A DNA stretch of 38,235 nucleotides, from contig JAFXST010000017.1 of assembly GCA_017525475.1 (NCBI GenBank), forward strand, positions 1 through 38,235. Reading direction: 5' to 3'. The stretch comes from Kiritimatiellia bacterium (GTDB taxonomy: Bacteria; Verrucomicrobiota; Kiritimatiellia; RFP12; UBA1067). The notes under the pieces are model-generated. The model did not search any database. It was not told the origin of the DNA and saw only the letters and a program-made list of their open reading frames with translations. Shown here piece by piece: positions 1 to 38,235 of this stretch. The number at the start of each line of letters is the position of its first letter. The stretch's first letter is position 1. Made by a program: the position numbers and the translations under genes.

Positions 1-26
1 ATTATCATCAAACGCGGCCACATATA

Positions 27-51
27 GTTATCAACATTTTTTGTTGATAAC
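27..51. repeat. Perfect inverted repeat of TTATCAACA boxes upstream of dnaA
   Basis: GTTATCAACA at 27-36 and its exact reverse complement TGTTGATAAC at 42-51 are separated by five T. Each arm contains TTATCAACA, one base from the classical DnaA box TTATCCACA. A further near match, TTATCATCA, lies at 2-10. It sits about 90 bases before the dnaA start, so DnaA autoregulation or an origin-proximal DnaA cluster is the natural reading. The same boxes recur at 4716-4801. Confidence 0.7.
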
Positions 52-99
52 CGGTTTACAACTTTCAATAAGATTTAATTGCCAAACCGAACCAAATTA

Positions 100-128
100 T
101 GTTAATATATACGCCGACACGGTATATA
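100..128 (+). promoter_or_regulatory. Possible dnaA promoter
   Basis: TATATA at 123-128, in the context GGTATATAAG, resembles the GGTATAAT element seen before other genes here. A poor -35 (TGTTAA, 100-105) lies 17 bases upstream. Only 13 bases separate the -10 from the ATG at 142, so the leader would be very short and I see no Shine-Dalgarno sequence. An alternative -10 lies in the AT-rich run near 101-110. Confidence 0.4.
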
Positions 129-141
129 AGGCTTACAACCC

Positions 142-1554
142 ATGAGCGACAAGCAACTTGAAGAGTTGTGGAACCGGGCAAGAGAGATTTACCTGGCCAC
201 GACTGTCGACCCTGCGGAAAAGGGCAGGGCCGAGCGGTATTTTTCCTCGGTGCGGCGAGTGGAGAGGCGCGGCGAGGGTCTGGTAGTGATTCTCGCGAGC
301 AGCTTTGCTCAGAACATCTTCGCCAACGATATCGCCGGCAAGGTGCGTAAAGTCCTGGAGCTCGCGGGCGCCGGCAACAATCTCGATATCACGTACGAAG
401 TAGGCGAAGCGGGCGCCTCCGAAAAGCCGCTCCCGCAGCCGAGCGATCCCGCGCCCAAAGCCGCGCCAGCGCCGGCCGCAGCCACGTTCAACTACAGCAC
501 CATGCCGCTCAACCCCGAGTACACCTTTGCCGAATTCGTCAAAGGTCCTTCCAATTCCTGGGCCTACGCGAGCGCTCGCGGCGTCGCCGAAAAGCCGGGC
601 GCCAAGGAATACAATCCGCTTTTCATCCATGGCGGCACGGGGCTCGGCAAAACCCACCTGATGCAGGCAATCGGCAACGAGCTCATCAACCGCCACGCCA
701 ATCTCAAGCTTTGCTACCTTTCCACCGAAACGTTCATGAACGAATACATGAACGCGCTCGAGAAGCACACTATCGACCAGTTCCGCTCCAAGTATCGCTC
801 GATGGACGTGCTTCTTATGGATGACGTACAGTTCATGGTCTCAAAGAACAACCTCCAGGAGGAATTCTTCAATACCTTCAACGCGCTGCAGAACGCCGGC
901 AAGCAAATAGTAATGACGAGCGATGTGGCGCCAAAATACCTGCCGGCCTTGGAACCGCGCCTTATGAGCCGCTTCGAAGGTGGCATGGTACAGTCGATCG
1001 AAGCGCCGGGCCTCGAAACCCGCCTCGCCATCTTGCGCAAGAAGACCGAGAACTACCGCAACCAGATTCCCGAGCTCGCAATTACTTTTATCGCCGAGAA
1101 TATCCGTAGCCACGTGCGCGCGATGGAAGGGGCGTTAAGCCGCGTCAAAATGATGGTCGATAGCGATCCCGATTTCGTAAAGTCCATCAATCTCGATATG
1201 CTCCATAAGCACCTACAGGATCTCGTCGAGAAGGAACGCAAAATCAAAAAAACCACGTGCGAGGAGATTATCGAGGTCGTCTGCGACAAGTTCGGAATCA
1301 CCATCCCGCAAATTCTCTCAAAGGAGCGCACGATGGAACTGGTGGTGCCAAGGCAGATGGCGATGTTCATCTCCCACAAGTTCACCCCCTTGGGCCTCAA
1401 GGTGATCGCTCCAAAGTTCAACAAGACCCATGCTACTATCCTCAACGGGGTAAAACAGTTCCAGAAGCAGATGGATGTGGATCCAAATTTGCGCGCTTCG
1501 CTCAACGAAGTACTGGAGCGGCTCGGGTTCACAATGAATGACATAAAGGATTGA
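142..1554 (+). CDS. dnaA: Chromosomal replication initiator protein DnaA
   Basis: DnaA binds origin boxes, forms an ATP-dependent filament and melts the origin in the cytoplasm. The 470-residue length is typical. Seen: an N-terminal helical domain (about 1-85), an Ala/Pro-rich linker (about 90-115), and an AAA+ domain with the LNPEYTF entry motif, Walker A GGTGLGKT (164-171), Walker B VLLMDD (223-228) and the PRLMSRFEGG arginine-finger region. Domain IV runs from about 365 to the end. The helix-turn-helix signature is unusual: the segment usually ending GGRDHTTV reads FNKTHATI here (426-433), so the Asp and first Thr that contact bases in E. coli DnaA are Thr429 and Ala431; His430 is kept. 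PRQMAM (403-408) is conserved. It is followed by a probable oriC and dnaN, and preceded by TTATCAACA boxes. Identity is certain; altered box preference is inference. Confidence 0.97.
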   Translation: MSDKQLEELWNRAREIYLATTVDPAEKGRAERYFSSVRRVERRGEGLVVILASSFAQNIFANDIAGKVRKVLELAGAGNNLDITYEVGEAGASEKPLPQPSDPAPKAAPAPAAATFNYSTMPLNPEYTFAEFVKGPSNSWAYASARGVAEKPGAKEYNPLFIHGGTGLGKTHLMQAIGNELINRHANLKLCYLSTETFMNEYMNALEKHTIDQFRSKYRSMDVLLMDDVQFMVSKNNLQEEFFNTFNALQNAGKQIVMTSDVAPKYLPALEPRLMSRFEGGMVQSIEAPGLETRLAILRKKTENYRNQIPELAITFIAENIRSHVRAMEGALSRVKMMVDSDPDFVKSINLDMLHKHLQDLVEKERKIKKTTCEEIIEVVCDKFGITIPQILSKERTMELVVPRQMAMFISHKFTPLGLKVIAPKFNKTHATILNGVKQFQKQMDVDPNLRASLNEVLERLGFTMNDIKD

Positions 1555-1740
1555 CAAGTTGAAGACAAGTAAGAGTTGTCATCTGTTTTCAACCGCACTT
1601 AAAACGGTTGTCAAAACCTTTTGCTTCAACACAGCCAACGATTGCAAGGGTTCTGACAAGTTGTCAACTTGTCTACACGCTTAATAATAGGAATAAACAA
1701 TATATATTAAATCAATATATCAGTAAGGTCAACAACAACC
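1555..1740. other. Candidate replication origin (oriC) between dnaA and dnaN
   Basis: This 186-base gap is AT-rich with no convincing gene. It holds repeated GACAAGTTG / TTGTCAAC elements (the 9-mer GACAAGTTG at 1553-1561 and 1655-1663, its complement at 1665-1673), then TTGTCTACA at 1669-1677 (two mismatches to TTATCCACA). After the short CGC at 1678-1680 comes TTAATAATAGGAATAA (1681-1696), which can be read as trinucleotides TAA-TAA-TAG-GAA-TAA, like DnaA-trios. The A+T run 1696-1720 is a plausible unwinding element. A dnaA-dnaN location is classical for oriC. The dnaN promoter must also lie here; I could not place it confidently. Confidence 0.5.
1655..1673. repeat. 19-bp palindrome GACAAGTTG-T-CAACTTGTC
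   Basis: Nine-base arms are perfectly complementary around a single central T. The left arm is repeated exactly at 1553-1561, overlapping the dnaA stop codon. It could be a paired initiator site or an operator for dnaN. It is too tight to form a loop, which argues for protein binding. Confidence 0.7.
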
Positions 1741-2835
1741 ATGAAATTCCAAATCACCCGCTCCGCTTTCATCGACGGCATCCGCAAAGTCCAAAACGTA
1801 ATCTCCGGTCGCGATAACCTCGCCATTCTCCAGAACGTCAAGATCGACGCTACCGAAACCGGCCTTACCCTCACCACCACCGATCTCGACATCACCATCA
1901 AGTGCCAGATCGACGCCGAAGTCAAAGTACCCGGTTCCACTACGCTCCCCGCAAAACTTCTTGCCGCCGCCATATCCAAAGCCGAAGACGGCGTTATAGA
2001 AGTTGCTGTCGACGAGAAGGACCAGGCAACCATAACCTCCGGACACGCCCGCTATCGTCTGGCCGGCAAGAGTGCGCGCGATTTTCCGGTAATCTCCGAA
2101 TCCGAAGAAACTAGCGTCTACACCGTCTCCAAGGCGGTCCTGGGCGAGATGTTCCGCAAAACAGCTTACGCCGCGAGCCAGGAAGATACCCGCCGGGCGC
2201 TTAAAGGCGTGCTGCTCAGCTTCAAGAACGGCAAACTCACCATGGTCGCCACCGACGGTCGCCGCATGGCCAAGGTAGAGCAAGAGCTAGAGTTCCCGGC
2301 CGTCAACGAAAACGATATTATCGTCCCCTCCAAGGCGGTTGCCGAAATCGTCCGCTCTTTAAGCGGCGAAGGCGACGCCAAAATCATCATCCGCAAGGCC
2401 AACCTCTGCTGCGAGGTGGATGGAGTCAGGATTTTCTCCAAGCTGATCGACGATACCTACCCCAACTACAATGTCGTCATCCCCGCCAATCTTACCGAAA
2501 CCGTCCAGGTCGACCGGCAGCTCCTCATGAAGGCGCTGGAGCGCGCAAGCGTCATGAGCATGGACGAATCCCGAGCTACGCTTCTTACCTTCGAGGCCAA
2601 CATTCTTACCGTCAGCTCTGGCCAGAGCGACATCGGCGAAGTAAAGGATGAAGTTGCGATCAAATATATCGGCGAAAAAATCGAGACCGGCTTCAACCCC
2701 GCTTACATCATGGACGCCTTGCGCGCCATCGACGACGACGAGGTCACCATCAAAATTTCCAATGGCCATACGCCGATCATCATCGCCTGCAGCGTACCGT
2801 TCATCTACGTGCTGATGCCGTTGCGCCAAAAGTAA
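1741..2835 (+). CDS. dnaN: DNA polymerase III beta subunit (sliding clamp)
   Basis: DnaN is the ring-shaped processivity clamp that holds polymerase III and repair enzymes on DNA. The protein is 364 residues, standard for the family, with three consecutive clamp-fold domains of about 120 residues each. Diagnostic segments are the N-terminal MKFQITRSAF, the TDGRRMA motif near residue 175, SKLIDDTYPNY near 235-245, and the C-terminal YVLMPLRQK that closes the last beta strand next to the peptide-binding pocket. The start ATG follows the origin-like gap, with only a weak AAGG at 1725-1728 as ribosome site. Its stop overlaps the start of the next gene by one base (TAATG), so the RNA methyltransferase is probably translationally coupled; the usual recF neighbour is absent. 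Confidence 0.97.
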   Translation: MKFQITRSAFIDGIRKVQNVISGRDNLAILQNVKIDATETGLTLTTTDLDITIKCQIDAEVKVPGSTTLPAKLLAAAISKAEDGVIEVAVDEKDQATITSGHARYRLAGKSARDFPVISESEETSVYTVSKAVLGEMFRKTAYAASQEDTRRALKGVLLSFKNGKLTMVATDGRRMAKVEQELEFPAVNENDIIVPSKAVAEIVRSLSGEGDAKIIIRKANLCCEVDGVRIFSKLIDDTYPNYNVVIPANLTETVQVDRQLLMKALERASVMSMDESRATLLTFEANILTVSSGQSDIGEVKDEVAIKYIGEKIETGFNPAYIMDALRAIDDDEVTIKISNGHTPIIIACSVPFIYVLMPLRQK

Positions 2836-4076
2836 TGAAACTCTTTACCGACAAAAACTACCCCATCATCCTCAGCTGCGCCAAGGGTCTCTCCCAGTTC
2901 ACGGCCGCGGAGGTTAAGGAACTCGGTTACGAGATAATCGAGGTTACCGAAAATACGGTAGTGGTGCGCGGCGATATTCGCGACGTGATGCGCCTCAATC
3001 TCAAGCTCCGCACCGCCCATCGCGTGCTGGTGCCGCTCCTTCGGGCCGATTGCCGCAATATCCGCGACCTCTACGAGCTCGTATATTCCATCGACTGGGA
3101 GCATCACTTCGACCCCGACGGCTACTTTAGCGTCGCCTCGATCGTCCACAACCAAACGGTGCGAGATACGCGCATCCCTTCCCTTTACACCAAAGACGCC
3201 ATCGCCGATCGCATGCGCGACAAGTGCCAGCGCCGCCCCAATTCCGGCGGAGCCAACCTGGGCGCGGCCGTCTTCGTCTACTGGGAGCGCAACGAGGTTA
3301 TCGTCTATCTCGACACCACTGGCGAGCCGCTCTCCAAGCGCGGCTACCGCAAAATCCCCGGCTCCGCCCCCATGCAGGAGACGCTGGCCGCCGCCTGCAT
3401 CATGGCGCTCGGCTGGGACAAAAAGACGCCGTTCGTCTCGCCGATGTGCGGCTCGGGCACTCCCGCAATCGAGGCGGCGATGATGGCCATGAACCGCGCA
3501 CCCGGGTTGCTCAAGAGCCACTTCGCCTTCCAGTCGATCCTCGGGTACGACCGCATCATACCCGGCGAATCCGCCCCGCGCGTAGCCCCTAGGCAGCATG
3601 CCGGCGCCACGCCCGAGCAGATCTGGCGCGAAATCGTGATGGACGTCAAGGCCGAGGAACGTACCGACAACCTCCCGCCCATCATCGCCACCGACATCTC
3701 CCCCGAGGCCGTCGAAAACGCGCACTCCAACGCCATCAACGCGGCGGTCGCCTCCTATATCCAGTTCCAGGCGTGCGATTTCGGCCAAACCCCCATCCCC
3801 GAGGGGGAAAAAGGCACCATTTTCTTCAACCCCGAGTATGGCATTCGCCTCGGCACCTTCGAGGAACTCGAACCAATCTACTATCGCATGGGCACGTTCA
3901 TGGCCGAAAAGTGCGCCGGTTGGACGGGCGGCATCATCACCGGCAATCCCGATCTCGCCAAGGTGGTACCTCTTTACTATCGCAACCGGGTGCCGTTTTT
4001 CAACGGTCCCATCGACTGCCGGCTCTTCGTCTACGAAGGCTGCAAGCTCAAGGAAGCCAACAATGGAAATCAATGA
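2835..4076 (+). CDS. THUMP-domain class I SAM-dependent RNA methyltransferase (RlmL/YpsC-like)
   Basis: The predicted role is S-adenosylmethionine-dependent base methylation of RNA, most likely 23S rRNA guanine N2 as in the N-terminal half of RlmL. The 413 residues divide into an N-terminal part (about 1-60), a THUMP RNA-binding domain (about 60-155) and a Rossmann methyltransferase domain. DTTGEPLSKRGYR marks the linker typical of the UPF0020 family. Motif I is MCGSGTPAIEAA (near 202-213) and the acidic residue following strand 2 is in IIATDIS. The catalytic motif, normally NPPYG, reads NPEYGIRLG near residues 334-342, a Pro-to-Glu change. Translation is coupled to dnaN by a one-base overlap, and its end overlaps the coiled-coil gene. 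The family is clear; the exact target nucleotide is not. Confidence 0.85.
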   Translation: MKLFTDKNYPIILSCAKGLSQFTAAEVKELGYEIIEVTENTVVVRGDIRDVMRLNLKLRTAHRVLVPLLRADCRNIRDLYELVYSIDWEHHFDPDGYFSVASIVHNQTVRDTRIPSLYTKDAIADRMRDKCQRRPNSGGANLGAAVFVYWERNEVIVYLDTTGEPLSKRGYRKIPGSAPMQETLAAACIMALGWDKKTPFVSPMCGSGTPAIEAAMMAMNRAPGLLKSHFAFQSILGYDRIIPGESAPRVAPRQHAGATPEQIWREIVMDVKAEERTDNLPPIIATDISPEAVENAHSNAINAAVASYIQFQACDFGQTPIPEGEKGTIFFNPEYGIRLGTFEELEPIYYRMGTFMAEKCAGWTGGIITGNPDLAKVVPLYYRNRVPFFNGPIDCRLFVYEGCKLKEANNGNQ

Positions 4077-4713
4077 ATTTCTCGAGGCGGCCGAAGCCGC
4101 CGCCGAAGCCGCCGCTGCGGCTGCGGACGAAGAAACGCAAGAACTCGACGTGCAGAAAGCGGTAGTCGAAGAACTTGCCGCCGAAAAGGCCAAGCTCGCC
4201 GAAGAACTCGCCGCCATGCGCCGCGAACTCGCGCTAAAAGACGGCATCAACAAGGCCATGGAGGCGCAGAAGGCCGGGCTCGAAGCGCAGGTAAACGCCC
4301 TCAAGGCCGAAAACTCCCGCCTCGAGGCCGCCATCGCCGAGCTCGAAATGAAGTCGTTCGACGAGCAAGCGCGCAATCCCAATATGCTCGCGCTCCTCGA
4401 CCGCGAGGTCGAACTCCCCGATCGCTTCCCGGGCGAAACGCGCGACCATGTTATCGAAGTCCTTCGCGAGGCCAAGGACAAGGCCGAGGCGGAAGGGCGG
4501 CTGCGCAAAGCGCAACTCCTCGAAGGGGTCCTGATCGCGAACGAGCCTACGGGCAACCTCCAGGCCAAGCGCGCCGCGCTCGAGAAGTTTCTCGAAGCCA
4601 ACCACAATGTTATCAACGGCACGGTTATCAACGAACTTGATAAGTACGGTATAAAGTATAAAGACGGCGACAAATACCTGCTTATCAGCGAAATTCTGCA
4701 AAGGACGTACTAA
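4063..4713 (+). CDS. Coiled-coil protein of unknown function
   Basis: The 216-residue product has no domain I recognise. I chose ATG 4063 because AGGAAG lies seven bases upstream and the open frame further 5' reads as an out-of-frame shadow of the methyltransferase. Residues about 10-105 are rich in Ala, Glu, Lys and Leu with heptad spacing (for example AAEKAKLAEELAAMRREL), a long coiled coil. The remaining half is charged and mostly helical, with a short tail KYGIKYKDGDKYLLISEIL that looks like a small beta element. There is no signal peptide or membrane segment, so it is cytoplasmic. It overlaps the methyltransferase by 14 bases, suggesting coupled translation. A scaffold or DNA/RNA-associated role is possible but unsupported. 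Confidence 0.75.
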   Translation: MEINEFLEAAEAAAEAAAAAADEETQELDVQKAVVEELAAEKAKLAEELAAMRRELALKDGINKAMEAQKAGLEAQVNALKAENSRLEAAIAELEMKSFDEQARNPNMLALLDREVELPDRFPGETRDHVIEVLREAKDKAEAEGRLRKAQLLEGVLIANEPTGNLQAKRAALEKFLEANHNVINGTVINELDKYGIKYKDGDKYLLISEILQRTY

Positions 4714-4715
4714 AA

Positions 4716-4801
4716 TTATCAACAATATATCAACACCTGTTGATAACTTTTACCTTGACAGTTGATATTATCAAATGATATAATACCATCTTGTTGATAA
4801 C
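4716..4801. repeat. Cluster of TTATCAACA-type boxes around a promoter
   Basis: Boxes: TTATCAACA 4716-4724; ATATCAACA 4727-4735 (one mismatch); TGTTGATAAC 4738-4747 (reverse orientation, forming an inverted pair with the previous box around CC); TTGATA-T-TATCAA 4762-4774, a perfect palindrome between -35 and -10; TGTTGATAAC 4792-4801, just before the ATG at 4804. They occupy most of the 90-base gap and overlap the promoter, so whatever binds them should control the following gene. Candidates are DnaA itself and the XRE regulator encoded downstream. Confidence 0.75.
4755..4784 (+). promoter_or_regulatory. Consensus sigma-70-type promoter of the XRE/zinc-ribbon gene
   Basis: TTGACA at 4755-4760 and TATAAT at 4779-4784 are separated by 18 bases. 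The spacer contains the palindrome TTGATATTATCAA. The expected transcript start is near 4791, leaving a leader of about 13 bases with no Shine-Dalgarno sequence before ATG 4804. Both hexamers match consensus exactly, so strong activity held down by a repressor is a reasonable inference. Confidence 0.75.
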
Positions 4802-4803
4802 TT

Positions 4804-5262
4804 ATGAAGAATCTTGATAAATCGATTTGCTTGAAGTTCCGGGATGCGCGTCGCGCCGCGGGGCTCTCGCAAAGCCAACTAGCGCAAGAGTTCGGCTGCA
4901 ACCAGTCGGCGATTTCGATGTTCGAGCAGGGCGACGGCACTAAGCTCGGCGACGAAGTAATCGAGCGCATGGCCACCAAGTTCGGCTTGTCGCTCGCGGC
5001 CCCGGCCGCCCCCGCGGCCACACCGGTCCGCACTACGCCTAAGACGGGCTTTTGCCCCAATCCCGCTTGCCCCTCCAACCACGCCTATCAAGTGGAAGGG
5101 CGCACGTTCTTCAGTCCCCACCCCGACGAGTGCGATCCCGTGGGCGGCAAGTTCTGCGTGTGGTGCGGCGAAGTCCTGGAACGCGTCTGTCCCAACTGCG
5201 GCGCGCCGCTCAATCCCGGCGGCGTGTGCTCCGTCTGCGGGAAACCCTATATCGTTACATGA
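4804..5262 (+). CDS. XRE-family helix-turn-helix regulator with C-terminal zinc ribbons
   Basis: The 152-residue protein begins with a Cro/CI-type helix-turn-helix (about 8-62): SQSQLAQEFGCNQSAISMFEQG gives the two central helices. An Ala/Pro linker (66-77) leads to a cysteine-rich tail with FCPNPACP, FCVWCGEV, VCPNCGAPL and VCSVCGKP. The last three are CxxC pairs of rubredoxin/double-zinc-ribbon type; the first is a CxxxxC pair. DNA binding and zinc binding are therefore expected. The promoter directly upstream is embedded in TTATCAACA/TGTTGATAA boxes, fitting autoregulation or DnaA control. The stop overlaps the start of the D-aminoacylase gene (ATGA), so the two are probably cotranslated. 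Its target genes and signal are unknown. Confidence 0.85.
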   Translation: MKNLDKSICLKFRDARRAAGLSQSQLAQEFGCNQSAISMFEQGDGTKLGDEVIERMATKFGLSLAAPAAPAATPVRTTPKTGFCPNPACPSNHAYQVEGRTFFSPHPDECDPVGGKFCVWCGEVLERVCPNCGAPLNPGGVCSVCGKPYIVT

Positions 5263-6821
5263 CTACGCTTCTATCCGGCGGCACCGTCATCGACGGTAGC
5301 GGCAACCCCGCATCCTTGAGCGATGTGCTCGTCGAAGGCGAGCGCATCCTGGATGTGGGCGCGCCCGGCACGCTCGGGGAAGCCGACCAGGTAATCGACG
5401 CCGCCGGCAAGGTGGTGACGCCCGGCTTTATCGATTTCCACTCCCATAGCGACGCCTATCTTGTCTTGGAGCCCGACGCCCCGAGCAAAATTACCCAGGG
5501 CATCACCACTGAGGTCAACGGCCAATGCGGCGGCAGCGTCGCCCCGCGCTACGGGGAAGCCCGGCTCTCGTCCGACTGGGCCTCGCTCCTCGGAGACAAA
5601 CTTACCTGGCGGAGCCTCGGCGAATACCGCACCGTTTTGGAAGCGGCGCGCCCGGCCGTCAACACCGTGCAGTTCGTGGGCCACAATACCTTGAGGTCTT
5701 CGGTGGTGGGCTACGCCGGGCGGCTCGCGACGCCGGACGAACTCAAGCGGATGGAAAACCTCCTCGCGCACAGTCTCGACGAAGGCGCCTTTGGCCTTAC
5801 GACCGGGCTTATCTACCAGCCGGGCAAATATTCCGATTTCGAGGAAGTCAAACGCCTAGCCGCCGTCACCGCCAAGCAGGGCGGCTTTTACGCTACCCAT
5901 ATGCGTTCGGAAGGCGACAAGATCCTGGAGGCCATCGACGAAGTGCTCGCGCTCGTCGAAGCTACCCAAATCCGCGCCGAGATCAGCCACCTCAAAACGA
6001 GCGGCAAGCGCAATTGGCACAAGATCGACGCGGTGCTCGACAAAATACAAGGCGCCGTGGATGCGGGCAAGCTCCTCGGGAGCGACCGCTATCCTTTTAC
6101 CGCCGCGGGCACCGATCTCGATGTGGTGTTCCCCGATTGGGCGGGCGAGGGCGCGGCCAAGGCCGAATGCGTGCGCCTGGCCGATCCGGCTACGCGCGCG
6201 CGCATCGTCTCCGAGCTCGACGCGTCCGGGCGCGACTGGTCGCTCGTTATGGTAGGCGGCACCTGGAGCAAAGACACCAAGCGCTTCTCGGGGCGGACGA
6301 TCGACAAGATCGCGGCCGAACTGGGCGTTACCCCGGGTGCGGCCGTCTGCCAGATTCTCGCGCTCGACGAGTGCCGCACCGGCGGATTTTTCTTCGGGAT
6401 GAGCGAAGACAATCTCGACAAGATCCTTTTGCGCCCGTGGATCGTTCCCGGGAGCGACGCGTCCTTGCGCGCCCCCTGGGGTCCCTTGGGCGCCGACCAT
6501 CCGCACCCGCGCGCCTACGCCACCATGCCGGAATTCCTGCGCCGGCTTCTCAAACTCGGCGTCTCGCGCGAAGATGCGATCGCGCGCATGACCGGCATTC
6601 CGGCGCGCCGGTTCGGCCTCAAGGCGCGCGGCCTCGTCGCCCCCGGATATATGGCCGATCTCCTCCTCCTCGATTTCGACAATTTCCGCTCCGCTTCGAC
6701 CTACCACGATCCCCACCGGTTCACGACCGGCGTGGAACTTGTCATGGTCAACGGCACCATCACCTACCAAGGCGGCAAATTCACCGGCCGCCGCAACGGC
6801 CGCTTTTTGGAAAGGGACTAA
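5259..6821 (+). CDS. N-acyl-D-amino-acid deacylase (amidohydrolase superfamily)
   Basis: The likely reaction is zinc-dependent hydrolysis of N-acyl-D-amino acids to a fatty or acetic acid and a free D-amino acid, a use being salvage of D-residues from peptidoglycan. The 520-residue length fits D-aminoacylases. Seen: the N-terminal beta-sandwich start TLLSGGTVIDGSG, the metal motif HSHSD (61-65), Cys90 in NGQCGGS (the bridging cysteine of this family), TTGLIYQPG (181-189), His214 in YATHMRSE, His244 in EISHLK, and the catalytic Asp400 in PGSDAS. All expected ligands are present. I chose ATG 5259 because it overlaps the previous stop as ATGA and begins the conserved domain; the open frame extends further upstream inside the regulator gene. 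No signal peptide, so cytoplasmic. rpe abuts its stop codon. Confidence 0.9.
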   Translation: MTTLLSGGTVIDGSGNPASLSDVLVEGERILDVGAPGTLGEADQVIDAAGKVVTPGFIDFHSHSDAYLVLEPDAPSKITQGITTEVNGQCGGSVAPRYGEARLSSDWASLLGDKLTWRSLGEYRTVLEAARPAVNTVQFVGHNTLRSSVVGYAGRLATPDELKRMENLLAHSLDEGAFGLTTGLIYQPGKYSDFEEVKRLAAVTAKQGGFYATHMRSEGDKILEAIDEVLALVEATQIRAEISHLKTSGKRNWHKIDAVLDKIQGAVDAGKLLGSDRYPFTAAGTDLDVVFPDWAGEGAAKAECVRLADPATRARIVSELDASGRDWSLVMVGGTWSKDTKRFSGRTIDKIAAELGVTPGAAVCQILALDECRTGGFFFGMSEDNLDKILLRPWIVPGSDASLRAPWGPLGADHPHPRAYATMPEFLRRLLKLGVSREDAIARMTGIPARRFGLKARGLVAPGYMADLLLLDFDNFRSASTYHDPHRFTTGVELVMVNGTITYQGGKFTGRRNGRFLERD

Positions 6822-7469
6822 ATGAACAGCAAAATCCAAATTCTGCCTTCGCTCCTCGGAGCCGACCTCGGCGATTTGCGCGGCGGCATCCGGCTCGCCG
6901 AACAAGCCGGCGCCGATGCGCTCCATATCGACATCATGGATCCGCACTTCGTGCCCAACATGTCGTTCGGGCCCTCGGTCGTCAAGCTCTCGCGCGAGAC
7001 CTGCCCCAATCTCTATCGCAACGTGCATCTCATGATGCTCCGCCCCGACCTCTATCTCAAGCCCTTTGCCGAGGCGGGCGCCCAGACGATCCAGATCCAC
7101 GTGGAAGCCAATTGCGACGTGGGCAATACTTTGATCCGCATCCGCGAACTGGGTTTGAGGCCCGCCATCGCCATCAACCCCGAGACGCCGGTCGAGCGGC
7201 TCAAGGAATTTTTGGGCATTGTCGACGAAGTGCTGGTGATGACCGTGCACCCCGGCTTCGGCGCGCAGCAATTTATCGGCGAATGCCTCGACAAAGTCAA
7301 GTACATCCGCGACCGGCAGCCGCAAATCGACGTGATGGTGGACGGCGGCGTCAATGGCGAAACGGCGCCCCTCTGCATCCAGGCGGGCGTCAACATGCTC
7401 GTATCGGGGAGCTATCTCTACAAGCAGCCCGATATGGCCAAAGCGGTGGAGGCGATGCGCCATGGCTAA
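6822..7469 (+). CDS. rpe: Ribulose-phosphate 3-epimerase
   Basis: This enzyme interconverts D-ribulose 5-phosphate and D-xylulose 5-phosphate in the pentose phosphate pathway. The protein is 215 residues, a single TIM barrel. Active-site features visible are Ser10 in LPSLLGAD, His35 and Asp37 in LHIDIMD, His69 in VHLMM, HPGFGAQ, and the second catalytic aspartate in MVDGGVNG, followed by the phosphate-binding VSGSYLY. The start codon directly abuts the deacylase stop, with AAGGGA as ribosome site inside the upstream gene. Its 3' end overlaps coaC by eight bases. Confidence 0.95.
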   Translation: MNSKIQILPSLLGADLGDLRGGIRLAEQAGADALHIDIMDPHFVPNMSFGPSVVKLSRETCPNLYRNVHLMMLRPDLYLKPFAEAGAQTIQIHVEANCDVGNTLIRIRELGLRPAIAINPETPVERLKEFLGIVDEVLVMTVHPGFGAQQFIGECLDKVKYIRDRQPQIDVMVDGGVNGETAPLCIQAGVNMLVSGSYLYKQPDMAKAVEAMRHG

Positions 7470-8004
7470 AATACTTTTGGGCGTAACCGGCTCCATCGCC
7501 GCCTACAAGGCGGCCGAGCTCGTGAGAATGTTCGTCAAAGCTGGCGACGAGGTTAGGGTCATGATGACCGAGGCCGCCGCCAAGTTCGTAGCCCCGCTTA
7601 CCTTCCAGACGCTGTCGCAAAACCCGGTTTCCCTCGAACAGTTTGCCGAAGTCGCCGAGTGGAAGCCCGGCCATATTTCGCTCGCCGACTGGGCCGATGT
7701 GTTGGTGGTGGCCCCCGCCACCGCCAACACCTTGGCCAAAATGCGCTTTGGGCTCGCCGACAATCTCCTTACCTCCACGCTCCTCGCGACGCGCGCGCCC
7801 GTCGTGGTGGCGCCCGCCATGAACGACGGCATGTGGGAGAACGCGCAGACCAAGGAGAATTTAAGCGCCCTCGAAGCGCGCGGCGTCAAGGTGGTGGAGC
7901 CGGGCTCGGGCTTCCTCGCCTGCGGCACCACCGGCAAAGGCCGCGTCGCCGACTTGCAACAGATTTTCGATGCGGCCAAGGAGGCGGTATGCAGCAAAAA
8001 CTAA
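7462..8004 (+). CDS. coaC: Phosphopantothenoylcysteine decarboxylase (CoaC), stand-alone
   Basis: This FMN-dependent enzyme decarboxylates 4'-phosphopantothenoylcysteine to 4'-phosphopantetheine in coenzyme A synthesis. The 180-residue protein is one flavoprotein domain: GVTGSIAAYKA (flavin binding), HISLADWADVLVVAPATANT with the catalytic His, PAMNDGMW (the PxMNxxMW substrate motif) and GFLACGTTGKGR with the active-site Cys. In E. coli this domain is fused to the synthetase CoaB; here the reading frame ends after the decarboxylase, so CoaB must be encoded elsewhere. Related flavoprotein prenyltransferases (UbiX) lack the PxMNxxMW motif, which favours CoaC. The ATG at 7462 is taken because the domain starts there and it overlaps the rpe stop. 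Confidence 0.88.
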   Translation: MAKILLGVTGSIAAYKAAELVRMFVKAGDEVRVMMTEAAAKFVAPLTFQTLSQNPVSLEQFAEVAEWKPGHISLADWADVLVVAPATANTLAKMRFGLADNLLTSTLLATRAPVVVAPAMNDGMWENAQTKENLSALEARGVKVVEPGSGFLACGTTGKGRVADLQQIFDAAKEAVCSKN

Positions 8005-8594
8005 AGCCCTTGTTTATCGTCATGTCGGCGCCGAGCGGCTGCGGCAAATCGACGCTTATCGACATGCTCCTCCAGGAGTACCACGATCTATCCTATTCGA
8101 TCAGCTGCACCACCCGGGCGCCGCGCGGCGAAGAGGAAAACGGCCTCGACTACCACTTCCTCACCAAGGAGCGTTTCGAGGAGCTGCTTGCCCAAGACGC
8201 ATTCATGGAACACGCGCTCGTCCACGGTAACTACTACGGTACCTTGAAAGCCCCCATCGTCGAAGTGCTGAACGAGGGCCACTCGATGATCCTCGATATC
8301 GACGTGCAGGGGGCGGCCAAGGTGCGCGAGTACGTGCGCGGACTCCCCGATACCGACCCCCTCAAAATTGGGTATGTCGACATCTTCATTCTCCCGCCCT
8401 CGATGGAGGAGCTGCGCAATCGCCTCGTGGGCCGCGGCACCGACAGTCCCGCCGTCATCGAAAAACGCCTGGCCAACGCCGAGGGCGAAATCGCCCGTCA
8501 GCACGAATACATGTACCAGGTGACCAACGACGATCTCGGAGTGTGCTACAAGCGGCTCTGCGATCTGATCGACGCCTTGTCGGGGCGGATGTGA
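7989..8594 (+). CDS. gmk: Guanylate kinase
   Basis: Guanylate kinase phosphorylates GMP (and dGMP) to GDP with ATP. The 201-residue protein has the P-loop APSGCGKST (about 13-21), SISCTTRAPRGEEENGLDYHFL (the GMP-binding segment with the conserved Thr-Arg-x-Pro-Arg), GNYYGT, and LDIDVQGA. The start ATG 7989 is preceded by AAGGAGG and lies within the end of coaC (16-base overlap). A gmk-dfp neighbourhood is common in bacteria, often with rpoZ between; rpoZ is not present here. Confidence 0.95.
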   Translation: MQQKLKPLFIVMSAPSGCGKSTLIDMLLQEYHDLSYSISCTTRAPRGEEENGLDYHFLTKERFEELLAQDAFMEHALVHGNYYGTLKAPIVEVLNEGHSMILDIDVQGAAKVREYVRGLPDTDPLKIGYVDIFILPPSMEELRNRLVGRGTDSPAVIEKRLANAEGEIARQHEYMYQVTNDDLGVCYKRLCDLIDALSGRM

Positions 8595-9085
8595 TGCGGA
8601 TTCTCTCTCGCGCCGAGTGGACCGAAAGTCCCGACCAACCCAAACCGGACGTCAGCCAAGTGCCGCCCATGGAGCGGCGCCGGCTTACGCCGGTGGAGCG
8701 TGCGGCGCTTAGCGTCGCCCTCAAGGTATACCCTCAAGGCGAGGAAGTGCCGGTGGTATTTGCCTCGCGCTGGGGCGAAATTGGCACCACCTTGAAGCTC
8801 ATGCGCCAGATGCACGACGAGGGCGAAATGTCGCCTGCGGGCTTTAGCGCCTCGGTGCACAACGCCGCCCCCGGGCAGCTGTCGCTCTTGACCAAAAACC
8901 GCGCGCCCTATACCGCCATTGCGGCCGGGCCGGAGTCGCGCGCCATGGGTTTGCTCGAGGCGTCGACCTATCCCGGCAAAGTGGTGTTTGTGTACGCCGA
9001 AGAGGCGACGCCCGAGTTCTACCGGCCCTACTTCCCCGACGTGCGACCCGCCCACGCCGAGGCCATGCTGCTCGTCAACGACTAG
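8594..9085 (+). CDS. Beta-ketoacyl synthase N-terminal-like protein (chain-length-factor type)
   Basis: The 163-residue protein resembles the small beta-ketoacyl-synthase-like domain (Pfam Ketoacyl-synt_2) found next to aryl-polyene and fatty-acid-like clusters. Recognisable segments are VVFASRWGEIGTTLKLMRQM, the GEMSPAGFSASVHNAAPGQ block and NRAPYTAIAAGPES. The classical active-site Cys-His-His set of full condensing enzymes is not present and the length is less than half of a KAS, so it probably does not condense substrates alone. It overlaps gmk by one base (TGATG). No acyl carrier protein or other fatty-acid gene is nearby, which makes the job here unclear. Confidence 0.75.
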   Translation: MRILSRAEWTESPDQPKPDVSQVPPMERRRLTPVERAALSVALKVYPQGEEVPVVFASRWGEIGTTLKLMRQMHDEGEMSPAGFSASVHNAAPGQLSLLTKNRAPYTAIAAGPESRAMGLLEASTYPGKVVFVYAEEATPEFYRPYFPDVRPAHAEAMLLVND

Positions 9086-9100
9086 CCGCCGACATTCCCA

Positions 9101-9129
9101 TTGCAATCGGGGCGGAAATTTGGTATACT
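9101..9129 (+). promoter_or_regulatory. Promoter of the NhaC-type antiporter gene (leaderless)
   Basis: TTGCAA (9101-9106), a 17-base spacer and TATACT (9124-9129). Only seven bases separate the -10 from ATG 9137, so transcription should begin at or within a base or two of the start codon. The whole element is nearly the same as the thiE promoter at 10478-10506. Confidence 0.75.
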
Positions 9130-9136
9130 ACACGGC

Positions 9137-10468
9137 ATGAAGACGGAAGAGGATAACAAAGTGCGGCCGAGCGCCATGGCGCTGGTGCCGTTCGGGGTGT
9201 TTGCCGCGTTTTACGTTGGTTTGTCGCTTTGGGCCACGCACCTCGGCTACGAGATGCCGTGGTACAAGGTGTCGATGCCGATCGCGTTTCTGGTGGCGTC
9301 GGCCGTATCGCTGCTGATGGGGCGGCGGCCGCTCGACGAGAAGGTGGAGACTTACGCGCGCGGCATGGGCGAGACGAACATCATGATCATGTGCCTCATC
9401 TTCATCCTGGCCAGCACCTTTGCGACGGTCGCCAAGGGCTCGGGCGCGGTCGATGCGGCGGTGGCGATCGCGCAGGTGCTGGTGCCGACGCGCCTCATGG
9501 TGGCGGGCGTGTTCCTCGTCTCGTGCCTCATTTCGCTGGCGGTTGGGACTTCATGCGGAACGATTGCGGCGGTAACGCCGATCGCCCTCGGGTTTGCCGG
9601 ACCGCTCGGCCTCAGCCCGGCGCTGCTGATGGGGGCGGTGATCGGCGGGGCGATGTTCGGCGACAACATGTCGATGATTTCGGATACGACGATCGCCGCC
9701 ACGCGCACGCAAGGGGTGCGGATGAAGGACAAGTTCATGGCCAACGGCCGGATTGCGGCGCCGGCGGCGCTAATCGCGCTCTTCCTGTATGCGGTTTCGG
9801 GCGCGGCGGCCGGGACGGTGGAAGCGCCCGCCATCGCCTGGCAGCAGCTTGTCCTGGTGCTGCCGTACGTGCTCATCCTGGTGTTGGCGCTTTTGGGCTT
9901 CAACGTGATGGCGCTCCTCTTTGCGGGCACGGTGATCGCGGCGGCGATCGGGGGCGTGCTCGGCCGCTTGGCGTTTTTCGATATCATGGATCTCTTGGGC
10001 AAAGGCACGCTCGGCATGGGCGAAACGCTGATCGTCGCCTTGCTGGCGGGCGGGCTCTTCAGGTCCGTGCAGGCCAACGGCGGCATCGCGTACGCGACCA
10101 ACAAGATCGCCAAAGTCATCCGGGGGCCGCGCACGTGCGAGCTCGGCGTATTCTTGCTGGTCGCGGCCATCAATTGCTTTACCGCCAACAACACGGTGGC
10201 GATCGTCATCGCCGGACCCATCGCCAAGGAGTGCGCCGATAAATTCGGGGCGGCGCCGGTGCGCATCGCCTCGGTGCTCGATACCGCCTCGTGCATCGTG
10301 CAGGGGCTCATCCCGTACGGTGCGCAGATTCTGATTGCGATGGGCGTGGCCAAGGGGCTGGAGATTCCGGTCGATACGTTATCGCTCTTATCTAGCCTCT
10401 ATTACCAGCCGCTCCTGGCGCTGGCGGTTTTGCTTTCGATGCTCGGCGGCAATCGGCGCGCGGCGTAG
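9137..10468 (+). CDS. Na+/H+ antiporter NhaC-family membrane protein
   Basis: The predicted role is inner-membrane exchange of sodium for protons, or of a small organic anion as in malate-lactate antiporters of the same family. The 443-residue protein is almost entirely hydrophobic, with about 11 membrane helices. The family hallmarks are GTSCGTIAAVTPIALG (near 145-160), GGAMFGDNMSMISDTTIAATRTQG (the conserved FGDN-x-SxISDTT region with ion-binding Asp residues) and NCFTANNTVAIVIAGPIAKE in the second half. Start: ATG 9137 lies seven bases after the -10, giving a leaderless message; an open frame continues upstream through the promoter, but starting there would place the start codon before the transcript. 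Substrate cannot be fixed from sequence. Confidence 0.85.
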   Translation: MKTEEDNKVRPSAMALVPFGVFAAFYVGLSLWATHLGYEMPWYKVSMPIAFLVASAVSLLMGRRPLDEKVETYARGMGETNIMIMCLIFILASTFATVAKGSGAVDAAVAIAQVLVPTRLMVAGVFLVSCLISLAVGTSCGTIAAVTPIALGFAGPLGLSPALLMGAVIGGAMFGDNMSMISDTTIAATRTQGVRMKDKFMANGRIAAPAALIALFLYAVSGAAAGTVEAPAIAWQQLVLVLPYVLILVLALLGFNVMALLFAGTVIAAAIGGVLGRLAFFDIMDLLGKGTLGMGETLIVALLAGGLFRSVQANGGIAYATNKIAKVIRGPRTCELGVFLLVAAINCFTANNTVAIVIAGPIAKECADKFGAAPVRIASVLDTASCIVQGLIPYGAQILIAMGVAKGLEIPVDTLSLLSSLYYQPLLALAVLLSMLGGNRRAA

Positions 10469-10477
10469 ATTTTCCGC

Positions 10478-10506
10478 TTGCAGTCGGGCGGGATTTATGG
10501 TATAAT
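10478..10506 (+). promoter_or_regulatory. Promoter of thiE-hisF-guaA (near-leaderless)
   Basis: TTGCAG (10478-10483), 17-base spacer, TATAAT (10501-10506). Ten bases separate the -10 from ATG 10517, so the leader is about four bases. There is no room for a TPP riboswitch between promoter and thiE. Confidence 0.78.
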
Positions 10507-10516
10507 ATCCGCTGAT

Positions 10517-11137
10517 ATGGAAGACTTTGGCTTTTATCTGGTGATCACCAACCCGGTTTCCGGCTACGCCAAGTGTTGCGAGGCGGCGGTGAAGGCAGGG
10601 GTCAAGATGGTGCAACTCAGGATGAAAAAGGCGCCGCGCGCGGATATCGTGCGCGAGGGGAGGGAGTTGCGCCGCATTACGCTCGGCACCGCCACGCGTT
10701 TTATCGTCAACGACGACCCGGAAATCGCCGCCGAGGTGGGGGCCGACGGCGTGCATGTGGGCCAAGACGACATGCGCGTCAAAGACGTGCGCCACAAATA
10801 CCCCATGCTCAAGATCGTGGGGCTCTCCACCCACAACCTCGCCCAGGCGCAAGCGTCGCTGGCCGAAGCGCCCGACTATATCGGTACGGGCCCGTGCTGG
10901 GCCACGCCCACCAAGGATATCCCCGACCCTACGCTCGGCCTTATAACCGCCGCGCAGATGCACCGGCTCGTACCTTACCCCGCGGTCGCGATCGGCGGTA
11001 TCGACTCCTCGAACTTGCCGCAGGTGATCAAGGCCGGCATCAAGAACTGGGCGGTGGTGCGCGCCGTTTGCCAGGCGAGCGACCCGTATGCCGCGATCCG
11101 CGGCCTCTTGGCGATCGCGGAGGAAGCGCGATGCTGA
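10517..11137 (+). CDS. thiE: Thiamine-phosphate synthase
   Basis: ThiE joins hydroxymethylpyrimidine diphosphate and the thiazole phosphate to give thiamine phosphate. The 206-residue protein is a TIM barrel with the expected motifs: YLVITNP at the start, VQLRMKK (QLRxK, diphosphate binding), FIVNDDPEIA, GVHVGQDDM, GLSTHNLAQA, GTGPCWATPTK (the GPxxxTxTK loop) and AIGGIDSSN. ATG 10517 is used because it starts the conserved domain just after the promoter. It overlaps hisF by seven bases. No other thiamine gene is in the window. Confidence 0.93.
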   Translation: MEDFGFYLVITNPVSGYAKCCEAAVKAGVKMVQLRMKKAPRADIVREGRELRRITLGTATRFIVNDDPEIAAEVGADGVHVGQDDMRVKDVRHKYPMLKIVGLSTHNLAQAQASLAEAPDYIGTGPCWATPTKDIPDPTLGLITAAQMHRLVPYPAVAIGGIDSSNLPQVIKAGIKNWAVVRAVCQASDPYAAIRGLLAIAEEARC

Positions 11138-11907
11138 CCAAGCGCATCATCCCCTGCCTCGACGTGCGCCAGGGTCGGGTAACCAAGGGCGTAAAGTTCC
11201 AGAACAACGTGGATCTAGGCGATCCGGTGGCGATGGCGGTGGAGTATTCGGACGGCGGGGCCGACGAACTCGTTTTCTACGATATCACCGCGAGCGCCGA
11301 ACGCCGGCCGATCGATATCGGCATGGTGGCGGCGGTGGCCAAGGCGATACGCATCCCGTTTGCGGTGGGGGGCGGCATCGCGAGTTTGGCCGACATGGAG
11401 CGCGTGATCCTCGCGGGGGCGGAGAAAATTTCGGTAAATTCGCTGGCGGTCAAAAACCCCGCGATCATCGCCGAGGGGGCGCGCGCGTTCGGACGGCAGT
11501 GCATCGTATTGGGGGTGGATCCGGTAAAGTCCGACAACCCCAATTGCCCGAGCGGCTACGAGGTGACTACGCGCGGCTTCAGGGAATTCACCGGCATCGA
11601 CGCCGTGGAGTGGGCCAAGCGCGCGGCCGATTTGGGCGCGGGCGAGATCGTGGTCAATTCGGTGGACGCCGACGGTACCCGCGCCGGGTTCGAGCTGGAG
11701 ATCACGGGGCGGATCGCGAGAGCGGTGGGCGTGCCGGTAGTCGCTTCGGGCGGGGCGGGCAAACCGGAGCACTTTGTGGAAGTATTCGAAAAGACCGCCT
11801 GCGACGCCGCCATCGTGGCGGGGATGATCCACTCGCGCGAATGGACGATTTCGCAAATCAAAGCATGTATGGTAAAGGCCGGCATTCCGGCCAGAATGAG
11901 TTACTGA
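11131..11907 (+). CDS. hisF: Imidazole glycerol phosphate synthase cyclase subunit HisF
   Basis: HisF takes ammonia delivered by the glutaminase HisH and forms imidazole glycerol phosphate and AICAR in histidine synthesis. The 258-residue TIM barrel has [15 protein letters not shown] (catalytic Asp in LDV), [35 protein letters not shown] (second catalytic Asp; commonly SIDAK), [21 protein letters not shown] and the C-terminal AGIPAR. AGGAAG lies a few bases before ATG 11131 inside thiE. The partner hisH is not adjacent; the next gene, one base away, is guaA, whose amidotransferase domain is of the same class but serves GMP synthesis. Confidence 0.95.
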
Positions 11908-11908
11908 T

Positions 11909-13465
11909 ATGGCTACAGACCACGACAAACTCGAACGGATCGCCATCCTGGACTACGGCAGCCAGTATACGCAACTGATCGCGCGGCGCATCCGCGAGCA
12001 GCAGGTGTTCTCGGAAATCGTGCGGTTCGACACCACCGCCGCCAAGCTCCGCGAGAATCTGCCCAAGGGTATAATCCTCTCGGGCGGGCCCAACAGCGTG
12101 TTCGCCGAGGGGGCGCCCGGGATCGACCCCGAGATCTTCAACCTGGGCGTGCCGGTGTTGGGGATTTGCTACGGGATGCAGCTGATGAGCCAGATGCTGG
12201 GCGGCAGGGTGGAGCCCGGCACCGAGCGCGAATACGGCAAGACCGAGATGGCGACGCTCCCCGAGAACGAGCTCTTCGCCGGATTGCCCGAAAAATTTAC
12301 GGTGTGGATGAGCCATGGCGACAGGGTGGCGGAACTGCCGCAGGGCTTCAAGGCGAGCGCGGAAAGCGGCAACTGCCCCTACGCCGCCATCCGCAACGAG
12401 GAAAAACGTTTTTACGCCATCCAGTTCCACCCCGAAGTGGTGCACACCCAGCACGGGAGCCAGATTCTCGGCAACTTCCTCTTCAAGATCTGCGGTTGCC
12501 GCGCGGATTGGAAGCTGTCGAACTGGATCGACGAGACGGTGGAGAAATTGCGCGAGCAGGTGGGCGAGGAAGAAGTGGTATTGGGGCTGTCGGGCGGCGT
12601 GGACAGCTCGGTGGTGGCGGTGCTCCTCCACCGCGCGATCGGCCGGCGGCTCCACTGCATCTTCGTGGACAACGGACTTTTGCGGCACAACGAGGCGGCG
12701 CAGGTGGAGGAGATGTTCCACGCCAAGCTGGGGCTGGATCTTACGGTGGCGCGCGCGGCCGGGCGGTTCTACGCGGCGCTTAAAGGCGTGGAGGATCCCG
12801 AGCAGAAGCGCAAGATCATCGGGCGCGAGTTCATCAACGTGTTCGCCGAGGAGGCGCGCAAATTCCGCGACTGCAAGTTCCTGGCGCAGGGCACCATCTA
12901 TCCCGACGTGATCGAAAGCTCGTCGTCGGTCAAGGGGCCGTCGCAGACGATCAAAAGCCACCATAACGTAGGCGGCCTCCCCGAAGACCTCAAGTTCGAG
13001 CTGGTGGAGCCCTTGCGCGACCTCTTCAAGGACGAAGTGCGCGCGGTGGGGCGCGTGCTCGGCATGGACCCGGAGCTCCTCGAGCGCCAGCCGTTCCCCG
13101 GGCCGGGCCTGGGGGTGCGCATTCTGGGCGAAGTGACCGAGGAGAAGGTGAGACTCCTCCAACAGGCCGATTTGCGGGTGCAGGAGGAGATCAAAAAACT
13201 CCCCGAATACCGCCAGATCTGGCAGACGTTCGCGGTGCTCCTGCCGGTCAAGAGCGTGGGCGTGATGGGCGATCAGCGCACGTACGAGTACACTTGCGCC
13301 ATCCGGAGCGTCAACTCCATCGATGCCATGACCGCCGACTGGACGCGCATCCCCTACGACACGCTCGCCACCATGTCCAACCGCATCATCAACGAGGTGC
13401 GCGGCATCAACCGGGTGGTGTACGACATCAGCTCCAAACCGCCGGCGACGATCGAGTGGGAATAA
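11909..13465 (+). CDS. guaA: GMP synthase (glutamine-hydrolysing)
   Basis: GuaA converts XMP to GMP using ATP and glutamine. The 518-residue protein has the class I amidotransferase domain first ([18 protein letters not shown]; nucleophile in GICYGMQ; HPEV triad residues), then the ATP pyrophosphatase domain with the P-loop LSGGVDSS, and the dimerisation domain ending in [14 protein letters not shown], typical of bacterial GuaA. It follows hisF by one base. Like gmk earlier in the window it belongs to guanine nucleotide synthesis. No clear terminator follows; the promoter of the next gene begins 18 bases later. Confidence 0.97.
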
Positions 13466-13483
13466 AAAAGTTGAAAATTTCGC

Positions 13484-13513
13484 TTGCCAAAGTTGGACAA
13501 AATTTAGTATAAT
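13484..13513 (+). promoter_or_regulatory. Promoter of the envelope-machine operon (leaderless)
   Basis: TTGCCA (13484-13489), an 18-base spacer and TATAAT (13508-13513), nine bases before ATG 13523. It would drive the TPR-ExbB-ExbD-ExbD-PA14-Lol run, because no other convincing promoter is seen until 22580. Confidence 0.75.
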
Positions 13514-13522
13514 ATATGCACC

Positions 13523-16500
13523 ATGGGTAACAAATATCTTTTGCTGGCCGCCTTGCTGGCGGCAGTAGCGCCCGTATGGGCGCAAGAGGCGCAGCCCGCC
13601 GCCCCGGCCGCCGAGCCGGAGGAACCGCAGGAAACGGCGGAGCAGAAAGCCGACCGCGAAGCCATGGAGAACGAAATCGCCTTTGTCGAGGCGCTCGTCT
13701 CCTACGGCTATCCCGATATCGCCGAGCCGGTAATCGCCGAAACCAAGAAGAAATGGCCGCAGTCCGAGGCCGGATTTTTCGCCATCGAAGTGCGCGGCAT
13801 GCTCTCGATGAACAAGTTCGACGAGGCCGAGAAGCTCATCGCCTCGCTGCCCGACCGCAAGGGCTCCAAATACTGGGCGGCGCGGCTGGAAGTGGCCAAC
13901 AACTACTTCGGGCGCAACCAGAAGGAAGAGTGCATGAAGATCTACGACGAGTTCTTCCAGACCTTCCCCAAGCCGCCCAAGGGTCTCGAAAAATTTTACG
14001 TCGACGCCGGCTACGCCTACGGACAGATTCTCTCGCAGGCCAAGAACTACGACAAGGCCTCGGACGTGTACGGCAAGCTCCTGCCCAATTTGACCGGCAA
14101 GAACTGGCTGTCGCTCGCCACCGAATACTGCGATATGCTCATGCGCGTGGCGGAGAACTGCACCGACAAGGAGAAGGCCAAGCGCGACCAGGCGCTCAAC
14201 ACCGTGGGCAATACGGTGGACAAGCTCATCGCCCAGAGCGGCGACAACGCGGTGCTGTTCGGCCGCGCCATCGGCATGAAGGCGCATCTGGAACAACTTA
14301 AAGGCAACATCAAGCGGGCCAACCTCATCATCGAGGAATTCAAGCCCGAGCTGATGGATATCGACGACCAGATCCGCGAGTCCGATCCTGAAGGGCGGCT
14401 GGGGCTCCTCAAGATTTCGCCCCTCCCCGAGGTGATGTACCTCCAGGCCAAGATGCTGTGGGAAGAGGCCAAGAAGGAATACGCCAACCCCAAGCGCAAC
14501 GACGATCAGGTGAAGAACTACATGTTCGGCGAGCGCGACGAGAGCGGCAAGCGCGACGGCATCGGCGCGTTCAACCTGTCGCTGGCGGTGTACACCAATT
14601 TCGAAATGTCGCCCTGGGCGCCGCTCGCCGGCGAACTCGCCGAGGAAGTGCGCCAGTTTGCCGAGGAGAAGTACGAGGCCAAGATCAAGACCAAGATCAC
14701 CGCCGAGCAGATCGCCCGCGTGCGCGCGGCGCAGTTCAAGACCGCCAAGGACAAGTTTTTGGCGCAGGAGTTCTTGCCCGCCATCGCCGACTATATGGAC
14801 GTGCTCGCCAAGTATCCCGAGCTGGAAGAATCGGTATACGCGGTGCAGAACGTGATCTACAGCTATCTCGACGCGATCAACGACGAGCCCAACGCCGACC
14901 TCAAGGCCGAGTATCGTGACAACGCCGACGCGATCGAAGGGTATCTGGCCGAGCGCTTCGCCGGCAGCGCCGACAATGTGATCATGACCACGGCGGGCAA
15001 CGCGGTTTTGGCCTGCGCCGGCAAGGAACTGGAGCGCGGCGAGGCCGAGCGGGCCGACCGGCTCTTCACCTGGTTTGTCGTCAACTACCGCAATCACGTT
15101 AAGGCCCCGTCGATCGCGGCCGGCAAGGGCGGCGAGATGTCCAAGGCCGGGCGGCTCGAGGACTCCATCCGCTACTGGCGCTACGTGGAGGAATACTACG
15201 CCAACTCGCAATTCTATTCGGCGGCGCTGCTGCAGCTGGCGCAGTGCTACGACAAACTCGGCAACCGCGACGAGGCCAAGAAGTACTACAAGGCGTATCT
15301 GCCGTCGGAGAAGAGCCCGGCCAACCAGAGCGTGGCCAACATGCAGCTGGCGCAGATGTACCAGAAGGACGGCCAGGACATGCTCAACGGCAGCGAAGAG
15401 GCGGAGACCGAAGAGGCCAAGAACGAAGCCGTCAAGAAGGGCATGGTCCAGATCATCTACGCCATCAAACAGTTCAACGACCTCGCGACGCAGGCGGAGG
15501 CGGGGCTCGGAGACCAGCGTTTGACCGAGGCCGAGCGCAAGACTTTGGCGGAACTGAGGGAAGGCTCGCTCTTCCTCGCCGGGCAGTGCCGCGGGCGTTT
15601 GGGGCAGATCCTCAAGAAGATCGGCCGCATCGAGCTGAGCGACAAGCAGATGGCCGCCTCGGCCGAGGCTTACGACGCGTATCTCGCCGCCTATCCGCAG
15701 GGCAAGTACGCCAAGTCGGCCTATGTGCAGCAGGGCACCATCTACACGGCGCTAGGGCAGCTCGACAAATCGAAGGAGGCGCTCGACAGGCTCTCGCGCG
15801 CGTTCCCCGATTCCGAGGAGGCCAAGAACGCCAAGCCGCACCTCGCCAAGTCGCTCATCGAGATGGGCATGAAGCGCGAAGGCACCGAAATCTACTCCGA
15901 GATGCTCCGCACCAGCGGCTCCTACACGCCGCAGCAGTTCGTCTCGGCCGGCGAGGCGCTGATCGAGGCCAAGAGCTGGGATCTGGCCAACCAGGCGTTC
16001 GAAAAGGCCATTCAGCTGGCGGGCACCAACTATCCGCAGACCGTGGCCAAGGCGCGGCTCGGCGAGGCCAGGAGCGCCTACAAGCAGAATTCGTTCGCCG
16101 AAGCGCGCGAGGCGCTCGATATCTTCCTGCAGGATCCCAAGATGTCCAAGATGGCGATCGCGGCCGACGCCAACTTCCTGTTGGTGGAAGTGGCCAAGGA
16201 GCAGGGTCGCCACGAGAAGGACGAAACGATGCGCGGCAAGTACTTCGGCGCGGCGGTGGGCGCGCTCAAGAAGGTGCGCACCTACTGGGCCAAGAAGCCG
16301 CAGTGGGAGCAGGACCAGCTCGACCTCCTCTCGGGCGACGTGCTCGTGGACCGCATGAAAGCGGAACTCTCAATGGACCTCAAGGAGGAAGCGGCGGAAA
16401 CGCGCGGACGCGCGGCGGCCACCTTCCAGGTGTTCATCCAGGCGCACGGCGTGACCGAGGAGCATCCGTTCGACAAGATGGAGCAGGGCGAGAAGGACAA

Positions 16501-16696
16501 CCTCGAGCGGGCGTACGGCACGCTGCTGCCGCTGTTGGCCGACCAGATCGCCGACAAGCAGGACCCGGAGGAGAAGCGTACGCAGGCCGGGCAGGTGATC
16601 AAGTTCGCCGAACAGTACATGCAGCTCTTCCCGGCCGGCAAGTACGCCGCCCCGATCGGCAACGCCATGAACAGCGCCAAGGCCGACCTCAACTAA
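13523..16696 (+). CDS. Large exported TPR-repeat protein
   Basis: The 1057-residue protein starts with a signal peptide (MGNKYLLLAALLAAVAPVWA, cleavage likely after residue 20), followed by a short Ala/Pro/Glu-rich stretch, then helical repeats throughout. Clear tetratricopeptide-like units include AALLQLAQCYDKLGNRDEAK (about 565-585), AYVQQGTIYTALGQLDKSKE (about 731-750), and repeats to the C-terminus, which ends KADLN with no membrane anchor. This predicts a periplasmic scaffold. It is first in the operon, 24 bases before a second exported protein, then ExbB/ExbD. YbgF-like TPR proteins accompany Tol systems, so an analogous coordinating role is inferred; this protein is about four times larger than YbgF. 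The ATG lies nine bases after the -10 with no ribosome site. Confidence 0.88.
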   Translation: MGNKYLLLAALLAAVAPVWAQEAQPAAPAAEPEEPQETAEQKADREAMENEIAFVEALVSYGYPDIAEPVIAETKKKWPQSEAGFFAIEVRGMLSMNKFDEAEKLIASLPDRKGSKYWAARLEVANNYFGRNQKEECMKIYDEFFQTFPKPPKGLEKFYVDAGYAYGQILSQAKNYDKASDVYGKLLPNLTGKNWLSLATEYCDMLMRVAENCTDKEKAKRDQALNTVGNTVDKLIAQSGDNAVLFGRAIGMKAHLEQLKGNIKRANLIIEEFKPELMDIDDQIRESDPEGRLGLLKISPLPEVMYLQAKMLWEEAKKEYANPKRNDDQVKNYMFGERDESGKRDGIGAFNLSLAVYTNFEMSPWAPLAGELAEEVRQFAEEKYEAKIKTKITAEQIARVRAAQFKTAKDKFLAQEFLPAIADYMDVLAKYPELEESVYAVQNVIYSYLDAINDEPNADLKAEYRDNADAIEGYLAERFAGSADNVIMTTAGNAVLACAGKELERGEAERADRLFTWFVVNYRNHVKAPSIAAGKGGEMSKAGRLEDSIRYWRYVEEYYANSQFYSAALLQLAQCYDKLGNRDEAKKYYKAYLPSEKSPANQSVANMQLAQMYQKDGQDMLNGSEEAETEEAKNEAVKKGMVQIIYAIKQFNDLATQAEAGLGDQRLTEAERKTLAELREGSLFLAGQCRGRLGQILKKIGRIELSDKQMAASAEAYDAYLAAYPQGKYAKSAYVQQGTIYTALGQLDKSKEALDRLSRAFPDSEEAKNAKPHLAKSLIEMGMKREGTEIYSEMLRTSGSYTPQQFVSAGEALIEAKSWDLANQAFEKAIQLAGTNYPQTVAKARLGEARSAYKQNSFAEAREALDIFLQDPKMSKMAIAADANFLLVEVAKEQGRHEKDETMRGKYFGAAVGALKKVRTYWAKKPQWEQDQLDLLSGDVLVDRMKAELSMDLKEEAAETRGRAAATFQVFIQAHGVTEEHPFDKMEQGEKDNLERAYGTLLPLLADQIADKQDPEEKRTQAGQVIKFAEQYMQLFPAGKYAAPIGNAMNSAKADLN

Positions 16697-16720
16697 AACA
16701 TTTATCAAGGAGTACCAACA

Positions 16721-17479
16721 ATGCGTAAAAGTCTTTTTGCAATCGCGCTGGCCGCCGCCGCGGCCGAGGCGCTGGCCGTGCAGGGCACCATCGTGACCGA
16801 CGCCACCTCGATGACCGGCGACATCGTGTACCAGCGGCGCACCAACTCGTACGAGGTGTCGTACAAGAAGGGCAACACCATTCTCAAGGCCGAATACCCC
16901 CTGGGCGAAGTGGTGCGGCTCGACATCCCCAAGCCCGCCGGGTTCGACAAGGCGGTGGAGGCGGTCAACAACGGCCAGGGCGCGAGCGCGCTGCCGACGT
17001 TGAACAAGATCGTCAAAGAATACTACATGCTCAACTGGGACAAGACCGCCGGGCGGTATCTGGCGCTCGCCTACGTGGCGGCCGGCCAGGCGCAGCAGGG
17101 GCTGGACGTTTGCCAGGGCATCATCAACGCCGACAAGACCGCGGCCTATACCGGCCCCATCGCCCCGGCCTACTGGACATGCCTCATGAAACTGGGCAAG
17201 ACCGACGTCCTGCAGCGCAACCTCGACAAGGCGGCGAGCTCGGGCGACCGCGCGGCTTCGGCGGCGGCGCTCATCATGCGCGGCGACATGATCATGGACG
17301 CCGGCGGCGACAAGCCCGACAACGTCAAGCAGGCGCTGCGCGACGGTTATCTGAGGGTGGCGCTCATGTACGGCGATTGCCCCGACGAGCGCCGCGAGGC
17401 GCTGCTCAAGGCCGCGGGCTGCTTCGACAAGCTCGGGCAGGCGAGCCGCGCCGAGCGTCTGCGCGCCCAGACCAAGTGA
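16721..17479 (+). CDS. Exported helical-repeat protein
   Basis: The 252-residue product has an N-terminal signal peptide (MRKSLFAIALAAAAAEALA, cleavage around 19). A small beta-rich region follows (about 20-65, QGTIVTDATSMTGDIVYQRR to the EVVRLDIPKP segment), then TPR-like helices with paired aromatic/Ala positions (YLALAYVAAGQAQQGLDVCQ and later repeats). AAGGAG sits before the ATG and the gap to the preceding TPR gene is 24 bases. A periplasmic partner of the large TPR protein and of the ExbB/ExbD motor is likely from position. No specific family recognised. Confidence 0.82.
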   Translation: MRKSLFAIALAAAAAEALAVQGTIVTDATSMTGDIVYQRRTNSYEVSYKKGNTILKAEYPLGEVVRLDIPKPAGFDKAVEAVNNGQGASALPTLNKIVKEYYMLNWDKTAGRYLALAYVAAGQAQQGLDVCQGIINADKTAAYTGPIAPAYWTCLMKLGKTDVLQRNLDKAASSGDRAASAAALIMRGDMIMDAGGDKPDNVKQALRDGYLRVALMYGDCPDERREALLKAAGCFDKLGQASRAERLRAQTK

Positions 17480-17526
17480 TTTAACCCAACCATCTCCTAC
17501 CATATAACCAAAAGGAAAAAACCAAC

Positions 17527-18339
17527 ATGAACAAGATCAAGAAGACACTCATGGCGGCGGCGGTTCTCTTCGGCACCTGCGTCGCACCTATGGCCGCGCT
17601 CCAGAGCTTTGGACAGGAGCTCACCGACGCCTCGGGCAACGCGGTATCGGACAACGCCACGCAGCAGCAGGGCAGCGGCGGCTTCTACGACATCGTCTTC
17701 GGGTCGGGCCTCGTGGGTACGCTCCTGTGGTTCGTGCTCTTCGGCGACGGCGCGTTCGTGATTTACTTCGCCATCGACTCCTCGATCATGATCAAGCCCG
17801 AGAAGCTGATGCCCAAGAAGCTGATGGATCAGGTCCAGGCCGCCATGGCCGAGGGCGATATCGTCAAGGCCATGCAGGCGTGCGAGGCGAGCCCCAGCGC
17901 CATGAGCTCCATCGTGATGGCGGCGTTCCAGCACGTTGAAGAGGGCTTCGACGTGATCCAGGAAGCGGTGACCGCGGCTTCGGATCTCGAGCAGGAGAAG
18001 ATACAGCAGCGCCTCAACTGGATTTCGGTGTGCGGCAACCTCGGCCCGTCCTGCGGTCTATTGGGTACCGTGCAAGGCATGATCCTTACCTTCCAGGCGC
18101 TCGCTTCGGGCGGCGCTGGCGATGCGTCGGCGTTGGCCAACTCCATCGGCCAGGCGCTGTGGACGACCGCCGGCGGTCTGATCGTGTCGATTCCGGCCGT
18201 GACCATCTTCTACGTGCTCCGCAACAAGGCCAACCGTCTGGTGCTCCGCATGACCGCGGTGACGATGGAACTCCTCAACGGCCTGCGCCAGGTGAGCGTG
18301 GAGCCCACCGCCGAGGAACTGGAGCCGGTCGAAGCCTAA
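17527..18339 (+). CDS. ExbB/TolQ/MotA-family proton-channel protein
   Basis: Family members form the inner-membrane pentamer that, with ExbD/TolR, turns proton flow into mechanical work on the envelope. The 270-residue protein begins with a signal-peptide-like hydrophobic stretch (about 7-25), a short Gln/Ser-rich periplasmic segment, TM1 (about 60-82), a cytoplasmic helical domain, TM2 in WISVCGNLGPSCGLLGTVQGMILTF (about 164-188, the conserved GLLGTVxGMI) and TM3 in LWTTAGGLIVSIPAVTIFYVL (about 214-234, with the conserved Thr pair). The extra N-terminal segment is absent from E. coli ExbB. Ribosome site AAGGA. It is directly followed by two ExbD genes. ExbB versus TolQ cannot be separated by sequence alone. 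Confidence 0.92.
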   Translation: MNKIKKTLMAAAVLFGTCVAPMAALQSFGQELTDASGNAVSDNATQQQGSGGFYDIVFGSGLVGTLLWFVLFGDGAFVIYFAIDSSIMIKPEKLMPKKLMDQVQAAMAEGDIVKAMQACEASPSAMSSIVMAAFQHVEEGFDVIQEAVTAASDLEQEKIQQRLNWISVCGNLGPSCGLLGTVQGMILTFQALASGGAGDASALANSIGQALWTTAGGLIVSIPAVTIFYVLRNKANRLVLRMTAVTMELLNGLRQVSVEPTAEELEPVEA

Positions 18340-18363
18340 GGCAACGCCAAGGAAACTCTCAAG

Positions 18364-18852
18364 ATGGCACGAAAGCCACAAGAGAATCCCACGCTCGACA
18401 TGACGCCGATGATCGACGTCGTGTTCGAACTCATCATCTTCTTCGTGGTGACGCTTACCGAAGCGCAGAAGAAGGACGAGTCCATCGAGCTTGAGGATGG
18501 TCAGCATGGCATCATTCTGACCCCCGAAGAACTGCCGCCCACCCACATGATGATCGACATCGGCCTCAGGAAAGACGGCCGGGCGCGCATCTCGATGGGC
18601 GACCGCGACATAACCCCCGACGAAATCGGCCGACGGGTCAAGGAAAAGTTCCGCAAGATCGGGGAATTCCCCGTGATGATCCGCGCGGACTTCGAATGCC
18701 CGCATGGCGCCGTGGCGCAGGTTATGAACGCCTGCACCGCCAACGGAATCTGGAAGATTTCGTTCGTGGCGGTGGGCGAGGACAAGACCTCCAAGCCGGG
18801 CAAGCCCGCCCGCGAACGACTTGAGCGGATCAAGAGAAGGGGAGGTTTCTGA
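18364..18852 (+). CDS. ExbD/TolR-family protein, first copy
   Basis: The 162-residue protein has a short cytoplasmic tail, one membrane helix in TPMIDVVFELIIFFVVT (14-30) with the proton-carrying Asp18, and a periplasmic domain with the ExbD pattern (MMIDIGLRKDGRARISMG, then VMIRADFECPHGAVAQVMNAC). A second acidic residue, Glu22, lies four positions after Asp18, on the same helix face. The C-terminus is longer and more basic than in the second copy (RERLERIKRR). AAGGAAAC precedes the ATG. Its stop overlaps the start of the second ExbD gene by one base. Confidence 0.92.
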   Translation: MARKPQENPTLDMTPMIDVVFELIIFFVVTLTEAQKKDESIELEDGQHGIILTPEELPPTHMMIDIGLRKDGRARISMGDRDITPDEIGRRVKEKFRKIGEFPVMIRADFECPHGAVAQVMNACTANGIWKISFVAVGEDKTSKPGKPARERLERIKRRGGF

Positions 18853-19268
18853 TGGCACGCAAACCTCAAGAGAATCCGGCGCTCGACATGACGCCGATGA
18901 TCGACGTGGTGTTCGAGCTCATCATCTTCTTCGTGGTGACGATCAAGCAGGAGGACCTGTTCTCCAAGCTCAACGCCAACCGCCCGGCCCCGTCGAGCGG
19001 CTCGTCGAGCAGCAACGAATCGGACACCACGGTGAACATCGAGATCACCCGAGGTCTTGGCGGCAGCCCCAACGGCACCATCGTCTACAACCGGCGCACG
19101 GTCAAGCTGGCCGAGCTCAGCAAAAACCTCAAGGAGGTGGCGCTCACCTCCAAGAAGACGCCCATCATCATCAAGTGCGCGGTGGATTCGCCCCACAAGG
19201 CGCTGGTGGACGTGCTGGACGCGTGCTACGGCAACGGGCTGTTCAGCGTAAGTGTCTTCACCATGTAA
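18852..19268 (+). CDS. ExbD/TolR-family protein, second copy
   Basis: The 138-residue protein shares 29 of its first 30 residues with the preceding ExbD (Thr10 there is Ala here), including Asp18 and Glu22, but its periplasmic domain is quite different. After the helix comes a Ser-rich linker (SSGSSSSNES), then NGTIVYNRRTVKLAELSKNL and PIIIKCAVDSPHKALVDVLDAC, the usual ExbD core. GGGGAGG lies just upstream inside the first copy. Two ExbD chains with the same membrane helix but different outer domains suggest a heterodimer inside one ExbB ring, as inference. Confidence 0.92.
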   Translation: MARKPQENPALDMTPMIDVVFELIIFFVVTIKQEDLFSKLNANRPAPSSGSSSSNESDTTVNIEITRGLGGSPNGTIVYNRRTVKLAELSKNLKEVALTSKKTPIIIKCAVDSPHKALVDVLDACYGNGLFSVSVFTM

Positions 19269-19281
19269 GGAGACTTTCGAC

Positions 19282-20718
19282 ATGAGCGAAGAATACGAAG
19301 AATACGAGGAAGGCCAAGAGCTGACTGCCGAGGAGATCTTCGAGCAGCATCAGGCCGAGATCGCCGAGCGTTTCGAGGAAAAAGGCTTCTTCAAGCGCAT
19401 GGGCATACTCTTCGGCGGCATCGGCAAGCCCCACAACACGCGCGAATACAAGCTCGCGATGACCGAGCTGCAGCGGTTGCAGGCGCCGATTCTTGCCATT
19501 CTGCTGCCGACGCTGGGTGTGATCGTGCTGATCGTCCTCACCGCCGTTTCGGCCAAGTCGCGCGATACCATCCAGGTGGAAATCGCCCGCGCGCAGGAGG
19601 CCGAGGACGCTCTCGAGGAGGAGACGCCCGAGGACGAGCCCGAAGAGATCGACATGACGCAGGACATCGACGTGACGGTCGACGTGGCGGTGGACGTGCC
19701 CAACGTCACCACCGAGGTGGCGGCGCAGTCGCCCACCCCGGGCGGCGAGCCCGACACCGTGATGGCCGCCCCCAGCCCCGTGACCATGGCCAACATCAAG
19801 GGTTCGCCCAAGATGCGCGGCCTCGGCGATGGCGACGGCTTCGGCGTGCAGATCAAGGCCGGCAAGGTGCAAGACCTCAACGGCGCGCTGATCGGCATCA
19901 TCATGGATATGAAGACGGCTCCAGATCCTGCGAACCCCAAGGGTAGGGATCTCGGCTACAACGGCTGGGGCAACTTCAAGGAGCGCATGAAAAAGTGCAT
20001 CCAGGGCAACTTCAAGCCGGCGGCGTGTTCGCACATCCGCACCTTGCCCAAGCGCGTGGCCTTGAGCAGCCTCTTCATCCCGGTGTGTCCGGCCGCGAAG
20101 GGCCCGGAAGCGTTCGGTGTGGGCGACCTCGTGGAGCCCAAGGGCTGGGTGGCCTACTACTCGGGCGAAATCACCGCCACCGAGAAGGCGCGCTACCGCT
20201 TCTGGGGGTACTTCGACGACTACATGCTCATCCGCCTCAACGGCAATACGGTGTTCGAATGGAACTGGCCGTGCAACGACCTCCGCTACGCGGGCGCCTG
20301 CACCGACTGGAAACCAAAAGATCCCGAAACGGTCAAGCTCATCGGCAAGTACAAGGCCGCGCAGCACTCCACCGCCATGGCGCCCAGCGACTGGTGGGAG
20401 GTAAAGCCCGGCCAGAAACTCAAGATCGAGATCGCCTGCAGCGAAGTGCCCGGCGGCGCTTGCGGCGGGCTCCTCTGTATCGAGAAGGAGGGAGACAAGT
20501 ACGAGATGAATGCGGGCCAGCCCGTATTCCCGATTTTCTCCACGCGCAAGCTCTCCTTCACCGAGACCGAGCGTTTCGAAAAGGCAAAACCGTCCTACGG
20601 CGGCTTCACCTACAAGATCGGCACCGAGAAGGTTCCGCTTTTCAACTCGCGCAAGCCCACCAAGGAATCGAAGGCCCGCGAAAAGAAAAACCAGGTCGAA
20701 GTCGAGGTCGACATCTAA
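19282..20718 (+). CDS. TonB-position membrane protein with a PA14-like domain
   Basis: The 478-residue protein starts at ATG 19282 (AAGGAG upstream); an in-frame earlier ATG at 19252 lies inside exbD and lacks a ribosome site. Layout: a very acidic cytoplasmic tail (1-68, EEYEEYEEGQ and similar), one membrane helix (about 69-89), an acidic stretch rich in Glu, Asp, Pro and Val (100-160), a Gly-rich segment, and a beta-rich domain (about 285-400) containing WVAYYSGEITATEKARYRFWGYFDDYMLIRLNG split over neighbouring strands, which resembles PA14 carbohydrate-binding domains. Gene order is that of TonB or TolA, but I see no TonB C-terminal domain. The inference is that it transmits force to, or senses, glycans. 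PA14 assignment is moderate. Confidence 0.8.
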   Translation: MSEEYEEYEEGQELTAEEIFEQHQAEIAERFEEKGFFKRMGILFGGIGKPHNTREYKLAMTELQRLQAPILAILLPTLGVIVLIVLTAVSAKSRDTIQVEIARAQEAEDALEEETPEDEPEEIDMTQDIDVTVDVAVDVPNVTTEVAAQSPTPGGEPDTVMAAPSPVTMANIKGSPKMRGLGDGDGFGVQIKAGKVQDLNGALIGIIMDMKTAPDPANPKGRDLGYNGWGNFKERMKKCIQGNFKPAACSHIRTLPKRVALSSLFIPVCPAAKGPEAFGVGDLVEPKGWVAYYSGEITATEKARYRFWGYFDDYMLIRLNGNTVFEWNWPCNDLRYAGACTDWKPKDPETVKLIGKYKAAQHSTAMAPSDWWEVKPGQKLKIEIACSEVPGGACGGLLCIEKEGDKYEMNAGQPVFPIFSTRKLSFTETERFEKAKPSYGGFTYKIGTEKVPLFNSRKPTKESKAREKKNQVEVEVDI

Positions 20719-20724
20719 GCCTTG

Positions 20725-21954
20725 ATGAAGTTCGCGCTTTTCCTGGCTCTCAAATACCTCAGACCGAAGCGCTCTGTCGCTTCGGTCATCACGTGCGTAA
20801 GCGTTTTGGGAGTGATGCTGGGCGTGGCCGCGGTCATCATCGTCCGCTCGGTGATGACCGGCTTCGGCGACACCTGGGAGGAGAAGATCCTCGACTTCAA
20901 GCCCCATATTTCGCTCGTCAGCTGGCAGGGCGGCGCGGCGGTGGCCGGCGAGGACGGCATCGCCAAGGAACTCCGCAGGCTTGACGGCGTAATCTCGGTG
21001 ACGCCCGAGATCGACACCCGCGTGATGCTGGCGTACCGCGGCAGGGTGCTCGCGCCCGTGATCCTCGGCATCGACGCCGACGAGTTCATCCGCGCCTACC
21101 GGGTGGGCGCGCCCAAGGCGGGCGAGTTCGACCTGGACGGCGACAAAGTGGTGCTCGGCGTCCACGCCGCGCGGCAGCTGGGGGTGGAAGTGGGCGATGA
21201 GGTAACCGTCTACAGCCCCAAGACGCTCCTCGCCAAGGACGAGATCTACCTCCCCGTGAAGTGGAAGGTGTCGGGCATCTTCGCGTGCGGCCAGTACCAG
21301 TACGACTCGGGCTATATCGTCGCCTCGCTCGCCAACGTGCGAGAGCTGATGGGCATGGAGCGGGGCGTTTTCGCCATCCACGTCAAGACCGCCGAACCCA
21401 CCGACGAAAAGCGCTTCTCCGCGCTGTGCGCCGAAATCGCCCGCAAGTTCCCCAACCTGCGCCAGATCACCTGGCGCGAGGCGGACAGCGAGCTCTTCAA
21501 CGCGCTCGCGGTCGAAAAAAACATGACGGCACTGCTCCTCTCGCTCATTTCGCTGGTGGCGGTATTCTGCGTAATGAATACGCTCTTGGTGCTGACGGTG
21601 CAGAAGACGCCGGAAGTGGGGCTCTTGAAAGCGCTCGGATTCTCCAAGGGGCAGATCATGAGCGTATTCGTGGTGCACGGCATGATCCAGTGCACGGCGG
21701 GTATCGTGCTCGGGCTCTTGGCCAGCTGGGCGATTCTCGCCAATCTGCAGAATATTGTCGAATATCTCGCCAAGCTCGGGCTGGAGGTGTTCCCCGCCTC
21801 GGTGTACGGGCTCGCCGCGATTCCCCACCGGCTGATCGTGGGCGACATTTTCTGGGTGGCGGCGCTTGTATTCGTGTTCGGACTTCTGGCGTCGCTCATC
21901 CCCGCCATGCTCGCCGCCCTCAAGGACCCCGTAAAAGCTTTGAGCCAACAATGA
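20725..21954 (+). CDS. LolC/LolE-type lipoprotein-releasing ABC transporter permease
   Basis: This is the membrane subunit of an ABC transporter of the FtsX/MacB permease family, most like LolC/LolE, which extract outer-membrane lipoproteins from the inner membrane. The 409-residue protein has TM1 near the start (about 20-45, SVASVITCVSVLGVMLGVAAV), a large periplasmic domain (about 45-265) and three C-terminal helices (around VAVFCVMNTLLVLTV, GIVLGLLASWAILAN and FWVAALVFVFGLLASLIPAM). The ending ALKDPVKALSQQ is typical of the family. I prefer ATG 20725 to the TTG directly before it. Only one permease gene is present, so a homodimer is likely. The stop overlaps the ATPase gene (ATGA). Confidence 0.9.
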   Translation: MKFALFLALKYLRPKRSVASVITCVSVLGVMLGVAAVIIVRSVMTGFGDTWEEKILDFKPHISLVSWQGGAAVAGEDGIAKELRRLDGVISVTPEIDTRVMLAYRGRVLAPVILGIDADEFIRAYRVGAPKAGEFDLDGDKVVLGVHAARQLGVEVGDEVTVYSPKTLLAKDEIYLPVKWKVSGIFACGQYQYDSGYIVASLANVRELMGMERGVFAIHVKTAEPTDEKRFSALCAEIARKFPNLRQITWREADSELFNALAVEKNMTALLLSLISLVAVFCVMNTLLVLTVQKTPEVGLLKALGFSKGQIMSVFVVHGMIQCTAGIVLGLLASWAILANLQNIVEYLAKLGLEVFPASVYGLAAIPHRLIVGDIFWVAALVFVFGLLASLIPAMLAALKDPVKALSQQ

Positions 21955-22583
21955 AAGTGGTACTGGGCACCATCGACATCTCCAAGACCTTCCGCATCCC
22001 CAAGGGGCCGCGCATCGAGGTGTTGAAGGGCGTCAATCTCGCGGTAGCGCCGGGCGAAAAGGTGGCGATCATCGGGCGCTCGGGCGCGGGCAAATCGACG
22101 TTGCTCAATATCTTGGGCGGGCTCGAAAAGCCGACGGGCGGCACGGTGACCAGACCCAAGAACATCGGCTTCGTGTTCCAGGCGTACCATTTGATGCCGG
22201 AACTTACGGTGCTGGAAAACGTGCTCCTGCCGGCCATGGCCAAACGCGCCGGGGGGCTGGTGAGCGTCGAGACGCGCGCGCGGGCCGAGGAACTTCTGGA
22301 GCGCGTGGGCCTCAAAGACCGCATGAATCATTTGCCGGGAGAACTGTCGGGCGGCGAAATGCAGCGCGTGGCCCTCTGCCGCGCGCTCGTGACCAATCCC
22401 GAGCTGGTGCTGGCCGACGAGCCGACCGGCAATCTCGACAAATTGACCGGCGCCGAGATTCTCAAAGTGCTGGGCGATCTTTCGCGCGGGACGCCGGTGG
22501 CGCTCGTCATGGTTACCCACAGCCCCGAGGCGGCCGCCATCTGCGACCGGGTGCTGACGCTCGAAAACGGAGTTCTCCATTGA
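21951..22583 (+). CDS. lolD: LolD-type ABC transporter ATPase
   Basis: The ATPase subunit powers the adjacent LolC/E-type permease. The 210-residue protein has Walker A GRSGAGKST, the Q-loop in GFVFQAYHLMPELTVLENV, the ABC signature LSGGEMQRVALCRAL, Walker B LVLADEPTGNLD and the switch His in VMVTHSPE. The QAYHLMPELT wording and the LADEPTGNLD motif fit the LolD/MacB/FtsE group. Overlapping stop and start codons with the permease gene show a coupled pair. Position right after the ExbB/ExbD genes suggests that lipoprotein export and the force-transducing machine are expressed together. Confidence 0.92.
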   Translation: MKVVLGTIDISKTFRIPKGPRIEVLKGVNLAVAPGEKVAIIGRSGAGKSTLLNILGGLEKPTGGTVTRPKNIGFVFQAYHLMPELTVLENVLLPAMAKRAGGLVSVETRARAEELLERVGLKDRMNHLPGELSGGEMQRVALCRALVTNPELVLADEPTGNLDKLTGAEILKVLGDLSRGTPVALVMVTHSPEAAAICDRVLTLENGVLH

Positions 22584-22608
22584 TTTTTCCGTCAGGATAT
22601 GGTATAAT
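22580..22608 (+). promoter_or_regulatory. Promoter of the phosphomannomutase gene
   Basis: TTGATT (22580-22585), 17-base spacer, TATAAT (22603-22608) in the GGTATAATA context. Unlike the leaderless promoters here, 31 bases separate it from ATG 22640 and the leader carries AGAAAGG as ribosome site. Confidence 0.75.
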
Positions 22609-22639
22609 ACTCGCAACGACAACAGAAAGGTAAACGCCA

Positions 22640-23986
22640 ATGAGCATCTTCAAAGCCTACGACATCAGAGGCATCTACGGCCAGGATCTGGACGAGGCCA
22701 TCTTCTACAAGATCGCCCGCGCCTACGTGCGCTTTGCCAAGGTCAAGAAGGTGGTGGTCGCGCGCGACTGCCGCAAGTCGTCCGACAGTCTCTTTGCCGC
22801 TTTCGCCAAGGGCCTCAACGACGAAGGCGCCGATGTGATCGACGTGGGGCTGGCCTCCACGCCCATGAGCTATTTCGCCAACGCCACGCTCCATGCCGAC
22901 GGCTCGGTGATGATCACCGCCTCGCACAACACCAAGGAGTGGAACGGCTGCAAGCTCTGCCGAGCCAACGCGGTGCCGATTTCGGGCGCCACCGGCATCA
23001 AGGACATCGAGGGGATCGTCATGGCCATGCCCGACAACGAGCCGCCCGCGGGCACGGGTACCGTGACCAAGGTGGACATCTCCGAGGCCTACGGCGAACA
23101 CGTGCGCAAGTTTGCGCATCTCGCCCGGCCGATTCGCGTGGCGATGGACTTCGCCAACGGCATGGGCATCGCCGAGGCGGCGGCGTTCAGGGGGCAGGAC
23201 AAACTGGCGCACGACGATCTATACGGCGAATACGACGGCGACTTCCCCAACCACGACGCCAACCCGCTCCACACCGAGACCTTGAAGGATCTGCAGGCGC
23301 TCATCCGGGCCAATCCCGGCAAGTACGCGTTCGGCGTGGCGTTCGACGGCGATGCCGACCGCGCCGGCTTCGTCGACGAGAAGGGCGACATCATCCCGAT
23401 GGATTTCACCACCGCGCTCATTTCGCAGGACCTGCTCAAGTCCAACCCGGGCGCCGTCTGCTTCTACGATTTGCGTTCCACCAAGATGGCCGAGGAGACG
23501 ATTCTCGCCGCCGGCGGCAAGCCGATGATGTCGCGCGTGGGGCACAGCTTCATCAAGGCGCAGATGCGCGAGAACGATGCCATCTTCGCGGGCGAACTCT
23601 CCGGCCACTACTACTTCAAGGCCAACTCCACGGCGGAGTCGAGTTCCATGGCCACCTACGCGCTCGCGAATATCGTTTCGGCGTCGGACAAGCCGCTTTC
23701 GGAGTTGATCGCCCCCTTGCGCAAATACAGCCAGTCGGGCGAAATCAACACCAAGACGGTTACGCCCCCGGCCGAGATCCTCGCCAAGATCAAGGAACTG
23801 TACGCGGCCAAGGCCAAGGTGTTCGAGCTCGACGGCGTGAGCGTTGACGCGTGGGACACGGAAGGCTACTGGGCGAACGTGCGCATGTCCAACACCGAGC
23901 CGCTCGTCCGCCTCAACCTCGAGGGCAAGACCCCCGCAATCATGGAGCAGAAGCGCGATGAATTTCTGGCAATCATCCGTAGCTAA
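22640..23986 (+). CDS. Phosphomannomutase / phosphoglucomutase
   Basis: The enzyme interconverts hexose 1- and 6-phosphates (mannose and/or glucose), feeding GDP-mannose and glycan synthesis. The 448-residue protein has all four alpha-D-phosphohexomutase domains: AYDIRGIYG at the start, the phosphoserine loop TASHNTKEWNG with Ser95, the magnesium loop DGDADR (about 236-241), the sugar loop GELSGHYYFK and the phosphate loop MSNTEPLVRL near the C-terminus. GELSGH is typical of PMM/PGM of the AlgC type rather than phosphoglucosamine mutase, which has a different sugar loop. The C-terminus overlaps the following lipoprotein gene by 29 bases. Confidence 0.92.
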   Translation: MSIFKAYDIRGIYGQDLDEAIFYKIARAYVRFAKVKKVVVARDCRKSSDSLFAAFAKGLNDEGADVIDVGLASTPMSYFANATLHADGSVMITASHNTKEWNGCKLCRANAVPISGATGIKDIEGIVMAMPDNEPPAGTGTVTKVDISEAYGEHVRKFAHLARPIRVAMDFANGMGIAEAAAFRGQDKLAHDDLYGEYDGDFPNHDANPLHTETLKDLQALIRANPGKYAFGVAFDGDADRAGFVDEKGDIIPMDFTTALISQDLLKSNPGAVCFYDLRSTKMAEETILAAGGKPMMSRVGHSFIKAQMRENDAIFAGELSGHYYFKANSTAESSSMATYALANIVSASDKPLSELIAPLRKYSQSGEINTKTVTPPAEILAKIKELYAAKAKVFELDGVSVDAWDTEGYWANVRMSNTEPLVRLNLEGKTPAIMEQKRDEFLAIIRS

Positions 23987-25103
23987 AGTCGCCGCCGCCA
24001 CGCTGGCGGCAGCGGTGTTCGCTGGGTGCGATTCGGGCACGGGCCTCAAGGAGCTTGCCGAATCCCAGGCGGCCTACGCCCGGCGCGATTTGCGCACCGC
24101 CGACAAGGCGGTGTCCAAGTCGCTCAGGTGCAACCCCAAGAACGTGGACGCACTCCTCCACGCCACGCGCGTGCAACTGGAGCTGGGGCATATCGCCGAG
24201 GCGCGCAAGCTCGTGACGCGCGCGGCGGAACTGGAGCCGGAGGCCAGCGACGTTTTGCTTACCGACGCGGAAGCGGCCTATATCGCCAAGGACTACGCCA
24301 CCGCCATGCGCGACTACCGGAGCGTCGCGGATGACGGCCTGCAGCCGCCCGAAATCCGGGCGCAGGCCCTGGCTGGCATCGGGGTGGTGCAGATGTCGGT
24401 CAACGAGTTCGATATGGCGCGGGTGGCGCTCCTCAAATCGTTGCGGCTCGACCGCAAGAATCCGGCGGGCTGGTACCACCTGGGGCTTTTGTACCGCGAT
24501 GGCTTTGGCTATCACGAGGCGGCGCTGGAGGCGTTTGACATCTACGTGCGTCTGGAGCCTACGGCCGACGTGCGCGTCCAGAAGGTGCAACGCTCCTACA
24601 TCCCCGACATCAAAGAGACCATCGCCCGCAAGGCGGCTTCGCGCCCCGGCGCTTCCCAGCGCGACAGCGAAAAGTCCGCGAGTCTCCTCCAGGAGGCCGA
24701 AGCGTTGCAGTCCAAGGCGCAGTACCGTAGCGCCCGCAAGAAGTTCGAGGAGGCGCTCGCCGCCGATCCCTTGAGCTACAAGGCGGCGCTGGGCCTGGGG
24801 GGTGTAATCCCCAAAACCGACAAGACGCCGGCCGGCGCCAAGAAACAGCTGGAGGTGTATACCACCGCCTGCAAGCTCCAGCCGGGCAGCACCGCCACGC
24901 TACTTTCCACCGCCAATCTCGCCGCGCGGCTCGGCTTCCACGCCTCCGCGCTCGACCTTTATTCGCGGGCGCTGGCCACCGATTCGGCCAACCTGACCGC
25001 GCTTGACGGGCTGATCAAGGCCATCAAGAAGGTGGGCGGCAAAAACGATATCGCCGCCGCTTATCAGGAATACCGCGGCGAGTTGGCGAGCAAGCGCCAA
25101 TGA
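23958..25103 (+). CDS. TPR-repeat lipoprotein
   Basis: The 381-residue product begins with a lipoprotein signal: hydrophobic AAATLAAAVFAGC with the lipidated cysteine at position 24, followed by Asp25. In E. coli, Asp at that position keeps lipoproteins in the inner membrane; whether that holds here is unknown. The rest is helical TPR repeats (AAYARRDLRTADKAVSKSL; ADAEAAYIAK-type units; NPAGWYHLGLLYRDGFGYHE; AQYRSARKKFEEALAADPLS; SALDLYSRALATDS in part). ATG 23958 is chosen because it starts the lipobox and lies within the end of the mutase gene. An assembly or scaffold role is inferred. Confidence 0.87.
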   Translation: MNFWQSSVAKVAAATLAAAVFAGCDSGTGLKELAESQAAYARRDLRTADKAVSKSLRCNPKNVDALLHATRVQLELGHIAEARKLVTRAAELEPEASDVLLTDAEAAYIAKDYATAMRDYRSVADDGLQPPEIRAQALAGIGVVQMSVNEFDMARVALLKSLRLDRKNPAGWYHLGLLYRDGFGYHEAALEAFDIYVRLEPTADVRVQKVQRSYIPDIKETIARKAASRPGASQRDSEKSASLLQEAEALQSKAQYRSARKKFEEALAADPLSYKAALGLGGVIPKTDKTPAGAKKQLEVYTTACKLQPGSTATLLSTANLAARLGFHASALDLYSRALATDSANLTALDGLIKAIKKVGGKNDIAAAYQEYRGELASKRQ

Positions 25104-25519
25104 CGCTCTGCGCTCCCGATTACGCCATAATCACCGCCGCGCTGGCGGTGGCGATAGTCGGCGCCTTCGGGGGGTTCTCGGGGGCGCTGGCGTTGCTGCT
25201 GGCGTCGGTCGGGGGCGGGGCTGCGGCCAAATACGGCTGGGCCCTTGCCGGGAACCATATCGATGAAACCTGGAGCCGGGTGTTGGCGGTTACGGCCGCC
25301 ACGCTGGTGGCGTTCTGCCTGGTGCGCATTTTGGTGCGCAAGCTGGTGTCGGGCCTGCTGGCGCAGCCGGCCGATGCGATATTCGGGTTTGCCGTGGGGG
25401 CGATTACGGGCGCGGCCATCGCGGCCGTGACGGTTACGGCGCTCGGCCCCGACTATTTTGCCGTAATGCAAGAAAGGAGCGCGTTGCTCGCGCTCATCCC
25501 TTGGCAGTTTGCGTTTTGA
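25100..25519 (+). CDS. CvpA-like small membrane protein
   Basis: The 139-residue protein has about four membrane helices: DYAIITAALAVAIVGAF and the following GALALLLASVGGGAAA, VLAVTAATLVAFCLVRIL, and IFGFAVGAITGAAIAAVTVTA. The layout and the final glycine-rich helix resemble the CvpA (colicin V production) family, whose exact role is still uncertain. It overlaps the lipoprotein stop (ATGA), so the two are coupled. The convergent pilB operon ends 21 bases beyond. Confidence 0.6.
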   Translation: MTLCAPDYAIITAALAVAIVGAFGGFSGALALLLASVGGGAAAKYGWALAGNHIDETWSRVLAVTAATLVAFCLVRILVRKLVSGLLAQPADAIFGFAVGAITGAAIAAVTVTALGPDYFAVMQERSALLALIPWQFAF

Positions 25520-25540
25520 TTTGGCGCTAGTCTTGCGCCC

Positions 25541-27232
25541 TCAGGTGTAGCGCAACACCTCGTCCACCGTGGTATAGCCGTCGAGGATGGCGCGGATGCC
25601 GTCTTCGCGCATGGTGCGCATGCCGAGTTCGCGCGCTTTCTCGCGGATGATCAGGGTGGGGGCCTTGTTGTTGACGAGTTCCCTCAGCGGATTGGACATA
25701 CGCAGATATTCGAACACACCCTTGCGCCCTTTGTAGCCCGTGCCGTTGCATGTCTTGCAGCCCTTGCCGAAGTAGAAGGGCCGCCCGCCGATCTGGTCGC
25801 GCGTCATCTCGATGCGCTCCATCGTCTCGTCGTCGGGCTCGTAAGGCTGCTTGCAGTCTTTGCAGCAGGTGCGCACGAGACGCTGCCCCAGCACGCCTTC
25901 GAGCGTGGACGAGAGGAGGTAGGGCGCCACGTTCATATCCACGAGACGCATTACCGCGCCCGCGGCGTCGTTGGTGTGCAGAGTGGAGAATACGAAGTGG
26001 CCGGTCAAGGCCGCTTGCACGGCGATTTCGGCGGTTTCCAAGTCGCGGATCTCGCCGATCATCATCACGTCGGGGTCTTGACGCAGGAAGGCGCGCAGCA
26101 CCTTGGCGAAGGTATTGCCCGCCTGCGCGTCGATCGGCACCTGCACGATGCCGTCCACGTTGTATTCCACCGGTTCCTCGGCGGTGAGCAGCTTGGTGTC
26201 GATCTGGTTGATGCGCCGGAGCACCGAATAGAGCGTGGTCGTTTTGCCCGAGCCGGTAGGCCCGGTGACGATGAAGATGCCGTTGGGCTTTTCGATATCC
26301 ATCGTCACCTGCTCGTACACGTCTTCGGGGAGGCCGACGTTTTCGAGATCGAGGCTCGTGGCGCTCTGGTCCAAGATACGCATAACCACCGACTCGCCGT
26401 GCGCGGTGGGGAGGCACGATACGCGCAGGTCCACCGGCTTGCCGGCCACCGTAAGCGCGATGCGCCCGTCTTGAGGAATGCGCCGCTCGGCGATGTTGAG
26501 GTTGGCCAGGATCTTGATGCGGCTGATGATGGCGGGCGCCATCTTGACGTCGGGAGCCTTCATCTCGTACAGAGCGCCGTCCACGCGGTAGCGGATCTTG
26601 AAATCGTCCTCGAACGGCTCGATGTGGATATCGGCCGCGCGATCGACCACGCCCTGGTAGAGGACGAGGTTGACGAACCGGATGATCGCAGAGCTGTTGG
26701 CCGCCGATTCCATGGAGGCGATGTCGTTGGCGTTGGCCGCGCCCAAGGCCGCCTCGTCGTCGGTCAAGCCCTCGCCGAGCTGCTTGATCATGTCCGCCAC
26801 GGAATCGTTGCTGTCGCCGTAGTATTGCGAGATCCGGGCCATCACGTCCGCTTCCTTGGCGAACACGAAGCGCACTTCCTTGGAGAGCGTGAAGAGCATC
26901 TCGTCGGAAATGCGCGGATCCACCAAATCGAACGTGGCGAGCGTGACCGAGCTGTCGTCGGCCGCCACCGGGAACACGTTGTACATGCGCGCGGTTGAGG
27001 CGGGGATGGCCTCGGTGACCTCGGTCTCGATCGTCAGGTTGCCGAGGTCGATTGCCTCGGTGTCCTGGTAGGCGGCCATCACCCCCAGAAGATCCTCTTC
27101 GCTCAGGATCTCCTGGTCGATGATCATCTGGCGGATGGTCTTGCCTTCGGTTTTGGCCACATCCTGGAGTTCCTTGGCGGAATCCTCGTCGAGGTAGCCG
27201 TTCTGTACCAGAATCTGCAGTAGCGCATCCAT
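25541..27232 (-). CDS. PilB/GspE-type type IV pilus extension ATPase, second copy
   Basis: The ATPase drives pilus fibre or secretion pseudopilus assembly at the inner membrane. The 563-residue protein has the N-terminal GspE/MshEN-like region (about 1-150), Walker A GPTGSGKTTT, the Asp box AEEPVEY, ALRQDPD-type wording before Walker B MMIGEIRD, the His box TGHFVFSTLHTND, and a tetracysteine zinc site (CCKDCKQPYEP then CKTCNGTGYKGRKG). It is last in the pilB-pilT-pilB operon, six bases after pilT. Neither the rest of the pilus genes nor the inner-membrane platform PilC is in the window. PilB versus GspE cannot be decided from this protein alone; the pilT neighbour favours a pilus. Confidence 0.93.
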   Translation of the reverse strand: MDALLQILVQNGYLDEDSAKELQDVAKTEGKTIRQMIIDQEILSEEDLLGVMAAYQDTEAIDLGNLTIETEVTEAIPASTARMYNVFPVAADDSSVTLATFDLVDPRISDEMLFTLSKEVRFVFAKEADVMARISQYYGDSNDSVADMIKQLGEGLTDDEAALGAANANDIASMESAANSSAIIRFVNLVLYQGVVDRAADIHIEPFEDDFKIRYRVDGALYEMKAPDVKMAPAIISRIKILANLNIAERRIPQDGRIALTVAGKPVDLRVSCLPTAHGESVVMRILDQSATSLDLENVGLPEDVYEQVTMDIEKPNGIFIVTGPTGSGKTTTLYSVLRRINQIDTKLLTAEEPVEYNVDGIVQVPIDAQAGNTFAKVLRAFLRQDPDVMMIGEIRDLETAEIAVQAALTGHFVFSTLHTNDAAGAVMRLVDMNVAPYLLSSTLEGVLGQRLVRTCCKDCKQPYEPDDETMERIEMTRDQIGGRPFYFGKGCKTCNGTGYKGRKGVFEYLRMSNPLRELVNNKAPTLIIREKARELGMRTMREDGIRAILDGYTTVDEVLRYT

Positions 27233-27238
27233 GTGCCT

Positions 27239-28363
27239 TTACATCTCCTCTTTGAGCTTCTGGACGATGGAGTCCGGATCCTGCGATTTGGTGATGAGCT
27301 CCTCGTAGGCGATGAGCCCGTCTTTGTACAGTTGCGTCAAATGCGAGTCCAGGGTCTGCATGCCGTACTTGGCGCCGGTCTGCAGGTCGCTCTTGATCAT
27401 GTTGGTCTTGCCGTCGCGGATGCGGCTCTTGATGGCGTCGGTGGAAGTCATGATTTCGAACGCCGCCACACGACCGTGCACCTCGCCGTTCTCGTCGAGC
27501 TTCGGCAGGAGAATCTGCGAAATGACCGCCTGCAACCCCGCCGCCAACTGCGTGCGCACCTGCGCCTGCTGGTTGGTGGGGAACGCGTCGATGATGCGGT
27601 CCACCGTTTCGGCGGCGCCCGTGGTGTGCAGAGTGCCGAATACCAGGTGACCGGTTTCGGCGGCGGTCACGGCCGCGCCGATCGTCTCGATGTCGCGCAT
27701 TTCGCCCACGAGGATAACGTCGGGGTCCTGGCGGAGCGCGCGGCGGATGGCTTCGGCGAAGCTCGGCACGTCATCGCCGACCTCGCGTTGGGTGATGAGC
27801 GACTTGTCCGACTTGTGGTAGAATTCGATCGGGTCTTCGATGGTGATGATGTGCACCGAGCGCTCGTGGTTGATGACGTTGAGCATCGAAGCGAGCGTGG
27901 TCGATTTGCCCGAGCCGGTGGGGCCTGTGACCAGGATGAGCCCGCGCGGCTTGAAGAGGAGCTCCTTGACGACCGGCGGCAACCCCAGCTGTTCCATCGA
28001 CAACAGCGTGGACGGAATCTGGCGCAGCACCATGCCGTAGCGCTTGCGCTCCTTGAACACCGACACGCGGAAACGCGTGGCGAGGCGCTTTTCCTCCTCG
28101 GCCGCCTGCTCTTCGGGCGTAAGCAAGTCGCGGAAGGCGATAGCGTAGTCGGAGCCGCCGTTCTTCTCCACCTCGGCCATCTGCACGTCGGTGGAGATTT
28201 CGCGGCACAGCTGCAGCGACTCTTCCTCGGTGAGACTGTCCTCGGTAAGCGGCAGCAGCTCGCCGTGCACGCGCAGTTCCGGCGGCATGTAGGCGCGGAT
28301 GTGCAGGTCGCTCCCGCCTTCGTCGATCATCGCCGCCAACAGTTCTTTCATCGAAATGTCCAT
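27239..28363 (-). CDS. pilT: PilT-type type IV pilus retraction ATPase
   Basis: PilT depolymerises pili and powers twitching. The 374-residue protein is the usual size. Motifs: SDLHIRA at the start, Walker A GPTGSGKST, Asp box TIEDPIEF, RQDPD followed by VILVGEMRD (Walker B), and the His box TGHLVFGTLHTT. The retraction motif usually written AIRNLIREGK appears as AIKSRIRDGK, conservative at the key positions. An acidic insert LLTPEEQAAEEEKRL (about 99-113) is not standard. AAGGAGATATACG precedes the ATG, so it has a good ribosome site although the first gene of the operon is leaderless. Confidence 0.94.
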   Translation of the reverse strand: MDISMKELLAAMIDEGGSDLHIRAYMPPELRVHGELLPLTEDSLTEEESLQLCREISTDVQMAEVEKNGGSDYAIAFRDLLTPEEQAAEEEKRLATRFRVSVFKERKRYGMVLRQIPSTLLSMEQLGLPPVVKELLFKPRGLILVTGPTGSGKSTTLASMLNVINHERSVHIITIEDPIEFYHKSDKSLITQREVGDDVPSFAEAIRRALRQDPDVILVGEMRDIETIGAAVTAAETGHLVFGTLHTTGAAETVDRIIDAFPTNQQAQVRTQLAAGLQAVISQILLPKLDENGEVHGRVAAFEIMTSTDAIKSRIRDGKTNMIKSDLQTGAKYGMQTLDSHLTQLYKDGLIAYEELITKSQDPDSIVQKLKEEM

Positions 28364-28384
28364 CGTATATCTCCTTGCGGTTGG

Positions 28385-30052
28385 TTAGTCGGCGTCGCCC
28401 ATGGTGACGCGCAGGATTTCGGAAAGGCTGGTCATGCCGCTTGCGACCTTGAGCATGCCGTCCTCGCGCAACGTGCGCATGCCCATTTCGCGGGCGCGCT
28501 GGCGCAGGAGGGTGGCGGGGGCGTGGTCGAAGATGAGGCGCTGGATGGAGTCGTCCACCTTGAAGATTTCGAAGATGCCCTTGCGCCCTTTGTAGCCCGA
28601 GCCGCCGCACTTGTCGCAACCGGCGCCGTGGTACATGGTTTCGGGGATGGTCTTGGAGATGGCGCCCAGCATCTTGAGCTCGCGTTCGGTTGGCGTATAG
28701 GGCTCGCGGCACTTTTCGCAGATGGCGCGCACCAGGCGCTGGGCCATGGCCGCGCGAAGGGCGGAGGCCACCAGGAAGGGCTTGACTCCGATATCCAGCA
28801 GACGCGTAACCGCGCTCGGGGCGTCGTTGGTGTGCAAAGTGGAGAACACCAAGTGGCCGGTAAGCGCCGCCTCCATGGCGATATCGGCCGTTTCCGCGTC
28901 GCGGATTTCGCCGATCATCACGATATTGGGAGCCTGGCGCAGGATGGAGCGCAGCGCCGCCGAGAAGTCGAGCCCCACGTCTTTGTTGACCTGCACCTGG
29001 TTGATGCCGCTCATCTGGTATTCGACCGGGTCTTCCACGGTGATGAGTTTTTTGTCGGGCTTGTTGATCTGCCCGAGGCAGGCGTAGAGCGTGGTGGTTT
29101 TGCCCGAGCCCGTGGGGCCTGTCACCAGCACCACGCCGTCGGGGAGCTTGATGAGCCGCTCGAACGTGGTCTGGTCGTCGGAGAGGAAGCCGAGCTGCGG
29201 TAACCCCAAGTTGAGGTTGGACTTGTCCAACACGCGCATCACGATGGATTCGCCGTGGTTGGTGGGCACCGAGTTTACGCGCAGGTCGAGATCGCGCCCG
29301 TTTACCGTGATCTGGATGCGCCCGTCCTGCGGCGTGCGCTTTTCCGAGATCTTCATCTTCGACATGATCTTGATGCGGCTGATGATGGCGCCCTGCAGAC
29401 GCTTGGGGGGCGAGTCCATCTTGCGCAAGGCGCCGTCGATGCGGTAGCGCACGCGGAATTCCTTCTCCATCGGCTCGAGATGGATATCGGACGCCTTGAG
29501 TTTGATGCCGTTGGTGATGAGCATCGTCGCGAGCTTCACGACCGGCGCGTCGTCGCCTTTTCCGTCGCCCGAGCCAAAATCGTCATCGCCGCGCGTCTGC
29601 ACGTCGGCCGGCTCGTCTTGCGCGTAGAGCTTGGCCATGGCCGCCGCCACCTCGGCCTTGGGCGATACCACCGCCTCCACGTCGCGCCCGTGCAGCACGT
29701 ACCGGAGCGAATCGATGGCGTCGTAGCCCATAGGATCGGAGAGCGCTACGGTAATCGCGTATTCGTCGGCCACCACCGGCACCACGCCGTACTTCTTGGC
29801 GATGTCGGCCGGAATCTCCTTGGTCACTTCAGGCGAGATCGCCTCGGGATCCACATGGCAGTACTTGAGGCCGAACTGGTCGGCCACGGTGCCCAGCACC
29901 GAATCCTCGTCGATCACCCCGCTCGACACGAGCACGTCGAGCGTGGTCTCGTTTTCGGCGCGCATCGACTGCCGCGCGGATTCGATTTGTTCTCCGCTAA
30001 GAAAGCCGCGCTCGTGCAGGAGCTGCAGCACGTATTCGTCATTGCTAGTCAT
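28385..30052 (-). CDS. PilB/GspE-type type IV pilus extension ATPase, first copy
   Basis: First gene of the minus-strand pilus ATPase operon, 555 residues. It has the N-terminal MshEN-like domain (about 1-150), Walker A GPTGSGKTTT, Asp box TVEDPVEY, Walker B IVMIGEIRD, His box TGHLVFSTLHTND and a zinc site CEKCREPYTP with CDKCGGSGYKGRKG. The segment before Walker B reads RQAPN where the second copy has RQDPD. Ten or so bases separate its promoter's -10 from ATG 30052 and there is no ribosome site, so the message is nearly leaderless. Two PilB paralogues around one PilT suggest two fibres or a specialised second motor. Confidence 0.93.
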   Translation of the reverse strand: MTSNDEYVLQLLHERGFLSGEQIESARQSMRAENETTLDVLVSSGVIDEDSVLGTVADQFGLKYCHVDPEAISPEVTKEIPADIAKKYGVVPVVADEYAITVALSDPMGYDAIDSLRYVLHGRDVEAVVSPKAEVAAAMAKLYAQDEPADVQTRGDDDFGSGDGKGDDAPVVKLATMLITNGIKLKASDIHLEPMEKEFRVRYRIDGALRKMDSPPKRLQGAIISRIKIMSKMKISEKRTPQDGRIQITVNGRDLDLRVNSVPTNHGESIVMRVLDKSNLNLGLPQLGFLSDDQTTFERLIKLPDGVVLVTGPTGSGKTTTLYACLGQINKPDKKLITVEDPVEYQMSGINQVQVNKDVGLDFSAALRSILRQAPNIVMIGEIRDAETADIAMEAALTGHLVFSTLHTNDAPSAVTRLLDIGVKPFLVASALRAAMAQRLVRAICEKCREPYTPTERELKMLGAISKTIPETMYHGAGCDKCGGSGYKGRKGIFEIFKVDDSIQRLIFDHAPATLLRQRAREMGMRTLREDGMLKVASGMTSLSEILRVTMGDAD

Positions 30053-30063
30053 ATATAACGAGT

Positions 30064-30092
30064 ATTATACACTTTTTTCCGGAAAAAATCAA
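30064..30092 (-). promoter_or_regulatory. Promoter of the pilB-pilT-pilB operon (near-leaderless)
   Basis: On the minus strand, TTGATT (complement of 30087-30092), a 17-base spacer and TATAAT (complement of 30064-30069). Eleven bases lie between the -10 and ATG 30052. It uses the same -35 hexamer as the promoter at 22580. Confidence 0.75.
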
Positions 30093-30153
30093 GTGGAAAG
30101 TTGGCAATATTTGCGGTCGTGCCATACCATGAAAACTTTTTTCAAAAACCCTA

Positions 30154-30183
30154 TTGACAAGCGAAGCCGGAATATGGTATAAT
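30154..30183 (+). promoter_or_regulatory. Promoter of the tRNA cluster
   Basis: TTGACA (30154-30159), an 18-base spacer and TATAAT (30178-30183), both perfect, 21 bases before tRNA-Asp. One promoter should serve all three tRNAs. Confidence 0.85.
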
Positions 30184-30204
30184 ATGCGCCACTTTTCGGA
30201 ATAC

Positions 30205-30281
30205 GGGGTTGTGGCGCAATTGGTTAGCGCACTGGACTGTCGATCCGGGGGTTGCGGGTTCGAGCCCCGTCGACCCCGCCA
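30205..30281 (+). tRNA. tRNA-Asp (anticodon GTC)
   Basis: 77 bases including encoded CCA. Acceptor GGGGTTG pairs with CGACCCC (one U-G pair); the D arm is GCGC...GCGC; the anticodon stem CTGGA/TCCGG holds loop CTGTCGA with GTC; the T arm GCGGG-TTCGAGC-CCCGT is regular. Confidence 0.95.
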
Positions 30282-30306
30282 TTCTCGAGAAGGCCACAAA
30301 CGAGAT

Positions 30307-30380
30307 TGCCTCGTGGTGTAATGGTAGCACCGCAGATTCTGATTCTGCTTGTTGGGGTTCGAGTCCCTGCGAGGCAACCA
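30307..30380 (+). tRNA. tRNA-Gln (anticodon CTG)
   Basis: 74 bases including CCA. Acceptor TGCCTCG pairs perfectly with CGAGGCA; anticodon stem GCAGA/TCTGC holds loop TTCTGAT with CTG; T loop TTCGAGT. It lies 25 bases after tRNA-Asp. Confidence 0.94.
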
Positions 30381-30389
30381 TTTGTTTCC

Positions 30390-30475
30390 GGTGGGATACT
30401 CAAGCGGTCAACGAGGGCAGACTGTAAATCTGCTGGCTTACGCCTTCCAAGGTTCGAATCCTTGCCCCACCACCA
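30390..30475 (+). tRNA. tRNA-Tyr (anticodon GTA), probable integration target
   Basis: 86 bases including CCA, a class II tRNA with a long variable arm. Anticodon stem GCAGA/TCTGC holds CTGTAAA with GTA; T arm CAAGG-TTCGAAT-CCTTG is perfect. Acceptor GGTGGGA against CCCCACC leaves an A7-C66 mismatch. The tyrosine recombinase gene starts 120 bases downstream, so the 3' end of this tRNA is the likely attachment core. Confidence 0.93.
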
Positions 30476-30594
30476 CTCAATAAACACGCGGGTTTCGTGA
30501 TTGTTGAGAAAAGCGCCGGGGTCGCCAAAATGCCTCCGCTCCTAGCAAAATATAACCGTCCTGCAACCGTAGGCGGCAAGAAAGGAGTACGAGC
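30452..30594. other. Candidate attL / integrase arm region
   Basis: The 3' half of tRNA-Tyr plus the 119 bases before the recombinase gene. CTCAA (30476-30480) and TTGAG (30504-30508), with CACG/CGTG inside, form an interrupted inverted repeat directly after the CCA, which could be a recombinase arm site or a weak tRNA terminator without a T run. No gene is seen here. The matching attR would be past the right edge, so the call rests on position only. Confidence 0.4.
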
Positions 30595-31809
30595 ATGGCG
30601 AGAAACGCAACAAAAACAAAACAGACAAAAAGCAGACACAATGCAAGAGGTCACGGCTTTTTGTACCAGCGCAACGGAATATGGTATCTCCGTATACAGC
30701 GCAACAACAAACGCATCACCGTTAGCACCGGCACCACCTCGCGCGAGGAGGCCGAGGCGTTCGCCCAGCGCATGGCTATACCGGCCCAAGGGCTCCAGGA
30801 GCGGGAAGCGATCCGCAAGCTGCAGCAGCGGCTTATCGCGACCTTATCCGACCAAGCCGACGCGATAAAGCTGGCAACCATTCCGATCGGACAACTCTAC
30901 CCCCTGTTCCGGGAATCAAAAAACCGGCGCCCCGTGGGCACGCGCACCCTGGCATCCTATGAAGGACAGTTCAACCAGTTCGCCAAATTCATGGCCGCGC
31001 GCCACCCGGAAATCCGCAACTTGCGCGACGTTAGCCAAACCGTCGCCGACGAATACATAGAATGGCGCCAAAAACACGGCAAGAGCGCGTCCTCGCTGAA
31101 TAAGGATATGAATCTGTTCGCCTACGCCTGGACGCTCCTAGGGCCGCGCTACGGCCTAGAATACAATCCCTGGACAAAAGACAAGATGGCGCGAGCCAAA
31201 TGCCGCCAGATCCGCCGCGAGCCGCTTACCCGCGACGAGTTCGAGCGCGTCTGGCGCCTGGCGTCCACATGGGAACGCTGCTTCATGGGCCTCAACTACC
31301 TCGCCGGCTACTCCCTCATCGACATCACCATCATGCGCTGGGACTCGATAGACCTCCCCCGCAAATGGATCTCGATCAATCGCCACAAGTCCGGGATCCC
31401 CGAAAACGTCCCAATCCCAGACCGATTGGCCGACATCCTCGCCGTCTGGCGCCGCGAATCGGCCCCCTGCAACGAATACGTATTCCCCGATCAAATCCGC
31501 ATGCTCAAGCCCGACCACGACACCGAGCGCCTTTCCCGGCACTTCTCGCGCCTGTTCGAGCTCGCGGGCATAAAGACCTACATCATCGTCAACGGCCGAC
31601 GCTACCCCTACAAGACCTTCCATTCCGGACGCCATAGCCTGGCCACCAACATGATGGCCGCCGGCGTCCACCCGTTCCTGATCCGCGAAACCCTGGGGCA
31701 CAGCGTCATGGCCACCACCATGCACTACACTCACATCGGCGAAGCGCAAATCCGCGCAGCGCTAAACGCGGCCGCCGGCACCGTCCTGCCTGCGCCATCG
31801 AGATACTAA
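30595..31809 (+). CDS. Tyrosine recombinase / phage-type integrase
   Basis: Integrates and excises the element at its attachment site. The 404-residue protein has a Lys/Arg/Thr-rich N-terminus, an arm-binding region (GHGFLYQRNGIWYLRIQ, about 19-46), a core-binding SAM-like domain (about 100-190) and a catalytic domain. Visible catalytic residues are Lys265 (NRHKSG), His343 and Arg346 (HSGRH), His369 (LGHS) and the nucleophile Tyr378 (MHYTHI). The first catalytic arginine, expected in a TGLR-like motif, is Ser240 (AGYSLIDITIMRW). Similar loss is known in Bacteroides-type integrases such as IntDOT. AAAGGAG precedes the ATG. The adjacent tRNA-Tyr and opposite-strand phage genes support an integrated element. 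Confidence 0.92.
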   Translation: MARNATKTKQTKSRHNARGHGFLYQRNGIWYLRIQRNNKRITVSTGTTSREEAEAFAQRMAIPAQGLQEREAIRKLQQRLIATLSDQADAIKLATIPIGQLYPLFRESKNRRPVGTRTLASYEGQFNQFAKFMAARHPEIRNLRDVSQTVADEYIEWRQKHGKSASSLNKDMNLFAYAWTLLGPRYGLEYNPWTKDKMARAKCRQIRREPLTRDEFERVWRLASTWERCFMGLNYLAGYSLIDITIMRWDSIDLPRKWISINRHKSGIPENVPIPDRLADILAVWRRESAPCNEYVFPDQIRMLKPDHDTERLSRHFSRLFELAGIKTYIIVNGRRYPYKTFHSGRHSLATNMMAAGVHPFLIRETLGHSVMATTMHYTHIGEAQIRAALNAAAGTVLPAPSRY

Positions 31810-31827
31810 ATCCGGCAAGAGACCAAT

Positions 31828-31851
31828 AAAAAGCCCCGGGGTAAGCCGGGG
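31828..31851 (-). terminator. Rho-independent terminator of the minus-strand phage-like operon
   Basis: On the minus strand CCCCGG-(loop CTTACC)-CCGGGG is followed directly by CTTTTTATT. The stem is 31834-31839 with 31846-31851; the T run is the complement of 31828-31832. It ends the leftward late-gene transcript. On the plus strand the stem has no T run after it. Confidence 0.8.
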
Positions 31852-31886
31852 CGGATGGAGGGATGCGCGACTTTGGTTGCTAGTGT

Positions 31887-32012
31887 CTATGCCCTTGCAT
31901 TGCGGAGTAGATCGCTGTCCTTTTTTGGATTCGCCTCCATCGAAAGCGTTTTAGGCCGGCGGCGCCGGGGCAAGAGGTAGATGCGTTTTAGGGGGGACTT
32001 CTTGGGGGGCAT
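31887..32012 (-). CDS. Possible 41-residue basic protein
   Basis: An ATG at 32012 opens just after the stop of the 749-residue gene and reads 41 codons: MPPKKSPLKRIYLLPRRRRP followed by a more mixed tail, ending at TAG 31887-31889. It has 13 Lys/Arg and 3 acidic residues. It lies inside the operon, before the terminator, but no ribosome site is visible and the upstream codons are poly-G/C, so it may be chance. Apart from this frame I see nothing in 31852-32015. Confidence 0.3.
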   Translation of the reverse strand: MPPKKSPLKRIYLLPRRRRPKTLSMEANPKKDSDLLRNARA

Positions 32013-32015
32013 GGG

Positions 32016-34265
32016 TTAGCCCTGGTAGAGGAGGCGGCCGTTGGCGCCAAAGAGGAGGCGGCCGTTGGCGCCGAAGAGGAGCTGGCCGGGATTGGCAAGG
32101 ACAAAGACGGCCGTAATCTCGACGACGCCGTCCAAAATGGCGGTAGGGTCGAGCGTCAAAGTCGCCTGCTGCCCGGCCACGGTATCGTCGACGATCTCGC
32201 GGCCGACGACCGGGTAGGCGGTTGGCCCTACGCCGCCCCAGGTGCCCGCCGCCTGCGCGTCGTAGGTGTAGCGCTTGGTGAGCTTATACTCCCAGTGATC
32301 GAAGCGGTAGTAGGTGTCGGGCGTGGCCGTGAGCGTAAAGGGCGAGGCGCCCGTCTTGGCCGCGCCCTGGAGAAACGCGCCGCCGCCCGAGACCGTGCCG
32401 CCGCCCACCGTCGCGAGCACGATCTGCAAGTTGGCGGTGCCGTAAAAGAAGATAACGCCCACCGGCACCTCGATGGCGCCGATCACGTAGGGCGCCGCCT
32501 GGGTCACGTCGGGCGAGCGCAGCCGGTTGCGGTCGACCTGCAGGATGTGCAGCGCGTCGTCGGCCACCGTGGGGTCGTACTCGAACTCGCCCATGCCGAA
32601 CGACAGGAACCCCTGCGCCGGCTGGGGGTAGATCTCCACGCGGTCGCCATAGTCGGCGTCGCCGGCGCCGTGGATGGTGCTCAACTCGATGCCCGGGTAC
32701 TTGGCCGAAATAAGCGCCTGGCTTGGGCTTGGGTACTCGGCCCACGGCCCCCACCAAAACTGCTCCACCTTGCACATCTTGAGGCGCGCCAAAATGCGCA
32801 CGGTCAAGTTGCCGGCGGGCATGATAAGCGGCACCGACACCTCGGCCGCCTTGGCGGTATTGGTCAAAAGCACGCCGCCGGATGCGTCGAGAATCTGGTA
32901 GATGATGCTGTCATTGTCGCCGGTCTTGGCCGAGAAAACGAGATCGTCGCCGGGCGCCGCGACGCGCGTGCGCGTCTCGGAGTTGCGGTTTTGCGGGAAG
33001 AAGAACCACCCGCCCGAAGTGCCGGCGCTACTGTTGGCCCATGCGTAGTACTGCTCCTTTTTGGTCTTTACGTACCAGCCAGTATCATTCTGCACCGTGA
33101 GGTTGTAGAGGGTTTCGAGGGGTACCGTGAACTCGTAGGAGCGATCGATCGAGTTGATGGTGCAGGTGATGTCGCGGTAGCGGCTAGAGCCGAGCGAGGT
33201 GCTGGTACACGTCGCCAAGCTGCCGACGCGGCCGGGCAGGTAGTAGGTGGTCTCGGTCGCGTTGTTGCCGTAGATCGTTTTGAGCGTAGCCTGGTAGATC
33301 CGCGAAGGCTCGGTAGCCTCGAACTTCACCACCACCCGCTCGCCGCCCTGGTAGACCTTCTCGGCCACGACGTCGCCGCCGATGGTGGCGGTGCCGTTGG
33401 CGGTCTGTTGGCCGGTGAAACGAACGCGCACGCGGTAGCCGGTGGTGGCAGTAAAGACGATGCGGGTGATGACGCGCGATCTCGAGACTCCGGACGATAC
33501 CCCGATATCGCCGGAGGCGGTATCGGCGGCGCCGTAGGGGCCGCCGTAGGGCGGGGCGTAGGTGGTGGAGCCGCCGCCCTGGTAGTAGACGGTGTAGCCG
33601 GTTATGTACTTGCCGGCGGGCTCCTTGATGACCCAGTAGGCCCGATTGCGATCGCAAGGCGACGCCCCCTCGCCGAGGACGCAATTCTTCTCGAGCACCT
33701 CGAAGAATTGCGTCATCGTAAAGCCGGAGGGGAGTTCGTACTGGATCGAAGTGTTGGAGAGGTCGAAATTGATGGCGGCCGTATAGTCGAACGACATTTC
33801 GCCGACCCAGCCGTTCTTGTCGGAGATGAAGAGCGGGCAGGCCATTTTGCCCCACCAAAGGCCGTCGGTCATAACCCCCGGGAAGGTAGGCTCGACCGGG
33901 TCGCTGGAGGTGAACTCGTTGCGCTTGAAGCTCCCGAGAGTGGTAGGCGCGAAGAGGTAGCTGGTGTCGATCGAGCCGCCGTCCTCGTAATGCTCGGTCA
34001 TGGTCACGTTGCCCAAACGTCCATAGGGGTCGGTATAGGTGCTGGTGGTCTCGCCGAGGCTGTTCTTGTAGGTGGCGCTCGTCCGGGTGAAGCCGCCGGA
34101 CTGGGTGCCGCCGTTCTCGTTTACGACGATGCGCTTGCCGTTCGGTACTTTATAGAGTACGTACCAGAGCGGGTGGCCGTCCGACAGCGCCGAGGATCCC
34201 CAGTACTTGGAGAGCTGGAGCGAATAGCTCGAGATGCCGCTGACGGTGACGGACGGGGCGGCCAT
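32016..34265 (-). CDS. Large adhesin-like / tail appendage protein with a divergent InlB B-repeat domain
   Basis: The 749-residue protein has no signal peptide or membrane helix. It is rich in Thr, Ser, Gly and Tyr, as in phage fibres and surface adhesins. Near residues 630-720 the pattern GGGTVSGGGAF, FTLTATPDTYYRFDHWEY and EITAVFVL matches the divergent InlB B-repeat (Flg_new_2-type) domain; a weaker copy may lie near residues 290-330. The C-terminus is a perfect tandem LLFGANGR-LLFGANGR, then LLYQG. It starts three bases after the preceding stop, so it is coupled to the minus-strand late operon, and it is the last large gene before the terminator. As late position suggests, it may bind host surfaces; that is inference. 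Confidence 0.75.
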   Translation of the reverse strand: MAAPSVTVSGISSYSLQLSKYWGSSALSDGHPLWYVLYKVPNGKRIVVNENGGTQSGGFTRTSATYKNSLGETTSTYTDPYGRLGNVTMTEHYEDGGSIDTSYLFAPTTLGSFKRNEFTSSDPVEPTFPGVMTDGLWWGKMACPLFISDKNGWVGEMSFDYTAAINFDLSNTSIQYELPSGFTMTQFFEVLEKNCVLGEGASPCDRNRAYWVIKEPAGKYITGYTVYYQGGGSTTYAPPYGGPYGAADTASGDIGVSSGVSRSRVITRIVFTATTGYRVRVRFTGQQTANGTATIGGDVVAEKVYQGGERVVVKFEATEPSRIYQATLKTIYGNNATETTYYLPGRVGSLATCTSTSLGSSRYRDITCTINSIDRSYEFTVPLETLYNLTVQNDTGWYVKTKKEQYYAWANSSAGTSGGWFFFPQNRNSETRTRVAAPGDDLVFSAKTGDNDSIIYQILDASGGVLLTNTAKAAEVSVPLIMPAGNLTVRILARLKMCKVEQFWWGPWAEYPSPSQALISAKYPGIELSTIHGAGDADYGDRVEIYPQPAQGFLSFGMGEFEYDPTVADDALHILQVDRNRLRSPDVTQAAPYVIGAIEVPVGVIFFYGTANLQIVLATVGGGTVSGGGAFLQGAAKTGASPFTLTATPDTYYRFDHWEYKLTKRYTYDAQAAGTWGGVGPTAYPVVGREIVDDTVAGQQATLTLDPTAILDGVVEITAVFVLANPGQLLFGANGRLLFGANGRLLYQG
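32028..32081. repeat. 24-bp tandem repeat in the adhesin-like gene
   Basis: Two identical-in-frame 24-base copies (32028-32051 and 32052-32075, differing at one base, A versus G at the Phe codon) plus a six-base partial third. They encode LLFGANGR twice near the C-terminus. Confidence 0.9.
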
Positions 34266-34268
34266 AAC

Positions 34269-34976
34269 TTACTCGCCGGCTCCTTGCGAAGGCTCGCTCT
34301 CGGCCGAGTGCGGCGTCGCCTCGAAGATCTCGTCATTGCCTTCGGACTCGCCGAAGTCCGGCACGTCGATCTCGGTGGAGGTATTGACGAACTTGTGGGT
34401 GGTGGTGTCGTACTCCGACTTTTCGACCACCGAAATGGTGCGCATGTTCTGCTTGGTGATGGTGGCGGCGGAATCGGCGCCGACGCCGAGCACCGAGAGC
34501 TGCGCCGTCTTGTACTTGAGACCGAGGTAGTGATTGTCGGTCATACGGTTGGCGGCGATCTCGAAATCGGTCTTGATGACCACCTCCTTGGTGGAGAGCG
34601 TGAGCTGGGTGTCTTGCGTGGCGGCGTAGCTGCCGGGCGTACCCTTGGCCACCACCGACAAAGGCGTCTTTTGCACCAATATCTCGAGCTTGCCGTCGTT
34701 GATCTTCAGCTTGAGCCCGGTGATCGCGTCGACATCTTCCGTCGTAATATTGGCGCCGGTGGCCGGCAGCCGATCGGTGCGGAGGCGGATGACCGGGTGC
34801 TCTTCGTCGGTGCGGTCGATGTAAATCAGGCCGTTTTCCGGATCAACATCATAATCGCCTTTGAGGTTGGCCCAGCCCGCGACCATCCAGTTCCAGGTTT
34901 CTACAAAGGAGCCAAAAACTTTGCCGGCGAGAATCTTGCCGTGCTTCAGGTACTGGATAATCGAGGGTCTAGCCAT
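34269..34976 (-). CDS. Phage-like protein of unknown function
   Basis: A 235-residue protein that I do not recognise. The N-terminus (SIIQYLKHGKILAGKVF, WNWMVAGWANLKGDY) is aromatic and looks like a structured attachment segment; the middle (about 60-180) is beta-rich with Thr/Val alternation; the C-terminus is acidic (SEGNDEIFEATPHSAESEPS). There is no signal peptide. Its start abuts the previous stop, and the adhesin-like gene follows after three bases. A virion baseplate, connector or fibre-associated part is plausible from gene order only. Confidence 0.65.
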   Translation of the reverse strand: MARPSIIQYLKHGKILAGKVFGSFVETWNWMVAGWANLKGDYDVDPENGLIYIDRTDEEHPVIRLRTDRLPATGANITTEDVDAITGLKLKINDGKLEILVQKTPLSVVAKGTPGSYAATQDTQLTLSTKEVVIKTDFEIAANRMTDNHYLGLKYKTAQLSVLGVGADSAATITKQNMRTISVVEKSEYDTTTHKFVNTSTEIDVPDFGESEGNDEIFEATPHSAESEPSQGAGE

Positions 34977-35465
34977 TTATGCGAAGTCCGGATAGGTGCG
35001 ATTGTTTTCGGTAGAGAAAAGCGAGGTGGCGGATACGTGGTTCTCGCGCGTCTTTTCGTCCTGCTCGTTCAGCTGCAGGATCACATCATAGGCGTCGCCG
35101 CCGGCCGCACGCACCTCGACTGAAGCCATCGACACGTCGCCGCCATCGATGTCGGAGAAGTGCTCGGTGAGGCCGATGGTGTCGCCGTCGAATACCGAAA
35201 TCTTGCAGCTCCTGGTATATCTGGAGCGAAGCGTGGCGGCGAGGGTGTTGGCGGCCGAGCGCGTAAGGCCAATGTAGCGCAGCGATCCGGTGCAGTAGCG
35301 CGAGTAGCTCCAGGCGCGCGTCAGCGTAGCCTCGATGCCCACGCCCTGCGCATACTTCCAGTTGCCGGCAATCCGCCGGACGGCATAGTTGACCTGCCGA
35401 TCGCTCTCGATCACCAGCCGCTTGGCAAGTTCGGTGCTGTTAGTTGCGTCATTCAGCAGGCTCAT
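34977..35465 (-). CDS. Phage-like protein of unknown function
   Basis: A 162-residue protein, no family recognised. I chose the ATG at 35465 because GGAGGGA lies four bases upstream; an ATG four codons earlier has no ribosome site. The first half is helical with many Arg residues (LAKRLVIESDRQVNYAVRRI), the second half is beta-rich (KISVFDGDTIGLTEHFSDIDGGDVSM, in part). It overlaps the end of the DUF1353/lipobox gene by 17 bases. The order within the late operon suggests a structural or tail-associated protein. Confidence 0.65.
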   Translation of the reverse strand: MSLLNDATNSTELAKRLVIESDRQVNYAVRRIAGNWKYAQGVGIEATLTRAWSYSRYCTGSLRYIGLTRSAANTLAATLRSRYTRSCKISVFDGDTIGLTEHFSDIDGGDVSMASVEVRAAGGDAYDVILQLNEQDEKTRENHVSATSLFSTENNRTYPDFA

Positions 35466-36177
35466 GGCTCCCTCCATTCACAACGCCGCCGACGTTATTC
35501 GTATGCACCTCGCCAAACGCCTCGCAGATCGACTTCACCACGCTTTCGACGTGCGAGGTGCAATTGGTGCCGGTCATGGCGACCTTGACGGCATGCGTCT
35601 TGACGTCCGGACGCAACCAGGCAACATCCTCGGAGTAGTTGGCCACAAAGCTTTCCACGCCCTCAGGCACGGCAACCACCTCGAGCTGGCCGATCCCCAC
35701 TACCCCGGTATTGGTGTTGGCGTACATCCCGCGGCCATCCACCATTCGAAACTTGCTCGCACAGCCGGCTGCGCCAACCAAACAGATGGCCAGCATAGCC
35801 ACGCGCGCCGCGTTGTTCCAGGCAATGCCGCCGAACAGCCGCAGCGCCGCGTATTCGACGCGCGCCTTCCAGGCGGGGATCCCGAGCGCGATCTGCAGGT
35901 CGCGGTAGATTTGGTCGGCGGCCTTGCGCGCGACCGGCTGTTTGGCGTAAAGATAATCGTGCGCCAAGGCGGCGATGATGCGTGGGCTATCGTAGGGCGA
36001 GCCGCAAAGCCGCCAGAGGGCGCGCGGGATCGAGGCGCCGTCAAAGAGGAAGCCTTGCGGCACGGTGAAGTCCAGCGCGGGCGAGCGCACCGTCCAGTCG
36101 GCGGCGAGCTCGTAGAGATTGAAGTCGCCCACTGGCATGAGCGTGGGGCGCGCGAAAATATAGGTATTGCCTGCCAT
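35449..36177 (-). CDS. DUF1353-like protein fused in frame to an internal lipobox domain
   Basis: A 242-residue protein starting at ATG 36177, one base after the preceding stop. Residues 1-120 match the DUF1353 pattern of phage lysis-region proteins: FTVPQGFLFDGASIPRALWRL, then IIAALAHDYLYAKQPVARKAAD. The frame continues into a hydrophobic segment with a perfect lipobox, MLAICLVGAAGC (Met128, Cys139), and a 100-residue tail. Met128 is encoded at 35794-35796, so a separate lipoprotein could be made from an internal start, although no ribosome site is seen. It lies directly after the holin candidate. DUF1353 is assigned with moderate confidence; the fusion is seen directly. Confidence 0.72.
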   Translation of the reverse strand: MAGNTYIFARPTLMPVGDFNLYELAADWTVRSPALDFTVPQGFLFDGASIPRALWRLCGSPYDSPRIIAALAHDYLYAKQPVARKAADQIYRDLQIALGIPAWKARVEYAALRLFGGIAWNNAARVAMLAICLVGAAGCASKFRMVDGRGMYANTNTGVVGIGQLEVVAVPEGVESFVANYSEDVAWLRPDVKTHAVKVAMTGTNCTSHVESVVKSICEAFGEVHTNNVGGVVNGGSHEPAE

Positions 36178-36178
36178 T

Positions 36179-36439
36179 TTAGTTGCCTCCAATAATAGTT
36201 GATATGAGCTTGTGCCAGGGTGCGAACGCGGCGCCGACGCCGCCACCGCCGCACAGGAACGAAATGACCATGACTTGTATGCGCTTGACACGCTCACTTG
36301 TCTTGCGCTGGCAGTCCATGAGCGCGAGCAGGATATGCGATTGCGCCCGGTTGACGGCATCATAGCGTGCGTCATCGTCCTTGATAAGGTACGCATCATC
36401 CAATTCGAGCTTTAGGCTGTTTTGTTGTTCGCGGGTCAC
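36179..36439 (-). CDS. Holin candidate (small membrane protein)
   Basis: An 86-residue protein with a GTG start at 36439 that overlaps the previous stop (GTGA). The N-terminal 50 residues are charged and helical, ending QRKTSERVKRIQ; then comes one membrane helix, VMVISFLCGGGGVGAAFAPW, and a short tail. Size, single helix and position next to the DUF1353-type gene in a phage-like operon fit a holin-like protein or a phage membrane protein. The Gly-rich helix is unusual. No sequence signature is decisive. Confidence 0.6.
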   Translation of the reverse strand: MTREQQNSLKLELDDAYLIKDDDARYDAVNRAQSHILLALMDCQRKTSERVKRIQVMVISFLCGGGGVGAAFAPWHKLISTIIGGN

Positions 36440-36909
36440 TCCTCGACCTCCCCGGCTTTGGTTATGATTGTCACCTCGTTGGTGGTGGCCTTCTCTTGCT
36501 CGCGGCGCTTGCGGGCGCGGGCCAAGGCCACGGGGACGCCCTCGGCGTTGAGCGTGGCCGGTTTGGGCGTGGCCTTTTTGGGTGAGCTAAAGGGGATCTC
36601 GAAAGCCATGCCGTCCTCGTGGGTCTCGATCTTGACGGCACGCTCGAGGTCGACTTCTTCGCGAATCATTTTGCCGTGCCAAGCCTGCCGCCCGCCGGGC
36701 GTCGCCACCTCGCGGTGATACTTGCGGTTCAGGAGCTGCAACGCCGCGACAAGATCGGCTTGCGTCCAGGTGTTGGTAGAGCCGTCCTCGTTCACGGTCT
36801 CGATCATGACCGGGAGATCGAGCGCATCGGCCGTGGTAGTATCGGCCCGGGAAAAGATAGGCAGCGCCGCGAGCGCGGCCAAAAGGATTAGGGTGATTTT
36901 AGTCTGCAT
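36436..36909 (-). CDS. Secreted protein of unknown function in the phage-like operon
   Basis: The 157-residue protein has an N-terminal signal peptide (MQTKITLILLAALAALPIFSRA, cleavage about 22). The mature part is charged: an N-terminal half with TQADLVAALQLLNRKYHRE and GRQAWHGKMIREEVDLERA, and a Lys/Arg/Glu-rich tail. It overlaps the preceding gene by 11 bases and the holin candidate by four. A periplasmic role, for example in lysis, is possible but no family is recognised. Confidence 0.68.
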   Translation of the reverse strand: MQTKITLILLAALAALPIFSRADTTTADALDLPVMIETVNEDGSTNTWTQADLVAALQLLNRKYHREVATPGGRQAWHGKMIREEVDLERAVKIETHEDGMAFEIPFSSPKKATPKPATLNAEGVPVALARARKRREQEKATTNEVTIITKAGEVEE

Positions 36910-37537
36910 TGTTGCCTCCTGTTGCCGGCATGACCAGCACGCCGTCGTTATACACTTTGGTGTGGATGGGGATTAAAGTCGAGCCCTCGCGGACGCTGCG
37001 CCAGTCGATTTGCCAGACGCCGTTGGTGTGGACGGCGGGCCCGGGCGTCCAAGAGGTGAAGACGGCCCAGTTGTTGGTATAGGCGCCCGTAAACTCGAGC
37101 TCGAGCGGGCTAACGACGCCGCCCAAGGTGTTGGTATAAACGAGCTCCCAGGCGGCAGGATCGTTATTGCCCACCGGCCGGCGGGCCACGTTGAAATCAG
37201 CGCTCGCGGGCGCGATGAGATAGTAGAACGCCAGGTGGACGGAGTTGGTGTTTAGCGAGGATCCCGCGTCGTAAAGATATCGCTGCTCAACGTCTACGGC
37301 CGGGAAAGAGATGGTGCCCCAGGTGATGCCTCCCTCTTTGGTGGCGCCATATTGCCAAACGGCGCAAAAGGCCACGCCCAAAAGCACCTTCCAGGCGACC
37401 GGCGTGGTGGCGGGCACTACGCGCTCGAGCTCGCGCTTGGCGATGCCCCAAAACTTGTAGGCCAAGAGCGCGAGGAACGCAAGGCCAAAAAAGGCGAGGC
37501 CTATGCCGGCAATGACGAGTTGCAGCTTGGCAAACAT
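36899..37537 (-). CDS. Membrane protein of unknown function in the phage-like operon
   Basis: The 212-residue protein has two N-terminal membrane helices (LVIAGIGLAFFGLAFLALLAY and VAWKVLLGVAFCAVWQYG), then a beta-rich extracytoplasmic or soluble domain of about 140 residues with many Asn, Thr and Trp (WELVYTNTLGGVV; WAVFTSWTPGP; VWQIDWRSVREG). The start abuts the end of the appendage gene. No family recognised. Confidence 0.65.
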   Translation of the reverse strand: MFAKLQLVIAGIGLAFFGLAFLALLAYKFWGIAKRELERVVPATTPVAWKVLLGVAFCAVWQYGATKEGGITWGTISFPAVDVEQRYLYDAGSSLNTNSVHLAFYYLIAPASADFNVARRPVGNNDPAAWELVYTNTLGGVVSPLELEFTGAYTNNWAVFTSWTPGPAVHTNGVWQIDWRSVREGSTLIPIHTKVYNDGVLVMPATGGNNAD

Positions 37538-38235
37538 TTAGGGCACCTCCGTAAGTGTCAAGACCGTGGAGCCCGAAATGGTGGCGGTGCCGAGCGAATA
37601 CTTGGTGTTGCCGATCATGATATAGTCAAGTTTGGTGGGTGCGGCGTTGTGGATGTAGGTCTCGCCGCCGACCGTATACTCGGCCTTGGCGTAGATGTTG
37701 GGCGTGGGGCCTTTGGCGGTGACGGCCGCCGTCCAATTGCCGCTCGTTCCGATCCAGACGACCGTGCAGGGGCAAGCCTGCTCGGTCTCGGCGATAAAGC
37801 CGGCGTGCGTGGTCCGGTTGGTGCAGGCGTAGATCGTCGGATGCTCGGCCGAGATGACAGAATAGTGGGCGTACAAAGTGCCATTGGTGACGGCGACGTG
37901 GTCGCCCAATGCGCGCGCCGTGCGGCGCTCGCCTTTGACAACCTCAAAGAGTACATTATCCTCATCGTCGGAGACGCGGAAGAAGCCGTTGGTCTCGCCG
38001 CCCAGGTCGGTGACGAGGCCGTTGCTCTCGAGGAGCCAGATCGCACCATCGCTGGTGATGTGCCGCTCGTACGCCATGCCGCCCGCGATCGCAATCTTAG
38101 GCGACGAGATCCAGGTATAACCATCGGGCGCGTAGTTGCCGGTATGGGATTCGTAAAACCCCCAGGCGCGATCGGCCTTACCCTCGAGTTGAGTCGCAAG
38201 CGACTCAACACTGTTGGAGTTGGCGGCGCGGTAGG
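37538..38235 (-). CDS. Tail/appendage-like protein, 5' end cut off by the window edge
   Basis: The frame is open from the stop at 37538 to the right edge; an internal Met at 38077 is not a convincing start because the frame continues for 52 further codons (YRAANSNSVESLATQLEGKA and onward). About 232 residues are visible. The upstream part reads GYTWISSPKIAIAGGMAYER; the rest is beta-rich with Thr/Gly and short repeated hydrophobic strands, ending SGSTVLTLTEVP, as in fibre or appendage proteins. No signal peptide can be judged. Missing its N-terminus. Confidence 0.65.
   Translation of the reverse strand, partial: YRAANSNSVESLATQLEGKADRAWGFYESHTGNYAPDGYTWISSPKIAIAGGMAYERHITSDGAIWLLESNGLVTDLGGETNGFFRVSDDEDNVLFEVVKGERRTARALGDHVAVTNGTLYAHYSVISAEHPTIYACTNRTTHAGFIAETEQACPCTVVWIGTSGNWTAAVTAKGPTPNIYAKAEYTVGGETYIHNAAPTKLDYIMIGNTKYSLGTATISGSTVLTLTEVP

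Follow-up and report, generated by a model that had tools for sequence, protein, structure and literature searches.

Force transducers with a vWA end have been described in TPR-TolQ-TolR-TolR operons of PVC bacteria, for example, in Tichowtungia (PMC12204202, 2025). In Myxococcus, the AglRQS motor comprises one ExbB-like and two ExbD-like proteins and is accompanied by the TPR proteins GltD/E and the TonB-like protein GltG; paired with Nfs, AglRQS moves surface glycan (PMC3169522, PMC3858216). The ruminal bacterium Fibrobacter succinogenes carries an OmpA-TPR-TPR-x-ExbB-ExbD-ExbD-TonB gene series (FSU_2396-2403), which is more abundant on cellulose (PMC6851124).

Here, we compare these systems with a run of eight genes (positions 13523-22583) in a stretch of 38,235 nucleotides, referred to as the window, from the genome of an uncultured gut member of the Kiritimatiellae; the operon is widespread in the phylum. 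It encodes two exported TPR proteins (TPRA and TPRB), ExbB, two different ExbD proteins, a membrane-anchored transducer (TRD), LolC and LolD (Table 1). As the preliminary description of the sequence had stated, the eight genes are co-oriented and tightly packed: all of the ORFs were confirmed on the + strand, with spacings of no more than 47 nt or overlaps.

Table 1. Positions in the window of the operon genes, transducer segments and promoter-like sites
Feature	Coordinates	Strand	Evidence or remarks
Promoter-like TTGCCA-18-TATAAT	13484..13513	+	11/12 match; -10 to TPRA ATG, 9 nt
TPRA, 1057-aa exported TPR protein	13523..16696	+	Pfam TPR, E 2e-15; signal peptide by reading
TPRB, 252-aa exported protein	16721..17479	+	Weak TPR signal
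ExbB/TolQ-type proton channel subunit, N-terminal extension	17527..18339	+	Pfam MotA_ExbB, 7e-26
ExbD1	18364..18852	+	Pfam ExbD, 4e-19; TPMIDV motif with proton-binding Asp
ExbD2	18852..19268	+	Pfam ExbD, 3e-21
TRD (P0001), 478 aa	19282..20718	+	Cytoplasmic N-terminus, one TM, disordered linker, PA14 domain, beta tail
TRD TM segment, residues 66-92	19477..19557	+	APxxAxxxP; GPxxSxxxH in distant orthologues
TRD disordered linker, residues 93-190	19558..19851	+	Swap junction near residues 115-125
TRD PA14-fold domain, residues about 203-434	19888..20583	+	AlphaFold2 and Foldseek
Asp312-Asp313	20215..20220	+	Spacing as in PA14 DcisD calcium/sugar motif (DDxxxxxxNG)
TRD C-terminal beta tail VEVEVDI	20695..20715	+	Retained whichever distal domain is present
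LolC/LolE-type permease	20722..21954	+	NCBIfam lolCE, 2e-78; only full-length copy in genome
LolD-type ATPase	21954..22583	+	NCBIfam, 3e-62; overlaps lolC
Second promoter-like site	22580..22608	+	10/12; precedes phosphomannomutase (PMM) gene; present in L051 too

Gene content and comparison with known motors

The spacing between the first promoter-like site and the start codon makes it likely that the TPRA mRNA is leaderless or nearly leaderless, in agreement with the leaderless promoter first proposed. A match of at least 9/12 is found upstream of TPRA in 17 of the 25 loci examined, and 13 of those 17 have exactly the same 9-nt spacing. No promoter match precedes LolC in the 25 loci examined, and the second promoter-like site probably marks the end of the transcription unit.

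Orthologues of TPRA, which also has an NCBIfam YbgF/BamD-like TPR match below the cut-off, are present across the phylum; orthologues of TPRB occur in 126 of 194 phylum genomes (E<=1e-3), weaker matches being partial TPR hits in longer proteins. In alignment, ExbB retains the channel threonines, the TM1 Trp and the TM3 Pro, and the ExbD aspartate is likewise retained. The glutamine of ExbB at the Glu176 position was considered as a special pore change and rejected, since this residue varies across the family and in other motors. ExbD2 is 39% identical to ExbD1 overall and 91% identical over the first 32 residues.

A system of this kind is already known. The vWA-ended transducers reported in 2025 have the same core gene set and order, being encoded 3' of TPR, TolQ-like and two TolR-like genes, and share with TRD a transmembrane helix, a disordered linker and a globular C-terminal domain (AlphaFold2 model). 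The preliminary description was therefore right that classical loci lack this set; however, the TPR-ExbB-ExbD-ExbD-transducer set had been published with vWA ends from the same superphylum (PMC12204202). What differs is the distal end, which has a PA14 rather than a vWA fold in the window and is a toroid in most relatives; the transmembrane helix, where the published SHLS motif with its conserved His is replaced by APxxAxxxP in the window lineage; and the retained C-terminal beta tail, which is a feature of TRD. One phylum locus, L201, has TPRA, TPRB and ExbB homologues followed by a vWA end.

AglRQS-Glt/Nfs likewise combines one ExbB-like with two distinct ExbD-like subunits, exported TPR proteins (a likeness by description), a TonB-like transducer and exchangeable output complexes; however, GltG has a cytosolic FHA domain and a TonB_C domain, neither of which Pfam or NCBIfam detects in TRD, and no gltF/H/I/J-like genes were seen in the window operon. 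The Fibrobacter series is similar in gene order, by which it is likened here, but includes a TonB-family protein. Open-access literature on mucin uptake in Akkermansia contained nothing usable on this locus.

With Tol-Pal and ExbBD-TonB, the window operon shares the ExbB/ExbD motor family and the transducer topology, and it could be read as a TonB-type importer in which an unrecognised outer-membrane receptor takes the place of TonB-dependent receptors. The TonB-like topology, a C-terminal beta tail that resembles strand-exchange docking, and the Fibrobacter series with its abundance on cellulose (PMC6851124) would all suit such an importer, which we nevertheless regard as improbable: TonB-dependent receptor plug domains were found neither in the window genome (G000, 82.9% complete) nor in its close relatives G017 and G022, TonB_C is absent from TRD (Pfam/NCBIfam on P0001), with the genome's TonB_C matches mapping elsewhere, and the window genome encodes a further TolA/TonB-like protein served by a motor of its own. 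A separate vWA-like transducer, also with its own motor, is encoded on contig C7 of the same genome. Pal is not encoded beside the operon, the single OmpA-family gene of the genome being on contig C4, and a search for tolB elsewhere found TolB in none of 10 genomes, with controls detected. With its two ExbDs, a protein with a PA14 end in the place of TonB, and no TolB in the genome, the locus supports the distinct non-Tol, non-Ton envelope machine first suggested.

Conservation of the operon and linkage of LolC-LolD

Conservation of gene order in relatives had been set beforehand as a test of the proposed machine, and the order TPRA-TPRB-ExbB-ExbD1-ExbD2-TRD recurs in different families, orders and classes within the phylum. 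ExbD1 precedes ExbD2 in 48 of 52 loci, and TRD lies directly 3' of ExbD2 in most loci. There are core loci without an adjacent TRD (L198, L203, L205 and L207) and stand-alone TRDs distant from any motor gene (L076-L080, L086 and L087), the latter fitting an arrangement in which several arms share one motor. Locus L005, taken on the wrong strand in alignment A1, was left out.

LolC-LolD, which follows TRD after a 3-nt gap, had been presented as an integral part of the machine, a view that did not survive comparison. The linkage is confined to the window's own family, where most loci have it, although it is missing from some loci of the genus (L056, L061 and L067). None of the 11 operons outside the family with enough downstream sequence has LolC downstream; in those genomes, LolC is a single housekeeping copy apart from the operon. 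Since the pair is linked only in the window's family and LolC is single-copy, LolCD is a passenger or late addition, and its status as a core component was rejected. The same distribution makes it very unlikely that the motor helps lipoproteins released by LolCD to travel to the outer membrane or become inserted there, as could be envisioned from the short gap, the lack of a promoter for the pair and the linkage in most loci of the family.

The transducer and exchange of its distal domain

TRD has no family match of its own in Pfam or NCBIfam, and its topology, from the AlphaFold2 model and the sequence, is TonB/TolA-like. The pLDDT of the PA14 domain is mostly 60-94 (about 82-94 over residues 290-430). 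All of the top Foldseek matches are PA14 lectins, the best in the PDB being the PA14 sugar-binding domain of an adhesin (E 8e-7; TM 0.61 on target). The window TRD falls below the Pfam gathering score for PF07691 (no match), and L034 reached only E 0.067. Judged by sequence only, D312-D313 is correctly spaced to N320-G321 for a DcisD motif; D312 and N320 are invariant in 7 PA14-type proteins, and D313 is Glu in one. The dN/dS ratio over the PA14 part is 0.15 (window versus L051). Known PA14 lectins, such as the MpAFP and Epa/Flo adhesins, share the fold and the DD motif, but theirs is on a surface adhesin (12% identity), whereas that of TRD is periplasmic, on a motor-linked arm. The original assignment of a PA14-type protein to the TonB position is consequently upheld in its fold and not in its location outside the outer membrane. 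PA14 domains bind proteins too.

At the position of the PA14 domain, most relatives have an alpha/alpha toroid. Both TRD types retain the motor-facing N-terminus and the short C-terminal beta tail, the break falling within the linker, at about residues 115-125, so that the motor-facing end is left native. No toroid remnant was found beside PA14-type genes, the gap in L055 being filled by an unrelated ORF. The comparison indicates that the PA14 end is a replacement for the ancestral toroid domain. The operon tree requires two changes of TRD end type and rejects a single origin of the operon-borne PA14 type (AU p 1e-69); the short N-terminal TRD tree, which includes the co-swapped linker, does not reject a single PA14 origin. 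As far as the literature was searched, no description exists of the toroid or PA14 ends, their exchange, the retained tail or the loss of the docking histidine.

Distant toroid TRD orthologues have SxxxH in the transmembrane segment (SxxxH-6x-L in some), and in the window's order this Ser and His have become Ala and Pro. With the Ser-His of the SHLS motif for motor docking missing from the window segment, TRD may dock on ExbB in another way in this lineage, or may no longer dock on it. That change, the TRDs found far from motor genes and the core loci without an adjacent TRD would be consistent with TRD being a static tether or regulator beside a motor whose ExbD1 and ExbD2 work on peptidoglycan themselves, like MotB. 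We think this unlikely, since the TM1 Trp and TM3 Pro retained in ExbB are docking-network residues (PMC12905483), constraint on TRD is strongest over its first 92 residues (dN/dS 0.05) and TRD immediately follows ExbD2 in most loci.

Proposed mechanism and implications

On balance, we consider it fairly probable that the operon encodes a member of the TolQR/ExbBD/AglRQS class, in which proton flow powers the transmission of force across the envelope and the PA14 end takes hold of a glycan, or of a partner bearing glycans, that faces the periplasm. ExbB and the ExbD1-ExbD2 pair would form an inner-membrane motor, on which the single-pass TRD would dock through its N-terminus and transmembrane segment; the disordered linker would cross the periplasm, and the exchangeable domain would act at the far side. 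The exported TPRA and TPRB would serve as partners of the machine, and TRD probably docks on a conserved partner through its C-terminal beta tail, which is itself conserved. Since a PA14 lectin-type end has replaced the old toroid end, the new end would most likely pull or hold a glycan or a glycosylated partner.

A broader reading is possible, if doubtful: the far end of the arm may be an exchangeable glycan-specificity module, with such motors of the Verrucomicrobiota pulling or sorting glycans, whether peptidoglycan or the polysaccharides of the outer membrane or surface, and not receptor proteins. Lineages would then retarget the motor by exchanging toroid, vWA and PA14 domains at the linker while retaining a common docking tail, and in the window's order the motor would be contacted without the classical histidine.

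These findings address the open question of what TonB/TolA-like arms besides TonB and TolA grip. They represent a natural domain-swap experiment, apparently conducted twice, on a fixed motor, which separates the motor-binding half of the arm from the target-binding half. The small conserved tail of TRD is a named candidate partner site, the ligand of a soluble PA14 domain could be screened directly, and the window's order offers a lineage from which a supposedly essential docking histidine has gone. In conclusion, the comparison suggests that motors of this kind change job through the swapping of one domain.

The motor operon and its neighbors

The window is contig C41 of a genome that is 82.9% complete (1.32 Mb); those of its relatives that carry names are Kiritimatiellae of the rumen and gut. 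The co-oriented eight-gene run behind a promoter given in the preliminary description is present: the genes are spaced by at most 47 nt or overlap, and the promoter matches the consensus at 11 of 12 bases and ends 9 nt upstream of the TPRA start. Seven of the eight genes are backed by Pfam and NCBIfam; the exception is the transducer (TRD), the single-pass TonB-like arm encoded after ExbD2, which has no family match in either database. Of 25 loci, 17 had a promoter-like match of at least 9/12, which lay at the window's spacing in 13, and no such site was seen before LolC in any of the 25. Another promoter-like site lies 3' of LolD. Because the whole scan gave 4 sites against 2.4 expected from shuffles, the weight rests on the position and conservation of the promoter, not on the number of sites.

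The order TPRA-TPRB-ExbB-ExbD1-ExbD2-TRD is almost invariant within the genus, where LolC-LolD usually comes next. Conservation of gene order, previously named as a check, was borne out for these first six genes from the genus to remoter families and distant classes of the phylum (L142-L161; L198-L208). ExbD1 and ExbD2 are distinct lineages, in first and second place, respectively, in 48 of 52 loci. The proposal that the lipoprotein-release pair is an integral part of the machine did not hold. Outside the window's family, LolC followed TRD in none of 11 operons of this kind (L142, L143, L145, L146, L148, L150, L152, L153, L156, L160, and L161) and was likewise missing there in the genus loci L056, L061, and L067; in L052, L057, and L089, also of the genus, lolC overlaps TRD and the link is present. 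Since LolC is missing after TRD outside the family and full-length LolC is single copy in each genome, Lol is a neighbor at the family level, outside the machine proper.

Transducer architecture and proposed motor contact

The transducer has a positively charged cytoplasmic N terminus, one transmembrane (TM) segment (residues ~66 to 92), and an acidic disordered linker (~93 to 190); these are followed by a folded domain (~203 to 434) and a short tail. The AlphaFold2 model, built from an input of seven sequences, had a mean pLDDT of 64, low because of the linker, and values of ~82 to 94 for residues 290 to 430. PA14 sugar-binding domains ranked top in Foldseek (6m8m; E value, 8e-7; TM score on target, 0.61; 12% identity). 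D312-D313 sits at the position of the calcium-binding DcisD motif of PA14 lectins, located by the family consensus, and N320-G321 lies at the usual spacing after it; D312 and N320 are invariant among seven PA14-type proteins. With the PA14 fold alone as its basis, a glycan would be the leading guess for the ligand of this end, rather than a finding. Most relatives carry at the same position an alpha/alpha toroid (375 aa) with weak Pfam squalene-hopene-cyclase matches (best E value, 1e-6), PDB matches at 6e-7, and Foldseek matches to squalene-hopene cyclase, GH76, sugar epimerases, prenyltransferase beta, and complement TED.

A strand-like C-terminal tail, [DE]-[IV]-x-V-x-[VI]-x-[IL] or close to it, is found in most transducers of the phylum whatever their distal domain (VEVEVDI in the window) and is missing from Akkermansia-like tandem copies. 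Two loci from complete genomes (L154 and L155), which are presumably Akkermansia, the genus assignment being a guess, encode toroid-type transducers in tandem that lack the beta tail and have no neighboring motor gene. TonB and TolA bind their partners by strand exchange (PMC12905483), so a docking role for the tail is a reasonable inference rather than a result.

The docking motif of TonB and TolA is Ser-3x-His-6x-Leu-3x-Ser (PMC12905483). The TM segments of distant toroid-type transducers contain GPxxSxxxH (L151, L152, L153, L156, L157, and L160); of these, L152, L153, and L156 also have a correctly spaced Leu. The corresponding sequence in the order to which the window belongs is APxxAxxxP, and this loss of Ser and His is the main weakness of the reading in which a proton-driven ExbB-ExbD1-ExbD2 motor pulls on TRD. 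ExbB retains the channel threonines, the TM1 tryptophan, and the TM3 proline.

Coordinates of the motor operon and of other features noted in the window and in related loci
Feature	Location	Strand	Remarks
Motor operon and Lol genes	Window 13523-22583	+	TPRA (1057 aa), TPRB (252 aa), ExbB, ExbD1, ExbD2, TRD (478 aa), LolC, LolD
TPR lipoprotein	Window 23931-25103		3' of phosphomannomutase gene; pairing kept in L051, L057, L062
Integrase-like gene	Window 30595-31809		Resembles tyrosine-recombinase type, judged by reading
Kinase-like protein	L203:5378-6556	-	C-terminal TM; where transducer expected, after core motor operon
Additional exported or anchored protein	L055:10363-11297		Between PA14-type transducer and LolC; horse-gut lineage
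Split toroid-type transducer	L064:8890-10598		Frameshift (assembly error or pseudogene)
Transducer on contig C7 of window genome	L101:5115-6752	-	SxxxH TM, vWA-like domain; own ExbB-ExbD and TPR gene adjoin

Other motors and known systems

Three further ExbDs are encoded in the window genome, on contigs C7, C52, and C30. The C52 protein combines an SxxxH TM segment with a linker rich in Pro and Lys and an end whose resemblance to TonB_C is below the cutoff; it is a putative TolA/TonB-like arm. By reading, the C7 transducer would be of the published vWA type, and this genome appears to encode both that type and the PA14 type. Transducers with vWA ends on the same operon plan were described in the PVC group in 2025 (PMC12204202), and one such locus (L201) was met among the loci examined. 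Searches for the plug of TonB-dependent receptors were negative in the window genome and in the two genomes closest to it, as were those for TolB in ten genomes; an OmpA/Pal-type gene was present once per genome in six of seven examined and twice in G045. Since the window genome is incomplete, absence there alone is weak; the genome G017 (91%) agrees with these absences.

The best-studied machine of similar makeup is AglRQS with Glt/Nfs of Myxococcus, which with Nfs carries glycan around spores (PMC3169522, PMC3858216). Fibrobacter FSU_2396-2403 has the same order as the window operon, with an arm of the TonB family (PMC6851124). In the literature searched, mostly outside subscription journals, no paper was found to describe arms of this kind that end in a toroid or PA14 domain.

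Exchange of the distal domain

PA14-type and toroid-type transducers have in common the N-terminal part and the final seven residues. The window protein is 70% identical to toroid-type L035 in the cytoplasmic segment and 74% in the TM segment, which equals its identity to the PA14-type sisters L053 and L054 and exceeds that to the other PA14-type proteins L055 (55% and 63%) and L086 (52% and 37%). The nearest to PA14-type L055 is itself toroid type (L062; 75% and 89%). Past residue ~115 to 125 the relation of the window to the others inverts: over residues 160 to 188 its identity is 72% with PA14-type L086 and no more than 38% with toroid types. Between the window and L051, dN/dS was 0.12 for the whole transducer, 0.05 for residues 1 to 92, and 0.15 for the PA14 part, the last value indicating that the swapped domain is under constraint.

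In a quick tree of the operon (ExbB, ExbD1, ExbD2, TPRA, and LolC), the PA14 loci occupied two separate positions with full support, and their placement as one group was rejected (AU test, P = 1e-69). Two swaps, or one swap plus a reversal, are required; exchange of whole operons between lineages may also have given rise to this pattern.

Stand-alone transducer genes, some of them PA14 ended, lie distant from any ExbB/ExbD (L076-L080, L087, L190, L086, and L034). A PA14-type protein was found in 12 of 145 genomes of the order. Six of the 12 also have a toroid-type protein; the motor operon holds the toroid type in four of these (G008, G009, G045, and G390), and no motor was on the contig in view in the other two (G343 and G333). 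The remaining six have no toroid type, and in every one the PA14-type protein has its site in the motor operon. Found alone in the motor operon in some genomes and beside an operon-borne toroid type in others, PA14-type arms exist both as additional arms and in the main position, which they have taken over.
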